Source of the DNA: Thermodesulfovibrio sp.
GTDB taxonomy: Bacteria; Nitrospirota; Thermodesulfovibrionia; Thermodesulfovibrionales; Thermodesulfovibrionaceae
DNA length: 64,000 nt
Assembly: GCA_020725335.1 (NCBI GenBank)
Contig: DYFF01000020.1
Location: 1-64,000 of the forward strand
Direction of reading: 5' to 3'
Positions 1 through 64,000 of this stretch are shown here, one piece after another (the first letter of the stretch is position 1; each line of letters starts with the position of its first letter). Both the position numbers and the translations under genes were made by a program. The notes beneath the pieces were generated by a model that worked only from the letters and a program-made list of their open reading frames with translations, ran no database searches and was not told where the DNA came from.

Positions 1-405
1 CCCAAGACTTACACTGTATTTAGAAGTTGTCTCTGCCCTGCCTGTTCGTGAAAGGTCTGCAGGGGTTCTCTCTCTATAACCCGTGCCTATTGCGTCAATT
101 GTTGGAAGAAGCTCTGCTCTTTGAATACCATAGTAGGCAGCGGTTTTCTCAACATTGAGGGCTGATAGCCTCAGGTCTCTATTGTTGGATAGAGCTTTTT
201 TAACTATTTTTTGAAGTTTTGAATCAGTGAGAAACTCATTCCATTTAAGTTCCGATGCTTTTTGTGATTTTTCATAATTGATTGAACTATAGGCATCACC
301 CTTAGGCCATTCCTTAGGCACAGATGACTCAGGTCTTTTGTATTCAGGAATCATTGTGCAGCCTGATATTATTACTATTACAAAAAAAATCACTAACCTT
401 TTCAT
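1..405 (-). CDS. RND-type efflux outer membrane lipoprotein (OprM/NodT family), 5' part only
   Basis: The first 135 codons are present and the gene runs off the left edge. The start ATG is at 405-403. The N-terminus has a short hydrophobic signal ending in a lipobox (I-S-G-C), so the mature protein should be a lipidated outer membrane protein. The next residues (CTMIPEYKRPESSVPKEW) and the later stretch with ALSNNRDLRLSALNVE and AELLPTIDA are typical of outer membrane factors of tripartite efflux pumps, which form the exit duct. The partner fusion and pump genes are not visible here. A 6-2-6 dyad (421-434) lies just upstream of the weak ribosome-binding site. Substrate cannot be told. Confidence 0.85.
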   Translation of the reverse strand, partial: MKRLVIFFVIVIISGCTMIPEYKRPESSVPKEWPKGDAYSSINYEKSQKASELKWNEFLTDSKLQKIVKKALSNNRDLRLSALNVEKTAAYYGIQRAELLPTIDAIGTGYRERTPADLSRTGRAETTSKYSVSLG

Positions 406-471
406 TTCAATGTCCTTACTTTGAAGAGCTTCAAAATAAGCAAAATTTAAAATAGTTTTCTTTAATTCTGC

Positions 472-490
472 AGAGTAAATGGTTTACTCT
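472..490 (-). terminator. short hairpin downstream of rpoD
   Basis: The arms AGAGTAAA (472-479) and TTTACTCT (483-490) pair perfectly over 8 bp with a 3-nt loop. The hairpin starts 7 nt after the rpoD stop. On the minus strand the following bases are not a clean U-run, so this may be a weak terminator or a 3'-end stabilising hairpin between rpoD and the efflux gene. Confidence 0.45.
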
Positions 491-496
491 TTAAAA

Positions 497-1831
497 CTAT
501 TGTATTACCCGTTTTTGAGGAAAATTTTCGACGGATTCTTTAATAAACTCTCTAAGCCAACTAAGAGTGCCTAATCTTTTAAGTTTCTTCATTGCCCTTA
601 ATTCTAATTGCCTTACCCTCTCTCTCGAGAGTGATAATTCTTTTCCGACCTGCTCAAGGCTTTCAGGTTTTTCATTATTTATTCCATATCTTTTAAGTAA
701 AATTTCTTTTTCTTTTGAACTAAGAATTTTAAATAAATTAAGTAATTTCTCCTTTAATTCATCATGCAGTGATTCAACAAATGGATTAGGAGAATTATAG
801 TCTTTTAAAGTTTCTATAAGGAGAGTATCATCACTGTCACCCATCGTCGTATCTATTGATATAGGTTCTTTTGTTATTAAAAAAATCTCTTCAATCTTTT
901 CAACAGAAAGTTGAAGTGTATTAGAAATCTCTTCTAAATCTGGCTCTTTATCATCTTTATTAGACATTTCTTTCAAAATTTTATTAATTTTACATAAATT
1001 ATCTACCACATGAACCGGTATTCTTATTGTTTTAGAATGGTCAGCAATTGCTCTATTAATTGCCTGCCTTATCCACCAAGTAGCATATGTGCTGAATTTA
1101 AAACCCCTTTTATATTCGAATTTATCTACTGCTTTTATTAGACCAATATTGCCCTCTTGTATTAAGTCTTCTAAGGTTAACCCTCTACCTATGTATCTTT
1201 TCGCAACACTCACAACAAGTTTTAAATTTGACTCTATTAGTCTATTTTTTGAACTAGAGAATTTATGAAAAATCTCCCTTATTCTTTGCATAGTTATGGA
1301 GAATTTATCATTTGAAAGACCTATATGTCCACTTACATCAATACCTTGTAATGATGCGTTAAATAATTTTTCAAGCTCTTCAAAAAACATTACAGTGATC
1401 TCATCTCTCAAAGGTATATGAAAAAAGTTCTTTAATATCTCTCTATTATTTTTTTTCCTTCTCATTATTGTTTTTATACTCTCAGATATGCGGAAAAATT
1501 GTTTTTTTATTTCCTCGTTATCCATATCTTCCTCATCTAATAAATCTCTAGCTTTTTGAGGATTTTGAATAAAAATTTCACTTAAAGAAATAATTTTATT
1601 TTGCACAAATGGTATACTAAGGAGTTCTTTTATAAGTTCTTTCTTTTTTTCATCTATCTCACGGGCAAGGGATTCTTCTTCTTCCCTGGTTAAAACAGGT
1701 ATATTACCTATGAGTTTAAAATATAGCTTTAAAGAATCTTGTATTTCGTATGTCTCTTCGAAGTTATTATCTTCTTCGGGCTTTGGAGAATAAGAATTTA
1801 AAAAATTAATGGACTCATCATAATCCTTCAT
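497..1831 (-). CDS. rpoD: RNA polymerase primary sigma factor RpoD (sigma-70)
   Basis: Housekeeping sigma factor of 444 aa that directs RNA polymerase to -10/-35 promoters. Region 1.2 is near residues 30-65 (SLKLYFKLIGNIPVLTREEE). Regions 2.1-2.4 are near 200-275 (RLIESNLKLVVSVAKRYIGR, then the DLIQEGNIGL and STYATWWIRQAI blocks). Region 3 follows, and region 4 with its helix-turn-helix is near 375-430 (ESLEQVGKELSLSRERVRQL). The protein is shorter than E. coli RpoD because it lacks a long region 1.1 and has only a short insert before region 2. The ATG overlaps the dnaG stop by 14 nt, and TGAGGT upstream may serve as ribosome-binding site. It is the last gene of the rpsU-DUF34-dnaG-rpoD operon. 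Confidence 0.97.
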   Translation of the reverse strand: MKDYDESINFLNSYSPKPEEDNNFEETYEIQDSLKLYFKLIGNIPVLTREEEESLAREIDEKKKELIKELLSIPFVQNKIISLSEIFIQNPQKARDLLDEEDMDNEEIKKQFFRISESIKTIMRRKKNNREILKNFFHIPLRDEITVMFFEELEKLFNASLQGIDVSGHIGLSNDKFSITMQRIREIFHKFSSSKNRLIESNLKLVVSVAKRYIGRGLTLEDLIQEGNIGLIKAVDKFEYKRGFKFSTYATWWIRQAINRAIADHSKTIRIPVHVVDNLCKINKILKEMSNKDDKEPDLEEISNTLQLSVEKIEEIFLITKEPISIDTTMGDSDDTLLIETLKDYNSPNPFVESLHDELKEKLLNLFKILSSKEKEILLKRYGINNEKPESLEQVGKELSLSRERVRQLELRAMKKLKRLGTLSWLREFIKESVENFPQKRVIQ

Positions 1832-3497
1832 TACAATACCTCAGTATCTCATTTTTCTCTTTTATTAACGTTTGTAAATATCTTTCATCGCCTAATTTGC
1901 TAACTTCTTTAATTTTTTTATCAATAAATTTAATTCTAATTTTTTTGATACAGTCAGTTAGGCTTTGTATCATTGACTCTTCGCTTATTTCTGAAGTTAT
2001 TATTAATTTTGATATTAAAGCTTTCTGTTCTTCTGTTAAATTATTGAGAAAATTATCTATAGAAAAAGAATCTTCTTTAAATTTTTCCTTAAGTTTTGAA
2101 TAAATTTCTCTTACCAATGGATTTTCGAACATTTCTACTGGAACTTTTTCAAATATAAACAGTAACTTATCAGGAAAAGATAAGCATATTCTTAATATGA
2201 TCTCTTCTTCATTTAGTAATCTTGCCCTTTCTTTTTGTGACCAGATGTTTTCTCTCTTTCTACTCAGAATAATATTTTTTAACTCTTCCCTCAATGTAAG
2301 TTCATTTATAGATGTTCTTTCTGAAAGTTCTCTTATCAACTCATCTCTGTAGATTAAATTTCTTACATAGCTTATTTTAGTTAGAATTTCGTAAATTTTT
2401 TCATTTAAAGTTTTTTTATTTTGTATACTCAAGTAAAATTCAATCGGGGTTAAAGCTTTGGAAATATAGCTTTTAAATTGTTTCTCACCATATTTTTGTA
2501 GAATACTTGCTGGATCATGGCCTTTTAATAAATTGACCACTTTAACTATAAATCCCGCCTGAAATAGAGGAGAAAGACTTCTATCCATAGCTTGTAGCCC
2601 TGCTTCATCGCCATCGAATATAAGCAATATTTTATTAGTAAACCTTTTTACTTTATTAAGTTGTTCAGACGTTAAAGCTGTTCCAAGAGGAGCAATTGCG
2701 TTCCTAAATCCATACTGGTGAGACAAAATAACATCTAAATATCCTTCCATTAAAATGGCATAACCTTTCTCTTTTATGTATTGTTTAGCCTGAAATAAAC
2801 CAAATATAGTGTCACCTTTTTTAAATATTAACGTATCTGGTGAGTTAATATACTTTGGAACATCATTTCGAATATCTATTACTCTACCCCCAAAGGCAAT
2901 AGTTTTTCCAGTTAAATCAGTAATCGGGATAATTATCCTATCTTGAAAAAAATCTACTAAATTATTGACAAGTCTTGATGTCCTAATTAATTTTTCATCA
3001 AATCCTTTTTTTTGTAAATAATAATAGAGCGAATTTCTCTCATATGGAGCATATCCTATTTTGAAAGTTTCTATACTACTTCTATCTATTCCTCTATCTT
3101 TCAAATATTTTTGAGCTTTATCAGATTCTTTAAGTTTTATTGAATAAAACTCTGAAGCCGTTTCATAAATTTTATAGATTTTATCTTTCGGCACTGCAGA
3201 ATGAGTTTGAATTTGAAGCTCAATACCTGCTTTTGAAGCAAGAATAGATAGAGCTTCGTTAAATGAAATTTTTTCATACTCCATTAAAAAGCTTACAATA
3301 TCTCCTCCTTTACCACAGCCGAAACAATGAAAAATTTGTTTGGAAGGGCTGATAAAAAAAGAAGGGGTCTTCTCAGGATGAAAAGGACATAGAGACCTAT
3401 AATTTTGTCCGGTTTTAGTTAGATTAATATACTCTGAAATTAAATCAACAATATCTACTTTATTTTTTACTTCTTCTAATATCTTTTGGTAATCCAT
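1818..3497 (-). CDS. dnaG: DNA primase DnaG
   Basis: Makes RNA primers for chromosomal replication. The 559-aa protein has the N-terminal CHC2 zinc finger (CPFHPEKTPSF, then FHCFGCGKGGD, about residues 38-65). The catalytic core and TOPRIM domain show the acidic motifs MEGYLDVI and IFDGDEAG near 250-300. A C-terminal helical region is the usual helicase-interacting part. Its start is 10 nt downstream of the DUF34 stop and its end overlaps rpoD, so translation with rpoD is probably coupled. The dnaG-rpoD order matches the classical macromolecular-synthesis operon. Confidence 0.97.
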   Translation of the reverse strand: MDYQKILEEVKNKVDIVDLISEYINLTKTGQNYRSLCPFHPEKTPSFFISPSKQIFHCFGCGKGGDIVSFLMEYEKISFNEALSILASKAGIELQIQTHSAVPKDKIYKIYETASEFYSIKLKESDKAQKYLKDRGIDRSSIETFKIGYAPYERNSLYYYLQKKGFDEKLIRTSRLVNNLVDFFQDRIIIPITDLTGKTIAFGGRVIDIRNDVPKYINSPDTLIFKKGDTIFGLFQAKQYIKEKGYAILMEGYLDVILSHQYGFRNAIAPLGTALTSEQLNKVKRFTNKILLIFDGDEAGLQAMDRSLSPLFQAGFIVKVVNLLKGHDPASILQKYGEKQFKSYISKALTPIEFYLSIQNKKTLNEKIYEILTKISYVRNLIYRDELIRELSERTSINELTLREELKNIILSRKRENIWSQKERARLLNEEEIILRICLSFPDKLLFIFEKVPVEMFENPLVREIYSKLKEKFKEDSFSIDNFLNNLTEEQKALISKLIITSEISEESMIQSLTDCIKKIRIKFIDKKIKEVSKLGDERYLQTLIKEKNEILRYCNEGL

Positions 3498-3506
3498 TCC
3501 GAAGGC

Positions 3507-4463
3507 TTATTGCCTTTTAACTCTTACAAAGCCTGAACACTCAAGTATCTCTATACTTTCACCTTCTAAGACTTTATCAAGTAGAAGATTTAAACCTAAA
3601 TTATCACTAGCAATATGACCTGCAATAACTACATTTATGTGATTTTTTTCTGCTTCTTTACGATGATCTTCACTTAAATGCATGGCTACTATGGTATTTA
3701 TACCGCTTGAAGCTATGCTATTGAAAATATCTTTAGAACCTTCTGTTCCTCCAGTCATATCAACAAAAATTTTCCCTGCTTTCCTATCTTTATTACCAAT
3801 TAAAATTCTTGGACCAGCGCTATTCTTTTCTGCCTCATTATACTCTGGTATTTCTAACAAAAGTTCTATAATATCATCAAGAGTATAGGGCTTTTTATCA
3901 TTAAAAAGATTCTGCAAGTAAGAAGCCACCATATTATCAGCAGGAGTATGAAGACAGAGGAAAGGTATGTTTAAAAGTTTAGCAGCATCAACAGCCCTTG
4001 TATGATTTACTGGCATTAATCTTCTTTCAACTTCTTTAACTCTACTTTCCATCAAACTTTCAGCTATATTTATTGGGACGCCGAATCTACCAAGAATGTC
4101 AGCCTGCATGTACATAACAGCAAATAATCTTGCATATGCTCTACCTTCTGGATGATGCGACAATATTAAATCAACTTTCTTTCCATTTTTTCTTAAAGAA
4201 TCAGCTAATAGAACTTCACCTACTTCCATGTCTATTCCAGCTAAAATAGAATTTATCTCTTCATCTCCTGTACCAAATAGTATTCTGGAATCACTATATG
4301 GATTTTCTAAAGATTCTAAATCAAAATATTTCTTTTTATTTTCTGAAAGGTTTTCATAGTCTTTTTTCCTTTTTTCTAATTCTTTAACTATGGAATCTTT
4401 TCCGCGAGGATCGTTTTCTATTCCGATATTGACTGCTTTTTTATAGAAATCTCTGAGTTTCAT
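3507..4463 (-). CDS. NIF3/DUF34-family protein
   Basis: 318-aa protein with dispersed histidine/acidic motifs typical of the NIF3 (DUF34) metal-binding family: LSHHPEGR (about 131-138), LHTPADN (about 166-172), MHLSEDHRKEA and VIAGHIASDNLG near the C-terminus. Relatives bind two metal ions and are often annotated as GTP cyclohydrolase I type 2 homologues, but their physiological role is unsettled. The N-terminal about 100 residues are charged and less conserved. A strong Shine-Dalgarno (GGGAGGAAG) precedes the ATG. The gene sits between rpsU and dnaG, a position empty of genes in E. coli, and directly downstream of a hairpin that could attenuate transcription. Confidence 0.8.
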   Translation of the reverse strand: MKLRDFYKKAVNIGIENDPRGKDSIVKELEKRKKDYENLSENKKKYFDLESLENPYSDSRILFGTGDEEINSILAGIDMEVGEVLLADSLRKNGKKVDLILSHHPEGRAYARLFAVMYMQADILGRFGVPINIAESLMESRVKEVERRLMPVNHTRAVDAAKLLNIPFLCLHTPADNMVASYLQNLFNDKKPYTLDDIIELLLEIPEYNEAEKNSAGPRILIGNKDRKAGKIFVDMTGGTEGSKDIFNSIASSGINTIVAMHLSEDHRKEAEKNHINVVIAGHIASDNLGLNLLLDKVLEGESIEILECSGFVRVKRQ

Positions 4464-4486
4464 ACTTCCTCCCTGATAATAAAGAA

Positions 4487-4517
4487 ATAGAGGAGCTCAT
4501 AAAAAGAACTCCTCTAT
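4487..4517 (-). terminator. intercistronic attenuator/terminator between rpsU and the DUF34 gene
   Basis: A 9-bp perfect stem (ATAGAGGAG at 4487-4495 with CTCCTCTAT at 4509-4517) extends inward by two more pairs around a 7-nt loop. On the minus-strand transcript it is followed by UUCUUUAUUA, a moderate U-rich tail. It lies 11 nt after the rpsU stop. By analogy with the partial terminator between rpsU and dnaG in E. coli, it would let rpsU be expressed in excess over dnaG and rpoD. Confidence 0.65.
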
Positions 4518-4527
4518 GATTGAAAAA

Positions 4528-4725
4528 TTATTTTGATATCATTTTTAGCTTCTTAGCTAACTTTTTCTTAGCAGCTAAAACTTTTTTCTTTCTTTTTACA
4601 CTAGGTTTTTCGTAGTGCTCTCTCTTTTTAATTTCAGAAAGAATCCCTTCTCTTTCGCATTGCTTTTTAAAAAGCTTTAGAGCTGCCTCGAAAGAATCCA
4701 TATCCCTTACATTTACAGAGGGCAT
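4528..4725 (-). CDS. rpsU: 30S ribosomal protein S21
   Basis: 65-aa basic ribosomal protein with the S21 signature: [20 protein letters not shown], then [14 protein letters not shown] and a lysine-rich tail. Length is usual for the family. A strong ribosome-binding site (GGAGGGGAGGA) precedes the ATG. First gene of the rpsU-DUF34-dnaG-rpoD operon, with a sigma-70 promoter about 40 nt upstream. Confidence 0.96.
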
Positions 4726-4766
4726 TAAGTTCCTCCCCTCCTCTCTCTTATGATTTTTTATACAAT

Positions 4767-4796
4767 ACTTTACCAGTAAAAAGCTAAATTAGTCAA
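4767..4796 (-). promoter_or_regulatory. rpsU operon promoter
   Basis: On the minus strand TTGACT (4796-4791) is followed after 18 bp by TAAAGT (4772-4767), preceded by TGG as an extended -10. The predicted start near 4760 gives a leader of about 35 nt that contains the strong rpsU ribosome-binding site. Confidence 0.6.
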
Positions 4797-5014
4797 CAAT
4801 TTTTATAATAAATTAGTGTAAAAATAAGTATGTAAAATTCAAAAATAAATATTTATATTATCTATTATTGACATTACAAACTGAACTCATAAAAAAGATA
4901 GATACACCTATGAGAGAAAAATGTTAACTAAATTTTAAGGAGATGTATATATAATGTATATATAAAATTACTTACTTAGAAAATACTTTTTTAAATGGCA
5001 AAACAAAATTTTGG
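4797..5014. other. AT-rich intergenic region between rpsU and wrbA
   Basis: The full gap is 4726-5048. Apart from the rpsU promoter and the wrbA -10, it is very AT-rich. It holds a TATATA..TATATA dyad (around 4948-4967) and an isolated TTGACA near 4869 with no convincing partner -10. I find no tRNA, riboswitch or supported small gene. Confidence 0.5.
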
Positions 5015-5020
5015 TATAAT
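5011..5020 (+). promoter_or_regulatory. wrbA extended -10 promoter element
   Basis: TTGGTATAAT places a consensus -10 (TATAAT, 5015-5020) behind a TGG extended -10. There is no strong -35. The predicted start near 5027 gives a leader of about 22 nt carrying AAGAGGTG as ribosome-binding site. Confidence 0.6.
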
Positions 5021-5048
5021 TTAAACAAATATAATTAAGAGGTGTTTT

Positions 5049-5654
5049 ATGAAAATATTAATCGTTTATTACAGCACCTTTGGTAATACCTACAAAATGG
5101 CAAAACTTGTGGCAGAGGGGGTAAAAGAAGCAGGAGGAGAACCTATAATTAGAAAATGTCCTGAATTGATGTCAGAATCAGTAATATCATCAAGACCCGA
5201 TATCCGAGCAGGAATTGAAATGCAAAAGGATATTCCCTTTGTAACAATTGATGATTTTAAAAATGTTGATGGATATGCATTTGGAACGCCTACAAGATTT
5301 GGAAATATATCAGCACAACTAAAAAATGTGGTTGACCAGCTTGGTCCTTTGTGGATGCAACGAATTTTCGAAGGAAAACCAGCAGGCGTTTTTGTTTCTA
5401 CAGGGACAATCCATGGTGGACAAGAAACTACTATTCTGACTTTCATGACAGTTTTATTACATCTTGGTTGTGTAGTGGTAGGAGTTCCATACTCTGTGCC
5501 TGACTTATATCTTACAAAAGGAGGAGGTTCTCCTTACGGACCTGGACATGTGGCAGATGCTGAAAATAAAAGGGAAATTGATGAAAATGAAGCTAAAATA
5601 TGTAAAGCTTTTGGTAGGAGACTTGCTGAAATAGCCAAAAAACTAAAAGGATAA
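5049..5654 (+). CDS. wrbA: NAD(P)H:quinone oxidoreductase, WrbA family
   Basis: 201-aa flavodoxin-fold FMN enzyme. The N-terminal phosphate-binding loop is YYSTFGNTYKMA (residues 7-18). The family motifs AFGTPTRFGNISAQLK (about 77-92) and the PAGVFVSTGTIHGGQET segment (about 111-127) are intact, as is the GGGSPYGPGHVA loop near 159-170. WrbA proteins reduce quinones by two electrons with NAD(P)H and are linked to oxidative stress defence. The gene stands alone, convergent with the ZIP transporter gene, which ends 1 nt after it. Confidence 0.95.
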   Translation: MKILIVYYSTFGNTYKMAKLVAEGVKEAGGEPIIRKCPELMSESVISSRPDIRAGIEMQKDIPFVTIDDFKNVDGYAFGTPTRFGNISAQLKNVVDQLGPLWMQRIFEGKPAGVFVSTGTIHGGQETTILTFMTVLLHLGCVVVGVPYSVPDLYLTKGGGSPYGPGHVADAENKREIDENEAKICKAFGRRLAEIAKKLKG

Positions 5655-5655
5655 A

Positions 5656-6471
5656 TTATTTAAAGGCTACGTCAAGAATCATCATCAAAGTAAAGCCGAT
5701 TATTAGACCAGCGGTAGCGAGGTCAGAGTTACCATTTCGTTGAGACTCTGGTATAAGTTCCTCTGCAGTTATAAAAATCATGGCACCAGCAGCAAACCCG
5801 AGGGTATAGGGAAGAAAATTTTGCATAATATTTACAAGAAGAACACCTAAAACTGCAAATATAGGTTCAAATAAACCCGAAAGTTGTCCATAAAAGAAAC
5901 TTTTACCTCTTGAAAAGCCTTCTCCTCTTAACGGCATTGAAATTGCAAAACCTTCCGGAATGTTCTGTATTCCAATTCCGAAAGCGAGAACCATTGATGA
6001 TAGAAGAGTTACAGATGAAGGTTGTATACCATGAGCACCAAAAGAAACACCTATTGCTAAGCCTTCTGGGATGTTATGTAATGTTACAGCAAGAACAAGA
6101 AGAGTGCTTCTTCTTAGAGAAGTCTTGATACCCTCAGCTCCATGTATTGGAGCATGAAAATGGAGATGAGGCAAAACCATGTCAATTAATCTTAAAAATA
6201 AAGCACCTAACACAAATCCCGTGGCAGGAGGAATCCAAGAAGGAACAGTCATTTTTTGAGACATTTCAATGGCTGGCTCAAGTAAAGACCAAAAACTTGC
6301 AGCAATCATAACTCCTGCAGCAAAACCCAATGCAGTATCAAGAATCTTTCTGTTTACATTTTTGAAAAGAAAAACAAGAGACGCTCCAAAAGCAGTAAGT
6401 CCCCATGTAAAAATACCAGCTAAGAGAGCCATAGTTACAGGAGAAAGGGTTTCAATGTATTTTTCAATCAT
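5656..6471 (-). CDS. ZIP-family divalent metal transporter (ZupT-like)
   Basis: 271-aa inner-membrane protein with about eight hydrophobic segments. The paired ZIP motifs LHNIPEGLAIG and IQNIPEGFAIS (TM4 and TM5) form the metal path. A histidine-rich loop (LPHLHFHAPIHG) lies between TM3 and TM4. Likely imports Zn2+, Fe2+ or other divalent metals; specificity cannot be read. No Shine-Dalgarno precedes the ATG. Instead a TATAAT sits 5 nt upstream, so the mRNA is probably leaderless. The -10 overlaps that of the divergent DUF523 gene. Confidence 0.92.
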   Translation of the reverse strand: MIEKYIETLSPVTMALLAGIFTWGLTAFGASLVFLFKNVNRKILDTALGFAAGVMIAASFWSLLEPAIEMSQKMTVPSWIPPATGFVLGALFLRLIDMVLPHLHFHAPIHGAEGIKTSLRRSTLLVLAVTLHNIPEGLAIGVSFGAHGIQPSSVTLLSSMVLAFGIGIQNIPEGFAISMPLRGEGFSRGKSFFYGQLSGLFEPIFAVLGVLLVNIMQNFLPYTLGFAAGAMIFITAEELIPESQRNGNSDLATAGLIIGFTLMMILDVAFK

Positions 6472-6476
6472 TTTAA

Positions 6477-6484
6477 ATTATAAT
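6477..6484. promoter_or_regulatory. overlapping divergent -10 elements (ZIP gene and DUF523 gene)
   Basis: The octamer ATTATAAT contains TATAAT on the plus strand (6479-6484) and TATAAT on the minus strand (6482-6477). The predicted starts fall at about 6491 (plus) and 6470 (minus), so both transcripts are leaderless or have only a few nt of leader. The whole intergenic space is 23 bp. Confidence 0.6.
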
Positions 6485-6494
6485 ATAAATCAAT

Positions 6495-7406
6495 ATGAAG
6501 CCGAGAATCATTCTAAGCAGATGTTTTTCCCAGCCAGTTAGATACAATGGTGGCATTGTAAATGATGAATTCATTAACAAACTTAAAAATTATGTGGATT
6601 TTATTGACTTTTGTCCTGAGGTGGAAATTGGACTTGGTGTTCCAAGAAAAAGGATAATTATTATTGAAGAGGATAATTTTAAAAAGTTATTTCAGCCAGA
6701 AACTTCTCAGGAACTTACAGAAATTATGATTGAGTATTCTCAAAAAACCATAAATTCTATAAAGGATATCGATGGTTTTGTGCTAAAAGCAAAATCTCCT
6801 TCCTGTGGAGTTGGCTCTACAAAACTTTATAAAAATGGTGCTGTAGTAGGGAAAACTTACGGTTTTTTTGCAGATGAGATAAAAAAAACCTTTCCTTATT
6901 TGCCACTTGAAGATGAAGGAAGATTAAGAGATGAAGGCATAAGGAAACATTTCCTTATAAGGATTTTTGCTTTTGCGGAACTAAGAGAACTTTTAAAAAA
7001 TGCCGAGCCTAAAAATTTGGTTCAATTTCACTCAAGATATAAATATCTTCTCATGACTTATAGTCAAAAATCGCTTAAGGAACTTGGCCAATTAGTATCA
7101 GATGGGAAAATGCCCTTTGAAGAAAAAATTTACATGTACAAAAACAAATTCTACGAAAGCTTTCTCAGAAAGCCTTCAACTAAAAGACATGTTAACACAC
7201 TTATGCACTTAATGGGTTATGTATCGAAAAAAATAAGCCATAAAGAAAAAGAACACTTAATAAATCTAATTGATGCCTACAGTAAAGATAAAATACAACT
7301 AAAGGTTATTGTCGAATTGGTAAAAAGTCTTGCATATAGATTTGATAATGAATATATCCTCATACAGAAGTATTTAGAGCCCTATCCAGAAGATTTAGAT
7401 GTATAA
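6495..7406 (+). CDS. DUF523-DUF1722 protein (TudS/YbgA-like)
   Basis: 303 aa with two domains. Residues 1 to about 150 are DUF523, with three conserved cysteines: C10 (SRCF), C40 (FCPEVEIGLG) and C104 (SPSCGVGS). DUF523 proteins of the TudS type bind a [4Fe-4S] cluster through three such cysteines and desulfurate thiouracil. Residues from about 160 to 300 are DUF1722, as in E. coli YbgA. The gene overlaps the photolyase start by 8 nt, and ybgA also precedes phr in E. coli. No ribosome-binding site is visible and a -10 lies 10 nt upstream. The link between thiobase removal and photorepair is inference. Confidence 0.85.
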   Translation: MKPRIILSRCFSQPVRYNGGIVNDEFINKLKNYVDFIDFCPEVEIGLGVPRKRIIIIEEDNFKKLFQPETSQELTEIMIEYSQKTINSIKDIDGFVLKAKSPSCGVGSTKLYKNGAVVGKTYGFFADEIKKTFPYLPLEDEGRLRDEGIRKHFLIRIFAFAELRELLKNAEPKNLVQFHSRYKYLLMTYSQKSLKELGQLVSDGKMPFEEKIYMYKNKFYESFLRKPSTKRHVNTLMHLMGYVSKKISHKEKEHLINLIDAYSKDKIQLKVIVELVKSLAYRFDNEYILIQKYLEPYPEDLDV

Positions 7407-8724
7407 GAGAGCCATATATTGGTTTAAAAGAGACTTAAGAGTTAACGATAATGGAGCATTATGGCAAGCCTGTCAAGATGCTAAGGAGTTAATTCCTGTA
7501 TTTACATTTATTCCCGATTTATTGCAGAGATTTAAAAGTTATAACAGCAGACTTGGATTTATTGTAGAGGGTATTAAATACTTATCTGAACAAATTAAAA
7601 AAAAGGGAGGAAGACTCTTCTGTTATCACGAAGAACCAATTAGAATTTTTCAATATCTTATAGAAAAATATAAACCTGAGGCAGTTTTTACTAATAAAGC
7701 TTTCTCATGGACAGGAGAAGAAATAGAGAGAAAAATAGAAAGGCTTTGTAAAGATAAGAATGTAGATTTCCAAAGCATCAACGATAATTTTTTATGTAAA
7801 ATAAACGAAATCCCCTATAAAAAGATATATTCTGTTTTTTATAAAAAATGGAAAGAAAACCTTAATCTTACAATAATATCATCTCCTAAACAAATAAGAA
7901 CTCCTAAAATCAAAGAACCTGAAATATCTAATTTAATAGCAAGTTTAAATTATCATGAAAACATTTTTTGGAAAATAGATTTTGGATTAAAAAGAATAGA
8001 AACTTTTGATTTTTCAAATTATGAAAATACTCGTGACAGACTCGACATAGATGGAACTTCAAAATTGTCTCCATATATAAGATTTGGCATTGTATCATTA
8101 AGAAAACTCTATCAAAAAGTTCATCAAACTACAGGAGAGGATTGTCAATTTATAAAAGAACTTGCATGGAGAGAATTTTGGTATCATATAAAAATTAACT
8201 TTCCAGAATTTAATCAAGTTGAATTTCAGGAAAAACGCAGAAATATAAAATGGGAAAATAATGAAAATTTAATCAATGCATTCATTAATGCTCAGACAGG
8301 ATATCCTTTAATAGATGCATCAATAATTCAACTTAAGCAAGAAGGTTGGATGCATAACAGAGCAAGAATGATAGTAGCAAATTTTTTAACTAAGGATTTG
8401 CTTACAGACTGGAGAATCGGTGAAAAATTCTTTATGGAATATCTTTTAGACTATGATGAAGTAGTTAACACTGGAAACTGGCAGTGGAATGCATCTGTTG
8501 GCCCAGACCCGAAACCTTTAAGGATTTTTAATCCTGTTATTCAGGCAAAAAAATTTGACCCAGATGCTGTGTTTATTAGAAAGTATTTACCAGAACTAAA
8601 AAACATACCAGCCCATTTATTACATGATCCCATTAATTATAAACTGAAATATTATAAACCCATTGTTAATCATTATGAGAGAATGATTTTCATTAAAAAG
8701 CTTTATTCTAAGAATTTAATATAA
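7399..8724 (+). CDS. phrB: deoxyribodipyrimidine photolyase (class I photolyase/cryptochrome family)
   Basis: 441-aa FAD enzyme that repairs UV-induced cyclobutane pyrimidine dimers with light energy. The N-terminal Rossmann-like antenna domain begins AIYWFKRDLRVNDNGAL. The C-terminal FAD domain contains ELAWREFWYHI (about 253-263), the QTGYPLIDASI and WMHNRARMIVANFL motifs, and DYDEVVNTGNWQWNASVGPD (about 352-371), which carries the electron-transfer tryptophan region and substrate pocket. Length is normal. It is translationally coupled to the upstream DUF523-DUF1722 gene and converges on the ABC ATPase gene with a 9-nt overlap. A photolyase implies that the organism meets light. Confidence 0.95.
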   Translation: MYKRAIYWFKRDLRVNDNGALWQACQDAKELIPVFTFIPDLLQRFKSYNSRLGFIVEGIKYLSEQIKKKGGRLFCYHEEPIRIFQYLIEKYKPEAVFTNKAFSWTGEEIERKIERLCKDKNVDFQSINDNFLCKINEIPYKKIYSVFYKKWKENLNLTIISSPKQIRTPKIKEPEISNLIASLNYHENIFWKIDFGLKRIETFDFSNYENTRDRLDIDGTSKLSPYIRFGIVSLRKLYQKVHQTTGEDCQFIKELAWREFWYHIKINFPEFNQVEFQEKRRNIKWENNENLINAFINAQTGYPLIDASIIQLKQEGWMHNRARMIVANFLTKDLLTDWRIGEKFFMEYLLDYDEVVNTGNWQWNASVGPDPKPLRIFNPVIQAKKFDPDAVFIRKYLPELKNIPAHLLHDPINYKLKYYKPIVNHYERMIFIKKLYSKNLI

Positions 8725-9648
8725 GAAACATCTAATCTTCCTACCGTTTACGTTTTTGATTTCTGGAATATTTTTTTTACATATATCTAATCGATATTGA
8801 CATCTGTTATAAAATCTACATCCCTTCAAAGCCCATGAATTTCTATCTTCAGTGGAAATTTTAGGAACTTTATTTCTATTTCGTCTGTAAAAACCAGGGA
8901 TACTATTGATAAGAATTTTAGTATACGGATGCATAGGCTCTCTGAAAATTTCCTTTGTTTCTGCTTCTTCAACGAGTCTTCCTAAATGCATCACCCCTAT
9001 TCTATTACTTACTGCTCTAACAATATTGAGGTCATGAGTGATTAACAAAATACCAAGAATTCGTTTTTCCCTCATCTGTATTAACTGATTTAAAATAGAT
9101 GCTTGTAAAGAAATATCTAAAGCAGAAAGAGGTTCATCAGCTAATAAAATTTCGGGTTCTAAAATTAACGCCCTTGCTATCGCTACTCTCTGCCTCTGTC
9201 CACCGCTGAGTTGATGAGGATATCTATTTAACAAATCCTTATCAAGTCCTAATTCGCTGAGTATTCTATTTATTCTTTCTTCTATCTCATCAGGAGAAAA
9301 TTTTTTATGAATTTTTAATGGTTCTTCTAAAAGAGAGTAAATTTTCATTCTTGGATTTAGAGATGAATAGGGGTCTTGAAATACTACACCTAATGACTGG
9401 TGAAATAATTTTAAATCTTGTTTTCCCATCTCCCACAGATTTTTATCTTTAAAAATTATTTTCCCCCTATCTGGTTTTATTAATCTAAGAATAAGCCTTA
9501 TCACTGTTGATTTACCTGAACCGCTTTCACCTACGAGAGCGAAAAAATCAGTTGAATTTATCTCTATGTTAAGATTTTCTACTGCTGGGATTAAGAATTT
9601 CTTAATTTTAAAGGTCTTATATAAAGCCTCTGTTTTTAAAAATGACAC
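8716..9648 (-). CDS. oligopeptide/dipeptide-type ABC transporter ATPase (OppF/DppF-like)
   Basis: 310 aa. Walker A GESGSGKST (about 38-46), Q-loop VFQDPYSSLNP, signature LSGGQRQRVAIARAL, Walker B ILLADEPLSALD and switch histidine ITHDL are intact. The C-terminal extension with four cysteines (CRFYNRC..C..C) is the oligopeptide-transporter tail that often binds an FeS cluster. Start is GTG at 9648, directly abutting the TAG of the DUF3553-like gene, with GGGAG upstream. No permease, OppD or binding protein gene is adjacent, so its partners must be elsewhere. Confidence 0.88.
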   Translation of the reverse strand: MSFLKTEALYKTFKIKKFLIPAVENLNIEINSTDFFALVGESGSGKSTVIRLILRLIKPDRGKIIFKDKNLWEMGKQDLKLFHQSLGVVFQDPYSSLNPRMKIYSLLEEPLKIHKKFSPDEIEERINRILSELGLDKDLLNRYPHQLSGGQRQRVAIARALILEPEILLADEPLSALDISLQASILNQLIQMREKRILGILLITHDLNIVRAVSNRIGVMHLGRLVEEAETKEIFREPMHPYTKILINSIPGFYRRNRNKVPKISTEDRNSWALKGCRFYNRCQYRLDICKKNIPEIKNVNGRKIRCFLY

Positions 9649-9888
9649 CTATATCTCCCAGAGACTAACTTCCTCAATAACTCTTATCCCTGTGTAATAA
9701 CAGCACATTTCATGGTCTAAATTATTTATAAATGACCTTTCTGTCCCATCTTCAAAAATAATTTTTACAAGACAAAGACCTCCAGGAAGAGTTGATTTTC
9801 TTTCTTCTATGACTTCTCCTATACCCCAGAAGACATAATTAATATGCCTAACCCTATCGCCTAATTTTAAATAAGTTCTTGCGCACAT
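9649..9888 (-). CDS. small DUF3553-like protein
   Basis: 79-aa protein whose core GDRVRHINYVFWGIGEVIEE followed by a FEDGTERSF strand resembles DUF3553, a small beta-barrel domain related to CarD/Tudor-like folds. Function is unknown. It is translationally coupled to the ABC ATPase (stop TAG directly followed by GTG). No Shine-Dalgarno is present. TATAAT (minus strand 9900-9895) with a TGG extension ends 6 nt before the ATG, which predicts transcription starting on the A of the start codon. Confidence 0.65.
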   Translation of the reverse strand: MCARTYLKLGDRVRHINYVFWGIGEVIEERKSTLPGGLCLVKIIFEDGTERSFINNLDHEMCCYYTGIRVIEEVSLWEI

Positions 9889-9894
9889 TTCTTA

Positions 9895-9903
9895 ATTATA
9901 CCA
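9895..9903 (-). promoter_or_regulatory. extended -10 promoter of the DUF3553-like gene
   Basis: TGGTATAAT on the minus strand has a 6-nt gap to the ATG, so the mRNA is predicted to be leaderless. A weak TTGCCT lies 16 bp further upstream. Confidence 0.6.
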
Positions 9904-9904
9904 T

Positions 9905-9934
9905 TTGCAAGGCAATAGGCAATATGCTTAAAAT
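9905..9934 (+). promoter_or_regulatory. waaF promoter
   Basis: TTGCAA (9905-9910), an 18-bp spacer and TAAAAT (9929-9934). The predicted start coincides with the ATG at 9941. No Shine-Dalgarno is present. Confidence 0.6.
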
Positions 9935-9940
9935 ACAAAC

Positions 9941-11407
9941 ATGAATATATTAATTAGGTCTCCCAACTGGCTAGGCGATGCTGTGATGAGCTTGCCGGCA
10001 ATAAGAGGAATAAGAAAGCTTCATCCTGATGCAAAAATTTCTCTTTTAACTAAAAAGAAAATTGCTCAACTTTTTGAATTCGAAAAATCAATAGACGAAA
10101 TAATCATTTACGAGGAAGGGCTAAAAGGTAAAATTAAAACAATAAAAGCTCTTAAGGAAAGACAGTTTGAAAGAAGCTATCTACTTCAAAATGCTCTGGA
10201 TGCGGCGCTGTTAACCTTTCTTGCAGGAATTCCAGAAAGAGTGGGATGGGATAGAGATTGTAGACATCTTTTTCTTACCCATCCAGTACCCTATAACGGA
10301 GAAGACAGAAAAATTCATCATATAGATTATTTTTTTGAGATTCCGAAAAGATTTAATCCATCCCTATCCCCTGAATATCCATGGATAATCCTTTCTCTTA
10401 ATGATAGGCTTTCAGCAAGAGAAGAGTTAAATAAAGTTAAAAGACCAATTCTTGCAGTAGCACCCGGCGCAAAGTATGGATACACAAAAAAATGGGATGC
10501 CTATAAATTTATTGAAATAATTAAAAGATTCATAGAAAAATTCGGTTCTGTGGTTATTTTAGGGCAAACAGGAGAAGGTCTGAACATTGAACGTAATAAG
10601 AATGAAGAGTTAAAAGATAAAATTTTTGATTTAACAGGAAAAACTTCACTTTCTGATTTAATAAAGCTTCTTTCTGAATGTGATCTTCTAATCTGTAATG
10701 ACTCTGGAATAATGCATCTTGGTTATGCTCTTGGCATTCCTTTAGTGGCAATTTTTGGGTCTACTTCGCCTGAATTAACTGGACCGCCTCGTTTAGCAGG
10801 AAAGGTGATAAAGGCAAATGTAAGCTGCAGTCCCTGTTTTAAGGATAAATGCTCTGATATAAAATGTATGAAATCAATAGAATTAGATGTTGTATGGAAC
10901 GCACTCACAGAAATTATTCCAAGAAAAAGAGCTATTTTCTTTGACAGAGATGGAACTCTTTGTAAAGACGCTAACTATCTTAGGAGATGGGAAGATTTTG
11001 AAATTTTCCCTGATATTGAAGCCTTAAAAGAATTAAAAGATTTGGGTTTTTTACTTATTGGCATCACAAATCAGTCAGGTATAGCAAGAGAAATTATACA
11101 GGAAAAATTTGTAAAAGAAGTTAATTATCTTTTTATCGATAAATATGATTTTGATGATTTCTTGTACTGCCCCCATCATCCCAATGATAATTGTTTCTGC
11201 AGAAAACCAAATCCAGGAATGCCAATAATAGCCAGATATAAATATAAAATAGACTTTAAAAAGTCATATGTAGTAGGTGACAAAGAAACAGATATGCAGT
11301 TAGCCCAAATGATTGGAGCAAAGGGGATTTTAATTGGTAAACAAGCTAAAAGCTTGAAAGAGATAGTGGAAATAATCAAAAGGGATATTAATGTTAAAGG
11401 ATATTGA
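9941..11407 (+). CDS. fused heptosyltransferase II (WaaF) and D,D-heptose 1,7-bisphosphate phosphatase (GmhB)
   Basis: 488 aa. Residues 1 to about 327 are a GT9 heptosyltransferase: start IRSPNWLGDAVMSLPA, VAPGAKYGYTKKW, and CNDSGIMHLGYALGIPLVAIFG near 252-273. It adds the second heptose to the LPS inner core. Residues about 329-488 are an HAD phosphatase with motif I FFDRDGTL (D335 nucleophile, D337), the zinc-binding set C410, H412, C418, C420 characteristic of GmhB, and VGDKETDMQLA as motif III. GmhB dephosphorylates heptose bisphosphate during ADP-heptose synthesis. The two activities are normally separate genes. The 3' end overlaps waaC by 17 nt. Confidence 0.93.
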   Translation: MNILIRSPNWLGDAVMSLPAIRGIRKLHPDAKISLLTKKKIAQLFEFEKSIDEIIIYEEGLKGKIKTIKALKERQFERSYLLQNALDAALLTFLAGIPERVGWDRDCRHLFLTHPVPYNGEDRKIHHIDYFFEIPKRFNPSLSPEYPWIILSLNDRLSAREELNKVKRPILAVAPGAKYGYTKKWDAYKFIEIIKRFIEKFGSVVILGQTGEGLNIERNKNEELKDKIFDLTGKTSLSDLIKLLSECDLLICNDSGIMHLGYALGIPLVAIFGSTSPELTGPPRLAGKVIKANVSCSPCFKDKCSDIKCMKSIELDVVWNALTEIIPRKRAIFFDRDGTLCKDANYLRRWEDFEIFPDIEALKELKDLGFLLIGITNQSGIAREIIQEKFVKEVNYLFIDKYDFDDFLYCPHHPNDNCFCRKPNPGMPIIARYKYKIDFKKSYVVGDKETDMQLAQMIGAKGILIGKQAKSLKEIVEIIKRDINVKGY

Positions 11408-12386
11408 AAAACTCCTTGTTATTAAACCAAGTTCTCTCGGAGACATTGTTCATTCTTTAGCTTTTTTAAACTCTGTGAAAGAAAATTTTCCAAGAATTAA
11501 AATTCACTGGATAGTAGCGAAAGACTTTGAAGACCTCCTCAGAGAACATCCCCTTATTGAAAAAGTTATTGTTATTGATAAAAATAAGTGGAAAAAAATT
11601 AAAAATCTTCCTCAAACATTGCAAGAAATATCAAGCTTGAGTAGGAATTTAAAAAGAGAAAAATATCCCATAGCCGTAGATCTTCAAGGACTTTTAAGAA
11701 GTGGAATCATTACAGCTTTAAGTGGAGCTAATATTAGATTAGGATTCAAGGAATCAAGAGAATTTAGCACTCTCTTTTATAATAAAGTTATATCTGCTTC
11801 TATTAATTTACATGCTGTTTTGCGCTACCTTGAAATGGCTAAATTTTTAGGGTGTAATATCTCGTCAATTAAATTCCCTCTCCCACAAGAGAAAGAACCA
11901 GATTGGCTAAAGGATTTTGATAACTATATAGTAATAATTCCTTCTGCAAGATGGCATACAAAAAACTGGCCAATTCCCTATTTTGTTGAGCTTATAAATA
12001 TGCTTCCTTACAATTTTATTATTGTAGGGTCGAAAGCTGATGAATCTATAGCATTTAATATTGAAAAAAACTCAAATGGTAGAGCAAAATCTGTAGCAGG
12101 AAAAACAACCCTTAAGGAACTGATTGCGCTTTTAAAAAAATCTCTTTTTGTTATAACACCTGATACAGGAACTATGCATCTTGCTGTAGCCTGTGGTAAA
12201 AAAGTTGTATCTCTATTTGGCCCCACCTCTCCTGAAAGAACAGGACCTTTTGGAGAAGGAAACTTAGTAATCAAATCTCCTATCTCCTGTAGTCCATGTT
12301 TAAAAAAATATTGTCCTGACCTTAAATGCATGAAAGAAATTACACCTCAGATGGTGTACAATAGTATAGAAAATTGGAGGACTTAA
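11391..12386 (+). CDS. waaC: LPS heptosyltransferase I (WaaC, GT9)
   Basis: 331 aa. The N-terminus LLVIKPSSLGDIVHSLAFL is the heptosyltransferase I acceptor-site signature, and the donor-binding half contains ITPDTGTMHLAVACGKKVVSLFGPTSPERTGPF. It transfers the first L,D-heptose to Kdo2-lipid A at the cytoplasmic face of the inner membrane. A C-terminal cysteine pattern (SCSPCLKKYC..KC) is shared with the WaaF domain upstream (SCSPCFKDKC..KC). ATG at 11391 has AAAAGGG upstream. The TAA overlaps the next ATG by 1 nt. Confidence 0.9.
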   Translation: MLKDIEKLLVIKPSSLGDIVHSLAFLNSVKENFPRIKIHWIVAKDFEDLLREHPLIEKVIVIDKNKWKKIKNLPQTLQEISSLSRNLKREKYPIAVDLQGLLRSGIITALSGANIRLGFKESREFSTLFYNKVISASINLHAVLRYLEMAKFLGCNISSIKFPLPQEKEPDWLKDFDNYIVIIPSARWHTKNWPIPYFVELINMLPYNFIIVGSKADESIAFNIEKNSNGRAKSVAGKTTLKELIALLKKSLFVITPDTGTMHLAVACGKKVVSLFGPTSPERTGPFGEGNLVIKSPISCSPCLKKYCPDLKCMKEITPQMVYNSIENWRT

Positions 12387-12820
12387 TGAAATATCAGTCA
12401 GGAAGAAGTGGCAGAGTTTTTGTAGTGAAGTTTGACGATGGAGAGAATCCCTTAGACGAACTAACCGAATTAGCTAAAAAAGAAAACATCCAAGCTGGAG
12501 TTTTCTGGATTATAGGAGGACTTAAGGAAGGCAGATTTGTAGTAGGTCCTGAAAACGATGAACTTCCTCCTGTTCCCATCTGGAGAGAAATAGTTGGTAA
12601 TAATGAAATATTAGGGATTGGGACAATCTTCTGGTTTAAAGATGAGCCAAAAGTCCACCTTCATGGAGTTTATGGCAGAGAAGATGTTGTTAAGATGGGT
12701 TGCCTTAGATATAATCCCCAAGTTTTTCTCATACTTGAGGCAATAGTAATGGAAATTCTTGATGTTAAGGTAACAAGGCAACTTGATCAAAAATCAAATA
12801 TGGTTTTACTTAAACTATAA
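12386..12820 (+). CDS. PPC/DUF296-domain protein
   Basis: 144-aa single PPC (DUF296) domain, related to the plant AT-hook PPC domain and to bacterial and archaeal proteins of unknown function. Seen: [17 protein letters not shown] with the conserved His cluster, and [12 protein letters not shown] near the C-terminus. I take ATG 12386 as the start because GGAGG at 12376-12380 is placed 5 nt before it; a TTG four codons upstream (12374) falls inside that ribosome-binding site. Its ATG shares one base with the waaC stop. No function can be assigned. Confidence 0.8.
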
Positions 12821-12822
12821 AA

Positions 12823-13455
12823 ATGGTACGAGTAAAAATCTGTGGCATTACAAATTTGGAAGATGCTCTATGGTCTATAGAATGTGGAGCAGACGCTATC
12901 GGATTTGTTTTTTATAAGAAGAGTCCAAGATATATATCTCCAGAAAAGGCAGCAGATATAGTACAATCAATCCCTCCTTTTGTTAATGTTGTAGGAGTTT
13001 TTGTTAATGAACCTATAGATAAAATAAAAAAAATTATATCAATTACAGGAATTGATACAGTACAACTGCACGGAGATGAATCAGCGGAGTATTGTAAAAA
13101 TTTTTCAAGAATCATAAAGGCATTTAGAATAAATAGCAAAGGCATACTTGCTGATGGAACTTTCTTAGAGGAAAAACTTTCTCAATACAAGGTTTCAGCT
13201 TTTTTGCTCGATACTTTTAGCACTACCGAATATGGTGGAACTGGGCAAACCTTTGATTGGGAGGTAGCAAAGAAAGCAAAAAACTTTGGTAAACTAATTC
13301 TTTCTGGAGGATTAAACATATTCAATATAGAAGAAGCAATTAAAAGAGTTACACCCTATGCTGTTGATGTTTCAAGTGGCGTTGAAACATACAAGGGCAA
13401 AAAGGACCATGAACTTGTAAAAAAATTTATTGAAAAGGCAAAATTTAAAAATTAA
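12823..13455 (+). CDS. trpF: phosphoribosylanthranilate isomerase (TrpF)
   Basis: 210-aa TIM barrel that isomerises phosphoribosylanthranilate in tryptophan biosynthesis. [11 protein letters not shown] (residues 4-14) holds the catalytic cysteine, and [20 protein letters not shown] (about 126-145) holds the catalytic aspartate and phosphate loop. [14 protein letters not shown] and AVDVSSGVE complete the phosphate-binding site. It starts 2 nt after the DUF296 stop, away from other trp genes. Confidence 0.95.
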
Positions 13456-13466
13456 AGGAGTGAAAA

Positions 13467-15260
13467 ATGATTGAATGGTTACCCTATAGTAATGAATCTT
13501 TCAAAAAAGCTGAAACTGAAAATAAGGCAATATTTCTTCATATTTTTGCAAAATGGAGTAATTACTGTAAAAAAATGAAGGAAAACATCCTCAATGATTC
13601 CCAAATAGCTGAACTCATAAGTAAAAATTTTATTCCTATTCTTGTTAATCGGGATGAAAGACCTGATATAGATTCAATTTATCAGAAAGCTTCTTATATT
13701 ATCGGACAAGGAAGCGGATGGCCACTTAATCTAATACTAAATTATGATGGAAAGCCATTTGCTGGCATAAGTTACAAAGCAGACGAAAATAAGGATTATT
13801 TTATAAGCATGTTAAATAAGGCGTTAGAATTATTCAAGACAAATAAAGATAAAATTTCTCAGAAAGCTCAAGTTATATTTGATGCAATAAAACCTCTTGA
13901 TATTGTCCCTTCTGAAATAAGAGAAGAACTTATTCATAATCCTGAAGAGGATATTGTTACAGAAATGGATTTTGAACATGGAGGATTCAAAAAAACACCT
14001 AAATTTCCTCCCTTTGCACACATTGATTTACTTTTGTGGAAATATTGGATAAAACAAAAACCTTGGGTTTTGAATGCTATTGAAAAAACCCTTAAAGGTA
14101 TGGTAACCGGAGGAATTTATGATAATATCGAAGGAGGCTTTCACCGATACTGTATAGACAGAGAATGGAAAATTCCACATTTTGAAAAAATTGCCATAGA
14201 TAATTCCTGGCATGTCATAAATTTTCTCTACGCATATAGTATCCTTAAAGATGATTTTTACAGAGAAATAGCTATTGAAACAATTGATTACATGAAAAGG
14301 AATTTATTATCAAAGGACGGTTTTTTCTGTGCAAGTCAGTATGCCGATGATCTCTATTATACATGGGAGGAATCTGAATTAAGTGAAGTATCAGACTTGA
14401 CTATTACACTGGTAGATGGAAATGCAATGATTGATGGAAGATTTATCCTTATAGGAAGAGATAGAGAATTAATAAAACAATTAAAAGATAGATTAATATT
14501 GAAAAGAAAAAAATCTCCTTCACCTCCAGTAGATGCGGAAATTTACGCATTTGTTAACGGAATCTGTTCAGAGGCTTTTATAACTGCTTGGAGGATATTA
14601 AAAAACAGAGAATTATTAAACATAGCTCTCACTTCACTTGATAAAACACTTTTAGCTTTATTAAAAGACAATGTATTTTATAGAACAATTAAAGGCACAC
14701 CTGCTTTAATAGATGATTATGCTTATACTATTTCAGCCCTTATCTGTGCCTATGAAGTAACAGCAGAAAAAGTGCATCTTGATAAAGCCCTCCATCTCAT
14801 GAATTTAGCTATAGAAAACTTATGGGATGAACGTAATGGAGGATTTTATGACTCACCTGAAGAAATTCTTTCTATAAGACAGAAAAGTATCCATGATACT
14901 CCCTATCCATCTTCAAATTCCATCATGATTATTAATTTATTAAAGTTAAATGCCATCTTAGACGAAAAAAGATTTTTAAACCTCGCTATATTAGCATTAA
15001 AAGCTTTTTCAAATACTGTATCAGCCTATCTTTCTCCCTATTATGTAAAAGCATTGCTCAGTTATTTTGATCTTCTTACTTTGAATTTATATACGACAGT
15101 AGATTCTCTGATTGGAAAAGCAGCAATTCATCAGATAACACCTTTCACTATTATAGCCCATAGAGAGAAAGAGGGAGAATACATAATTCCATCAGTTGGA
15201 GAAAAGCATTTCGAACCTATAAAGGAAACGAAAGATTTAGCAAAATTTTTAAATTTATGA
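13467..15260 (+). CDS. DUF255/YyaL-like protein with a degenerate thioredoxin motif
   Basis: 597 aa. The N-terminal thioredoxin-like domain (about 1-120) matches the DUF255 family (VNRDERPDIDSIY, GWPLNLIL), followed by an (alpha/alpha)6 barrel-like region (GGFKKTPKFPP; GGIYDNIEGGFHRYCIDREW; IPHFEKIAIDN). Family members usually have a C-H-W-C motif; here the corresponding residues 31-34 are S-N-Y-C, so only C34 remains. The usual N-terminal lead-in before the thioredoxin domain is also missing, making it about 80-100 residues shorter than common relatives. Cellular role of the family is unclear. SD AAAGGAG precedes the ATG. Confidence 0.85.
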   Translation: MIEWLPYSNESFKKAETENKAIFLHIFAKWSNYCKKMKENILNDSQIAELISKNFIPILVNRDERPDIDSIYQKASYIIGQGSGWPLNLILNYDGKPFAGISYKADENKDYFISMLNKALELFKTNKDKISQKAQVIFDAIKPLDIVPSEIREELIHNPEEDIVTEMDFEHGGFKKTPKFPPFAHIDLLLWKYWIKQKPWVLNAIEKTLKGMVTGGIYDNIEGGFHRYCIDREWKIPHFEKIAIDNSWHVINFLYAYSILKDDFYREIAIETIDYMKRNLLSKDGFFCASQYADDLYYTWEESELSEVSDLTITLVDGNAMIDGRFILIGRDRELIKQLKDRLILKRKKSPSPPVDAEIYAFVNGICSEAFITAWRILKNRELLNIALTSLDKTLLALLKDNVFYRTIKGTPALIDDYAYTISALICAYEVTAEKVHLDKALHLMNLAIENLWDERNGGFYDSPEEILSIRQKSIHDTPYPSSNSIMIINLLKLNAILDEKRFLNLAILALKAFSNTVSAYLSPYYVKALLSYFDLLTLNLYTTVDSLIGKAAIHQITPFTIIAHREKEGEYIIPSVGEKHFEPIKETKDLAKFLNL

Positions 15261-15295
15261 TAATATATATAAAAAAATTTTTATAGGAGTTTAGA

Positions 15296-15544
15296 ATGAA
15301 AATAGAAATTCTTGGACCTGGGTGTGCTAATTGTAAAAAAGTTGAAGAAACAGTTAGGAATGTTGTTTCTCAACTTGGAATTCAGGCTGAAATTATTCAT
15401 ATTAAGGATATTAGGGAAATTTTCAAATATACACAGCTTACCCCCGGAATTTTGATTAATGGTAAGCTAAAACACTCTGGGTTTCCTCTTCCAACTGAGG
15501 ATAAAATAAGAAATATTATTATTGCAGAACTCACTTCAAAATAA
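15296..15544 (+). CDS. small thioredoxin-like redox protein
   Basis: 82-aa protein of the 'redox-active disulfide protein 2' type. Redox motif C-A-N-C at residues 10-13, cis-proline region LTPGILING, and C-terminal helix. AGGAG precedes the ATG. It lies between the DUF255 protein and a TauE/SafE permease, but TauE has its own promoter. Such proteins accompany arsenic, sulfur or electron-transfer genes; the substrate here is unknown. Confidence 0.85.
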   Translation: MKIEILGPGCANCKKVEETVRNVVSQLGIQAEIIHIKDIREIFKYTQLTPGILINGKLKHSGFPLPTEDKIRNIIIAELTSK

Positions 15545-15571
15545 ATTTATATAAAAATTAGAAAATTTAAT

Positions 15572-15600
15572 TTGCACCATTATCGACAATCTAATATAAT
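15572..15600 (+). promoter_or_regulatory. tauE/safE promoter (leaderless)
   Basis: TTGCAC (15572-15577), 17-bp spacer, TATAAT (15595-15600). The predicted start is the A of the ATG at 15607. TCTAA (15590-15594) and TTAGA (15610-15614) form a short dyad around the transcription start and could be an operator. Confidence 0.7.
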
Positions 15601-15606
15601 TTGATA

Positions 15607-16521
15607 ATGTTAGATTTCCTTACATATACTTTCCCTATCTCAGGAGTTACTACGAACATTCTAATACCTCCTTTGGTTGCTATTGTTGTATCTTTTTTCA
15701 CTTCAATGGGTGGTGTTTCAGGAGCATTTTTATTACTACCGTTTCAGGTAAGCGCTCTAAACTATACTTCACCAGGAGTAAGCGGCACCAACTTTATTTT
15801 CAATGTAGTGGCCATTCCCTCTGGCGTATATAGATATTTAAAAGAAGGGCGAATGGCATGGCCCCTTGCATGGGTTATTGTCGCAGGAACTGTACCAGGA
15901 ATAATTTTAGGTTATTATATAAGGATAAAAATTTTACCAGACCCTAAATCCTTTAAGTTTTTTGTCGGCCTTGTTCTTTTATATATAGGCGTAAGACTCT
16001 TTCTTGATGTTTTTAAAAAGAAAAAAACAGCACAAGCAAAGAAATTTGAGCAAAAACTCTCAAAGGAAGCTACAGTAAAAACCATCTCTTTTTCACTTAA
16101 AAGAACTGAATATGAATTCTGGGGAGAGAGATTTTCTTTTAGCACAATTGGGGTTTTCACTTTAGCTTTTATAATAGGAATAATTGGGGGTACTTACGGT
16201 ATTGGTGGTGGAGCGATAATGTCACCTTTACTAGTCACATTTTTTAAACTACCTGTTCACAGCATTGCAGGTGCATGCCTTCTTGGAACATTTACAGCAT
16301 CTATTTTCGGTGTTTTCTATTATGCTGTACTTCCATCTGGTGGTTTACAGACAAGCCCTGATTGGTTACTTGGGTTACTTTTTGGAATCGGAGGTATGAT
16401 AGGAATTTATTTAGGAGCCAGAGCTCAGAAACATGTTCCACAGCGTTATATTAAACTTGTTCTTAGCATTTTAATAATCTATCTGGCTTTAAGATATATC
16501 ATCCAGTTTTTCTATCCATAA
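15607..16521 (+). CDS. TauE/SafE-family sulfite/organosulfonate exporter-like permease
   Basis: About 304 aa with eight or more hydrophobic segments, two family repeats and a charged central loop (about 145-175). The repeated glycine-rich motif is seen in GGTYGIGGGAIMSPLL (about 195-210) and in SMGGVSGAFLLLP near the N-terminus. TauE/SafE (COG0730) proteins export sulfite, sulfoacetate or other small anions, and some import. I choose ATG 15607 over the in-frame TTG at 15601, because a consensus promoter predicts transcription starting at 15607. Confidence 0.88.
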   Translation: MLDFLTYTFPISGVTTNILIPPLVAIVVSFFTSMGGVSGAFLLLPFQVSALNYTSPGVSGTNFIFNVVAIPSGVYRYLKEGRMAWPLAWVIVAGTVPGIILGYYIRIKILPDPKSFKFFVGLVLLYIGVRLFLDVFKKKKTAQAKKFEQKLSKEATVKTISFSLKRTEYEFWGERFSFSTIGVFTLAFIIGIIGGTYGIGGGAIMSPLLVTFFKLPVHSIAGACLLGTFTASIFGVFYYAVLPSGGLQTSPDWLLGLLFGIGGMIGIYLGARAQKHVPQRYIKLVLSILIIYLALRYIIQFFYP

Positions 16522-16562
16522 TTTAAATTTATTGCAATAAGGCTTTCAAAAATATACGCTTA

Positions 16563-17705
16563 TTAGGGTGAATATAAAATTTTAATTTCACATTCCTTAG
16601 GAATCCTAACTTTCCTATCTGATAAAACTATGTATTTATCTATTGAAAAATAAGCACCTTTTTTAATTTTAAGCCATACCTCTTCTTCAGTAAAATCTCT
16701 CTTTAATTTTTCTATATCAATCAATGCACCTTTCCAACATGCCCAAAGTCTACTTTTACCTTTTTCATTAAGCAAATGACTCGTATTTTTTATTATTTCA
16801 CCACTATTGTCAAAAGTATCTTTAATGTTTGCTCCATCTTTTCGTAGAACAATATAACTAAACTTGAGATATTTCAACTGAAGTCCTAAAAAACTTAAGA
16901 AATTTAAATACTCAGGTGGCTTCCAAATTCTTTCTTCATAACACCAGTTATTTACTTTAAGGGCGGAACAAGGCAAGTCATTGAGGCAGGGACTAAAAGG
17001 ATAAAACCCAATCTCTTTTATTAAAGAATCCCTCAATCTGTGAAGTCTAATTGAATCTTTTTTCGTTCCTGGCTCAATTATTATAAGGGTAATGTCTGAA
17101 TTTTTATAGGAAAAAGCCTTCATTAAAGCTATAAAATCTTCCATAACTATGATATCTTTTTCAAACAATTCACCCAAAGAATTTGAAAAGAAAATTATAT
17201 CTGGTTTTATCTTTACTAAACTCTGATATATCTTTAAATCTGTAGCATCTGCTTTTATAAAATCATATTTTAAATCTAACTTCTCAGGTTTTAATTCCCT
17301 GATTAGTTTTTCTGCAATAGAAATTGCTCTTTCTTCAGACTCTATACCTAAGTATTTTATATGTGACAAATCAATTATTTTTTCCTCTATTAAATCAAAT
17401 AATGATAATAAAGCAGGAGAAGGACCACAGCCAATGTCAATAATTTTTAGGTTTTTTTTCTGTACAAAAACAGGATGACGAAATAATTCTTTGAATACAT
17501 TGTAATGTTTAGACAAATTAACAGGAACAAAATAGAGAATGTAGCCTCTCAAAAAGTCTTCATTATTCATATAATCAGATGGTCTAAGAGTATGTTTAAA
17601 AGTAAAAAGGTTTGATGTTTCTAAAATGAGATTTTTTATTTGTGCTTTTGTAGGATTTTTATTTGGAAAGGCTAATTTCAAAAAAAGACTGTCTTTTTGT
17701 TTCAC
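16563..17705 (-). CDS. Rsm22-like methyltransferase-fold protein
   Basis: 380 aa. The SAM-binding Rossmann motif is IIDIGCGPSPALLSL (about 88-102). The later IIIEPGTKKDSIRLHRLRDS block followed by SPCLNDLPC..NNWC is the signature of the Rsm22/METTL17 family, which is associated with small ribosomal subunit biogenesis and uses those cysteines for an iron-sulfur cluster. Start is GTG at 17705; no strong ribosome-binding site is visible, so the start is uncertain. A hairpin (17730-17753) separates it from hup upstream. Confidence 0.75.
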   Translation of the reverse strand: MKQKDSLFLKLAFPNKNPTKAQIKNLILETSNLFTFKHTLRPSDYMNNEDFLRGYILYFVPVNLSKHYNVFKELFRHPVFVQKKNLKIIDIGCGPSPALLSLFDLIEEKIIDLSHIKYLGIESEERAISIAEKLIRELKPEKLDLKYDFIKADATDLKIYQSLVKIKPDIIFFSNSLGELFEKDIIVMEDFIALMKAFSYKNSDITLIIIEPGTKKDSIRLHRLRDSLIKEIGFYPFSPCLNDLPCSALKVNNWCYEERIWKPPEYLNFLSFLGLQLKYLKFSYIVLRKDGANIKDTFDNSGEIIKNTSHLLNEKGKSRLWACWKGALIDIEKLKRDFTEEEVWLKIKKGAYFSIDKYIVLSDRKVRIPKECEIKILYSP

Positions 17706-17729
17706 ATTTTTATCAGTTGAAATATTGTA

Positions 17730-17753
17730 AGGGGGATCAAATGCAATCCCCCT
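17730..17753. terminator. hairpin downstream of hup
   Basis: AGGGGGAT (17730-17737) and ATCCCCCT (17746-17753) form an 8-bp GC-rich stem with an 8-nt loop. On the minus strand it lies 17 nt after the hup stop but has a poor U-tail. On the plus strand it is followed by TTTTTT, though no plus-strand gene runs into it. Most likely it ends hup transcription. Confidence 0.55.
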
Positions 17754-17770
17754 AATTTTTTAAATAAATA

Positions 17771-18043
17771 TTATTTTACTGCGTCTTTTAATGATTTACC
17801 CGCGGAAAATTTAGGAATTTTTGTTGCTGGAATTTTAATCTCCTGACCTGTTCTTGGGTTTCTACCCTTTCTTGCTTTTCTCTTTGTAACATAGAAACTT
17901 CCAAAACCTACAAGGGTTACTTTCTCACCTTTCTTAAGAGCTTCTTTAATAGCCTCAATTGTTGCATCAAGAGCTTTTGCAGCTTCAGCCTTTGTCAATT
18001 CTGCCTTGCTGGCTACCTTTCCAATTAAATCTGCTTTTGTCAT
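17771..18043 (-). CDS. hup: DNA-binding protein HU
   Basis: 90-aa histone-like protein, standard length. Dimerisation helices at residues 1-40 ([20 protein letters not shown]), then [20 protein letters not shown], the DNA-wrapping beta-arm with its conserved proline, and [17 protein letters not shown] bends and compacts DNA in the nucleoid. A strong Shine-Dalgarno (AAAGGAGGG) and a consensus promoter precede it, as expected for an abundant protein. Confidence 0.97.
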
Positions 18044-18087
18044 GTTACTACCCTCCTTTTAGGTTGATAAATTAAGATTTTGTGTAA

Positions 18088-18116
18088 ACAATAACAAATT
18101 TTTTATATAATGTCAA
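18088..18116 (-). promoter_or_regulatory. hup promoter
   Basis: On the minus strand TTGACA (18116-18111), a 17-bp spacer and TATTGT (18093-18088). The leader is about 38 nt and contains the strong ribosome-binding site. Confidence 0.7.
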
Positions 18117-18335
18117 GTGTTTTTAATAAAAATAGAAAAATTTTTTAAATTTTTTATAACCTCCAGAGATTTTGAAATGACAAAAACTATCAAAAAAACT
18201 AAAAAATACCCATATATCAATTTCTTTAGCCTATTATACAAGCTTAGAGCTAATATTAATTAACTCTTTCTGTCGCATTTTGTCTTTCCATAAGATAAAA
18301 TCTTTTTAAAACACACCTAAAACTTATTCAGTGTG
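18117..18335. other. intergenic region between hup and the fur/perR gene
   Basis: The full gap is 18044-18372. Besides the two promoters it holds an inverted repeat AACACAC (18310-18316) / GTGTGTT (18331-18337) that overlaps the fur -35 and could be a second operator. An imperfect AT-rich dyad lies near 18246-18266. No RNA gene or small ORF is supported. Confidence 0.45.
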
Positions 18336-18365
18336 TTGACAAATAAATATTTTTTAATTTAGAAT
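18336..18365 (+). promoter_or_regulatory. fur/perR promoter (leaderless)
   Basis: TTGACA (18336-18341), an 18-bp spacer and TAGAAT (18360-18365). Predicted start about 18372, one nt before the ATG. No Shine-Dalgarno is present. Confidence 0.7.
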
Positions 18366-18373
18366 TATTCTAA
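18359..18373 (+). promoter_or_regulatory. PerR/Fur-type operator, perfect 7-1-7 palindrome
   Basis: TTAGAAT-T-ATTCTAA is a perfect inverted repeat with the size and shape of the PerR box (consensus TTATAAT-N-ATTATAA). It covers the -10 hexamer and the first base of the start codon, so bound repressor would block transcription initiation: simple autorepression. Confidence 0.75.
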
Positions 18374-18885
18374 TGAAACCTAAAATTAAGTGGACACCTC
18401 AAAGACTCGCAATTTTGAAATACCTGGACGGAAATAAGGCACATCCATCAGCAGAGGACATTTATGCTGATCTCTCAAAGGACTTTCCAACTATGTCAGT
18501 TGCTACAGTTTACAATGTTCTTGAATTTCTAAAAAGAACAGGTAGAGTAAAAGAAATTCACATTGACCCTGAAAAAAGAAGGTTTGACCCTGATACTACT
18601 GCTCATCATCATGCAATATGTGTAAAATGTAAAAAAGTTTTTGATATTTTTGAAGATATTAAAATTCCCGAGTTAAGCAGCAACATACCGGAATTTCAAA
18701 TTCTTGATGCGCATCTAACAATATATGTTTTATGTCCCCGGTGCCAAAATAAAGAAGACTTGAAGCTGGGCTTAAAAGAATATCAATGCACAGATTGTGG
18801 TGCCATTAGAACAGCAAAACATAAACCTCAAAAATGTCCTTCCTGTGGTAGTAGAGATTCACTAAGAGAAATTAAACCTCTTTAA
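18373..18885 (+). CDS. Fur/PerR-family regulator with C-terminal rubredoxin-like domain
   Basis: 170 aa. Residues 1 to about 125 are a normal Fur/PerR protein: winged helix (TPQRLAILKYLDG; MSVATVYNVLEFLKRTGRVKEI), HHH at 78-80 in the metal-sensing region, and structural zinc cysteines C83, C86, C121, C124. Residues about 136-170 add a rubredoxin-like knuckle pair, C139/C142 and C155/C158 (YQCTDCG..CPSCGS), resembling the rubredoxin tail of the rubrerythrin encoded downstream. It heads the oxygen-defence operon, so a PerR-like peroxide/iron sensor is most likely. Which PerR or Fur metal-site residues it has cannot be settled by eye. Confidence 0.88.
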   Translation: MKPKIKWTPQRLAILKYLDGNKAHPSAEDIYADLSKDFPTMSVATVYNVLEFLKRTGRVKEIHIDPEKRRFDPDTTAHHHAICVKCKKVFDIFEDIKIPELSSNIPEFQILDAHLTIYVLCPRCQNKEDLKLGLKEYQCTDCGAIRTAKHKPQKCPSCGSRDSLREIKPL

Positions 18886-18916
18886 TAAAATCAACAATAA
18901 CAAATGGAGGTGTCTT

Positions 18917-19333
18917 ATGATTAGCAATGAACTTATGGAGAAACTACAGAAAGCAGTTGCCAGAGAGTTACAAGTCAGCATTCAGTATATGTGGCAGCAT
19001 GTCTTAGCGAAAGGAATTAAAGCAGAATCAGTTGGTAAACTCTTTAAACAATTTGCAATCAATGAAATGTTACATGCTGAGAAAATTGCTGAAAGAATAG
19101 CCTTTTATGGTGGTATTCCCACAACTCAGCCAGACCCTATTACAATTGGTAAAAATTTAACAGAAATGCTTCAGCTTGATAAAAAAGCTGAAGAAGAAGC
19201 AGTTGCCCTTTATAAGGAAATTATCAAGCTTGCTGAAAAAGAGGAAGATTACGTAACAAGAAAGCTCTTTGAACAGATTCTTGAGGAAGAGGAACTTCAT
19301 CTTGATAAATTCAGCTCCCTTCTTGAGGAGTAA
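18917..19333 (+). CDS. bacterioferritin/ferritin-like diiron protein
   Basis: 138 aa, a four-helix bundle of the ferritin-like superfamily. Diiron ligand patterns: E17 in VARELQVSIQYMWQH, NEMLHAEKIAERI (E-x2-H-x2-K/E) near 50-60, and ILEEEELHLDKF near 120-131 (E-x2-H). Stores iron or detoxifies peroxide by ferroxidation. GGAGGTG precedes the ATG. It lies 31 nt after the regulator and just before the flavodiiron gene, consistent with iron and oxygen control. Confidence 0.85.
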   Translation: MISNELMEKLQKAVARELQVSIQYMWQHVLAKGIKAESVGKLFKQFAINEMLHAEKIAERIAFYGGIPTTQPDPITIGKNLTEMLQLDKKAEEEAVALYKEIIKLAEKEEDYVTRKLFEQILEEEELHLDKFSSLLEE

Positions 19334-19335
19334 CT

Positions 19336-20550
19336 ATGAAGCCCGTAGAGCTAAAAAACGAAATTTACTGGGTAGGTGCTGTTGACTGGGCTGTAAGGGA
19401 TTTTCACGGATATGAGACTCCTCGGGGAACAAGCTACAATAACTATTTAATAATAGATGATGAGCCAACTCTTCTTGATGCTGTTCATCATGACTTTGTT
19501 CATGTCTCAATAGAGAACATTTCAAGAATAATTGAGCCTCAAAAAATAAAACACATCGTAATAAATCATATTGAAAATGACCATGCTACAGGGCTTGACA
19601 AAATCCTGCAAATGACTCCTCAGGCAAATATTTACATGACTGAAAAAGGTAAAAAAGGACTGAGCAAGTTTATTGATCTTGGAAAGTATAAAATTCATAC
19701 AGTTAAATCTGGAGACACAATAAAAACAGGCAAAAGAACCCTTCACTTCATTGAAACTCCCATGATGCACTGGCCAGATTCAATGTTTACTTACATAAAG
19801 GAAGAAAAAATTCTTATAAGTCAGGATGCCTTTGGTCAACACATTGCTTCTGCAGAGAGATTTGACGATGAATTTATAAATAACCGCTCCATGGAAGAGC
19901 TTGAGGACTCTGTAATTGATTATTATGCAAATATTCTAATGCCCTATGGCAATGTAATCAAAGCAAAGATTGAGGAAATCAAAAAATCAGGCATTGAAAT
20001 TGAAATGATTGCACCTGACCATGGGGTTATCTGGCGTTCCCATATAGATAGGGTATTAACTCTTTACTCTGATATGGTTGAAGCAAAAGCAAAGCTTGGC
20101 GCGGTGATTGTCTATGATACAATGTGGCACAGCACTGAAGAGATGGTTTTTCCTATTGCTAAAGGACTTGAAGATGAAGGAGTTCCTGTGAAAATTATTA
20201 AACTTAGGGCAACTCCAAAAAGTGTTGCCATAAAAGAAATGTGGAAATACAGAGGACTTATTGTGGGTGCACCAACTCTTAACAATAACATGTTCCCTTC
20301 AGTGGCTGATTTTCTTACCTATCTAAAAGGACTCAGACCTAAAAACAGGCTTTTTTCTGCCTTCGGCAGTTACGGATGGTCAGGCGAAGCAGTGGGACAG
20401 ATGTATGAAATGGCAAAATCCATGAAACTTGATATCTTTGAACCGGGATTAAGGATTTTATACAAACCTTCAGAGGAGGAACTTAATAAATGCTATGAAT
20501 TTGGCATAGCCTTTGGCAGGGCTTTAAAGGAGTATCATGCAAAATTTTAA
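19336..20550 (+). CDS. flavodiiron protein, FprA/ROO type oxygen (or NO) reductase
   Basis: 404 aa. The N-terminal metallo-beta-lactamase diiron domain has the H-x-E-x-D-H motif (INHIENDHATGLDK, about 76-89). The C-terminal flavodoxin domain (from about 255: GAVIVYDTMWHSTEEMV) binds FMN. Such proteins reduce O2 to water (or NO to N2O) using electrons from rubredoxin. Here the electron donor may be the rubredoxin-type domain of rubrerythrin or a rubredoxin elsewhere. GAGGAG precedes the ATG. It lies 2 nt after the ferritin-like gene. Confidence 0.95.
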   Translation: MKPVELKNEIYWVGAVDWAVRDFHGYETPRGTSYNNYLIIDDEPTLLDAVHHDFVHVSIENISRIIEPQKIKHIVINHIENDHATGLDKILQMTPQANIYMTEKGKKGLSKFIDLGKYKIHTVKSGDTIKTGKRTLHFIETPMMHWPDSMFTYIKEEKILISQDAFGQHIASAERFDDEFINNRSMEELEDSVIDYYANILMPYGNVIKAKIEEIKKSGIEIEMIAPDHGVIWRSHIDRVLTLYSDMVEAKAKLGAVIVYDTMWHSTEEMVFPIAKGLEDEGVPVKIIKLRATPKSVAIKEMWKYRGLIVGAPTLNNNMFPSVADFLTYLKGLRPKNRLFSAFGSYGWSGEAVGQMYEMAKSMKLDIFEPGLRILYKPSEEELNKCYEFGIAFGRALKEYHAKF

Positions 20551-20564
20551 ATGGAGGTAAAAAA

Positions 20565-21059
20565 ATGGAAAAAACTCTTAAAAATTTAATGGATGCCTTC
20601 GCAGGTGAGTCTCAGGCAAACAGAAAATATTTAGCCTATGCAAAAAAAGCAGAGGAAGAAGGATATATAGGAGTGGCAAAACTATTTAAAGCTGCTGCTG
20701 ATGCTGAAACAGTCCATGCTATGAATCATCTTAAAGCAGCAGGTGGAATAAAAAGCACAAAGGAAAACCTTGAAGCAGCAATAAAAGGTGAGACCTATGA
20801 GTTTGAAAGCATGTATCCACCAATGCTTAAAGATGCGGAGGCAGAGGGACAGTCACAGGCAAAGAGAAGCTTTTATTTTGCCAATGAAGTTGAAAAAATA
20901 CATGCTGAACTTTTCAAAAAAGCACTTGAAAGTCTTGATAAAAAACTTGATACAGATTATTATGTCTGTCAAGTCTGCGGTCATACAGTTGAAAGCGAGC
21001 CACCAGAGAAATGTCCTGTTTGTGGGTCTCCAAAGAAGATGTATAAAAAAATTGAATAA
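20565..21059 (+). CDS. rbr: rubrerythrin
   Basis: 164 aa. An N-terminal four-helix diiron domain (AFAGESQANRKYLAYAKKAEEEG; AETVHAMNHLKAAGG; ANEVEKIHAELFKKAL) and a C-terminal rubredoxin domain (YYVCQVCGHTVESEPPEKC then PVCGS). Reduces hydrogen peroxide to water in anaerobes. Strong ribosome-binding site GGAGG. Fourth gene of the Fur/PerR-led operon. Confidence 0.96.
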   Translation: MEKTLKNLMDAFAGESQANRKYLAYAKKAEEEGYIGVAKLFKAAADAETVHAMNHLKAAGGIKSTKENLEAAIKGETYEFESMYPPMLKDAEAEGQSQAKRSFYFANEVEKIHAELFKKALESLDKKLDTDYYVCQVCGHTVESEPPEKCPVCGSPKKMYKKIE

Positions 21060-21065
21060 GCATTT

Positions 21066-21088
21066 GCTCCCTCCTTTTTGGAGGGGGC
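21066..21088 (+). terminator. GC-rich hairpin between rubrerythrin and the flavoprotein gene
   Basis: GCTCCCTCC (21066-21074) pairs with GGAGGGGGC (21080-21088), 9 bp with one wobble and a TTTTT loop. No U-tail follows, so it is not a standard terminator. Its right arm contains the only purine-rich Shine-Dalgarno-like bases before the ATG at 21101, so it could limit translation or protect the rbr mRNA 3' end. Confidence 0.5.
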
Positions 21089-21100
21089 TAAATTAAAAAA

Positions 21101-21673
21101 ATGAAAATTCTTGCTCTATTGGGTTCTCCAAGAAAAGGTAATTCTGAAATACTCCTCAATGAGGCATCAAAAATATGCAATGAGAAAAATCATGAATTAA
21201 TATTGATAAAACCCTGTCATTTAAATATCTCAGGATGCACTGCCTGTGATGGATGTAAAGAGACAGGGACATGCATAATATCCGATGATATGGATAAAAT
21301 TTATCCACTACTGAAGGAGTCTCAAAGAATAATTATTGCCTCGCCCATATTTTTCTTCGGCATTCCTGGACAGTTTAAACTTTTAGTTGATAGAGTTCAG
21401 TGTTTATGGTATGAAAAATATATTTTAAAAAAGGTATCCCCTCACCCTTTAAAAAGAAAAGCATTAATAATGCTTGTAGGAGGCATGAAAAAGGGAGAAA
21501 TCGGAATAACTTGTGCAGAAGCAACACTTAAGGCTTTTTTAAGAACAATTGATGTTAGAGAGGAGAGAACTCTTTCTTATCTTGGTTATGATGAGCCCGA
21601 AGCAATACTAAAAAATTCTTCAGCACTGCAAGAAGTCAGAAAAGCCACAGAAGAGCTTTTGAAAGATGATTGA
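21101..21673 (+). CDS. NADPH-dependent FMN reductase / iron-sulfur flavoprotein-like
   Basis: 190-aa flavodoxin-fold protein. FMN-binding N-terminus LLGSPRKGNSEILLNEA (residues 5-21). A cysteine cluster (CTACDGCKETGTC, about 47-59) resembles the compact motif that binds [4Fe-4S] in archaeal iron-sulfur flavoproteins. ASPIFFFGIPGQFKLLVDR is the second flavin loop. Likely an electron-transfer flavoprotein serving oxygen or peroxide reduction. Overlaps the radical SAM gene by 8 nt. Confidence 0.85.
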   Translation: MKILALLGSPRKGNSEILLNEASKICNEKNHELILIKPCHLNISGCTACDGCKETGTCIISDDMDKIYPLLKESQRIIIASPIFFFGIPGQFKLLVDRVQCLWYEKYILKKVSPHPLKRKALIMLVGGMKKGEIGITCAEATLKAFLRTIDVREERTLSYLGYDEPEAILKNSSALQEVRKATEELLKDD

Positions 21674-22559
21674 ATATGTGCAGTTTTTCCCAACACTAAA
21701 ATGCAATCAAAATTGCCCATTCTGTTTTAGCAGGGGCTTTTTTTATGAGGATTTCCCTGAGGAAAAAATAGAGCAGTTGTTTAATGTTTTGTATGAGAAT
21801 GAAATAAAAAGTTTTGATATACTGGGTGGTGAGCCATTTCTGTATAAATCTCTAAATAGACTTGTGGAAAAGGCTTTAGAAAAAAACATGGAAATAACAA
21901 TTAGCACCAATGGCAGTTTAATATATGAACTGGAAGATTTCCTAAAAGTACCTCAATTTAGCAAGATAAAAATTGGTGTTTCAATTAATGATTTGCCTCC
22001 CCCTTCTTTACTATCAATCATAAAGAAGCACAAACTCTGGATAAAAAGCGTAATAACAAAAAATAAAATACCAGAAACAAGTCTTTTAGAATTTGCAAAA
22101 AATTCAGGAATTAAATATTATTTTATTTACATGGATGCTTTGACAGACAGGGATTTACTGGATAGTATTTCATTTTATGAATTTATGAAGAAAATTAATG
22201 TTATATCTCAAGATGTTGAACCTGTCTTCTGTAAAGGATTTATTGGAGGCAGTTCAAATTACCGATGTCCTGCTGGCACAGATAAAATTACCCTGATGCC
22301 TGATGGTTCTGTTTATCCCTGTTATCTCCTTGCAAGATTTAAAGAATACGAGCTTGGAAATATATTCAAAACTTCACTAAAAGAACTTCTTTCTTCAGAA
22401 AAGCTTGAAATTTTTAGAAAATACAATGGCAATATATGCCATAATAAATTATGTTCATTTCATGGAGAATGTAAAGGTGGATGTGTTGCCCATAGTATCA
22501 TACATTATGGAACACATGGAAAACCTGACCCAAGATGTTATAGGGAGACTGTTCATTAA
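21666..22559 (+). CDS. radical SAM/SPASM-like protein
   Basis: 297 aa. The [4Fe-4S]-AdoMet motif is C13-x3-C17-x2-C20 (LKCNQNCPFCF), with the glycine motif ILGGEPFLY. The C-terminal half has a SPASM-like cysteine set: C-x18-type start with RCPAGTDKITLMPDGSVYPC, then CHNKLCSFHGECKGGC. SPASM proteins typically modify peptides or enzymes. No short precursor peptide gene is evident in the flanking 100 nt, so the target is unknown. Last gene of the oxygen-defence operon and coupled to the flavoprotein, which could supply electrons. Confidence 0.85.
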   Translation: MIEYVQFFPTLKCNQNCPFCFSRGFFYEDFPEEKIEQLFNVLYENEIKSFDILGGEPFLYKSLNRLVEKALEKNMEITISTNGSLIYELEDFLKVPQFSKIKIGVSINDLPPPSLLSIIKKHKLWIKSVITKNKIPETSLLEFAKNSGIKYYFIYMDALTDRDLLDSISFYEFMKKINVISQDVEPVFCKGFIGGSSNYRCPAGTDKITLMPDGSVYPCYLLARFKEYELGNIFKTSLKELLSSEKLEIFRKYNGNICHNKLCSFHGECKGGCVAHSIIHYGTHGKPDPRCYRETVH

Positions 22560-22665
22560 TAAATATGGTCTAAGTTGTCATCTTGAGGAGGGAAGTTACT
22601 AAGGAAAAACCTAAGCAGGAATTTACAGTTTTTGTCCAGGCTTAATTCTAAAAAGGAGGCATAAA

Positions 22666-23439
22666 ATGATAAAAACCTTAAAAGCAGAAGGAGGTATAAA
22701 AATGGGAGAGATGTTAAAAGTAAAAAACCTTCATGTATCTGTAGAAGGAAGAAAGGTGCTTGAAGATATTAATTTCTCTATGGATTATGGAGAGATAGCT
22801 GTTTTATTCGGTCCTAATGGTGCAGGTAAGACAACTTTTATAATGACATTGATGGGATTCCCAAAATATAAGATAGAGAAGGGGAAAATAATATTCAAAG
22901 GCGTTGATGTAACTCACATGGATGTATCAGAAAGAGCAAAGCTTGGTATGGGATTGTCCTTTCAAAGACCACCTGTTGTAAGAGGGGTGAGTTTGAGAAA
23001 ACTGCTTAAAATAGTAGGTAATGGTAAAACTGATGAAGAAATCCTTCAGTATGCAGAAAAACTTAATCTAACAAATCACTTAGACAGAGATGTAAATGAT
23101 GGTTTTTCAGGTGGAGAGGTAAAAAGAGCAGAGCTACTTCAACTTCTCATGCAGAAACCAGAGCTTGTTTTTATTGATGAACCAGAATCTGGTGTTGACC
23201 TTGAAAACATTGTCCTTATTGGTGAGATGACCAATCAACTTCTGGGAAGAGGACAGAGAATAAAGGATCCTAAAAAAAGTGCTATAATAATTACTCATAC
23301 AGGCTATATACTTGATTATATAAATGCGGACAAAGGCTATATACTCCTAAATGGGAAACTTCAGTGTAGAGGTAATCCAAGAGATATTCTCTCTGAGATT
23401 AAGAAAAATGGATACAGGAGGTGTTTCACATGCCAGTAA
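22666..23439 (+). CDS. sufC: Fe-S cluster assembly ATPase SufC
   Basis: 257 aa from the first ATG, 245 aa from the second (22702). Walker A FGPNGAGKTTF, Q-loop SFQRPP, signature FSGGEVKRAELLQ, Walker B LVFIDEPESGVD. These are SufC-specific features; SufC powers the SufBCD scaffold. Both ATGs have excellent ribosome-binding sites (AAAAGGAGG and GAAGGAGG) in nearly duplicated contexts 36 nt apart and in frame. Family alignment (MLKVKNLHV start) favours the second. It overlaps sufB by 10 nt. Confidence 0.93.
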   Translation: MIKTLKAEGGIKMGEMLKVKNLHVSVEGRKVLEDINFSMDYGEIAVLFGPNGAGKTTFIMTLMGFPKYKIEKGKIIFKGVDVTHMDVSERAKLGMGLSFQRPPVVRGVSLRKLLKIVGNGKTDEEILQYAEKLNLTNHLDRDVNDGFSGGEVKRAELLQLLMQKPELVFIDEPESGVDLENIVLIGEMTNQLLGRGQRIKDPKKSAIIITHTGYILDYINADKGYILLNGKLQCRGNPRDILSEIKKNGYRRCFTCQ

Positions 23440-24680
23440 GTAAAAAGTATATAAAAGATATTCAGGATAGAGCAAAAAAAGCTATAGATAAACCAGCTTT
23501 ATACGGAGAAGACATAGATCTAAAACAATTTCAAAAGCACATTGAAAGAGGTAAAATTGAAAGCCTTGAACTTTTACCTGAACTTGCCAAAGAAGCAGCT
23601 TTAATGGCTGGAGTAGATGTGGAGGAAAAAGAGCGTTCTGGAAGTTATGTTCAGATGGACCATTCGGTAGTTTATAAGAAATTAAGCAAGCTCTATGAAG
23701 GAAAAGTTGAATTAATGAGCACCAATGAAGCAGTTGAGACTTATGATTGGCTTGAAGATTATTTCTGGAGAATTGTTCAGCCTGACACAGACAAATACAC
23801 TGCTCAGGTTGCCTTAAACCCAACTCATGGATATTTTATTAGAATTCTCCCAGGGCAAAAACTTGATTACCCTCTTCAGACCTGTTTAATGATTGCAGAG
23901 GGCTATATAAGTCAGAACGTTCATAATATTGTAATAGTTGAAGAAGGAGCTGAGTTACACATAATTACAGGCTGTACTCTTTCAAAGTCAGATGCAGTGG
24001 GAATTCATCTTGGCATATCAGAGTTTTATGTTAAAAAAGGTGGAAAACTTTTCTTTACCATGATTCACAACTGGGCAGAAAATTTTTATGTTCGTCCAAG
24101 AACAGCAGTCATGGTTGAAGAAGATGGTGTATATGTAAATAACTATGCCTTACTTAAGCCTGTAAAATCCATCCAGTCAAGTCCTGTGGTTTATCTAAAA
24201 GGAGATAGAGCTTCTGCAAGATTCAATACAGTAATATATGGACTTAAAGACTCTTATATAGACTTAGGGTCAAAAATAGTTTTTGAAGGAAAAGAAACAA
24301 AAGGTGAATCTTTAGCAAGAACAATAGCAGACCATAAAAGCGTTATCTATTCAAGGGGTGACCTCATAGCAAAAACTCAGGATTACTGTATGGGAAGACT
24401 TGACTGTAGAGGCATTATATTCTCTAATGATGCCTCTATTTATGCTATACCTCAACTTATTTCTTATGGAGCAGATAGAGCCGATCTTTCTCATGAAGCT
24501 TCTATCGGACCAATCTCAGAGGAACAGGTTGAATATCTGATGTCAAGAGGCATGACAAAAGATGAAGCAACAAGCCTTATTACAAGCGGATTTTTAAACC
24601 TTGACATACCTTTCCTACCAGAGATTATAGATAAACATATAAAGGAAGTAATCCAGATAACATCAAAGGAATCCTTATAA
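23430..24680 (+). CDS. sufB: SufB/SufD-family Fe-S scaffold protein
   Basis: 416 aa. Beta-helix scaffold core with typical segments: VIVEEGAELHIITGCTL, GKLFFTMIHNWAENF, IYGLKDSYIDLGSKIVFEG and the C-terminal AIPQLISYGADRADLSHEASIGPISEEQVEYLMSRGM. With SufC it makes a minimal SufBC system as in many anaerobes and archaea. No sufD or sufS is adjacent. I choose ATG 23430 because GGAGG at 23417-23421 is 8 nt upstream; the GTG at 23421 lies inside that site. Confidence 0.93.
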   Translation: MPVSKKYIKDIQDRAKKAIDKPALYGEDIDLKQFQKHIERGKIESLELLPELAKEAALMAGVDVEEKERSGSYVQMDHSVVYKKLSKLYEGKVELMSTNEAVETYDWLEDYFWRIVQPDTDKYTAQVALNPTHGYFIRILPGQKLDYPLQTCLMIAEGYISQNVHNIVIVEEGAELHIITGCTLSKSDAVGIHLGISEFYVKKGGKLFFTMIHNWAENFYVRPRTAVMVEEDGVYVNNYALLKPVKSIQSSPVVYLKGDRASARFNTVIYGLKDSYIDLGSKIVFEGKETKGESLARTIADHKSVIYSRGDLIAKTQDYCMGRLDCRGIIFSNDASIYAIPQLISYGADRADLSHEASIGPISEEQVEYLMSRGMTKDEATSLITSGFLNLDIPFLPEIIDKHIKEVIQITSKESL

Positions 24681-25568
24681 AAATTTACTAAACAAAGGAG
24701 GATGTATGTAGCATCCTCCTTTTATCAAATGGCTACCATCACAACTGTCAGAAGTATTGTATTCAGAAATGTTCTCTCTACAGGTAGCAAAGGTTAAATT
24801 GAGGGAAGCACATATATCTCGCACTTTAGTAATTATATTCTCTCTTTTCTGATGGCTTAAATAGACTGAATTACCAAATTTTTGTCCCTTCCGTAAGTAT
24901 AAATCTTCTAATTGCTTTCTCTTTTCTGGAAATATCTCTATTAATCTTTTCCAACTATCCCACCTTGGTTTGAAAGTGCTTACTGTAACATGTGTTATTC
25001 CAACAGCTTTTGCTGAAATTAAGATTTCCTCCATTCCTTCCTCATTTATCATAGGTATAATAGGGTCAAGTCTCAAACCTGTAGGGATAGATTCTTTACT
25101 TAATTTTTCAATAGCTTTTAATCTTTTAAATGGATTTGGTGCATTCGGTTCAATTTTTTTATGATGTTTAAAGGTTGTGATTGTAAATGTAACAGCAGTA
25201 AACATCTCTTTAAGCAAATCTATGTCTCGGCATACTATATCACTCTTCGTTATTATTAAAATTCTCATATCATTTTCTCTAAAAAGTTTAAGACATTCCC
25301 TTGTAAGCCTTTTTTTTGATTCTATGGGAGGATAGGGATCTGATGTATTACTCATAGAAATAATCGTTTCTGGAGGAATTCTTTTTATTTCTTTTCTTAA
25401 CTTTGCAATTAGATTGGGCTTTTCTCTGCATCTAAAAAAATCCTTTATATAAGAGGATGCATAACAATAAATACAACCGTGTGCACACCCTGTATACGGA
25501 TTAAGAGAATATTTTGGTGGACAGGTGCAGAATTCATTTTTCCATGGGTCAAATAGGCGAAGATACAT
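24675..25568 (-). CDS. radical SAM protein, SPL-like (COG1533 family)
   Basis: 297 aa. C28-x3-C32-x2-C35 (GCAHGCIYCY) is the radical SAM cluster motif, preceded by the family lead NPYTGC. SMSNTSDPYPPIE, ITKSDIVCRDIDLL and GLRLDPIIPMI are typical of the COG1533 'DNA repair photolyase' group, related to spore photoproduct lyase; most members have no proven function. It lacks the C-terminal features that would make it a true spore photoproduct lyase as far as I can see. Stop overlaps the sufB end by 6 nt. The promoter is divergent with menG and predicts a leaderless mRNA. Confidence 0.82.
   Translation of the reverse strand: MYLRLFDPWKNEFCTCPPKYSLNPYTGCAHGCIYCYASSYIKDFFRCREKPNLIAKLRKEIKRIPPETIISMSNTSDPYPPIESKKRLTRECLKLFRENDMRILIITKSDIVCRDIDLLKEMFTAVTFTITTFKHHKKIEPNAPNPFKRLKAIEKLSKESIPTGLRLDPIIPMINEEGMEEILISAKAVGITHVTVSTFKPRWDSWKRLIEIFPEKRKQLEDLYLRKGQKFGNSVYLSHQKRENIITKVRDICASLNLTFATCRENISEYNTSDSCDGSHLIKGGCYIHPPLFSKFL
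24694..24722 (+). terminator. sufCB terminator embedded in the convergent gene
   Basis: An 11-bp perfect stem, AAAGGAGGATG (24694-24704) with CATCCTCCTTT (24712-24722), 7-nt loop, short T-run. It lies 14 nt after the sufB stop but inside the last codons of the minus-strand radical SAM gene, so the same bases encode protein and end the opposite transcript. Confidence 0.75.
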
Positions 25569-25573
25569 AATTT

Positions 25574-25596
25574 ATTATGTCACAATATGATATAAT
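25574..25596. promoter_or_regulatory. divergent -10 elements for the radical SAM gene and menG
   Basis: The intergenic space is 36 bp. On the minus strand TGACATAAT places CATAAT (25579-25574) 5 nt before the ATG at 25568. On the plus strand TGATATAAT places TATAAT (25591-25596) 8 nt before the ATG at 25605. Both are extended -10 types without clear -35, and neither gene has a Shine-Dalgarno. Confidence 0.55.
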
Positions 25597-25604
25597 TCTT
25601 GGAT

Positions 25605-26276
25605 ATGAAGGAAACTCAACAAATTAAATCAATGTTTGATAAAATCGTTTTGCGATATGATTTTCTAAATAGATTGCTTTCTTTTGGACAAGATATCCTT
25701 TGGAGAAAAAAAATGGCAACAGAAGCTGTAAAAGATGAAGCTCAAATTGTTTTAGACCTTGCAGTTGGAACAGGAGATTCAGCTAAAGCACTTTTTAAAA
25801 AGGGCGTGAAAGTAATAGGTGTTGATATAAGTTTTGAAATGCTTAAGATTGCAAAGGGAAAAATTCAAAAAAACTTTAATACCTTATCTGCCTCAGCATA
25901 TGAGCTTCCTTTTAAAGATAAAACTTTTGATGCCGTTACTTGTGCATTTGGCATAAGAAATATGCATGAAACAGAAATAGCTTTGAAAGAGATTAATAGA
26001 GTAATTAGAGATAATGGGAAAATAATTATCCTTGAATTTTCTCTTCCCAAGGGCTTTCTAAGAAAACCCTATCTGCTCTATTTAAAAAAGATCGTGCCTT
26101 TTGTTGCTTCTTTTTTTTCCTCTCGTTCTGCCTATGAATACCTTGGCTCATCAATAGAGGGATTTTATAAACCAGAGGAATTCTCAGAACTTTTACAAAG
26201 TTGCGGATTTAAAAATATAAAAATTCATTCATTAAGTTTTGGTACTGTTTATCTATATGTGGGAGAGAAAATTTAA
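25605..26276 (+). CDS. menG: demethylmenaquinone methyltransferase (MenG/UbiE)
   Basis: About 223-aa SAM methyltransferase. LDLAVGTGDSAKAL (motif I), VIGVDISFEMLKIAK, then FDAVTCAFGIRNM and the family motif LEFSLPKG. The N-terminus KSMFDKIVLRYDFLNRLLSFGQDILWRKK is diagnostic of UbiE/MenG. It performs the last methylation in menaquinone synthesis. ATG 25605 is preferred to an upstream TTG (25599), because the promoter predicts a start near 25603. Confidence 0.94.
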   Translation: MKETQQIKSMFDKIVLRYDFLNRLLSFGQDILWRKKMATEAVKDEAQIVLDLAVGTGDSAKALFKKGVKVIGVDISFEMLKIAKGKIQKNFNTLSASAYELPFKDKTFDAVTCAFGIRNMHETEIALKEINRVIRDNGKIIILEFSLPKGFLRKPYLLYLKKIVPFVASFFSSRSAYEYLGSSIEGFYKPEEFSELLQSCGFKNIKIHSLSFGTVYLYVGEKI

Positions 26277-27670
26277 AGAGTATTCTTCTTATCAACCTCT
26301 TTTTTCATCTTCTCATAACATTCTGGGCACATGCCGTGAGTAAATTCTGCTTCAGTATGGTCTCTAATGTATCTCTCTAACTGCATCCAATAGCCTTCAT
26401 CATTCCTTATTTTTTTACACCATGAACAAATAGGTATAAGTCCCTTAAGTGTTTTTATGTTCTCTAAAGCCTTTTGAAGTTCTTTTATAAGTTTTTCTCT
26501 GTTTTCGTCATAAACTTTTTTATCTGTTATATCTTCTCCAGCACTAACTGTAGCCAATATTTTGCCATCTATATCTTTTAATACCGTATTATGCCAAGCA
26601 AAAATTCTTTCTGTGCCGTCTTTTCTTAAAATTTTGTTTTCAAAGTAACTTGTTATTTCAATGTGACCAGAGAGCATACTATCAAAAACTGTCTTTATGG
26701 CATTCCTCTCTTTTTCAGGTATTACCATACTAAACCAATCTTTTCCTATTAATTCTTCCTTTACATAACCTAACTTTTCTGCACCTCTTTTATTTATAAG
26801 GATAATTCTGCCTTTTCTATCTATGACAACAAAAATAAGATCAAGTACTTCTGTATAAGTATTGAGCTTTATGTAAGCATTCTTAAGATTTTCTTCACTC
26901 TCTTTTAATTTTTTCCATAGTAAATTGAAAGGATCTGTAAAGACTGTCTTAACTATAGCTTTATAAATAAAGAAAAACGATATTATCTTAAAAATGTGAC
27001 CTATAAAGTTAAAAGCACCGTATACGCTTACATATTGCGTAAAGGACAGTTCTGCTAAAATTGTAGTAACCAAGGCTAATTGTAAATATTGAAAGGTAAT
27101 CTCAGGAAAAGATTCTCTATTTCTTCTGATAAAAATTAAAGATATCACTAAAATAATACAAATAAGGTATTCACTGTAAATTTTGAAAGCCGTGAGTCCT
27201 TTACCTTCAATATAGCAGTCAGGGAAATTTTTAAAAAAGAAGATAGAAAGTAAAATTATTGCTGTAATCGCGGAATAGAAAAATAATAAAGGGTATATCC
27301 TAACTCTTCTGTTAATAAAAAAAGTAGCAAAAAGAAAGCTTAAACTCTCTAAATACCTTGCTGATATCCATAGTTGGGTGGGAAGATTTGCATCAAAACC
27401 TTTAAATATATTCATTCCCTTAAAGGCAAGTGTATGAATTAGGTCAATAATGACAATAAACAAATAGGAAATACCAAGCAGACTTATATATCCTTGCTCA
27501 ATTTTATCCCTTAAATTGAAAGCAATAATAAAAATTATAGCACCTATAATTATGCTATAGAGCTCCGAGAGAGTATGAAAGAGTAAATAACTATAAAGAG
27601 AGCTCAAGGATATAATGCCAATAGTAACTGAAAAAAGAATATAATCCTCATATTTTTGTAGAGATTTCAT
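26273..27670 (-). CDS. membrane PAS sensor (MASE3-like) without an output domain
   Basis: 465 aa. Residues 1 to about 245 are seven to eight hydrophobic helices resembling a MASE3 sensory domain (DLIHTLAFKGMNIF; LWISARYLESLSF). A PAS domain follows at about 270-390 (NKRGAEKLGYVKEELIGKDW; SAGEDITDKK). The tail has a short coiled coil and a four-cysteine motif GLIPICSWCKKIRNDEGYW..MCPECYEKM common at the end of PAS sensors. There is no kinase, GGDEF or other effector, so it must signal through a partner or be a domain-reduced sensor. Stop overlaps menG by 4 nt. Confidence 0.8.
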   Translation of the reverse strand: MKSLQKYEDYILFSVTIGIISLSSLYSYLLFHTLSELYSIIIGAIIFIIAFNLRDKIEQGYISLLGISYLFIVIIDLIHTLAFKGMNIFKGFDANLPTQLWISARYLESLSFLFATFFINRRVRIYPLLFFYSAITAIILLSIFFFKNFPDCYIEGKGLTAFKIYSEYLICIILVISLIFIRRNRESFPEITFQYLQLALVTTILAELSFTQYVSVYGAFNFIGHIFKIISFFFIYKAIVKTVFTDPFNLLWKKLKESEENLKNAYIKLNTYTEVLDLIFVVIDRKGRIILINKRGAEKLGYVKEELIGKDWFSMVIPEKERNAIKTVFDSMLSGHIEITSYFENKILRKDGTERIFAWHNTVLKDIDGKILATVSAGEDITDKKVYDENREKLIKELQKALENIKTLKGLIPICSWCKKIRNDEGYWMQLERYIRDHTEAEFTHGMCPECYEKMKKEVDKKNTL

Positions 27671-27679
27671 ATTTTTTTG

Positions 27680-27764
27680 ATTATATCAAAAATAATATTG
27701 TGATAAAATAGATTATGTTTATAACGCACTGTATTTTGGCAATAATTAGTATTCATGTTAAAAA
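27680..27764. promoter_or_regulatory. divergent promoters of the PAS sensor and lgt
   Basis: Minus strand: TGATATAAT with TATAAT at 27685-27680, 9 nt before the sensor ATG. Plus strand: TTGGCA (27736-27741), 17-bp spacer, TAAAAA (27759-27764) preceded by TGT, giving a start near 27771 and a leader of about 9 nt for lgt. Neither leader holds a Shine-Dalgarno. Confidence 0.5.
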
Positions 27765-27779
27765 TAAAGGTATTAGCAC

Positions 27780-28553
27780 ATGCTTCCATATCCTAACATA
27801 AATCCTGAGATTATAAAAATAGGTCCTCTTTCTGTACGCTGGTATGGATTGATGTATCTTATCGGGTTTATTGCCTCTTATTTAATAGTAAAAGGAGAAA
27901 TAAAAAGAAGAGGGTTAAGGGTTGAGAAGGATTTCCTTGAAAATCTGTATTTTTATCTGATTTTAGGCCTTCTTATAGGTGCTCGCGTTGGGTATGTGAT
28001 ATTTTATAATTTACCTTATTACATAAACCATCCCCTTGAAGTCTTTGCAATATGGCAGGGTGGAATGTCTTTCCACGGCGGACTTATAGGAGTAATATTA
28101 GCAGCATTTATATTCACAAAAACAAAAAAATTTGACTTCTTTACACTCACAGACATGCTTGTTATTACAGCTCCTATCGGTATTGGACTTGGTAGAATTG
28201 GTAATTTCATTAATGGTGAACTTTATGGAAGAATAACAGATGTTCCCTGGGCAATGGTTTTTCCAGAAGCTGGTCATTTACCCCGGCATCCAAGCCAGCT
28301 TTATGAAGCTGCTCTTGAGGGAGTTTTACTCTTCGTAATATTGTGGTTTTTGAAAGATAAATTTAACCGTTCAGGAATAATTTCATCCTTATTTTTAATT
28401 CTATACGGAATCTTCCGTTTCTTTGTTGAATTTTTCCGTGAACCAGACCCTCAAATTGGTTATATTCTGGGGATATTTACAATGGGACAAATTTTATGCG
28501 CTCTAATGATATTAATTGGGTTGAACTTATTTTTCTATAGGAGCAGGAAATAA
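27780..28553 (+). CDS. lgt: prolipoprotein diacylglyceryl transferase
   Basis: 257-aa inner-membrane enzyme with seven hydrophobic segments that attaches diacylglycerol to the lipobox cysteine of prolipoproteins. Signature: GLGRIGNFINGELYGRITDVPWAMVFP (about 138-164), RHPSQLYEA, and WYGLMYLIGF near the N-terminus. Overlaps the SspB-like gene by 1 nt. It serves lipoproteins such as the efflux and ZnuA-like proteins of this window. Confidence 0.96.
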   Translation: MLPYPNINPEIIKIGPLSVRWYGLMYLIGFIASYLIVKGEIKRRGLRVEKDFLENLYFYLILGLLIGARVGYVIFYNLPYYINHPLEVFAIWQGGMSFHGGLIGVILAAFIFTKTKKFDFFTLTDMLVITAPIGIGLGRIGNFINGELYGRITDVPWAMVFPEAGHLPRHPSQLYEAALEGVLLFVILWFLKDKFNRSGIISSLFLILYGIFRFFVEFFREPDPQIGYILGIFTMGQILCALMILIGLNLFFYRSRK

Positions 28554-28981
28554 TGGAACTTTCCGATGATTTAATTAAAAGGCTTAATGACCTGAAAAAG
28601 TATACATTTTTTGAAATACTCGAGCTTGCTGGCAGAGTTTTTATAATTGTTGACTATGATGAGAGTGTTGTAATAGGAAAAAGAGGCTTTCTTCCGGAAG
28701 AAAAAGAAAGAGGACTTGTTCTGGTTTTTAATAGTAAAATGAAATTTAGTTGGGATGATGATGTAATCTCAGCCACCCTTGTTTTTGGAAATTCACCAGA
28801 AAAATGTTACATACCTGTCAATGCAGTCGCAGGAGTTTTTTCGCCTGATTTGAGGATTCAACTTGCAGTGCCTGCATTTAAAACATTTAAACAAAATAAC
28901 GAAGACTTATCGACTCCGTCTCAGAAGGAAGAGGGTGAAGGTAAAATTATAGATTTAAAAAAATTGAGGAAGCAAAAATGA
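28553..28981 (+). CDS. SspB-like ClpXP adaptor family protein
   Basis: 142 aa. The segment ERGLVLVFNSKMKFSWDDDVISATLVFGNSPEKCYIPVNAVAGVFSPD matches the SspB fold and resembles alphaproteobacterial-type SspB, which delivers ssrA-tagged peptides to ClpXP. The C-terminal tail ends in a basic GKIIDLKKLRKQK, in the position of the ClpX-binding tail of SspB. Assignment rests on this pattern only. GGAG lies close before the ATG. Coupled to lgt and to the next gene (4-nt overlap). Confidence 0.7.
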   Translation: MELSDDLIKRLNDLKKYTFFEILELAGRVFIIVDYDESVVIGKRGFLPEEKERGLVLVFNSKMKFSWDDDVISATLVFGNSPEKCYIPVNAVAGVFSPDLRIQLAVPAFKTFKQNNEDLSTPSQKEEGEGKIIDLKKLRKQK

Positions 28982-29313
28982 GTATGGAAAAACACCTGAA
29001 AGAATTGCTAATTCACCAATTAAAACAAAGGCTTAACAAAATCAAACAAGATTTAGAACCTCTTTCTGAAGCTCCCCCTGATTTAAAAATTATGAGCTAT
29101 GGAATGGTCATTGGATATATTGACATAATTACAGAAAAGGAAATTAAGCCAGATAGGATAGCTCAATGGAAAAAACTAATCTCTCAAGGGAATAAATTAA
29201 CAATTATTATTCCTAAGGAAGAAAAGCTCAAAATTACAGAAACTCTTTGGAAAGAAGGTATAGCTGAGAAGGTAAGCATAGGTGTTTATGAGATAAATTT
29301 ATTTCTGCCGTGA
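28978..29313 (+). CDS. hypothetical protein
   Basis: 111 aa, not recognised. An amphipathic N-terminal helix (KELLIHQLKQRLNKIKQDLEPL) is followed by an alternating strand-helix pattern. Start overlaps the SspB-like stop (ATGA), so it belongs to the lgt transcript. Its 3' end overlaps phoU by 15 nt in the opposite direction. Confidence 0.6.
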   Translation: MSMEKHLKELLIHQLKQRLNKIKQDLEPLSEAPPDLKIMSYGMVIGYIDIITEKEIKPDRIAQWKKLISQGNKLTIIIPKEEKLKITETLWKEGIAEKVSIGVYEINLFLP

Positions 29314-30003
29314 CATAAAGTCTTCTAAACAAAGTTTTTGCACTTCCTCTGTTACAAAAGTTCCTCTGAGCATCTTCCCTTCCACCATGTAAATAACCAT
29401 TTCTGCTATATTTGTTGCATGGTCAGATATTCTTTCAAGATATTTAGCAACAAACATTCTCTTTAAAGCAAGCGGAATTATTTCAGGATTTTTTACCATT
29501 AAACTGAATAATTCATTATGATTATTTTGAAGGAGTTCATCTACTTGATCATCTCTCTTAATTACTTCATAACATAAATCAACATCCTCTTTCACAAAAG
29601 CATTAATAGCATCTTCAACCATACTCTCGGTAATTTCAGCCATTTTGGGAATGTTTACAAAAGGCTTAAGAAATGGCTCTTGATTGAGTTCCATTGCTCT
29701 TTCTGCTATATTTACTGCAAAGTCACCCATTCTTTCAAGATCTGTGCTTATCTTCATTGCAGTTGTAATAAATCTTAAATCTTTTGCCATAGGTTGTCTA
29801 AGCGCTATTAATCTTATACATTCCTCATTTATGTCAACTTCAAGTCCATTAATGATACTATCTCTTGAAACAACTTGTTTAGCAACCTCGTTATCTCTTT
29901 CTATTAATGCTTTAACTGCTTTTCTTATTCCTTCTTCTACAAGACAACCGAGTATAAGGATTTTTTCCTTTAATTTTCTTAATTCATCATCTAAAATACC
30001 CAT
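29299..30003 (-). CDS. phoU: phosphate transport regulator PhoU
   Basis: 234 aa. Two PhoU repeats: ALIERDNEVAKQVVSRDSIINGLEVDINEECIRLIALRQPMAKDLRFI then TDLERMGDFAVNIAERA, and in the second half VIKRDDQVDEL..ERISDHATNIAEMVIYM. These E/D-x3-D metal motifs are intact. PhoU links Pst transport to PhoR/PhoB signalling and represses the regulon when phosphate is ample. ATG 30003 is preferred over an upstream in-frame ATG (30060) because GAGGAGG lies just before it and the protein then starts at the family position. Last gene of the pst operon. Confidence 0.94.
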   Translation of the reverse strand: MGILDDELRKLKEKILILGCLVEEGIRKAVKALIERDNEVAKQVVSRDSIINGLEVDINEECIRLIALRQPMAKDLRFITTAMKISTDLERMGDFAVNIAERAMELNQEPFLKPFVNIPKMAEITESMVEDAINAFVKEDVDLCYEVIKRDDQVDELLQNNHNELFSLMVKNPEIIPLALKRMFVAKYLERISDHATNIAEMVIYMVEGKMLRGTFVTEEVQKLCLEDFMSRQK

Positions 30004-30102
30004 CCCTGCCTCCTCAAGGTTCTTTAGCTTATTATACAGCTTAGCAGTTTCTATAAACAAGCTTGATGATTATTAAAAATTATTGCTTTCTCATAAAAAA
30101 GT

Positions 30103-30480
30103 TTAATTTAAATGATAATAATTTTGCTCAACATATCGAGCAATTATTGGAAATCTATGGGATTTAAGTTTGTACAACATTTTCTTAGCCTCATTATTAT
30201 TTATATTTCTCAAGGCTTTTGCTATTTCCATCAATATAACTGGATCTTCTTCTTCCTCTATCATAATTGAAAATTCATTAATTGCTTTTTTAAATTTTTT
30301 TAAACCTATAATAAAAATTATAAGTCTTCTGATTTCTTTAACAGGATGTTTAAGCGATAATATTAGTTTATCCTCATAACTCAGAGAGTTAAAATTCCTT
30401 AAATCATATTTACAGTAGCGACAAATAATTATTCTGTCTGATATGGATTTCCAACAGTTGGGGCAAAAAAAATGAATCAT
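30103..30480 (-). CDS. small zinc-ribbon/HEAT-like protein in the pst operon
   Basis: 125 aa. The N-terminus has two CxxC knuckles (FFCPNCWKSI..IICRYCKYDL), a zinc ribbon. The rest is alpha-helical with HEAT-like repeats (KHPVKEIRRLIIFIIGLKKFKKAINEF; EEDPVILMEIAKALRNIN). Start taken as ATG 30480, one base after the pstB stop; an in-frame TTG upstream lies inside pstB. Not recognised as a known Pho component. Position between pstB and phoU suggests a role in, or co-regulation with, phosphate signalling. Confidence 0.7.
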   Translation of the reverse strand: MIHFFCPNCWKSISDRIIICRYCKYDLRNFNSLSYEDKLILSLKHPVKEIRRLIIFIIGLKKFKKAINEFSIMIEEEEDPVILMEIAKALRNINNNEAKKMLYKLKSHRFPIIARYVEQNYYHLN

Positions 30481-30481
30481 T

Positions 30482-31345
30482 TTAGCCAAATCTACCGGTT
30501 ATATAGTCTTCTGTAAGTTTTTGTGAAGGAACAGTAAATATCTTTTTGGTTCTATCAAATTCAATTAATTCACCCAGATACATAAAGCCTGTATAATCAG
30601 AAACTCTCGCTGCCTGCTGCATATTATGAGTAACAATTATAATAGTTAGCTTTTCTTTGAGTTTAATTATTAACTCCTCAATCTTTGAAGTTGATATAGG
30701 GTCAAGCGCGCTTGTTGGTTCATCAAATAAGACTATATCTGGTTCAATTGCAATTGCTCTTGCAATACAAAGTCTCTGCTGCTGACCTCCTGAAAGAGAA
30801 TAGGCATTAGCATCAAGTCTGTCTTTAACTTCATCCCAAAGAGCAGCAGAGTTAAGTGCCCATTCTACTCTTTCGTTGATTAAATTTTTGTCTCTTACAC
30901 CGTTTACTCTTAAGCCATATGCTACATTTTCAAAAATTGACTTTGGAAAAGGATTAGGTCTCTGAAACACCATGCCTATCCTTCGTCTAAGGTCAAGAAG
31001 ATCTATGTGCGGACTTGCTATGTTAATTCCATCTGGATGAAAAATTATAGCTCCTTCATATCTTGAACCTGGATAAAGGTCGTGCATTCTGTTAAAACAT
31101 CTAAGAAGAGTGGTTTTCCCACAGCCACTTGGACCTATAAGAGCTGTAATTTTTTTAGTTGGTATGTTTAGATTAATATTTTTTAGAGCTCTAAAATCTC
31201 CATAGGAAAAGTTTAAATCCTTTACTTCAAGTTTAATCTCTCCTTCAGGTTTTTGCATTGCTCTTGTTTTCTCCTCCGCTGAAACTCTGTCTGAAGCTCC
31301 TAAAAAAAGATTTTTAATGCTGTCTATCATGGTTCCGATTACCAT
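30482..31345 (-). CDS. pstB: phosphate ABC transporter ATPase PstB
   Basis: 287 aa, with an unusual N-terminal extension of about 35 residues before the core ([20 protein letters not shown]). Walker [33 protein letters not shown], signature [15 protein letters not shown], Walker [17 protein letters not shown], and [15 protein letters not shown] with the PstB-type Met-Gln-Gln. AAGGAGA precedes the ATG. Overlaps pstA by 7 nt. Confidence 0.97.
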
Positions 31346-32259
31346 ATATACTTTCTCCTTACTTTTTGCCTAAAGTAGTAAGCTAATGCATTCATTAAAA
31401 CTGTCAAAATAAGTAAAACAAAACCCGCAGCAGCAGCATTTATCTGAAAGGCTGCCTGAGGCCTTGAAACCCAGTTAAATATCTGTATAGGTAATACTGT
31501 AAAGGGAGACATGAGAACTTCCCAGATTTTATCAGGTGCAATAAAGGGAAATTCTGAGGTAAATGGCGAAGGAGGTAAAAAAGCTATAAATGTTAGTGCG
31601 CCTATTGTTACAAGAGGTGCTGTTTCTCCAATTGCACGGGATGCAGCAATTATGAGGCCTGTAAGGATTCCTCCCAATGAATATGGTAATATATGGTCTC
31701 TAACAGTATCCCACTTTGTAGCACCTACTGCATAAGCTCCCTCTCTTATATCACGAGGAATTCTTCGAATTGCCTCTCTCGTATTAACAACAATTACTGG
31801 CAACATTAGAATACTTAGAGTAAGTCCAGCAGTTAGTATGCTTTCTCCAAATTTAAATCTATATACAAAAATACCTAAGGCTAAAAGTCCATATATAATT
31901 GCTGGCACTGCTGCAAGGTTGTTTATATTAAGTTCTATTATTGTCTCAATTTTACCAAAGATTCCTCTTTTTGTTGCGTATTCCTCAAGATAAATTCCTG
32001 CAGGTATACCTATTAGTAATGACCAAAATATAGCCCCTGCCATTACAAGAAGAGTGCCTATCCAACCAGAGAGTATTCCAGCCTGGCTTGGAAATCTTGA
32101 AGGATAGGATGTGTAAAATGAAGGATCTTTTATTTTTTCAAATCCATCAATAAATACATCAATTATTAGAGTAAGCATAAAAGAAATAACAATCAAAAAA
32201 GCTAAAAAACCTAAAATTGGAAATAGAATATCTGACCTCGAATTAAGCTTTTTGTTCAT
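31339..32259 (-). CDS. pstA: phosphate ABC transporter permease PstA
   Basis: 306-aa inner membrane permease with six main hydrophobic segments and the EAA-type loop ([31 protein letters not shown]). [22 protein letters not shown] is the PstA/PstC family motif. Forms the channel with PstC. Starts 3 nt after the pstC stop. Confidence 0.95.
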
Positions 32260-32262
32260 ACT

Positions 32263-33156
32263 TTAATATACCTCTCTTATTCTTGACCGTAGCCAAAGAG
32301 CAATAGAGTTAAAAACAAAGGCTATTACAAACAATGCAAGACCTACAGCAAAAATTGATAAATATTCAATTGAACCAAATGGTAGATCTCCCAACGCAAC
32401 CTGAACTATGTATCCTGTCATTGTTTGTATAGGTTCTCTCGGATCCAAAGTCAAGTTAGGATACATTCCTGCTGCAATTGCCACAACCATTGTTTCTCCA
32501 ATAGCACGAGATGCACCAAGGATGAAGCCAGCTACAATTCCAGATACTGCCGCAGGTATGACTATTGTTACCGCAGTCCTTAATTTTGTCGCACCAAGTG
32601 CATATGAAGCCTCCCTTATTCTTTGGGGTACTCCCTTCATTGCATCTTCAGCCATAGAAGCTGTATAGGGAAGTATCATAAAACCCAGAACAATCCCGGG
32701 TGCAAGTGAATTGAAGGCTTCCAAATCCGGCACTATCTTTTGAAGAATAGGAGTAACAAACAAAAGAGTAAAATAACCGTAAACAACCGTAGGAATAGCC
32801 TCTAAAAATTCAATTATTGGCTTTGCTATTTCTTTAACTCTTACTGAAGCATATTCGCTTAAGTAGATTGCTATTAGTAATCCTAAAGGAATTGATACAG
32901 CTACAGCTATCGCAGCTATCATGAATGTACCAGCAACAAGTGGCCATATCCCAAACTTTTTTGTAGCAAAAACAGGAGTCCATTCCTTTTCAGTCAGAAA
33001 TTCTTTTATAGAAACTTCTTTAAAAAATTCAATAGAGTCCGAAAGTAAAACATAAACTATTCCAATAGTGATAAAGATAGTAATAAAGCCGGCGGTGAAG
33101 AACACCGCCAGCATTAGTTTGTCTAAAAATTTTTTATGGGCTACGCTTGAAAACAA
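32263..33156 (-). CDS. pstC: phosphate ABC transporter permease PstC
   Basis: 297-aa permease. N-terminal helix then a periplasmic loop (LSDSIEFFKEVSIKEFLTEKEWTP) typical of PstC. The EAA loop is EDAMKGVPQRIREASYALGATKLRTAVTIVIP, followed by [21 protein letters not shown]. Immediately follows pstS (19 nt). Confidence 0.95.
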   Translation of the reverse strand: MFSSVAHKKFLDKLMLAVFFTAGFITIFITIGIVYVLLSDSIEFFKEVSIKEFLTEKEWTPVFATKKFGIWPLVAGTFMIAAIAVAVSIPLGLLIAIYLSEYASVRVKEIAKPIIEFLEAIPTVVYGYFTLLFVTPILQKIVPDLEAFNSLAPGIVLGFMILPYTASMAEDAMKGVPQRIREASYALGATKLRTAVTIVIPAAVSGIVAGFILGASRAIGETMVVAIAAGMYPNLTLDPREPIQTMTGYIVQVALGDLPFGSIEYLSIFAVGLALFVIAFVFNSIALWLRSRIREVY

Positions 33157-33175
33157 ATCTAATTTATCCTATTAA

Positions 33176-34195
33176 TTAGTGTTTTGTCTCTCTTTTAAGA
33201 AGCTCTTCTACTGTAAGTCCTACTTCAATATGTCCACCAAAGACTGTTCCAGTTTGCATCTTCTTAAATCTGTCAAGAGCCATTTCATATGCCTTTGCAG
33301 GAAGAGGAATTGCACCAACCTGTTTTGTAATTTTACCAGCTTGCTTTAAATAGAATTCTATAAATTCTTTAATTTCAGGCTTTTCCTTTGCTGACTTTTC
33401 ATTAATATAGATGAAAAGCGGTCTTGAGAAAGGCTGATATGAGCCATCCATAACTGCTTTTTCGCTTGGCAGTACGCATTTACCTGTTTTAGGATTTTTT
33501 ATTGCTACAGCTTTTACTTTACCTTTGTTCTCCTCAACATAGGTAAATCCTACATAACCTAAACCACCAACTTCCTTAATTACTGCATTCATGATTACAT
33601 TGTCATCTTCACTTGCCACATAATCACCTCTACTTGCCTTAGCTTTTCCAACAGCTGCTTCTGTAAAATACTCAAATGTTCCAGAATCTGCACCAGGTCC
33701 TGCAAGTCTTAGAGGTCTGTCTGGCCAGCTTGGGTCAACTTGATTCCATTTTGTGACTTTACCCTGAGCCTCAGGTTCCCAAATCTTCTTTAGCTGTTCA
33801 ATTGTCAGGCAGTTGTCTTTTATCCAATTATTTTTAACATTAACAAAAACAGAAAGTGCATCATATGCCACAGGTAATTCAATATACTTTATACCTGCCT
33901 CTTTGCATGCATCCATCTCTTTTTTCTGAATTGGTCTTGAGGCATTTGAGATATCTGTTTCCCCTCTGCAGAACTTTTTAAAGCCCCCACCTGTTCCTGA
34001 GATACCAACTGTTACCTTTACTGCTCCTTTTTTAGCCTTCTGGAAATCTTCAGCTACACCCTCTGTGATTGGAAATACTGTTGATGAGCCATCAATCTTA
34101 ATTATTGGCTGAGCACTAACAGATGAAAAGAAAGACAATAGGAATACTACAACAAAGACAAAGGAACTGAAACATAAACTTTTTGAATACTTCAT
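33176..34195 (-). CDS. pstS: periplasmic phosphate-binding protein PstS (first paralogue)
   Basis: 339 aa with a Sec signal peptide (hydrophobic residues about 5-28, cleavage near VSAQ-P). Mature start [21 protein letters not shown] and [25 protein letters not shown], then [12 protein letters not shown], are phosphate-binding loops of the PstS type found in many thermophiles and cyanobacteria. First gene of pstSCAB-(zinc ribbon)-phoU. AGGGGG precedes the ATG. A TATACT -10 at 34237-34232 (minus) lies just downstream of the shared PHO box. Confidence 0.95.
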
Positions 34196-34231
34196 AAATA
34201 CCCCCTTTTTTTTTTAATTTTTTATATTTTT

Positions 34232-34237
34232 AGTATA
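34232..34237 (-). promoter_or_regulatory. pstS (minus) -10 element
   Basis: TATACT on the minus strand with a start near 34225 and a leader of about 30 nt holding AGGGGG. There is no -35; the PHO-box array begins 10 bp upstream, as expected for an activator-dependent promoter. Confidence 0.5.
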
Positions 34238-34246
34238 GAGCTTGAA

Positions 34247-34307
34247 TGTTACATGGTAATTACAGAAATGTTAAATTTTTGTTACAAAGTGAGAAGGATT
34301 TGTTACA
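34247..34307 (+). promoter_or_regulatory. PHO-box array between the divergent pstS genes
   Basis: Four consecutive 11-bp units start at 34247, 34258, 34269 and 34280 with cores TGTTACA, AATTACA, TGTTAAA and TGTTACA. A further TGTTACA at 34301-34307 contains the -10 (TACAAT, 34304-34309) of the plus-strand pstS. The 11-bp helical phasing and replacement of the -35 match PhoB/PhoP binding sites in other bacteria. The phoBR genes themselves are not in this window. Confidence 0.75.
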
Positions 34308-34338
34308 ATAAGAAAATTGAAGTTTTAAGGAGGATTAT

Positions 34339-35346
34339 ATGATCAAAAAATTAATTCTGTTGTCAACTTTATTTATCTTATTAGGATTCAATCTTTCTTA
34401 TTCTTCTGAAATGATTAATGGCGCAGGGGCTACCTTCCCCTATCCTCTATATTCAAGCTGGGCTGCTGAATATAATAAAGCTACTGGTATAAAGATTAAT
34501 TATCAATCAATTGGTTCAGGTGGTGGGATAAGACAGATCACGGAAAGAACTGTCCATTTCGGCGCCTCTGACATGGCTCTAACCCCTGAAGAAATTGAAA
34601 AATCTAAACTCCTTCAATTTCCTGCTGTAATAGGCGGAGTTGTACCGGTATTAAATCTCCCTGGTATAGCTTCAGGCAGTGTAGTACTTGATGGTGCTAC
34701 AATATGTGACATATTTCTTGGAGAAATCAATAAATGGGATGACCCTAAATTGAAAGCACTCAATCCTAAGCTTAATCTACCTTCTAAACCAATAACTGTA
34801 ATATATCGTTCTGATGGTTCTGGGACAACAGCAATCTTTACTCACTATTTAAGTGGTACATGTAAAAAATGGGCTGATACAGTAGGATACGGGACATCTG
34901 TAAAATGGAGAACAGGACTTGGTGGAAAAGGCAATGAAGGTGTTGCAAACTATGTAAAGAGAACTCCTTACTCAATTGGATATGTTGAGTTTGCCTATGC
35001 AAAACAAAATAAGCTTAATGTAGCAAAACTCAAAAATAAAGCAGGACAAGTTGTAGCACCCGATTTTGAAAGCTTTGCTGATGCTGCAGCAACTGCTCAA
35101 CTTGACGCCAAAAATCACTTTTATGCATGGATGACCGATGCACCTGGTAAAAAGGCATGGCCTATAACAGGAGCTACCTATATTTTGCTTGCAAAGGAAA
35201 AAACCGATATTAACAAATCTGTTATTAAATTTTTTGAATGGGCCTTCCAAAATGGTGATGAAACAGCCAAAAAATTGGACTATGTTCCCTTACCAAAGCC
35301 TGTCAAAGATAAGGTAAAGAATTACTGGAAAACAAACATAAAATAA
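34339..35346 (+). CDS. pstS: periplasmic phosphate-binding protein PstS (second paralogue)
   Basis: 335 aa with a Sec signal peptide (about residues 1-22). Mature start MINGAGATFPYPLYSSWAAEY, then IGSGGGIRQITERTVHFGASD, and IYRSDGSGTTAIFTHYLS are the phosphate loops of the E. coli-type PstS. It is only distantly like the divergent first PstS, so the two are not recent duplicates. Single-gene transcript with strong ribosome-binding site (AAGGAGG), PHO box upstream and a strong terminator downstream. Confidence 0.95.
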   Translation: MIKKLILLSTLFILLGFNLSYSSEMINGAGATFPYPLYSSWAAEYNKATGIKINYQSIGSGGGIRQITERTVHFGASDMALTPEEIEKSKLLQFPAVIGGVVPVLNLPGIASGSVVLDGATICDIFLGEINKWDDPKLKALNPKLNLPSKPITVIYRSDGSGTTAIFTHYLSGTCKKWADTVGYGTSVKWRTGLGGKGNEGVANYVKRTPYSIGYVEFAYAKQNKLNVAKLKNKAGQVVAPDFESFADAAATAQLDAKNHFYAWMTDAPGKKAWPITGATYILLAKEKTDINKSVIKFFEWAFQNGDETAKKLDYVPLPKPVKDKVKNYWKTNIK

Positions 35347-35358
35347 TTTTATAAATAT

Positions 35359-35395
35359 AAAAGCCTCGAGTTTATAGCTAAAACTCGAGGCTTTT
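35359..35395. terminator. strong bidirectional terminator
   Basis: A perfect 15-bp stem (arms 35359-35373 and 35381-35395, core GCCTCGAGTTT) with a 7-nt loop and AAAA/TTTT flanks. It ends pstS (plus) and the phosphatase operon (minus). Confidence 0.92.
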
Positions 35396-35417
35396 GTGGG
35401 AGGAGTGGGGCTGCTTT

Positions 35418-35609
35418 TTATACTATTGTGTTTTTAAGATAAAAAGAAATTTTTTTATAAATCTCTACAATATCACCATTTTCTACGAAATCTGATAAAT
35501 TACCATGTAAAATCATATTGTTCAGGTAGCTTTTATCGATTGAAAATTGAGATAACACAGGAATTTTAATAATTGTATTTTCTTCCTCAAAAATTTTATT
35601 TCTTTCCAT
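35418..35609 (-). CDS. small hypothetical protein
   Basis: 63 aa, not recognised. Contains IPVLSQFSIDKSYLNNMILHGNLSDF and ends in a hydrophobic helix. A good ribosome-binding site (AGGAGG) precedes the ATG and it starts 8 nt after the metallophosphoesterase stop. It is bounded downstream by the strong terminator, so it is very likely a real last gene of the operon. Confidence 0.65.
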   Translation of the reverse strand: MERNKIFEEENTIIKIPVLSQFSIDKSYLNNMILHGNLSDFVENGDIVEIYKKISFYLKNTIV

Positions 35610-35617
35610 ATTTCCTC

Positions 35618-36334
35618 CTATTTTGCTAATGAAAGTTTTTCACCAAAATAATAAGGCAATCCGCTTTCAATTATTGAATTGAGGGTTTTTTTAATATCAT
35701 ATTCTTCTCTTATAAAACGCAGATCAACTCCCGATTTACTAATCTCAAGAATGGTTATACATGTTCGAGGGTCTCCATCTTTAGGCTTCCCAACGCTCCC
35801 TGCATTTATGAAATATTTATCCCCTATTTTTCTATGATAGGGAATGTGTGTATGTCCGTAAATCATTATATCAGCATCAGTTTTTTTAGCCATTAGAAGA
35901 AAAAATTTTTCTGGTCTTTCTTCATACCAGTATAAATTATTTTTAATTGGAGTTGCATGAAATATACTTATTTTTTTATTCTCTACTGTAAAATTAATTC
36001 TAAATGCTAAAGTCTTCATGAAATCTTTTGATTTTTCACTTGTATGCATCTTTGTCCATTCAAAAGATAGATGAGACATCTCTGCCTGAAATTCATCCTC
36101 ATACTTACAACCACAGGTTTCTTTTTCAAAAGCTATCGATTCATCATAGTTACCTTGGACACCTTCAATTTTATGCTCAATTAAAAAATCTACAACCTCA
36201 TTTACAAAAGGGGCATATCCGCCAATGTCGCCAAGATGAAAGATCTTTTCAGCACCCTCATTGACAGCTGTTTCATAGGCAACTTTTAATGCCTCTATGT
36301 TGCCGTGAATGTCGCCAAGAATACCTATTTTCAC
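35618..36334 (-). CDS. calcineurin-like metallophosphoesterase (YfcE/MJ0936-like)
   Basis: 238 aa. Metal-binding motifs in order: LGDIHGN (6-12), HLGDIGG, GNYDES, FHATP, and YGHTHIP near 170, ending with INAGSVGKP. Cleaves phosphodiesters; substrate unknown. Two cysteines in ETCGCKY are unusual. In the phosphate operon it could act on diesters released during starvation. A PlcP-like phospholipase role is conceivable but its sequence is closer to the small YfcE-type enzymes. Confidence 0.88.
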   Translation of the reverse strand: MKIGILGDIHGNIEALKVAYETAVNEGAEKIFHLGDIGGYAPFVNEVVDFLIEHKIEGVQGNYDESIAFEKETCGCKYEDEFQAEMSHLSFEWTKMHTSEKSKDFMKTLAFRINFTVENKKISIFHATPIKNNLYWYEERPEKFFLLMAKKTDADIMIYGHTHIPYHRKIGDKYFINAGSVGKPKDGDPRTCITILEISKSGVDLRFIREEYDIKKTLNSIIESGLPYYFGEKLSLAK

Positions 36335-36352
36335 AGGACTAATTTCCCTAAT

Positions 36353-37903
36353 TTATGATATGTGAAGCTTGAGATGCTCTTCCCATTCTCTCTCCGTGAT
36401 TGCTTTAGCATAGGATATTGCATCCTGCCTGTTCATTTTTGGATTTGAATGTTTAATATTTAAATGGTTACACATAACATTATATAATTCCGTATTGTCT
36501 ATGAAATTTTTTAAATCTGCTACGTGAAAATTCTTACCATAAATCAAAGCAAGCTGATCCTCTGCAGTATGATTTGTTGAGGTAAAACTTACATTTCCTC
36601 TTCTTTGTTTTGCTGGCTTAATTAGTTTTTCCTCTTCATAATCATAAATACTCTTCGCGAGTATTCTGCCCATAGTAGCCTCAGGTTCATACCATATGTC
36701 ATTTATTACAATTTTTTTCTTGGTATTGAGCTTATTGAAAATTTCCTCTGCCTCTTCAGAGGAGATTTTCTGTTGAGTATAGGTCTCAAATATATCCTTT
36801 ACTGTATTTACATCTTGATTTTTCATTTTTTTTATCATGTACTCAAAGGAAGCTCTGTTTTTATAACTCATTAAGGCTTCTGTTGCGTCATTATATTCAG
36901 GACCTGTTCCATTGATTCCATATCCAGAGTTACCATGGTCAGAGGTAACTATTAGTAAAACATCGGGATTTTTGTTTACAAAATTCATTGCAACTCCTAT
37001 AGTTTTGTCAAGTTCATAGCAGTCCATCATAGCAGCATAAGCATCATTAGCATGACAAGCGTGGTCAATCCTTCCAGCCTCAATCTGAAGAACAAAACCC
37101 TTTTTATTTTTAGATAATTTTTTCAACGCAACAGCAGTCATCTCAGGTAATGTAGGCTCTTTTTTACCGAGCTTTTCATCGTTAATTCTGTCAACAAAAT
37201 AACTTATATGAGATGAACTGAATACTCCAAGAATAGGGCTATTATCGGAGATGCTGTCCATCAATTCATCTTTCGTTTTTACTACTCTATAACCTTTTGA
37301 GGAAAACATACCGTAAAGGTCTCTTTTGTCTTTTCTTTTATCTGCACTTAAAAATCTATCACCACCACCCATTGCTACTGTTAAACCAGAATTAAGCAAG
37401 TCAATTGCAATGTTTTCTTCATCATCTCTGTTTGCATTATGGCTATACCATGCAGCAGGAGTTGCATGAGTTACCCTTGTTGTAGTTACAAAACCACAAG
37501 ATAGTCCTCTCTCCTTTGCAAGTTCAAATATAGTCTTTAAATGTTTTCCATCGGGTAGAGTTGCTAAAGTACGGTTAACTGTTTTTGAACCAGTTGCCCA
37601 GGCAACAGAAGCTGGAGCAGAGTCAGTAACAACTGAGGATAAAGAAGAGGTATTTTGAAGTAACATTTTTGTTTTAGAATTTTTAATTAAAATAGAGAGA
37701 TTGCTTCTCTCTTTAAATTTGATTTCCATAAATTCGTTCATTGCCTTCATCACTCCAAGAGGCCAACCATCTCCTACAATAAAGATCACACCCTTTGAAC
37801 CTGCACTTGATGGTTCCTTAACTTTCGCAAAAATTTCTTTAGACGAAGAAATAAGAGTTATAAAGCTTGCTAAAGAGACCTTCAAAAAATCCCTTCTTTT
37901 CAT
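36353..37903 (-). CDS. alkaline phosphatase (PhoA superfamily), Tat-exported
   Basis: 516 aa. N-terminus MKRRDFLKVSLASFITLISS is a twin-arginine signal. Active-site nucleophile region TDSAPASVAWATG (about 91-103), metal ligands in VGDGWPLG (N-terminal Asp), TRVTHATPAAWYSH, EAGRIDHACHANDA and TSDHGN. Releases phosphate from organic esters in the periplasm. GGAGG precedes the ATG. It lies in the operon under the second PHO box, as expected for a phosphate-starvation enzyme. The C-terminal part is somewhat longer than E. coli PhoA. Confidence 0.93.
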   Translation of the reverse strand: MKRRDFLKVSLASFITLISSSKEIFAKVKEPSSAGSKGVIFIVGDGWPLGVMKAMNEFMEIKFKERSNLSILIKNSKTKMLLQNTSSLSSVVTDSAPASVAWATGSKTVNRTLATLPDGKHLKTIFELAKERGLSCGFVTTTRVTHATPAAWYSHNANRDDEENIAIDLLNSGLTVAMGGGDRFLSADKRKDKRDLYGMFSSKGYRVVKTKDELMDSISDNSPILGVFSSSHISYFVDRINDEKLGKKEPTLPEMTAVALKKLSKNKKGFVLQIEAGRIDHACHANDAYAAMMDCYELDKTIGVAMNFVNKNPDVLLIVTSDHGNSGYGINGTGPEYNDATEALMSYKNRASFEYMIKKMKNQDVNTVKDIFETYTQQKISSEEAEEIFNKLNTKKKIVINDIWYEPEATMGRILAKSIYDYEEEKLIKPAKQRRGNVSFTSTNHTAEDQLALIYGKNFHVADLKNFIDNTELYNVMCNHLNIKHSNPKMNRQDAISYAKAITEREWEEHLKLHIS

Positions 37904-37918
37904 AAGTCCTCCGATTTT

Positions 37919-39091
37919 CTAATTTGTAAATGCAGTCTTAAGTTTGTTAAAAATGACTCTTATGGAAGACACACTATCAGTTGGAATTATCATGGTATCT
38001 TTACCAATTATATAAGTATTATCCCGCCAACTTAGTTTGCAGCTTATCAAAGGCACAAACCATATAAAAGCAGTTAATAAGTCTTTAATAGGAATGAGAA
38101 GACCTGATATCCCCGTAGGAGTTTTAATTAATCTACTAACATAAATATCAAAATAAATTTTTAATAAAGCACCTAAAATAAATACTAAAATAGAAATTTT
38201 AGAAAAATTATCTAAAATAGGTAAAAATGATAAAACAAATATAGGATTGCTAAGAGGTTCAGTAAAGTATTTTAATCCTGCTATTTTCCATCTTATCTTT
38301 GCCCATCTTGTATGTCTATTTAAAAATCTTCCTAATGACCAATATTCGTTAATATTCTTGATAATATAACTGCTAAGGACTACTTTTTTACCCTTTTCAT
38401 TCATTAACTTTCCAATCATATAGTCTTCTGCTAAAACATCTTTTACAGCGTTAAAGCCTCCGATTTCTTCAAAGTCACTTTTTCTCATAAGCATAGACTT
38501 GCCAATGCTACAAGGCATTTTAAGAAATTTATCAAGAAAGCAAACACTTAAAAGTATAAATGAATTAAGTTGAAGATTCTCTAATCTCGCACCTATGCTT
38601 TTCCCTGAAATTCCCATAATTAGATTTGTCACAAGTCCTGTATCTTTTGACATAGCAGATACTGTTTTTTTCAGATAATCTTTCTCAACAAATACATTAC
38701 TATCACTTATTAAAAAATAATCATGTTTTGATACTCTGTAGGCTGATATCATATTCTTTACTTTTGGATTTAGAGCTCTCGGGGAACTATCAACTACGAT
38801 TCTTACTAAATTAGGATATTTATTCTTTATTTTTTCTGCCACTCTGTATGCAGGGTCATTAATATCCTGAATAGAAAGGAGTAGCTCATAGTCAGGATAA
38901 TCTTGTTTGCAGAAACTTTCAAGGTTATCAAAAAGGTTATCATCGAGTCCCTTAAGCGGCTTAATTATTGATATAGGTGGAAGATAATCTACATTATAAT
39001 TCTCATTTAGCTTTCTTCTGAGTGCTATAATCTGTAAAAGATAAATTGAAAAACTTAAAACAGCAATCGATAAAACTATCCACAAAATCAT
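37919..39091 (-). CDS. membrane glycosyltransferase, GT21/HpnI-like
   Basis: 390 aa. One N-terminal transmembrane helix, then a GT-A domain: SIIKPLKGLDDNL, ISDSNVFVEKDYL (DxD region), LAEDYMIGK (catalytic Asp), and RHTRWAKIRW, the Q/R-x-x-R-W motif. C-terminal hydrophobic helices follow. This is the ceramide-glucosyltransferase-like (GT21) family, which also includes hopanoid HpnI, so the acceptor is a lipid. Placement in a PHO-box operon with phosphatases suggests a glycolipid made when phosphate is scarce; HpnI-type hopanoid work is the alternative. AGGGGG precedes the ATG. Confidence 0.85.
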   Translation of the reverse strand: MILWIVLSIAVLSFSIYLLQIIALRRKLNENYNVDYLPPISIIKPLKGLDDNLFDNLESFCKQDYPDYELLLSIQDINDPAYRVAEKIKNKYPNLVRIVVDSSPRALNPKVKNMISAYRVSKHDYFLISDSNVFVEKDYLKKTVSAMSKDTGLVTNLIMGISGKSIGARLENLQLNSFILLSVCFLDKFLKMPCSIGKSMLMRKSDFEEIGGFNAVKDVLAEDYMIGKLMNEKGKKVVLSSYIIKNINEYWSLGRFLNRHTRWAKIRWKIAGLKYFTEPLSNPIFVLSFLPILDNFSKISILVFILGALLKIYFDIYVSRLIKTPTGISGLLIPIKDLLTAFIWFVPLISCKLSWRDNTYIIGKDTMIIPTDSVSSIRVIFNKLKTAFTN

Positions 39092-39093
39092 CT

Positions 39094-39783
39094 CTACCCC
39101 CTAAAAAGTGTTATTGCTACGCCTTTGTTATGCCTTATACATTTTTTTATTGAAACGATATTCTTCTCGCAGTTCAGAAGAGTTTTCCACGAATAAAGAT
39201 GTCTTGGCTTATGAAAATCGCTATTAGCAATATAGGGATATTTTTTAAGACTTACAACATTAAAGACGTCATCTCTATTCGCTATCTCCCATGCATCTAT
39301 GTATTTCCCGTATTTATTTCTGTTATTCCAAAGATAAAGAGTATTCCTAATCTCTCCTTTAATATGATGAGGGTGACAGGCAACAACTATCGCCTGCTGT
39401 TTTTTTGCTTGAAGGAAAATGGATTCATATGATTCGCAGGGAGGAATAAACTCTTTAATATCAAGTATTAGAATATGCGCTGATTTATCCGATGATAGGT
39501 AATTTTTGCTTATTTCTACTCCTGGAATAACAAGCATCTCATATTTATTCCATGCTCTTTCTGCCTCAAAATTTATATTTTCCAAATATTCATTAAAATT
39601 ATTTTCTGTAATGGTAAATCTAAACTTATAAGCAATTTTTCCTATCAAACTATCTCCATTTACCGCATGGTCTGTTATCGCTATAGCATCAAAACCAGCC
39701 TGACCAAAAATGTCTACTACTTTTCTTAGTTCTACTGAACCATCTGAGTATTTGGTATGTATATGGAAGTCACATAAGAGCAT
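39094..39783 (-). CDS. PHP-domain metal-dependent phosphoesterase
   Basis: 229 aa. PHP metal motifs: DFHIHTKYSDGS (4-15), ITDHAVNG, GVEISKNY, ACHPHH and NSDFHK. PHP domains hydrolyse phosphoesters of nucleotides, amino acids or sugars. First gene of the PHP-GT21-phosphatase-phosphoesterase-hypothetical operon, and starts only 2 nt from the GT21 gene. No Shine-Dalgarno is visible at its ATG. The PHO-box array lies 77 nt upstream. Confidence 0.88.
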   Translation of the reverse strand: MLLCDFHIHTKYSDGSVELRKVVDIFGQAGFDAIAITDHAVNGDSLIGKIAYKFRFTITENNFNEYLENINFEAERAWNKYEMLVIPGVEISKNYLSSDKSAHILILDIKEFIPPCESYESIFLQAKKQQAIVVACHPHHIKGEIRNTLYLWNNRNKYGKYIDAWEIANRDDVFNVVSLKKYPYIANSDFHKPRHLYSWKTLLNCEKNIVSIKKCIRHNKGVAITLFRG

Positions 39784-39859
39784 ATTTTTAATTTAATGAT
39801 ATCTAAGTAACGTTACAGATAAGTTAAAAAAGTTTTAAATTTAGGTTAAATTTTGGAAT

Positions 39860-39903
39860 TAAATTTAACATTCTTTTAACATTCTTTTAATTTTTATTTA
39901 ACA
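39860..39903 (-). promoter_or_regulatory. second PHO-box array, upstream of the PHP/GT21/phosphatase operon
   Basis: On the minus strand four consecutive 11-bp units start at 39903, 39892, 39881 and 39870 with cores TGTTAAA, AATTAAA, TGTTAAA and TGTTAAA. The unit order (second unit AATTA) is the same as in the pst array, and the orientation toward the phosphatase operon matches that of the pst array toward its gene. TAACCT (39848-39843) could be the -10. The array also lies between this operon and the divergent EAL operon. Confidence 0.7.
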
Positions 39904-39950
39904 AATTTTTGTAATAATTTCATTATGTTAATTTTGATGGAGGCAATAGC

Positions 39951-40709
39951 ATGTTACAGACTGAGAGAAATATCAGTACTTATGAGAAAAATTTAATATA
40001 TTCTGAATTAACTGTGCATTTTCAACCAATATTTTCATCTAAGAATGGAAAAATTTTTGGATATGAATCATTAACAAGACATAAATCCAAGAATTTGAAT
40101 ATTGAGAATCTTTTTATTGAGGCTAAAAAAAATGGTTCCATCTTTATTCTTGATATGATCTGCCGAAGAAATGCCTTTAAAGAGGCATCAAAACAGAGAA
40201 TTGACGGTTATCTATTTATTAATATATGTCCTGAAAGTCTTTTTTATCCTCAACATGAAATCGGTATTACAGACCGATTTTCTGAGGAGTTTAATTTTCC
40301 CAAAAATAGAATAGTACTTGAAATTACCGAACAAACAGCTATAAAGAATTATGAAGTATTTATTAAGTCAGTATCCTATTACAAAAAAAGAGGCTACAAG
40401 ATAGCTATAGATGATTTCGGAGCGGGATTCGGAAGTCCTAAGCTTCTTAGCCTGCTTGAGCCTGATATAGTGAAAATAGATAGATATTTCATTCATACCT
40501 TAGATGAGAATTATTTTTCTGAATCTTTTATTGATTTTACAATAAAGGCTTGCCATAAGCTTAATATAATGGTTGTTGCAGAGGGTATAGAAACTCCTAA
40601 TCAACTGAGTACGGTTATAAATATGGGTGCAGATCTTCTTCAGGGTTACTATCTTGGTAGACCCGAAGAAAAAATAAAAAATTTCTTATTCCAATATGTT
40701 AATCAATGA
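39951..40709 (+). CDS. EAL-domain cyclic-di-GMP phosphodiesterase
   Basis: 252 aa, a single EAL domain. Catalytic motifs look intact: ESLTR (E-x-L-x-R), the NICPES segment, LEITEQT, AIDDFGAGFGS, VKIDRYF, VAEGIETPNQ, and LLQGYYLGRP. Predicted to hydrolyse c-di-GMP. GATGGAGG precedes the ATG. The 3' end overlaps the CBS-GGDEF gene by 14 nt in another frame. Together the two genes have the EAL-CBS-GGDEF order seen as single proteins elsewhere. Confidence 0.9.
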   Translation: MLQTERNISTYEKNLIYSELTVHFQPIFSSKNGKIFGYESLTRHKSKNLNIENLFIEAKKNGSIFILDMICRRNAFKEASKQRIDGYLFINICPESLFYPQHEIGITDRFSEEFNFPKNRIVLEITEQTAIKNYEVFIKSVSYYKKRGYKIAIDDFGAGFGSPKLLSLLEPDIVKIDRYFIHTLDENYFSESFIDFTIKACHKLNIMVVAEGIETPNQLSTVINMGADLLQGYYLGRPEEKIKNFLFQYVNQ

Positions 40710-41724
40710 GGTCGAAATTTCCATTAAATGTTCAACCGAGTCCTCTATATTAGATCTATTAATTGGAGATATTTCAATTAAGGTCGAGCCAATAAATAAA
40801 ACCGCATCAATTATGGACGTTTTTCTTAGATTTATGAAGGATGAGCAGCTTAGTTTAATTCCGGTAGTAGATAATAATATTGTTATTGGACAGGTTCAGA
40901 GAAATAGGTTTCTTGAAAATACAGTGCTTGGAAGATTTGGTTACGGGATTCATTTAAATGCTAAAAAATCAATTTATGAAGTAATGGAAAAACCGACCTT
41001 CATACTCGACTATAATATAACTCTTGAGGAAGCTTCAATGATAATTCAAAAAAGAGAGCTTAAACATATATATGATGATATAATCATAAGTAGATATAAT
41101 GAATATCATGGTGTGGTTCCCATAAATGTTCTCCTCGAAACTATTACTCAGAGATCAATTATTATTGCAAGAGATTCAAACCCTCTTACAGGGTTACCAG
41201 GAAATTGGGCTATTCAAAGAGAAATAGAGCGAAGAATTAGAGATAAATGTGTTTTTGATGTGTGTTATATAGATATTAATCATTTTAAGCCATATAACGA
41301 CTGCTACGGCTTTGAAAAAGGTGACAAGGTAATCACCTATCTCGGTAATATTCTTAAAGATACTATAATAGACATTTCTGATAGCTTTATAGGTCACATA
41401 GGTGGAGATGACTTCATTATGGTTACTAAACCAGCACACTCTAAGAGTATATGTGAAAAAGTTATAAAGTCCTTTGAAGAACTATTGCCAATTTTTCATG
41501 GTGAAGATTTCATTAATGGTTATTATGTTGCAAAAAATAGGAAATATGAGGAGGAAATATTCAGTTTACTCTCACTTACCTGTGCTATAGTAAGTACAGA
41601 GACAAGAAGAATAACTTCTTTTGCTCATCTTGCATCTATTGCCTCTGAAGTTAAGACAGAGGCAAAAAAACTTTCAAGAATAAACAAAAATTCAGTTATA
41701 TTCAAGGATAGAAGAAATGAATAA
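40696..41724 (+). CDS. CBS-pair GGDEF-domain protein
   Basis: 342 aa. Residues about 20-150 are a CBS pair (IMDVFLRFMKDEQLSLIPVV; KSIYEVMEKPTFILDYN). Residues about 165-340 are a GGDEF domain: NPLTGLPGN, CYIDINHFKPYND, and the signature as G-G-D-D-F. An Asp in place of the canonical Glu leaves activity open; no RxxD inhibitory site is seen. There is no Shine-Dalgarno before the ATG, which lies inside the EAL gene, so translation probably depends on termination-reinitiation. Overlaps the kinase by 8 nt. Confidence 0.85.
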   Translation: MLINEVEISIKCSTESSILDLLIGDISIKVEPINKTASIMDVFLRFMKDEQLSLIPVVDNNIVIGQVQRNRFLENTVLGRFGYGIHLNAKKSIYEVMEKPTFILDYNITLEEASMIIQKRELKHIYDDIIISRYNEYHGVVPINVLLETITQRSIIIARDSNPLTGLPGNWAIQREIERRIRDKCVFDVCYIDINHFKPYNDCYGFEKGDKVITYLGNILKDTIIDISDSFIGHIGGDDFIMVTKPAHSKSICEKVIKSFEELLPIFHGEDFINGYYVAKNRKYEEEIFSLLSLTCAIVSTETRRITSFAHLASIASEVKTEAKKLSRINKNSVIFKDRRNE

Positions 41725-42412
41725 AGTTAATATTCCCTATATCTCTATCTATTCCCATGAACTAAAATCACCATTAAATGCTATCTTTAATCTTGCTAAA
41801 CTGATTCAATTAAATCTCGATAAGCCCGATGAAGAAAAGGTAAAAAAATATCTATCTCTTATTGTTTCGCAGACTTTATATATGAAAAATTATATATCTA
41901 ATACAATTGAGCTTGGTAAACTTCAAATTGGAAAGGAATTAGTTGTCTCTGAAGAATTTGATCTTGTAGAAATTATGGATGAAATAGCTGAAGTATCCAA
42001 AATTCTCATAGAAAATAGAAATATAGAGATAAAAACTCTTTTCCCAGTTGATAAATTTATTATAAAATCTGACCCTCTAAAAATCAAACAAATCTTAATG
42101 AATATTGCCTCAAACTCAGCAAAATATACAAAAAATGGTTATATACTTTTTAGCTTTCAAAAATTTAAAAATCAAGTAATAATAATGATTCAGGATACAG
42201 GAAAAGGTATTCTTAAGGAAGATTTTGAAAAAATATTCAACCCATACTGTTCCTTAGAATCATTACACGAAAAATTTATTGAGAGTACCGGCTTAGGGCT
42301 ATATATAACTAAAGAATTATTAAATTTGATTGGAGGAAATATTTTAATAGAGAGTGAATATGGAAAGGGAACGACAGTTTACATATCAATCCCATATAAA
42401 ATCAAAAAATAG
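41717..42412 (+). CDS. sensor-less histidine kinase
   Basis: 231 aa. Dimerisation/phosphoacceptor helix with H14 (SHELKSPLNAI), and HATPase domain with N-box NIASNSAKYT, G1 DTGKGIL, and G2 TGLGLYI. No transmembrane or input domain, so the signal must come through the neighbouring EAL/CBS-GGDEF proteins or another partner. No response regulator gene is adjacent. Overlaps both neighbours. Confidence 0.88.
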   Translation: MNKVNIPYISIYSHELKSPLNAIFNLAKLIQLNLDKPDEEKVKKYLSLIVSQTLYMKNYISNTIELGKLQIGKELVVSEEFDLVEIMDEIAEVSKILIENRNIEIKTLFPVDKFIIKSDPLKIKQILMNIASNSAKYTKNGYILFSFQKFKNQVIIMIQDTGKGILKEDFEKIFNPYCSLESLHEKFIESTGLGLYITKELLNLIGGNILIESEYGKGTTVYISIPYKIKK

Positions 42413-43652
42413 CTATTTTCTCTGGGGTGTTGCGACTTCTGCCTTTCAGCTGGAAGGCTCTCCCTATGCTGATTGGTCTACCTGGGATAGTATTTTTAAC
42501 CTTAATCCTAAGATAACCAATCATTATGAACTATATAAGGAAGACATAAAACTCATCAAAAATTTAGGCGTTAATGCCTATCGTTTCTCTATTGAATGGA
42601 GCAGAATTCAACCTTCTGAAAACTATTGGAATAAAGATGTAGTTAGACATTATCAAAAAATTATTGACATTCTGAATGATAATAAAATAAAACCAATGGT
42701 TACTATTCATCATTTTACCCATCCCGTCTGGTTTATTACTAAATATCCATGGCATACAAAAAAATCAGTGGAAAAATTTAATGAATATGTAGAAAGACTT
42801 ATTGATAGTATAAAGGGAGTTGACTATTGGATCACTTTCAATGAACCTTATCTTCTCATACTTGGAGGTTACTTAGAGGGTTGCATTCCTCCAGGATATA
42901 AAGATTTAAATTTAGCTATTAAAGCTTTAAAAAATATTTTTATTTGCCATGGTGATATTTATGATCTAATCCATATAGCGAATAAAAATGCTATGGTTAG
43001 TATTGCTCATAACATGGCTGTTTTTGCACCTTGGGTACGATGGAATCCGCTCGATAAGATTTTATCAAAAATAGCGAAAAAATTTTATAACCAATCAATA
43101 ATAGAAGGATTTATAGACGGCAAAATAACCCTACCATTGCCTTTTAGAAAAAAAATTGAAATAGAAGTACCTATTCAAGGAAAACTGGATTTCTTTGGGA
43201 TAAATTACTACACAAGAGTTCACATGAGATTTAATCCCTTTAAGAAACTTTTTATAGAATTTCGCCATCGGGATATAGATGGACACGGTCTTACTGATAT
43301 GGGATGGGAAATATATCCAAGGGGATTAAAAAAAGTCTTAAGGTATGCTTCAAAACTTAATGTTCCCTTAATTATTACTGAAAACGGAATTGCTACTAAG
43401 GATGATAGTAGAAAAATTAAATATATAAAATCTCATGTTGATATGATTGAAAATGCCATAGCAGAAGGAATAGATGTGAGAGGTTATTTTTACTGGTCTC
43501 TAATTGATAATTACGAATGGCTTCACGGACTTGACGCAAGATTTGGGCTTTACAGAGTTGATTTTAAAACTTTCAAAAGAACACCTACTAAAGCAGCTCA
43601 TTTTTATTCATATCTGATTAAATCAAGAAATTTCATCAATCAAAATGTCTAA
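42360..43652 (+). CDS. glycoside hydrolase family 1 (beta-glycosidase)
   Basis: About 430-aa cytoplasmic TIM barrel. N-terminal signature FLWGVATSAFQLEG. Acid/base Glu in WITFNEP (about E162), nucleophile Glu in LIITENGIA, and the aglycone-site EWLHGLDARFGLY near the C-terminus. Hydrolyses beta-glucosides, beta-galactosides or similar. The start is placed at ATG 42360, inside the kinase gene (about 50-nt overlap); GTG 42354 is an alternative. Last gene of the EAL operon, an odd companion for signalling genes. Confidence 0.9.
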   Translation: MERERQFTYQSHIKSKNSYFLWGVATSAFQLEGSPYADWSTWDSIFNLNPKITNHYELYKEDIKLIKNLGVNAYRFSIEWSRIQPSENYWNKDVVRHYQKIIDILNDNKIKPMVTIHHFTHPVWFITKYPWHTKKSVEKFNEYVERLIDSIKGVDYWITFNEPYLLILGGYLEGCIPPGYKDLNLAIKALKNIFICHGDIYDLIHIANKNAMVSIAHNMAVFAPWVRWNPLDKILSKIAKKFYNQSIIEGFIDGKITLPLPFRKKIEIEVPIQGKLDFFGINYYTRVHMRFNPFKKLFIEFRHRDIDGHGLTDMGWEIYPRGLKKVLRYASKLNVPLIITENGIATKDDSRKIKYIKSHVDMIENAIAEGIDVRGYFYWSLIDNYEWLHGLDARFGLYRVDFKTFKRTPTKAAHFYSYLIKSRNFINQNV

Positions 43653-43657
43653 AAACT

Positions 43658-44341
43658 CTATCTAATACCTAAAGTTTTAAAAATTGTCACTAAATCTTCT
43701 AAATTAATCTGTCCTGGAGCAGAAGATTCCCGTAAAGCTGCATAGGTTATCAAAGAACCAAAAATTGGGTTAATAATCCTTGAAGGAACTCCTTTTTCAC
43801 CCATACCTATCACAACAATATTATCTCTCTTATGCTTTAAAGTGAAAAGTAAAAGTGTTTCTAAATCAGAAGAATTATGCACCATTGTAGCTATCTTGAC
43901 AATATCTGCTTCCAATCTCTGACCATTTTTAAATACATCTTCAAGTTCATCGATTGAAGGAGTTACATCGAATCTATGATATGAAGCTATCAATATTTTA
44001 TGCTGTTCTTTTACTAATTGTTTTATTGACACTGTATCTTCAGATAAAATCTCTAAGTCAACAAAATCACTATAAGGTAAAACTTTCTTGAAAATTTCTT
44101 CTCTATATTTAAATTCTCTTTTCCCACCTTCTAAGGGATTTCTGATAGTTGCTAAGAGGGGTAAATTAAATTTTTCTTTTGCTTTTTTAAAAATATTTTC
44201 AATATTTTCAATATCTTCAAAGAGATCAACTCTTAATTCAATTAAATCTGCATGTAAAATTTCTTCTTTTTCAATACTGACAACATCTCTATCCCTTAGA
44301 ACAACTGCAATTGCAGGAATATTTTTTAAAGCTACTTTCAT
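43658..44341 (-). CDS. aroD: type I 3-dehydroquinate dehydratase
   Basis: 227 aa. ADLIELRVDLFED near 30-42, LLATIRNPLEGG, the His-containing ASYHRFDVTP, and the Schiff-base lysine in DIVKIATM. Third step of the shikimate pathway. Its ATG overlaps the tyrS stop by 1 nt, which links aromatic synthesis with tyrosine tRNA charging in one transcript. It converges on the GH1 gene. Confidence 0.93.
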   Translation of the reverse strand: MKVALKNIPAIAVVLRDRDVVSIEKEEILHADLIELRVDLFEDIENIENIFKKAKEKFNLPLLATIRNPLEGGKREFKYREEIFKKVLPYSDFVDLEILSEDTVSIKQLVKEQHKILIASYHRFDVTPSIDELEDVFKNGQRLEADIVKIATMVHNSSDLETLLLFTLKHKRDNIVVIGMGEKGVPSRIINPIFGSLITYAALRESSAPGQINLEDLVTIFKTLGIR

Positions 44342-45552
44342 TAAGTTATTATTACCTTAAGGAATCTCTTCTTTCCAACTTTTATGACGTAATCACCACG
44401 TTGAAGCTTTATATCTGTATCGGTTATTACATCGTTGTTTATTTTAATCGCCTTTTGGTTAATTAATCTTATTGATTCAGAAGAGCTTTTTGTTATTCCC
44501 TTGTCTTTTAGTAATTTTGGAAGCCATATTCCACCTTCTTCATAGGGTATTTCAAAAGTTACTATATCTTCCGGAACATCCTTTTGGCGGAATAGCTTTA
44601 TAAATTTTTCCTTTGCTCTTTCTGCCTCTTGTCTGCCATGATACCTTTCTACAATCTCAAAGGCTAAAGATTCTTTTGCATCTCTTGGGTTTATAATGCC
44701 TTCCTTTATACCAGCTTTAAGCTCCTTGAGTTGTTCAATTGATATATGGCTTAAAAGTTCATAATATTTAATCATAAGTTCATCATTTATTGACATTACT
44801 TTGCCAAACATCTCATCGGGTGGTTCATTGATTCCTATATAGTTTCCAAGACTTTTTGACATTTTCTGTACACCATCAAGTCCTTCAAGAAGAGGCATCA
44901 TTATCACAACTTGGGCTTCCATATCATAAAGTTTCATAAGTTGTCTTCCCATAAGAAGATTAAACTTTTGGTCTGTCCCTCCAAGCTCTATATCTGCTTT
45001 AAGATAAACTGAATCGTAAGCTTGCAGAAGTGGATAAAGAAATTCAAGTATTGTAATTGGTCTACCCTCTGTAAATCTCTTTTTGAAGTCCTCTCTTTCA
45101 AGCATTCTTGCTACTGTCTCAGCCCCTGCAAGTCTACACATATCAAGGGCTGTCATAGAGCTAAACCATTCACTATTAAATCTTATAACGGTCTTTTCAG
45201 GATGGAGTATTTTAAAAACCTGTTCTTTATAGGTCTCTGCATTTTTCAAAACTTCTTCTCTTGTAAGAGGCTTTCTTGTTTCGGTTTTCCCTGATGGATC
45301 TCCAATCATTCCAGTAAAATCACCGATCAAAAATATTACTTCATGCCCTATTTCTTGAAATTGTCTCATTTTTTCAAGTAAAACTGTATGACCAAGGTGA
45401 ATATCAGGAGCAGTTGGATCAAAACCAACTTTTATCTTTAAGGGTTTTTTCTCTTTGTAAGAATTCTCGATCTTCTTTTTTAGGTCTTCCTCAAGAATAA
45501 TTTCAACAGTACCTCGTTTAATTATTTCAAACTGTTTCTCAGGTGTAAGCAA
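44341..45552 (-). CDS. tyrS: tyrosyl-tRNA synthetase
   Basis: 403 aa. HIGH-type motif in [13 protein letters not shown] (about 43-55), KMSKS intact ([12 protein letters not shown], about 229-240), and a C-terminal S4 RNA-binding domain ([20 protein letters not shown]). The spacing fits the TyrZ-like subgroup. Start is TTG at 45552, with GAGGAGG upstream. Lies 11 nt after panB. Confidence 0.96.
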
Positions 45553-45563
45553 GCTATCCTCCT

Positions 45564-46358
45564 CTAAAAAGAGTGTTCTTTATCAGGGAATATTCCCTTT
45601 TCCACTTCTTCTTTATAATCTTTTAATGCCTTTAATATATCTTCTCTCAAATTTGCATACTTTTTAACAAATTTTGGTGTAAATCTCTCAAAAAGCCCAA
45701 GTAAATCATGAAGAACTAAAACCTGCCCGTCACAGTAAGGACCTGCACCAATTCCAATTGTAGGTATTTCAAGACTTTCTGTAATTTCCTTCGCAAGCTC
45801 TGACGGAATTACCTCAAGAACAATAGCAACTACACCCGCCTCTTGAAGCATCAAGGCATCCTCTTTTATTCTATTTGCTTGTTCAGGAAGCTTTCCTTGA
45901 AGCTTATAACCACCCATTCTCAAAACTGCCTGAGGTGTGAGACCTAAATGTCCAATAACAGGAATCTCAGCCTCTGTTATAGCTTTAATCTGTGCAAGGA
46001 TTTCTCTTCCACCTTCAAGTTTTACTGCATGAGCACCTGCTTCCTTAACAAGCCTTCCAGCATTTCTTGTAGCTTCCTCTATACTTATCTGATAAGACAT
46101 AAAGGGCATATCAGCCACAACCATAGCTCTTTTTGTAGCTTTCGTGACAATCTTAGTATGATAAATCATTTCTTCTATTGTCACAGGAAGGGTATTTTCA
46201 TTTCCTTGAATAACCATAGAAAGAGAATCTCCTACAAGAATCATATCTATTCCAGCTTCATCAACAAAACTTGCAAAAAGATAATCATAGGCAGTTAACA
46301 TAGTAAGCTTCTGCCTTGTTTTTTTCTTTGTGAGCAACTCTGTAACTGTAAATTTCAT
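45564..46358 (-). CDS. panB: 3-methyl-2-oxobutanoate hydroxymethyltransferase
   Basis: 264-aa TIM barrel of pantothenate/CoA synthesis. [30 protein letters not shown] (about 19-48), [12 protein letters not shown], and [24 protein letters not shown] are PanB hallmarks, including Mg ligands Asp and Glu. ATG overlaps the recJ stop by 4 nt. Confidence 0.96.
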
Positions 46359-48028
46359 TTTTTTGTCCTTCTTAATACCTTAATCTGAAGCTGGAGGCTC
46401 TTCATGCCCTCCCATTCGTTAATAGTGGGAGTGAAGGCTGCATCAATCAGTGAACCTTCTAAAATTGGTGCATCTCCCATATCAAATCCTATTGCTGAAA
46501 GAGTATTTCCATTCTGTCGTAAAAACATTTTAAGGTGATTATTACCTACCTTTCTTAAATTTACCACAGTTAGTTCCTTTGCTCCAAAGAGAGGTTCTTT
46601 ATTACCTTCACCAAAAGGTTCAAGAAGGGATATCTCTTCTGCCACTTTTTCTGTGACTTCACCCAAACTTACTGCTACATCAAGATATAGGATATTTTTG
46701 TCATCCCTCCCTATATCTTGGGCAATTTTACAAAGCCTCTCTTTAAAGAGATACAAATTATCTCTTAAAAGAGTCATTCCAGCAGCTTGCTTATGTCCCC
46801 CGAATCTTATGAGCAAATCCTTACAACCAGCGAGAAAATCCTGAAGATCTATTCCTGCCGGAGCTCTTGCAGAACCTTTTGCAATCTCATCCTGAAGCGA
46901 GAAAACAAAAACAGGCCGATTTAATCTATCAATTAATTTACTTGCAACTGTACCAACTACTCCTGGATGCCAATCTCCCCATAAAACTACAACTGGTTCA
47001 TTATCAAACTCCCTTTGCAGCTTTTCCTCAACCTCTGTCATTATCTTTTCTTCAGTCTTCTGCCTCTGAGAATTTATCTGATTTAGCCATTTGCTGAGAC
47101 TATCCAATTCTGATTCATCTTCTGAAATTAAAAATCTTACAACATCTGCAGCATGATCTATTCTGCCGGGAGCATTAATTCTTGGAATGAGGCAAAAGCT
47201 TAAATGAAAACCTTTCAGAGAGTTTGCATTTATCCCTGCAATATTTTTAAGTATTTTTATCGAATTTCTTGTTGGAGATTCAATAAGACCCCACCCATGT
47301 TTTATTAGAATTCTATTAGCAAAAGTAAGAGGAACCATGTCAGCATAAGTTCCAAGTGTTACAAGATCTAAATACTCAAGAGCTTCTTCCCTGTCTAAAG
47401 CCATTGCCAGCATAAAGGCTACACCAACTCCTGCAAGATAATTGTAGGAAGCTTTACCATCAATTTTTGGGTTTATAACTGATAGAGCCTGCGGAAGTAC
47501 TATTCTTTCATTAAACCTTAGAGGTTCATGATGGTCTGTAATTATAACACTAATACCTTCTTTATTAGCATATTCTACTGCCTCAAAGTCTCTTATTCCG
47601 CAGTCAACGGTTATTATGAGTTGTACACCGAGTTTTTTTGCCTCTTCAATACTACTTATACTTAAACCATATCCATGCTGTATTCTGTGAGGTATGTGAT
47701 AAAAAACATTTGCACCCTTTTTGACAAGAATATCATAAAGAATAGCAGTCGAGGTTAATCCATCAGCATCATAATCACCATTAATTAGAATTTTTTTCCC
47801 TGACTTTATAGCCTCGTTGATTATCCCTGTTGCTTCATAAATTCCTGAAATTTCAAAAGGATCAATACTGTCCAAATGGGGATTAAGAAATGAGTATATT
47901 TCATCAAGTTCTTTGAGACCTCTTGAAAGTAAAATCTGAGTGGTAGGAAGAGTTATGTTAAGTGATTTTGATATGTACTGAAGATAATCCTGATTTGTCT
48001 TTACAACAACCCATTCTGAATACTGCAT
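46355..48028 (-). CDS. recJ: single-stranded-DNA exonuclease RecJ
   Basis: 557 aa. DHH-domain motifs: NGDYDADGLTST (about 77-88), ITVDCGIRDFE, VIITDHHEP, and NPKIDGKASYNYLAGVGVAF. DHHA1 domain near 340-440 with RFGGHKQAAGMTL. Degrades 5'-ended single-stranded DNA in recombination and mismatch repair. Starts 1 nt after the secF stop, an arrangement recurrent in bacteria. Confidence 0.95.
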   Translation of the reverse strand: MQYSEWVVVKTNQDYLQYISKSLNITLPTTQILLSRGLKELDEIYSFLNPHLDSIDPFEISGIYEATGIINEAIKSGKKILINGDYDADGLTSTAILYDILVKKGANVFYHIPHRIQHGYGLSISSIEEAKKLGVQLIITVDCGIRDFEAVEYANKEGISVIITDHHEPLRFNERIVLPQALSVINPKIDGKASYNYLAGVGVAFMLAMALDREEALEYLDLVTLGTYADMVPLTFANRILIKHGWGLIESPTRNSIKILKNIAGINANSLKGFHLSFCLIPRINAPGRIDHAADVVRFLISEDESELDSLSKWLNQINSQRQKTEEKIMTEVEEKLQREFDNEPVVVLWGDWHPGVVGTVASKLIDRLNRPVFVFSLQDEIAKGSARAPAGIDLQDFLAGCKDLLIRFGGHKQAAGMTLLRDNLYLFKERLCKIAQDIGRDDKNILYLDVAVSLGEVTEKVAEEISLLEPFGEGNKEPLFGAKELTVVNLRKVGNNHLKMFLRQNGNTLSAIGFDMGDAPILEGSLIDAAFTPTINEWEGMKSLQLQIKVLRRTKK

Positions 48029-48029
48029 T

Positions 48030-48935
48030 TTATCTCTTTATAAGAGAATTTTTACCGAGAAGCAAAACAACTGGACTTGCCACAAAAATGGAAGAATATG
48101 TTCCCACTAAAATTCCCAGGATCATGGCAAGGGCAAAGTCATGCAAAACTTCTCCTCCAAAGAAAAATAGAGCTACTGCTGCCATGAGAGTCGTAAAAGA
48201 TGTAACTATAGTTCTTGATAAAACTTCATTTATGCTCTTGTTCATCAATGCTTCAAGAGTCATCGTGCCTTTCGCTACTTTTCCAAGATTCTCACGTATT
48301 CTATCAAATACTACAACCGTATCAGTAAGAGAATAACCAGCAATTGTAAGAAGGGCGCTAATAAAGATTAAATTTATTTCTTTATCAAGGATATAAAAAA
48401 TTCCAAGCACTGCCATAACATCATGGAAAGTTGCTAAAGTTGCACCTATGGAAAAATGGAATTTGAATCTAATAGCAATATAGATAAGAATGCCTGCAGT
48501 AGCTGCTAAAATCGCAAAAAGAGCATCCCTTTTAGTTCTCTCACCAATCTTTGGTCCTATCTCTGTAATCGACTCTATTATTGGTTCCTTAGCAGAAAGA
48601 TTTTCTTTTAAAGCTTTTTCAATTGTATCCTGTATGCCTTCCTGCTGTTTTTTAAGTTTTATAAGAATCTTTTTTTCCGTTGGCAATTCCTGTATATCAG
48701 CATCTTTTATACCAACTTTCTCTAAAACTGCTCTAACTTCAGGAAGAGTTATCGATTGGGAAAATCTTATCTGAAGACTTAGCCCCCCTGCAAAATCCAC
48801 TCCAAGATTTGCTTTTCCTATTTGAATCTGAAATATAGCAAACAGCCCAAGAATTATCATTATGCACGAAAGTCCCAGTGCAATATATTTTTTCCCTAAA
48901 AAATCAATATTTGTCTTGCCAAGAATCTGTATCAT
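48030..48935 (-). CDS. secF: protein translocase subunit SecF
   Basis: 301 aa with six membrane segments and an N-terminal periplasmic domain. [13 protein letters not shown] (about 43-55), and the SecF core [25 protein letters not shown] and [20 protein letters not shown]. With SecD it uses the proton gradient to finish protein export. Overlaps secD by 4 nt. Confidence 0.96.
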
Positions 48936-50554
48936 ATGCTCAGACTCTTACGCTCCTTTCCTATATATATGAAGTCAAAAACTGTTTTTGTTCCAATTAA
49001 GGCAGTAAAAAGATTTATAGCAACTCCGAGAGACAAAGTTACAGCAAAACCCTTTATTGGTCCAGACCCAAAATGAAAAAGCACTGCTGCAGTAATAAGA
49101 GTGGTAACATGAGAGTCAAAGATAGTCCAGAATGCCTTTTTATAACCTGTCTCAATAGCTGCCTTAGGAGTTTTTCCCAGTCTTAATTCCTCTCTTATTC
49201 TTTCAAACATGAGAACATTTGAATCTACAGCCATACCAACTGCAAGAGCGATTCCTGCTATTCCAGGAAGCGTTAATGTAGCATTCAAAGCAGCTAAAGC
49301 ACCAATAAGCAGTAAAATATTTAGTATTAGAGCAAAATCAGCAATTACACCACTTAAACGATAATAAAGAATCATGAACAAAGAAACAAGAATAGATGCA
49401 ATGATAACAGCCAATTTCCCTGCTTCAATAGAGTCTTTTCCAAGCGTAGGACCAACTGTTACATTTTGAATAAGTTTTACAGGAGCAGGGAGGGCACCTG
49501 CCCTGAGCACAATTGCAAGATCCTTTGCTTCATCAAGAGTAAAGTTACCGGAAATCTGAGCATTACCACCTTCAATTTTTTCCTGAATTACAGGAGCTGA
49601 ATAGAGATTACCATCAAGTATTATAGCAAGTCTTCTCTTTACATATTTTGCCGTGATATCCTCAAAAATCTTTGCACCTGCATCATTAAATCTCAATGAT
49701 ACGTAAGGCTCGTTAAATCTCTGATCGATGCTTACATGGGCTTCTGCTAAAAGATCACCTGTGAGCAAAACATTTCTTTTGACAATGTATGGTCTTTTAT
49801 AAACCTCTCCTGTTTCTTTGTTAACAATCTTCTGAAAAATTATTTCATCTCCCTCCGGAAGTTTAGCTTTCCATTGAGCTAAAAATACTTCTTCCTCTTG
49901 AGGCTTTATTAGAGAAGGGAGTTCTTTCCATAGAGTTGTTTCTTCATCAAGGAGCTTAAACTCAAGTTGTGCTGTTTTTCCTATTATTTCAAGGGCTTTC
50001 TTAGGATCTTTTACCCCTGGCAGTTGCACAACTATCTCATTTTCCCCTTGCTTATGAATTGCAGGTTCTGCAACTCCGAGTTGGTCAATTCTATTACGGA
50101 TTACCTCTATCGCTTGCTCTACCGAAGTTGTCTCAACTCTCTTAAATGCACTTTCGGGAAGTTGACAAACAATATTTACACCTTCTTCTGAACTTGAAAG
50201 ATCAGGATAATTCTCCTTTATTATTTTTTTTACCTCATCATTCACAGGCTGAATAAATATTCTTTCTCCTTGAACTTTAACTGAAGACTTTAAATTCTTT
50301 TTTTCGAGAAGACTTTGAAGATGCATACCGATTCTTTCAACAGTTATCTCTCTTGCTCTTTTAAGGTCAACCTCAAAAATCAGGTGAGAACCACCTCTTA
50401 AGTCAAGTCCAAGAACTATTCCCTTATTTGGAAGATTTTTCTTCCACCAGTCAGGCATATAGGTAAACAAAGGTGTGTTCGGCAAAAAGAAAATGATTGC
50501 AAGAATAATAGTAAAGGTAATAATAGCTATTCTAATGTATATGCCTTTTCTCAT
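48932..50554 (-). CDS. secD: protein translocase subunit SecD
   Basis: 540 aa. N-terminal helix, then [15 protein letters not shown], the large periplasmic P1 domain ([20 protein letters not shown]), and the C-terminal six-helix domain with [25 protein letters not shown]. Works with SecF and the YajC encoded just upstream. Confidence 0.96.
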
Positions 50555-50563
50555 GAAAAATTA

Positions 50564-50914
50564 TTAATCCTCATCTGTTGCAGGTCTTAATGCAGCGATT
50601 GACTGCTTTGAAAACTTTAATTTCACATTCTCAGAAACCTTAAGAACTACAGTATTTGGATTTACACTATCTACTACACCATAAAGTCCACCCACTGTGA
50701 TTACCTTATCACCTCTTTTAAGGTTTTCAAGCATCTGTCTGTGTTCTTTTGCTCTTTTCTGCTGAGGCCTAATTAAAAGAAAATAGAAAACAACTATAAT
50801 TAAAACCAAAGGCAAAAGACTTGCTAAAAGACTCATTATAGGATCTCCTTGACCACCTCCCTGAGGTGCTGGCCCCATTGCAAAAGCATCACTTATTAAA
50901 TTAAATAAAAACAT
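50564..50914 (-). CDS. yajC: preprotein translocase subunit YajC
   Basis: 116 aa. One membrane helix (LLASLLPLVLIIVVFYFLLIRPQ, RPQ motif), then QKRAKEHRQMLENLKRGDKVITVGGLYGVV and a small C-terminal beta domain. Auxiliary component of SecDF. First gene of the minus-strand yajC-secD-secF-recJ-panB-tyrS-aroD run. GGAGG lies before the ATG. Confidence 0.94.
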   Translation of the reverse strand: MFLFNLISDAFAMGPAPQGGGQGDPIMSLLASLLPLVLIIVVFYFLLIRPQQKRAKEHRQMLENLKRGDKVITVGGLYGVVDSVNPNTVVLKVSENVKLKFSKQSIAALRPATDED

Positions 50915-51000
50915 AATTCACCTCCGAAATTTTTAAATCTTTTTATAGTAGCAATCTTTACAAAAAAATCTCAAGTTTTATATAACAATGTGAATGATAT

Positions 51001-51030
51001 TTGACTTTTTTAGATTTTTCATGGTAATTT
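51001..51030 (+). promoter_or_regulatory. hrcA operon promoter
   Basis: TTGACT (51001-51006), 18-bp spacer and TAATTT (51025-51030) with TGG extension. Predicted start at 51037 is the first base of the CIRCE element. Confidence 0.65.
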
Positions 51031-51036
51031 TAAACG

Positions 51037-51063
51037 TTAGCACTTAAATATTAGGAGTGCTAA
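51037..51063 (+). promoter_or_regulatory. CIRCE operator
   Basis: TTAGCACTT (51037-51045) and GAGTGCTAA (51055-51063) with a 9-bp spacer. This is the 9-9-9 HrcA-binding inverted repeat, matching the consensus at all but one arm base. It begins at the predicted transcription start and includes the AGGAG ribosome-binding site, 1 nt before the hrcA ATG. Confidence 0.95.
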
Positions 51064-51064
51064 A

Positions 51065-52111
51065 ATGAAAAATATAATGCTTGATGAAAGAACAAAAAAA
51101 GTTTTGTGTGCAATAGTCGATTCATATATCGAGAAGCCTGAACCTGTAGGCTCGAGATATATAATGAAAAAGTACGGCTTTGATGTATGCTCTGCTACCA
51201 TAAGAAACATAATGTCAGACTTAGAAGATGAGGGTTTTCTTTTTCAGCCACATACATCTGCAGGAAGAGTACCTACAGATAGAGCCTATAGATTTTATGT
51301 TGATTGTATATTTAAAGAAACTCTAAAATTACAATCTGCAGAAATAAAAAAACTTATCGAAAGTCTAACTAAAAAACTTAGAAAACTCAGAAATAACATG
51401 AATTCTTTATTTCTTGAAACTACTCAGAGTCTCTCTCAGGCTACAAAATATCTGGGGCTTGCTCTTTTACCTGAGACAGACAAAACAGCTCTTCACCGTA
51501 TTGATTTTATAAAATTTAAGGATGATTTTGTCATAGCAGTTGTTGTTAATGATAAGGGAATTGTCAAAAATAAAATTATAAGAGCATATCCTGAAATAAC
51601 ACAGCAGGAACTAAACAGTCTTGCTGAATTCGTCAATGCTAACTATCATGGTAAAGCTTTTGACGATATAAGAGAAGACTTATTTGTAAGATTAAAAAGA
51701 GAAAAGCTTTATTGGGATAAGCTAATTGCAAAAATTTTAAAAATATGTCAACAAGCACTCTATTTTTCAAGAGAAGACCTTTACATATCAGGACTCTATA
51801 ATATTATGCACTTGCCTGATTTCTCTCATATAGAGAGATTAAGAGAGATTGCTAAAACCATTCAGGATAGACATCTTTTAATTAAATTGTTTGAAAATAT
51901 TTCTGAAGACGATGAAATAAAGATTATAATAGGTGAGGAAAACCCATTTGAAGAATTAAGAAGCCTTAGTATAATTGCATCACCTTATAAAGAAAAGGAT
52001 AAATCTTTAGGTGTTATCGCCCTTGTAGGACCTAAGAGGATGGATTATCAGAGAGCTATAATGCTTGTAAATGCTTTTGCAAAATCATTAACGGACACAC
52101 TGTCAGAATAG
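51065..52111 (+). CDS. hrcA: heat-inducible transcription repressor HrcA
   Basis: 348 aa. N-terminal winged helix (LCAIVDSYIEKPEPVGSRYIMKKYGFDVCSATIRNIMSDLEDEGFL), then HTSAGRVPTDRAYRFYVD, a GAF-like domain, and C-terminal GVIALVGPKRMDYQRAIMLVN. Represses chaperone genes by binding CIRCE, and depends on chaperonin for activity. The operator immediately upstream implies autorepression. Confidence 0.96.
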   Translation: MKNIMLDERTKKVLCAIVDSYIEKPEPVGSRYIMKKYGFDVCSATIRNIMSDLEDEGFLFQPHTSAGRVPTDRAYRFYVDCIFKETLKLQSAEIKKLIESLTKKLRKLRNNMNSLFLETTQSLSQATKYLGLALLPETDKTALHRIDFIKFKDDFVIAVVVNDKGIVKNKIIRAYPEITQQELNSLAEFVNANYHGKAFDDIREDLFVRLKREKLYWDKLIAKILKICQQALYFSREDLYISGLYNIMHLPDFSHIERLREIAKTIQDRHLLIKLFENISEDDEIKIIIGEENPFEELRSLSIIASPYKEKDKSLGVIALVGPKRMDYQRAIMLVNAFAKSLTDTLSE

Positions 52112-52120
52112 GAGGAAGTT

Positions 52121-52717
52121 ATGGAAGATTTTAAAAAAGAGGATTCAATAGAAAATAAAGAATCAGAAGAGTTAAAATATGAAGGCGCAGCATTGGAAGA
52201 CAAGCCACGAGATGTCTCTGAAAACCTTCAGAAAGAACTGTCTGAACAGAAAGAAAAATATCTTAGGCTCTATGCTGAGTTTGAAAACTATAAAAGAATG
52301 GTTCAAAAGGAAAGAGAAGAGTTAATTAACTATTCTAATGAGAAACTTATTAAGGATTTACTACCTGTGATTGATAATTTTGAGCTTGCCATAAAACATG
52401 CCTCTGGTGAGGAGAGTTCAAAATGGATTGAGGGGATGAAAAAGGGAGTGGAGAACACCCTTAAGGAATTCTTTCGCATTCTTGAGAAATATGGAGTAAA
52501 GCCTATTGATTCCGTAGGACAACCGTTTAATCCTGAGGTACATCATGCAGTTACTACTGTTGAAACGGATGAGAAAGAGGAAAATATTGTAGTGGAAGAA
52601 CTCCGTAAGGGATACTTCTATAAGGATAAACTTCTTAGAGAACCTCTTGTTGCAGTTTCTAAAAAACCAAAACCCTCAGATGAGGGAGCATCACACCCAT
52701 CGGGTGTTGAGAATTAA
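52121..52717 (+). CDS. grpE: nucleotide exchange factor GrpE
   Basis: 198 aa. Acidic, variable N-terminus, long coiled coil ([26 protein letters not shown]), and beta-wing domain with [24 protein letters not shown] and [21 protein letters not shown]. Releases ADP from DnaK. GGAGG precedes the ATG. Confidence 0.96.
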
Positions 52718-52734
52718 TAGTAGGAGGATTAATT

Positions 52735-54639
52735 ATGGGAAAGGCGATAGGAATAGACCTTGGTACAACAAACTCTGTTGTTGCAGTAGTTGTAGGCGGT
52801 GAGCCTGTTGTAATTCCCAATCAGGAGGGACAGAGGACAACACCCTCTGTAGTTGCCTTCACTGATAAGGGAGAAAGACTTGTAGGACAGGTTGCCAAAA
52901 GACAATCAATAACAAACCCGGAAAATACAATTTTTTCAATAAAAAGACTCATGGGAAGGAAATATAATTCCACTGAGGTTCAGGAGGCAAAAAAGAGACT
53001 TCCTTATAAAATTGTGGAAGCCCCGAACGGTGATGCCCATGTAGAAATTCAGGGTAAAAGATATTCTCCACCTGAAATTTCTGCAATGATACTTCAGAAG
53101 CTTAAACAGGCTGCAGAGGACTATTTAGGAGAACCTGTTACTGATGCAGTAATAACAGTTCCAGCCTATTTTGATGACAGCCAGCGTCAAGCAACAAAAG
53201 ATGCAGGTAGAATTGCTGGGCTCAATGTTTTAAGAATCATAAATGAGCCTACAGCAGCAGCTCTTGCGTATGGATTGGATAAGAAAAAGGAGGAGAAAAT
53301 AGCAGTTTATGACCTCGGTGGCGGAACTTTTGATATCTCTATACTTGAAATAGGTGAGGGTGTTATTGAAGTAAAGGCAACAAATGGAGACACCTACTTA
53401 GGTGGCGACGACTTTGATATAAGGGTAATGGATTGGCTTGTTGATGAATTCAAAAAACAAGAAGGAATAGACCTTCGTAAAGATAGAATGGCGCTTCAAA
53501 GGCTTAAAGAGGCTGCTGAAAGAGCAAAGATAGAGCTCAGTTCTGCTATGGAAACAGAAATTAATTTACCCTTCATAACTGCGGACGCTTCAGGTCCAAA
53601 GCACCTGCTTATGAAACTAAGCCGTGCAAAACTTGAGCAACTTGTTGATGACCTAATTCAAAGAAGTCTTGAACCTTGTAAAAAAGCACTTTCTGACGCA
53701 GGACTTTCTACGTCTCAGATAGATGAAGTAATACTTGTTGGTGGTCAGACAAGAACTCCAAAGGTTCAGAAGGTTGTTCAAGATTTCTTCGGGAAAGAAC
53801 CTCATAAAGGTGTAAATCCTGATGAAGTTGTAGCAGTTGGTGCAGCAATTCAAGGAGCAATACTTAAGGGAGAAGTAAAAGAAGTTCTGCTTCTTGATGT
53901 CACACCTCTATCCCTCGGAATTGAAACACTTGGAGGAGTATTTACAAAGATTATTGAGAGAAATACAACCATACCAACAAAAAAATCGCAGATATTTACA
54001 ACGGCTGCTGATAACCAGACAGCTGTAACAATAAAAGTTTATCAAGGTGAAAGAGAAATGGCTGCCGACAATAAACTGCTTGGAGTATTCGAGCTTGTAG
54101 GTATTCCGCCTGCACCAAGAGGTATTCCTCAGATTGAGGTTGCTTTTGATATTGATGCAAATGGAATTTTACACGTATCTGCAAAAGACCTTGCAACTGG
54201 TAAGGAACAGTCTATCAGAATCACTGCTTCAAGTGGACTTAATGAGGAAGAGATTAAAAAGATGATAAGAGAAGCAGAAGCTCATGCCGAGGAGGACAGA
54301 AGAAAAAAACAACTTGCTGAGGCAAGAAATGATGCTGACAATATGATATACACTGTTGAAAAAACTTTAAGAGACATGGGAGATAAAGTTCAAGAGGATG
54401 AGAAAAAGCGAATTGAAGAAGCAATTGAAAAATGTAGAAGAATAAAGGACACAAGCAATGATGTTAACGAAATAAAAGCTGCGGTTGAAGAACTTGCCAG
54501 AGCCTCACACAAAATAGCTGAGGAATTATATAAAAAAGCAAGTGCGGGTGCTTCAGGAACTAGTACAAGCAGTGGAACGCAAGCAAAAAAAGATGATGAC
54601 GTAATAGAAGCTGAGGTTGAGGACAAAGATAATAAATGA
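52735..54639 (+). CDS. dnaK: chaperone DnaK (Hsp70)
   Basis: 634 aa. Starts [33 protein letters not shown] and [13 protein letters not shown] are the phosphate and adenosine motifs. The substrate domain starts after [17 protein letters not shown], and the C-terminal lid ends [15 protein letters not shown]. Overlaps dnaJ by 4 nt. Confidence 0.98.
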
Positions 54640-55736
54640 AAGATTACTACAGTATCTTAGGCATAAGCCGGGACGCCTCTCAGGAGGAAATTAAAAAGGC
54701 GTTCCGGCGCCTTGCAAGGCAATATCATCCCGACTTAAATCCAGGAAATAAAGAGGCAGAAGAAAAATTCAAAGAAATTAACGAAGCCTACTCATGTCTG
54801 AGTGATCCTGCAAGAAGAGCTAATTATGATAGATACGGTACAACAGAAGGTCCTATGGGTAACGGATTTGGCTTTGAGACTCATGCTACTTTTACTGACC
54901 TTTTTGAAGATATTTTTGAAGGATTCTTTGGAAGTTTTGGGTTTAAGAAACAAAGGCCAACAAAAGGTGCTGACCTCAGGTATGATCTTACGATTACTCT
55001 GGAAGAAGCTGCTTTTGGTATAGATAAGGAGATAAAATTTCATCGATGGCAGGAATGTGCCAATTGTAATGGATCAGGAGTAAAGCCTGGTAATTCGCCT
55101 ATCAATTGTCCTTCATGTGGAGGCAGTGGTTATATAAGATATAATCAAGGCTTTTTCTCCGTGTCAAAAACCTGCACTAAATGCGGCGGAAAGGGAAAGA
55201 TTATCAAAGACCCCTGTCCTGAATGCTCAGGAATGGGTAAACACCGGGTTGAGCATACTCTCAATATAAAAGTGCCTGCGGGAGTTGATACAGGAACAAG
55301 ACTTAAGGTAAGTGGAGAAGGTGAACTTGGAGAATTTGGTGGCCCGAGAGGAGACCTTTATATTTATATTGACGTAAAAGAACACGAATTTTTCCGAAGA
55401 GAAGGAATAAATCTTCATTGTTCTGTTCCTATTTCTTTTGTTAAAGCTGTTTTCGGCGGCGAGATTGAAGTACCAACGCTTGACGGAAAGGAGAAAATAC
55501 AGATCCCAGCAGGAACACCTTCGGGAAGGATTTTTAAAATAAAAGGTAAAGGATTACCACGAGTTGGTGGTAGCTACAGAGGTGATCAAATTGTCAATGT
55601 ATATATAGATGTTCCAAAAAAACTTACTCAGCGACAGAGAGAACTTCTTGAAGAGTTTGCAAAAATATCAGGAGAAGAGATAAAAAAAGGCTCAAAAGGT
55701 TTTAAAGAAAAGCTAAAAGATATTTTTTCATCTTAA
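54636..55736 (+). CDS. dnaJ: chaperone DnaJ (Hsp40)
   Basis: 366 aa. J-domain with HPD motif ([29 protein letters not shown]), Gly/Phe stretch, zinc-finger domain with four CxxCxGxG-type repeats ([32 protein letters not shown]) and C-terminal substrate domains. Full-length type I DnaJ. Last gene of hrcA-grpE-dnaK-dnaJ. Confidence 0.97.
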
Positions 55737-55749
55737 TGAGAACAATAGC

Positions 55750-56685
55750 ATGAAAAATTTTAGGATTTTCTTAAAAATGAAAAAACAGCTATCTTTTCCT
55801 ATAGTTCTTGTAATTGCTTTAATCCTAATTTTTTTGGGTTGTTCTAAAGAACCTGAAAAAAGAAAAGAAAAGAAACTACTAACCCTAAAAGTTTATACAA
55901 GTCTCTTTGCTACTGAACAATTTATAAAAAACCTCTTACCAGATGCTGAAGTTGAAAGTTTAATTCCTACAGGTGTTGACCCTCACCATTTTGAACCCTC
56001 TTTAAAAGATATTCAGAAGCTCTACAGTGCAAATATGATTATTTACCTCGGAGATACGGATGTAGATAGATGGGTAGATAAAGTGAGGGATGAGCTAAAT
56101 CAAAGAGGAATTAGATTAATAAGACTTCAGGATAGTTTATCAATGAAATCCTATACTTCCTCAAAAGAATTAGACCCACATGTATGGTTAGACCCTCTTT
56201 TATCATTAGAGATTGTAAAACTCATAAAAAATAATTTGTTAGCAATAACACCAGATAAAAAGGATTTAATTGAAAAAAACTTTTCCAATTACGAAGAAAA
56301 GCTTAAAGAAATAGATAGAGCCTACAGAGAAAATCTATCAAATTGTGCGATAAAAGATGTTATATCAACCCATGAATTTTTAAATTATTTAAGCGAAAGA
56401 TACAACTTTACTACACACTTTATTGTTCATGAACCAGAAGATGAGCCTTCACCAAAGAAAGTTAAGAAGCTAAAGGAAATCATAAAGAAAAACCGTATAG
56501 AATATATAATCACTGAGCCAGAGGGAGAAAAAATTGCAAAAGCACTCTCACAGGAAATAGATGTTAAGCCTTTGAATTTCAATACATACCATACAAAGAC
56601 CGAAAAAGATTATATCAGTGTGATGAAAGATAATTTGCAGGCTTTAGCAAAGGCGTTAAAATGTGAAACTAAGAATGTTAAATGA
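55750..56685 (+). CDS. znuA: zinc/manganese ABC transporter binding lipoprotein (ZnuA-like)
   Basis: 311 aa. Signal with lipobox (LIFLGC), so a lipoprotein. Metal ligands in GVDPHHFEPS, ELDPHVWLDP and STHEFLNYLSERY, the cluster A-I pattern. The His-rich loop of Gram-negative ZnuA is absent, so zinc versus manganese is open. There are two candidate starts (55750 and 55777), neither with a good ribosome-binding site. It follows dnaJ by 13 nt, so read-through from the heat-shock operon is possible. Overlaps the ATPase gene by 23 nt. Confidence 0.88.
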   Translation: MKNFRIFLKMKKQLSFPIVLVIALILIFLGCSKEPEKRKEKKLLTLKVYTSLFATEQFIKNLLPDAEVESLIPTGVDPHHFEPSLKDIQKLYSANMIIYLGDTDVDRWVDKVRDELNQRGIRLIRLQDSLSMKSYTSSKELDPHVWLDPLLSLEIVKLIKNNLLAITPDKKDLIEKNFSNYEEKLKEIDRAYRENLSNCAIKDVISTHEFLNYLSERYNFTTHFIVHEPEDEPSPKKVKKLKEIIKKNRIEYIITEPEGEKIAKALSQEIDVKPLNFNTYHTKTEKDYISVMKDNLQALAKALKCETKNVK

Positions 56686-57424
56686 AAAATTTAGAATTTT
56701 AGAACTTACAAAAAAGCCTTTAATTACCATATCTAATGTTACTTACGCTACTAATGGCATTAAAATTCTTGAAGATATTAATTTTGAAATAAATCAAGGC
56801 TGCTATTTAGGAATAATTGGTCCAAATGGTGCAGGTAAAACTACCTTACTTAGATTAATTCTTGGAATAATAAAGCCTAATCTTGGTGAAATACGAATTC
56901 AGGGGCTTGCACCTGATGAATATCTTAATCGTGAACCTATTGGTTATTTGCCTCAAAGAATTTCTCAAACCATTTATGAAATGCCCATAACAGTTGAGGA
57001 ACTTGTTAGAAGTGGAATTGATAAATATAGTAGAGATACTGTTGATTGGGCAATAGATTTATTTAAAATATCTTCATTGAGAAAAAAATCACTTAAAGAA
57101 CTTTCAGGAGGAGAACGTCAGAAGGCTTTTTTGGCAAGAGCTCTTGTGGCAAAGCCAAGAATTCTCCTTTTAGATGAACCTACAACAGGAATAGACCCAA
57201 ATGCAAGAGATGATCTTCTTGAAATACTTGAAAAATTAAACAAAGAATTTGGAGTATCTATCTTAGTTGTTACCCATGATATTGCTACCTTTGCTCATGA
57301 ATCAAAATGCATACTTTGTTTGAATAAAAGAATGGTTTGCCTCGGAGAACCACAGAGAATTTTAAAAGAAGAATATATGAAATTGCTTTATCCAACACAT
57401 ACTGTTTTCCCACATAGATTATGA
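56663..57424 (+). CDS. znuC: zinc/manganese ABC transporter ATPase (ZnuC-like)
   Basis: 253 aa from GTG 56663; ATG 56675 is an equally likely start. Walker A GPNGAGKTTLLR, Q-loop YLPQ, signature LSGGERQKAFLARAL, Walker B ILLLDEPTTGID, and VVTHDIATF. Energises uptake with the binding protein and permease on either side. Overlaps the permease by 4 nt. Confidence 0.92.
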   Translation: MKLRMLNEKFRILELTKKPLITISNVTYATNGIKILEDINFEINQGCYLGIIGPNGAGKTTLLRLILGIIKPNLGEIRIQGLAPDEYLNREPIGYLPQRISQTIYEMPITVEELVRSGIDKYSRDTVDWAIDLFKISSLRKKSLKELSGGERQKAFLARALVAKPRILLLDEPTTGIDPNARDDLLEILEKLNKEFGVSILVVTHDIATFAHESKCILCLNKRMVCLGEPQRILKEEYMKLLYPTHTVFPHRL

Positions 57425-58218
57425 TAGAAATTTTTGAATTAAATATAATAAAGAGAGCTTTTATAGTTGTAAGTCTTATAGCTCCTTTAGCTCCTCTTTT
57501 TGGGATATTTCTCATCTTGAGAAGATACGCCTTTTTTGCTGACACCCTTGCCCATGTTGGTTTTCTTGCTTTAGCTTTAAGTGTATTTTTTGGGCTTAAC
57601 TCATTATTACTATTAATTGTATTAAGCATAATAGTTTCTCTATCAGTTGAACAACTCCGCTCAAAGGGAAAACTACCTGCTGAAGGTTCCTTATCCTTTT
57701 TTCTCTATTCAGGAGTTGCCTTATCTGTTCTTTTCATAACTTTTTCTGGTAAAACAGGCTCTGTAATGAGCATACTTTTTGGGAGTCTTTCTACAGTAAC
57801 AAAAGAAGATGTTTACCTTATATTGATAGGTGCTATTTTTTGTTTTGTCTTTCTAATTAAATACCATAAAAAAATGCTAAATCTTTGTATAGATGAAGAA
57901 CTTGCCCATTCATCTGGTATCAATTTGTCTAATCTTAAAGTAATATTTGCTCTAACAGTAGCTGTGTCTATATCTATCTCAATAAAAACAATGGGAGCAC
58001 TATTAATAGGTTCTTTAATGATTATTCCCCCATTAAGCGCTATGCAGATTACGAAGAGTCTTAGGACAACTACGATTTTATCTGTAATCTATTCGATTCT
58101 TTCATCTTATGCTGGAATTTTTCTATCCTATTACTCAGGAATACCTCTTGGTGCTTCAATATCTGTAATTTTGATAGGAGTTTTTATTTTTTCATTTATT
58201 CTAAAGCTCTTTCGTTAA
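57421..58218 (+). CDS. znuB: zinc/manganese ABC transporter permease (ZnuB-like)
   Basis: 265 aa with about eight hydrophobic segments. The family motif LRRYAFFADTLAHVGFLALALSVFFG lies near 29-54, and TMGALLIGSLMIIPPLSAMQI near 190-210. Typical FecCD/ZnuB-like ABC-3 permease. Confidence 0.92.
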   Translation: MIEIFELNIIKRAFIVVSLIAPLAPLFGIFLILRRYAFFADTLAHVGFLALALSVFFGLNSLLLLIVLSIIVSLSVEQLRSKGKLPAEGSLSFFLYSGVALSVLFITFSGKTGSVMSILFGSLSTVTKEDVYLILIGAIFCFVFLIKYHKKMLNLCIDEELAHSSGINLSNLKVIFALTVAVSISISIKTMGALLIGSLMIIPPLSAMQITKSLRTTTILSVIYSILSSYAGIFLSYYSGIPLGASISVILIGVFIFSFILKLFR

Positions 58219-58301
58219 ATAAAAATTAGTATTTAGGCATTATAGAGTATTATTTCATAAAAGTATGTTCGTAAAAAAAATGAAAAGATGAAAAATTTTA
58301 C

Positions 58302-58330
58302 TTGCATTTATTGAATCTAAGTGGTTAAAT
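58302..58330 (+). promoter_or_regulatory. promoter of the cupin/B12 operon (leaderless)
   Basis: TTGCAT (58302-58307), 17-bp spacer and TTAAAT (58325-58330) behind TGG. The predicted start is at 58337, one nt before the ATG. No Shine-Dalgarno is visible. Confidence 0.55.
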
Positions 58331-58337
58331 TTTAAAA

Positions 58338-58676
58338 ATGAAAAATTTGAATACAAGCAATAAATTGAAAGAATTGATTTCGGGAGAAATTATTATTGGT
58401 TCTGAACTCACCAATTCCCATGCCTGTTACATGATTTATGGAGTTCTTCAACCAGAAGAAAAAGAAAGACTTATAAAACCTGGCAAAGGACACGAAGAGA
58501 TTGTCCTTATATTGAAAGGGAAAGTTAAAGTTACGGGCATATGGGAAGGAATACTAACAGAAGGAGAAGCTTTCCACATTGTAGGAGAAGAAAGCCTATT
58601 TTTTGAGAATCTGTCTAATTCAGAGACAATTTACATAATTGCTGGTGGGCATTCAGAGGAAGGCCATATTCATTAA
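58338..58676 (+). CDS. small cupin-fold protein
   Basis: 112-aa single cupin: IKPGKGHEEIVLILKGKVKVTG (motif 1) and EGEAFHIVGEESLFFENLS (motif 2), ending in a His-rich HSEEGHIH tail that may bind metal. Function unknown. The TAA is immediately followed by the ATG of the cobalamin-binding protein, so the two are made together. This pairing suggests that the cupin is a partner of the B12 protein or an enzyme under its control. Confidence 0.75.
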   Translation: MKNLNTSNKLKELISGEIIIGSELTNSHACYMIYGVLQPEEKERLIKPGKGHEEIVLILKGKVKVTGIWEGILTEGEAFHIVGEESLFFENLSNSETIYIIAGGHSEEGHIH

Positions 58677-59714
58677 ATGAATAAAATCTCTCAATCAGCC
58701 TCAAATCTTTTTAACGAGGAATACAATAACCTCCTTGCTATGGTTTTAAAGAGAATAGCCCTTGAATGTGAACACCATGAAATAATTAAAATGAAACCGC
58801 ATTGTCCTTTTGTAAGTGAATATGTAAGGGAGTTTGGAAAATTACTACGGATTGTCTATAAATATAACCTTTTTGAAGCATTAAAGGAAGAAATTAAATG
58901 GTATATAAATCTATTCTATGCTAAGAATTTAGGAATAAACTCTATTAATCTCATTGTTGATAGCTGGATTATGACAATACTCGGCTGGCTCAAGTCTCCC
59001 GAATGTAATGAATTAGCAACTCCTTTAAAAAGACTTAAAGAGGATATACCCCAAATTATTAGTGAGACTCAATTTGTAGATGTGAAGTCTAATGAGAATT
59101 TGAAAAATTTTCTCAATTTACTACTCTTGGGCGACTTTAGAGAAATTAAGAATTTTACAAGCTCTCTTCTTGAAAAAAGCAATCCAGAGGAAATAATTAT
59201 CTCACTGATTATTCCCGCTGTTGAAAAGGTAGGCCTTCTATGGGAAAAAAATGAACTTGAAATATTTGAGGAACATATTGCAACAATAAATATTAGGAAG
59301 TTACTTTTTTACTTAACCTTCCTTAAAACTCCTCAAATTAATTATGAAAGGAAAATCTTGCTTAGTTGTGTTCCAGGAGACCAACATGATTTAGCAGCAA
59401 CATTATTAGAAACTTTCTTAGAGTTAAAGGGATGGATTACAAAAAATCTTGGCATGGGTCTTCCTGCAGAACAAATTTTTAAGGCAGTTAATAAATTCAA
59501 GCCAAATGCAATCATTCTTATTTTCACTATGCTGTCAATGCTTGAGGAAACTCTTGATACCGTAGAAATAATTAAAAAAGCTCACCCCTCTGTTAAATTG
59601 ATAATAGGTGGTAGAGGAGGAATGATGTCCCGTTCTCTATTAGATGAAAGGGGGGTTAAAATAGCAGAAAACTTTAACCGATGCCATGAAATTCTAATAG
59701 AGGAACTCATATGA
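58677..59714 (+). CDS. CarH-like cobalamin-binding protein without DNA-binding domain
   Basis: 345 aa. Residues 1 to about 140 are an unrecognised helical domain with His/Cys-rich ECEHHEIIKMKPHCPF. Residues about 145-215 match the four-helix cap of B12-dependent photoreceptors, including W189-x9-E199-H200, the W-x9-EH signature of CarH/LitR/AerR-type proteins. Residues about 225-345 are a Rossmann B12-binding domain with D235-x-H237 as candidate cobalt ligand (CVPGDQHDLA), followed by LKGWITKNLGMGLPAEQIFKAV. No MerR helix-turn-helix is seen. Likely an adenosylcobalamin-based light or redox switch; a corrinoid methyltransferase subunit is less likely, given the motif. The stop overlaps the permease start (ATGA). 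Confidence 0.8.
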   Translation: MNKISQSASNLFNEEYNNLLAMVLKRIALECEHHEIIKMKPHCPFVSEYVREFGKLLRIVYKYNLFEALKEEIKWYINLFYAKNLGINSINLIVDSWIMTILGWLKSPECNELATPLKRLKEDIPQIISETQFVDVKSNENLKNFLNLLLLGDFREIKNFTSSLLEKSNPEEIIISLIIPAVEKVGLLWEKNELEIFEEHIATINIRKLLFYLTFLKTPQINYERKILLSCVPGDQHDLAATLLETFLELKGWITKNLGMGLPAEQIFKAVNKFKPNAIILIFTMLSMLEETLDTVEIIKKAHPSVKLIIGGRGGMMSRSLLDERGVKIAENFNRCHEILIEELI

Positions 59715-60832
59715 GGCTTTGGGTAGCCATAAAAATAGCAATTCATGATCGTTCATCAACAGCAGGTGCGGTTTTAGGAGTAGTGGCAATAATATTTTTA
59801 GTTGGGCAGCAGCTTTCTGTTTTTTTTGGTTTACTTAACTTAATGAGTGTTCTGCCTGACCATAGTAATGCTGATGTTTGGATTATGAGCAAGAACATAA
59901 GAAACTCTGACTCGGGAAATTTAATTTCAGGAGCTTACATTGATAGAGTGATCGGGATTTCAGAAGTTGAGTGGATTGAGCCCCTTTTGATTGGAAGCGC
60001 TCTATTCAGAAGAGGTGATGGTTCCTTTGAACCTGTTAGAGTTATAGGGTTAAGAAGACCAAGAATAGCAGGAGGTCCCTGGAGTTTTCATAGCTCCGAT
60101 GAGAAAGTTTTATTAGATCTTGAGGCTGTTGTTGTTGACAAACTTGACTTGAGTAAATTAGGGCATCCATCTCTTGATGAAATAGGGGAAATAGGAGAAA
60201 AAAGAGTCCGAATTGGTGCTATAGCAACTGGAGCGAGAGGATTTCAAGGGACGCTCCTCTTCGCCCCCTTAGAAAAAGTAAGAGAGATTAGTAAAACACC
60301 TCCTGGAAGATATTCAGCCCTTCTTGTCAAATTAGATGAAAAATCAGACAAAGAAAGTGTCATAAAAAAAATCAAGGATATTCTTCCTAATTGTTCTGTT
60401 TTCAGCTCCCAGGAACTTTCAAGCCTTTCAAGGAAATATTACATAACAAACACCGGCATAGGCGGAAGTTTTCTCTTTTCCACCTCCATTGCGATCATGA
60501 TAGGCGTAGTTATAATTACTCTGACCATGTATACAAGTGTTCTAAGCAGGAAAAAAGATTTTGCATTAATTAGAGCAATTGGAGGCAGAAAAAGAGACAT
60601 TTTTATAATTGTAGTAGGTGAAGTTTTTTTTATAACCTTTATTGGAATCTTTGTTGGATTTTTACTCCTATCAACTCTTCTAAGCTACACTGTTAACTCT
60701 CAAATTCCAAGCTATTTGCCTTTAAAGGTGGCTCCCCTTCTTGCCTTAGGAGCATTTATAGTAAGCCTAATTGGTTCGCTATTTGCCCTTAAGGTTGCAC
60801 TTGCCACTGATCCTGCCTCTGTATTCCATTGA
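59711..60832 (+). CDS. FtsX-like ABC exporter permease (DevC-like)
   Basis: 373 aa. One N-terminal helix (AGAVLGVVAIIFLVGQQLSVFFGLL), a large periplasmic domain with SNADVWIMSKNIRNSDSGN, and three C-terminal helices in the FtsX arrangement. The WIM motif and length resemble DevC/MacB-type exporters, including heterocyst glycolipid exporter DevBCA. Substrate unknown; a lipid or amphiphile is a reasonable guess. Confidence 0.82.
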   Translation: MRLWVAIKIAIHDRSSTAGAVLGVVAIIFLVGQQLSVFFGLLNLMSVLPDHSNADVWIMSKNIRNSDSGNLISGAYIDRVIGISEVEWIEPLLIGSALFRRGDGSFEPVRVIGLRRPRIAGGPWSFHSSDEKVLLDLEAVVVDKLDLSKLGHPSLDEIGEIGEKRVRIGAIATGARGFQGTLLFAPLEKVREISKTPPGRYSALLVKLDEKSDKESVIKKIKDILPNCSVFSSQELSSLSRKYYITNTGIGGSFLFSTSIAIMIGVVIITLTMYTSVLSRKKDFALIRAIGGRKRDIFIIVVGEVFFITFIGIFVGFLLLSTLLSYTVNSQIPSYLPLKVAPLLALGAFIVSLIGSLFALKVALATDPASVFH

Positions 60833-60833
60833 T

Positions 60834-61529
60834 ATGAGTATTCTAAAACTTGAAAACATAACAAGAGACTTTTATGATGGAAGACAAATAAGAAGAGTTC
60901 TTCACTCTACCAATCTTGCCTTTATCCCTGGAGAGTTAGTTGTTCTATCAGGGCCTTCTGGAAGTGGAAAGACGACCCTGCTTTCAATAATGGGATTAGT
61001 GTTAAAACCTTCAGAGGGTAAAATATATCTTAATGATAAAGATTTAACCCAAATCAATGACAACGAAGCTGCCATGTTAAGGTTAAAATATTACGGATTT
61101 ATCTTCCAACAGCACATGCTAATAGAAGGTTTATCTGTTATAGATAACATTCTTCTTGCCTATGCTGTTCAAGGCAGTAAAGTAACAGCACAGCAAAGAC
61201 AAAAAGCCTATGGACTTCTTGAAAAATTAGGCTTAAAGGATACTGCTCATATGCAGCCCCTGTCTCTTTCAGGTGGTATGAAACAGAGAGTTTCCATAGC
61301 AAGAGCTCTAATTAAGGATCCCTTAATTCTTCTATGCGATGAACCAACAGCTTCTTTGGATGCAGAAAATGGAATCACTGTGATGAAAATACTGAAAAAA
61401 TCAGCCCTTGAAGATCAAAGAATTGTATTGGTTGTATCCCATGATTCAAGAGTTTTTCCCTTTTCTGATCGTCTCATTAAAATAGAGAATGGTAAGATTG
61501 TATCTGACACGAAAGAAAATTATCAGTGA
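60834..61529 (+). CDS. ABC exporter ATPase (DevA/LolD-like)
   Basis: 231 aa. Walker A GPSGSGKTTLLS, IFQQHMLIEGLSVIDNI, signature LSGGMKQRVSIARALI, Walker B ILLCDEPTASLD, and VVSHDSRVF. Start chosen as ATG 60834 (MSILKLENITRDF), 1 nt after the permease stop. An in-frame upstream start would add 21 hydrophobic residues encoded inside the permease gene and is unlikely. No ribosome-binding site, so probably coupled. Confidence 0.9.
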   Translation: MSILKLENITRDFYDGRQIRRVLHSTNLAFIPGELVVLSGPSGSGKTTLLSIMGLVLKPSEGKIYLNDKDLTQINDNEAAMLRLKYYGFIFQQHMLIEGLSVIDNILLAYAVQGSKVTAQQRQKAYGLLEKLGLKDTAHMQPLSLSGGMKQRVSIARALIKDPLILLCDEPTASLDAENGITVMKILKKSALEDQRIVLVVSHDSRVFPFSDRLIKIENGKIVSDTKENYQ

Positions 61530-61541
61530 TAGGAGGTTTTA

Positions 61542-62417
61542 ATGAAAACCCGCAAGATTGCTTTCATAGTCATATTATGTATCGCAATAATAATAGGACT
61601 GGTATACATAAAAACATCTCTTAACAAAGCTTCTGCTCCTTATGAAAAAAATAAAACTCCATCCCTTGAAGATTCTCCTATAAGGGTATATGGAAGGGTA
61701 GAACCCTTAGGGAGAGAGGTTTTCTTAGGACCCCAACAGGCAAGAAAAGTTGTAAAAATATATGTAAAAGAAGGACAACTTGTAAAAAGAGGACAAATTC
61801 TCTGTGAACTTGAATCAGAGGTAGAGAAGCAGGCATACAACTTAGCAATAGCTAAAATAAAAGAGTATGAAAGAAAACTTGATTTAGTCTTAGATGAACT
61901 TAGGAGAAAAAGGGAACTACTGAAAGAAGAAATTATTCCTGAGTTTAATGTAACTCAAAAAAATCTTGAAGCAAAATTAATCGAACAACAAATCGCCGTT
62001 GCAATGGAAGAAGCGAAATTAAGAAAAAAAGATTTAGATACTTTTGCTCTTCGCTCTCCTATAGATGGCTTCCTCTATAAGTTTGATGTTAGACTTGGAG
62101 AGCTTCTTACGCCTGAGAAATATGAGAGAATTATAATAGGAAAACCACAAAGCCAGATAAGACTCTTTATTGAAAGCTTCTGGATTGATAGATTGAAGGT
62201 AGGAGATAAATTTATCATAAAAGATGGAGAGACAAATAGGGAATATGGAAAGGCAAAGCTTGTTTATATTTCAGAGTATGTAGGGACAAGAGATTTTAGA
62301 ACAGAAGATTCCCTTGAAAGAATAGATACAAAATATGCTCAAGCCATACTGGAGTTTGAAAATGCTCAACCCATTAAAATTGGAAAATTAGTTCTATGTG
62401 AAAAAATTAAGGAGTAG
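61542..62417 (+). CDS. HlyD/DevB-like membrane fusion protein
   Basis: 291 aa. N-terminal membrane anchor (IAFIVILCIAIIIGLVYI), biotinyl-lipoyl-like half motif VRVYGRVEPLG..VVKIYVKEGQLVKRGQILCELE, a coiled-coil hairpin (about 95-165), and DTFALRSPIDGFLYKFDVRLGE. Periplasmic adaptor of a tripartite exporter with the two preceding genes. AGGAGG before the ATG. Confidence 0.88.
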   Translation: MKTRKIAFIVILCIAIIIGLVYIKTSLNKASAPYEKNKTPSLEDSPIRVYGRVEPLGREVFLGPQQARKVVKIYVKEGQLVKRGQILCELESEVEKQAYNLAIAKIKEYERKLDLVLDELRRKRELLKEEIIPEFNVTQKNLEAKLIEQQIAVAMEEAKLRKKDLDTFALRSPIDGFLYKFDVRLGELLTPEKYERIIIGKPQSQIRLFIESFWIDRLKVGDKFIIKDGETNREYGKAKLVYISEYVGTRDFRTEDSLERIDTKYAQAILEFENAQPIKIGKLVLCEKIKE

Positions 62418-62422
62418 TGAAG

Positions 62423-63847
62423 ATGAAAACAGTTTTACTCACAGGTGCAACAGGTTTTGTTGGTAGAAGACTTCTTTATAGCCTCTTAAATGAAAAGATT
62501 AACATAAGGCTTTTAGTTAGAAATAAAAACAAACTTGAATATTCAATAGTCGAAAAATGCCAGATTTATGAGGGTGATACTTTCAATCTCCCGGTCTTAG
62601 AGGAAGCTCTAAGGGGGAGTGATGTTGCCGTTTACTTAATACACATGATGGGTAAAGGAAGGGATTATGAAGAAAAGGAAAGGCAGAGTGCAGAGAATTT
62701 CAGAGTCTGCTGTGAAAAGGCAGGAGTAAAGCAGATAATCTATCTTGGTGGACTTGGTGAGCTGAAGGATGCAAGCCCTCATCTTAGAAGTAGATACATA
62801 ACAGGACAAATTCTAAGTGCTAATCCTGAAAAGGTAAAGGTAGCATGGTTGAGGGCTGGAGTAATTTTAGGTTCAGGAAGCGCAAGCTTTGAGATATTGA
62901 GAAATCTTGTGGAGAAGATTCCAATAATGATAACTCCTCGGTGGGTAAATACTCCAACCTGTCCAGTTTTTATAGATGATGTAATAGCATACCTTAAAGC
63001 TGCTGTTTTATCAGATATACTAATTCATGACAAAATTGATATTGGCATGCCTCCCATGACATTCAAAGATATGATGTTAAAAACAGCAGAAGTTTTAGGA
63101 TTAAAGAGAGTGATAATTGGAGTTCCTGTTTTATCTCCGAGACTTTCCTCTTACTGGCTTGTACTTTTTACTCCTGTTAATTTTGAACTGGCGAAAGAAC
63201 TCGTATTAGGTCTCAAATCAAAAACAGTAAAAAGTAATGACAATGCTGAAAAATATTTTCCTCAAATAAAGATAACGCCCTTTCAAGTAGCTATAAGAAA
63301 AGCTATAGAAGAGATTGAAAAAAATCAGGTTATAAGTCGCTGGTGTGATAGCTCAAAGGGGACAGTCTGCGATGTTCCAAAAATTCCAGAGATTTCAAAG
63401 GCTATTTATGTTGACAGATATACGAAAAAAGTAGACCCTAAGTGGGGAGAAAAAATCTTTGACATATGTAAGGATTTAGGTGGACAGAGGGGTTGGTATG
63501 CATTGAATTTTCTCTGGGGTATTAGAGGCTTTATTGACAAACTCTTTGGCGGGTATGGATTAAACAGAGGGAGAAGAGTTTCAGGAGAATTAAGAGTAGG
63601 TGATGTTATTGATTTCTGGAAGGTTATTGAAATTGTGGAAGGTAGGCGTCTTCTTCTTGAAGCCCAAATGAAATTACCTGGAAAAGCCTGGCTTGAATTT
63701 ACTATCAGCGATGAAGTATTTACTCAAACTTCATATTTTTATCCTAAGGGCTTATGGGGTAGGCTTTATTGGTATGCTTTTTTACCTTTTCATAAGCTCA
63801 TTTTCAATATGATGTTGAATAGAATTGTTCAAGACGCATCAAGATAA
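62423..63847 (+). CDS. SDR family NAD(P)-binding protein with DUF2867-like C-terminal domain
   Basis: 474 aa. N-terminal Rossmann fold VLLTGATGFVGRRLLYSLL with atypical-SDR features (VAYLIHMMG; QIIYLGGLGE; WLRAGVILGSGSASFE). The C-terminal about 150 residues (GWYALNFLWGIRGFIDKLFGGYGLNRGRR; LEFTISDEVFTQTSYFYPKGLWGRLYWYAFLPFHKLIF) resemble DUF2867, a SRPBCC-like lipid-binding domain. Related proteins occur in light/B12-regulated carotenoid or lipid gene clusters. ATG 62423 has GGAG 8 nt upstream; GTG 62417 is an alternative. Converges on the LpxK-like gene with a 44-nt overlap. Confidence 0.82.
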   Translation: MKTVLLTGATGFVGRRLLYSLLNEKINIRLLVRNKNKLEYSIVEKCQIYEGDTFNLPVLEEALRGSDVAVYLIHMMGKGRDYEEKERQSAENFRVCCEKAGVKQIIYLGGLGELKDASPHLRSRYITGQILSANPEKVKVAWLRAGVILGSGSASFEILRNLVEKIPIMITPRWVNTPTCPVFIDDVIAYLKAAVLSDILIHDKIDIGMPPMTFKDMMLKTAEVLGLKRVIIGVPVLSPRLSSYWLVLFTPVNFELAKELVLGLKSKTVKSNDNAEKYFPQIKITPFQVAIRKAIEEIEKNQVISRWCDSSKGTVCDVPKIPEISKAIYVDRYTKKVDPKWGEKIFDICKDLGGQRGWYALNFLWGIRGFIDKLFGGYGLNRGRRVSGELRVGDVIDFWKVIEIVEGRRLLLEAQMKLPGKAWLEFTISDEVFTQTSYFYPKGLWGRLYWYAFLPFHKLIFNMMLNRIVQDASR

Positions 63848-64000
63848 TTTCTATAGCCTGAGCTGGAATTTCAAGTGAAATTTGGAGATAACAAATTTTA
63901 CCCTTAAAATTGCTGAGATATTCACGGAGTTTTATGAAATCCTTTTTAGTTGTAATTAGAAGATCTGCTTTCTCAGAATCCTTAATTAATCTACGAACAG
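63804..64000 (-). CDS. tetraacyldisaccharide 4'-kinase (LpxK)-like, C-terminal part
   Basis: 65 codons remain of a gene that enters from the right edge. The translated LLITTKKDFIKLREYL matches the LpxK C-terminal motif (TTEKD in the family, here TTKKD), followed by ISLEIPAQAIEIIL. LpxK phosphorylates lipid A precursor, consistent with the LPS genes elsewhere in the window. The TGA lies inside the end of the SDR gene on the other strand. A short fragment, so moderate confidence. Confidence 0.6.
   Translation of the reverse strand, partial: VRRLIKDSEKADLLITTKKDFIKLREYLSNFKGKICYLQISLEIPAQAIEIILMRLEQFYSTSY

Follow-up and report, generated by a model that had tools for sequence, protein, structure and literature searches.

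Two probable back-to-back PHO-box promoters serving a putative phosphate-sparing module in Thermodesulfovibrio

The 167-bp gap at positions 39784-39950 of the window, i.e. of the whole 64,000-nucleotide stretch analysed, DNA of the thermophilic sulfate reducer Thermodesulfovibrio, is likely to represent two back-to-back PhoB-activated sigma70 promoters serving a putative phosphate-sparing module. An earlier note on this DNA had taken the 11-bp repeats found here for PhoB-type sites, and the array direction, −10 spacing, conservation and genome-wide specificity, all read from the sequences, argue for this assignment; PhoB binding and induction are what we infer.

Materials and methods

The window is part of a nearly complete genome of 1.8 Mb. 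Close relatives of this genome carry the name Thermodesulfovibrio (Nitrospirota, Thermodesulfovibrionales). For comparison, 13 other Thermodesulfovibrio genomes supplied the orthologous gap, and 18 genomes of other families the region upstream of PHP. Arrays were aligned by unit score alone, and the −10 element was not used in the alignment. Genome patterns of two and three units were set aside, since control matches were as numerous as real ones.

Detection of PHO arrays and chance controls

On the minus strand, positions 39903-39860 read TGTTAAA-taaa-AATTAAA-agaa-TGTTAAA-agaa-TGTTAAA with an exact 11-bp phase. A second array, close to the pst genes (34247-34286), reads TGTTACA-AATTACA-TGTTAAA-TGTTACA on the plus strand, the same unit order that the earlier note had given for it. 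These arrays consist of 7-bp units in 11-bp head-to-tail phase with at least two units, as in the definition of the PHO box (PMC4415409).

Across the entire 1.8-Mb genome, exact four-unit arrays (TTAMA N6) were found at four places only: the array first reported in the gap (box A), the pst array, 39813-39850 on the plus strand (box B), and one site on contig 19. The backwards-pattern control of this search gave 0 + 3 matches with one mismatch tolerated, and first-order Markov versions of the window contained 0 arrays in 150 trials (9.6 Mb). By the exact sequence, the genome search and the Markov control, the four 11-bp-phased units are real and not a product of chance.

Orientation of the arrays and spacing of the −10 elements

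Toward its gene, the unit has the form TKTAAYA/TGTMAYA in all genus relatives compared and in E. coli phoA, pstS and phoB. In the TKTAAYA direction, a −10 element starts 9 bp past the last 7-mer in four independent sets. Mean matches to TATAAT at this spacing were 4.7/6 for box A in the genus (12 genomes), 5.0/6 for box B in the genus (14 genomes), 5.0/6 for box B in other families (14 genomes), and 5.1/6 for the pst array (9 genomes). In the reverse direction no −10 peak was present at spacing 9, the corresponding values being 2.7 (box A), 2.6 (box B), 1.7 (box B, other families), and 1.9 (pst). As measured on the sequence record, E. coli K-12 phoA, pstS and phoB show spacing 9 in the TKTAAYA direction as well, while the phoE match is weaker. 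Based on unit direction and the −10 at spacing 9, box A was assigned to the EAL operon starting at 39951 (+), box B to PHP at 39783 (−), and the pst array to pstS2CAB-phoU at 34195 (−).

This assignment differs from the earlier one, in which box A drove the PHP operon. Box A does lie upstream of PHP, its units read TGTTAAA in that direction, and the near-palindrome makes the direction ambiguous by eye; the opposite orientation arose because TGTTACA/TGTAACA is near-palindromic and TGTTAAA, the reverse complement of TTTAACA, was taken as sense. An assignment of box A to the PHP operon is nevertheless very unlikely, since there is no −10 at a fixed spacing on its PHP side, a different array, together with a conserved −10, belongs to PHP, the relatives L101 and L104 keep box B without box A, and the E. 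coli boxes run the opposite way. Unit direction and −10 point instead to the operon EAL-GGDEF-histidine kinase-GH1. The odd AATTA unit shared by box A and the pst array, which the earlier note had considered unlikely by chance, is real, but relatives, once the arrays are read in the functional direction, show it as no more than a weaker third unit: TTTAATT/TTTAAAA in box A and TGTAAAT/TGTAATT/CGTAAAA in pst.

Box A and the EAL operon

Box A (39864-39903, +) reads TTTAACA-TTTAACA-TTTAATT-TTTAACA toward the EAL operon and is followed after 9 bp by the −10 element AATAAT (39913-39918, +). It is kept in 12 of the 14 genus members compared. The other two, L101 and L104, have lost it along with the EAL operon; there, yajC-secD-secF is found in place of EAL and box B is retained. 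A GGAGG ribosome-binding site (39939-39943, +) precedes the gene of the EAL c-di-GMP phosphodiesterase (39951-40709, +; PF00563, 168.4 bits), in the translation of which all catalytic residues (ExLxR, N, E, DD, K, E, Q) were found by eye. The operon continues with a CBS-GGDEF protein bearing the variant motif GGDDF (40696-41724, +) and a histidine kinase core without sensor domain (41717-42412, +), both recognized by domain match, and ends with a GH1 beta-glycosidase (42354-43652, +; PF00232, 288.7 bits; PDB 1vff, E=5.2e-88). In relatives, a longer histidine kinase is paired with the CheY-like receiver. EAL and CBS-GGDEF are two separate, overlapping genes in Thermodesulfovibrio and one fused protein in other families (L114:744-2633, L117:9624-11501, L120:1317-3173).

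Box B and the PHP operon

Box B (39811-39850, −), which had been missed in the first reading of the sequence, reads TTTAACC-TTTAAAA-TTTAACT-TGTAACG toward PHP. Its −10 element TATCAT (39796-39801, −) lies 9 bp after the box and 12 bp before the PHP start codon. All 14 genus members have box B, as do most of the remaining families in the order Thermodesulfovibrionales. In these other families GH1 is located upstream of PHP in the same direction, and the gap, often just 57-59 bp, is filled by box B and the −10. The distance from the −10 to the PHP start codon is 7-12 bp, with no ribosome-binding site, in the window and in L120, L123, L127 and L129. Because the −10 can be located about 7 bp before the ATG, the PHP message of other families would be leaderless, and the sequences predict a leaderless or nearly leaderless PHP mRNA across the order.

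Downstream of box B, the minus strand encodes a PHP-family metal-dependent phosphoesterase of the TM0559 type (39094-39783; PF02811; PDB 2anu, E=7e-87; AlphaFold/Foldseek), a GT21 lipid glycosyltransferase resembling ceramide glucosyltransferase (37919-39091; PF13506, 158.7 bits; ceramide glucosyltransferase structures, E=1.8e-63), an alkaline phosphatase with the twin-arginine signal RRDFLK (36353-37903; PF00245, 230.9 bits), and a YfcE-like metallophosphoesterase (35618-36334; PF12850, TIGR00040). The sequence features give good support to the proposal that the operon of PHP, GT21, PhoA and metallophosphoesterase belongs to the Pho regulon, via box B, and the regulon probably includes the EAL arm, too. 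The 63-aa protein listed as the last member of this operon does correspond to an ORF (35418-35609, −), but comparison with relatives identified it as what is left of the C-terminal part of a CheY-like receiver; most of them have this receiver in full length. L101 (L101:3258-3449) and L104 (L104:3803-3991) carry both the truncated receiver and a full-length one that has a PHO box to itself. Since two relatives carry both forms, the short form may have been retained for some reason.

The pst locus

Read in the functional direction, the pst array (34247-34286, −) is TGTAACA-TTTAACA-TGTAATT-TGTAACA and is followed after 9 bp by the −10 element TATACT of the pstS2 promoter (34232-34237, −). By direction and −10 it drives the operon pstS2-pstC-pstA-pstB-(128-aa ORF)-phoU (29299-34195, −). 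The earlier note had oriented the array to the pstS gene at 34339 (+); it faces the minus-strand pstS2CAB-phoU operon instead, and no PHO box facing this other gene, pstS1, was found. A conserved −10-like TACAAT directed to pstS1 lies 17 bp past the pst array (region 34279-34309). Possibly, pstS1 uses a plain sigma70 promoter overlapping the array, and the two divergent pstS genes may be differently controlled.

Further putative Pho sites in the genome and in the order

In the window's own genome, the pattern of array plus −10 identified box A, box B and pst at 0-1 mismatch. Matches with three mismatches, a level about equal to that of the control, include a natural Pho target, the GntR-phn C-P lyase operon, after which comes a PhoB/PhoR-like pair. 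At this place on contig 2 (G000:C2), a PHO-like array with the −10 TATACT at spacing 10 (L203:15556, −) was located before the GntR-UTRA gene (L203:14657-15493) and the phn operon. By promoter pattern, the sites in the genome are restricted to pst, the two operons described here and phn, plus one odd site on contig 19. This fifth strong array (G000:C19, L134:6365-6404, +) precedes the genes of a small InsA-type zinc-ribbon protein and of an HMA_2-domain protein; a P-type cation ATPase adjoins, the −10 TTAAAT is poor, and a start codon follows closely.

The PhoB-like regulator of the genome (G000:C2:64634-65311) scores 273.7 bits against a curated PhoB cut-off of 296.2 and has a PAS-type kinase adjoining and the phn operon upstream. 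The E. coli-type geometry of the arrays suggests that it is a functional equivalent of PhoB.

When 22 loci of other families and of Desulfurella were scanned, 67 promoters composed of array plus −10 came up, compared to 0 in reversed sequence. They precede PHP, pstS, pstC, phoA, a histidine kinase-receiver pair, EAL/GGDEF-GH1 and a phoB operon, and the phoB-type regulator in L129 has its own PHO box. The region of the window is A+T-rich, and the arrays could be regarded as functionless low-complexity sequence. We give this explanation virtually no credence in view of the empty Markov versions, the four exact arrays in 1.8 Mb, the lack of promoters in reversed sequence, and the conservation across the order, which includes GC-richer genomes. 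As a side observation, the first gene in several PHO-box operons of the order encodes a small cysteine-rich protein with no Pfam match (L113-L129, clusters c12, c16, c17 and c22; e.g. L127:2794-3012, L114:499-717).

Distribution of the GH1-PHP-GT21 core

Of 61 genomes, the 35 that carry a PHP orthologue are also those that carry one of GT21 (Fisher P=8e-18), and GH1 was found in 33 of these 35. Wherever both were called, PHP and GT21 are adjacent and codirectional, with gaps of −4 to 251 bp. In Desulfurella acetivorans, GH1-PHP-GT21-pstS are arranged in line; no PHO array above threshold was found in the vicinity of the Desulfurella triad. The complete genus members G001 and G009 are without GH1, PHP and GT21, and the triad is thus non-essential in the genus. 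The conserved core is GH1-PHP-GT21 rather than phosphatase and GT21; PhoA and metallophosphoesterase are variably present. A PHP homologue with 48% identity was seen in a Freyarchaeota MAG (L182:10001-10675) without GT21 or GH1 neighbours.

Protein features and a possible lipid role

GT21 enzymes make beta linkages and GH1 enzymes cut them, so a GT21 and GH1 pair fits the building and unbuilding of a beta-glycosyl lipid. In the GT21 protein the motifs DSN, ED and RHTRW are intact, RHTRW and ED being invariant in 19 sequences, and its alignment to ceramide glucosyltransferase structures is nearly full-length. GH1 has both catalytic glutamates (TFNEP, ITENG), with TFNEP and I/VTENG invariant in 18 sequences. 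Its closest solved relative is BGPh of P. horikoshii (PDB 1vff), a membrane-bound archaeal enzyme for which, to our knowledge, no link to Pho control exists. BGPh is membrane-associated and favours long-alkyl beta-glucosides (PMC4687101). PHP belongs to the same family as Thermotoga maritima TM0559 (PDB 2anu) and has the same fold (46-47% identity, TM about 0.85, by AlphaFold/Foldseek). TM0559-type PHP is known by structure, available since 2005, and no activity or substrate was found for the family.

The best NCBIfam match of GT21 is HpnI with 229.7 bits, which would mean glycosylation of bacteriohopanetetrol. This is extremely improbable, because the score falls short of the curated cut-off (310) and a search of 16 genomes of the genus found a squalene-hopene cyclase in none of them. 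Moreover, in G018, where the cyclase does occur, a separate GT21 paralogue with 30% identity to the query lies less than 5 kb from it. An HpnI or hopanoid role was rejected for the genus by score and by the lack of the cyclase.

The PhoB sites could also be real and the module have a role other than in membrane lipid, either in polysaccharide (extracellular or of the envelope) or in the scavenging of phosphate: GT21 would act on another lipid carrier, GH1 would degrade sugars from storage or exopolysaccharide, and PHP and PhoA would scavenge phosphate esters. The EAL/GGDEF genes and a beta-glucosidase share the regulon, and phosphatases of nucleotides and of RNA ends are among the PHP-family proteins, which is in line with this explanation. 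We consider it unlikely, as GT21 is a lipid glycosyltransferase family with the nearly full-length match mentioned above, PHP and GT21 occur together in 35 genomes, and the closest solved relative of GH1 is membrane-bound and prefers long alkyl chains.

Discussion

From its sequence features, the control mechanism appears to be of the classic PhoB type. At low phosphate, phosphorylated PhoB would bind the four head-to-tail units, i.e. two PHO boxes, at box A and likewise at box B, replace the −35 contact and bring RNA polymerase to the −10 starting 9 bp past the last 7-mer. Box A, reading on the plus strand, would turn on the EAL phosphodiesterase, the CBS-GGDEF protein, the histidine kinase and GH1; box B, reading on the minus strand, would turn on PHP, GT21, alkaline phosphatase and metallophosphoesterase. 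As in the E. coli PhoB promoters phoA, pstS and phoB, the arrays are made of 11-bp head-to-tail 7+4 units reading TGT(A/C)A(T/C)A toward the gene, with the −10 at 9 bp. In contrast to the E. coli PHO boxes, the unit is T-richer (TTTAACA), there are usually four units, two promoters lie back to back in 167 bp, and the leader before PHP is very short or missing.

With regard to function, we lean somewhat toward a phosphate-sparing membrane-remodelling module. The phosphoesterases, and PHP foremost as the conserved one, would release phosphate from lipid-derived phosphoesters; GT21 would add a sugar to a lipid acceptor (diacylglycerol, diether glycerol or ceramide, in the genus not a hopanoid); and GH1 would trim or recycle the beta-glycosyl lipid. 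EAL may lower c-di-GMP so that starved cells detach, by analogy with RapA of Pseudomonas fluorescens. In strain Pf0-1, RapA is an EAL c-di-GMP phosphodiesterase that is controlled through a Pho box and expressed when phosphate is low (PMC3032545); unlike RapA, the EAL protein of the window is encoded together with GH1, a GGDEF protein and a histidine kinase lacking a sensor domain, all in one operon.

The lipid remodelling suggested for this operon in the earlier note therefore remains plausible as the best functional reading, but it is not undescribed in kind, since Pho-controlled glycolipid synthesis is known from other bacteria (PMC3972451, PMC5193443, PMC4796936). Lipid remodelling by PlcP and Agt/Pgt upon phosphate starvation has been described for Sinorhizobium, Agrobacterium, SAR11 and Desulfovibrio alaskensis (PMC3972451; PMC8231724; PMC5193443), and Pgt of Agrobacterium is a GT21 enzyme with a predicted Pho box (PMC3972451; PMC8231724). 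Common to these systems and the module is a lipid glycosyltransferase and a phosphoesterase under Pho control, here with box B and GT21 in one operon and with control and activity predicted from sequence. Different are the partners, namely a PHP phosphoesterase and GH1, the phosphoesterases of the window being PHP and the YfcE-like enzyme. The novelty consists in the pairing with PHP and GH1, in a promoter with two arms and in a conservation that spans this order of Nitrospirota, and the module is a variation on Pho-controlled PlcP/Agt-type remodelling; limited searches of the open literature revealed no description of a GH1-PHP-GT21 Pho module in Nitrospirota. Quite tentatively, the Thermodesulfovibrionales might even possess a phosphate-starvation glycolipid cycle of their own, Pho-tied to c-di-GMP, with PHP in the role of PlcP, GT21 making the sugar lipid and GH1 dismantling or extending it.

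Work on environmental lipids has proposed that Thermodesulfovibrionia may be producers of the monoglycosyl diether lipids found in phosphate-poor serpentinite fluids (PMC10667739). The module is a candidate for the genetic basis of these monoglycosyl, possibly diether, lipids, which are dominant in phosphate-starved serpentinite waters where the class is abundant. The data provide a Pho regulon map at the sequence level that spans an entire order, made up of deep-branching and largely uncultured sulfate reducers together with related Nitrospirota, and they point to a putative three-gene glycolipid module, GH1-PHP-GT21, which lacks annotation as such. If the lipid reading is true, it would give a function to TM0559-type PHP enzymes, and the producers of monoglycosyl lipids in phosphate-poor serpentinite fluids would become testable.
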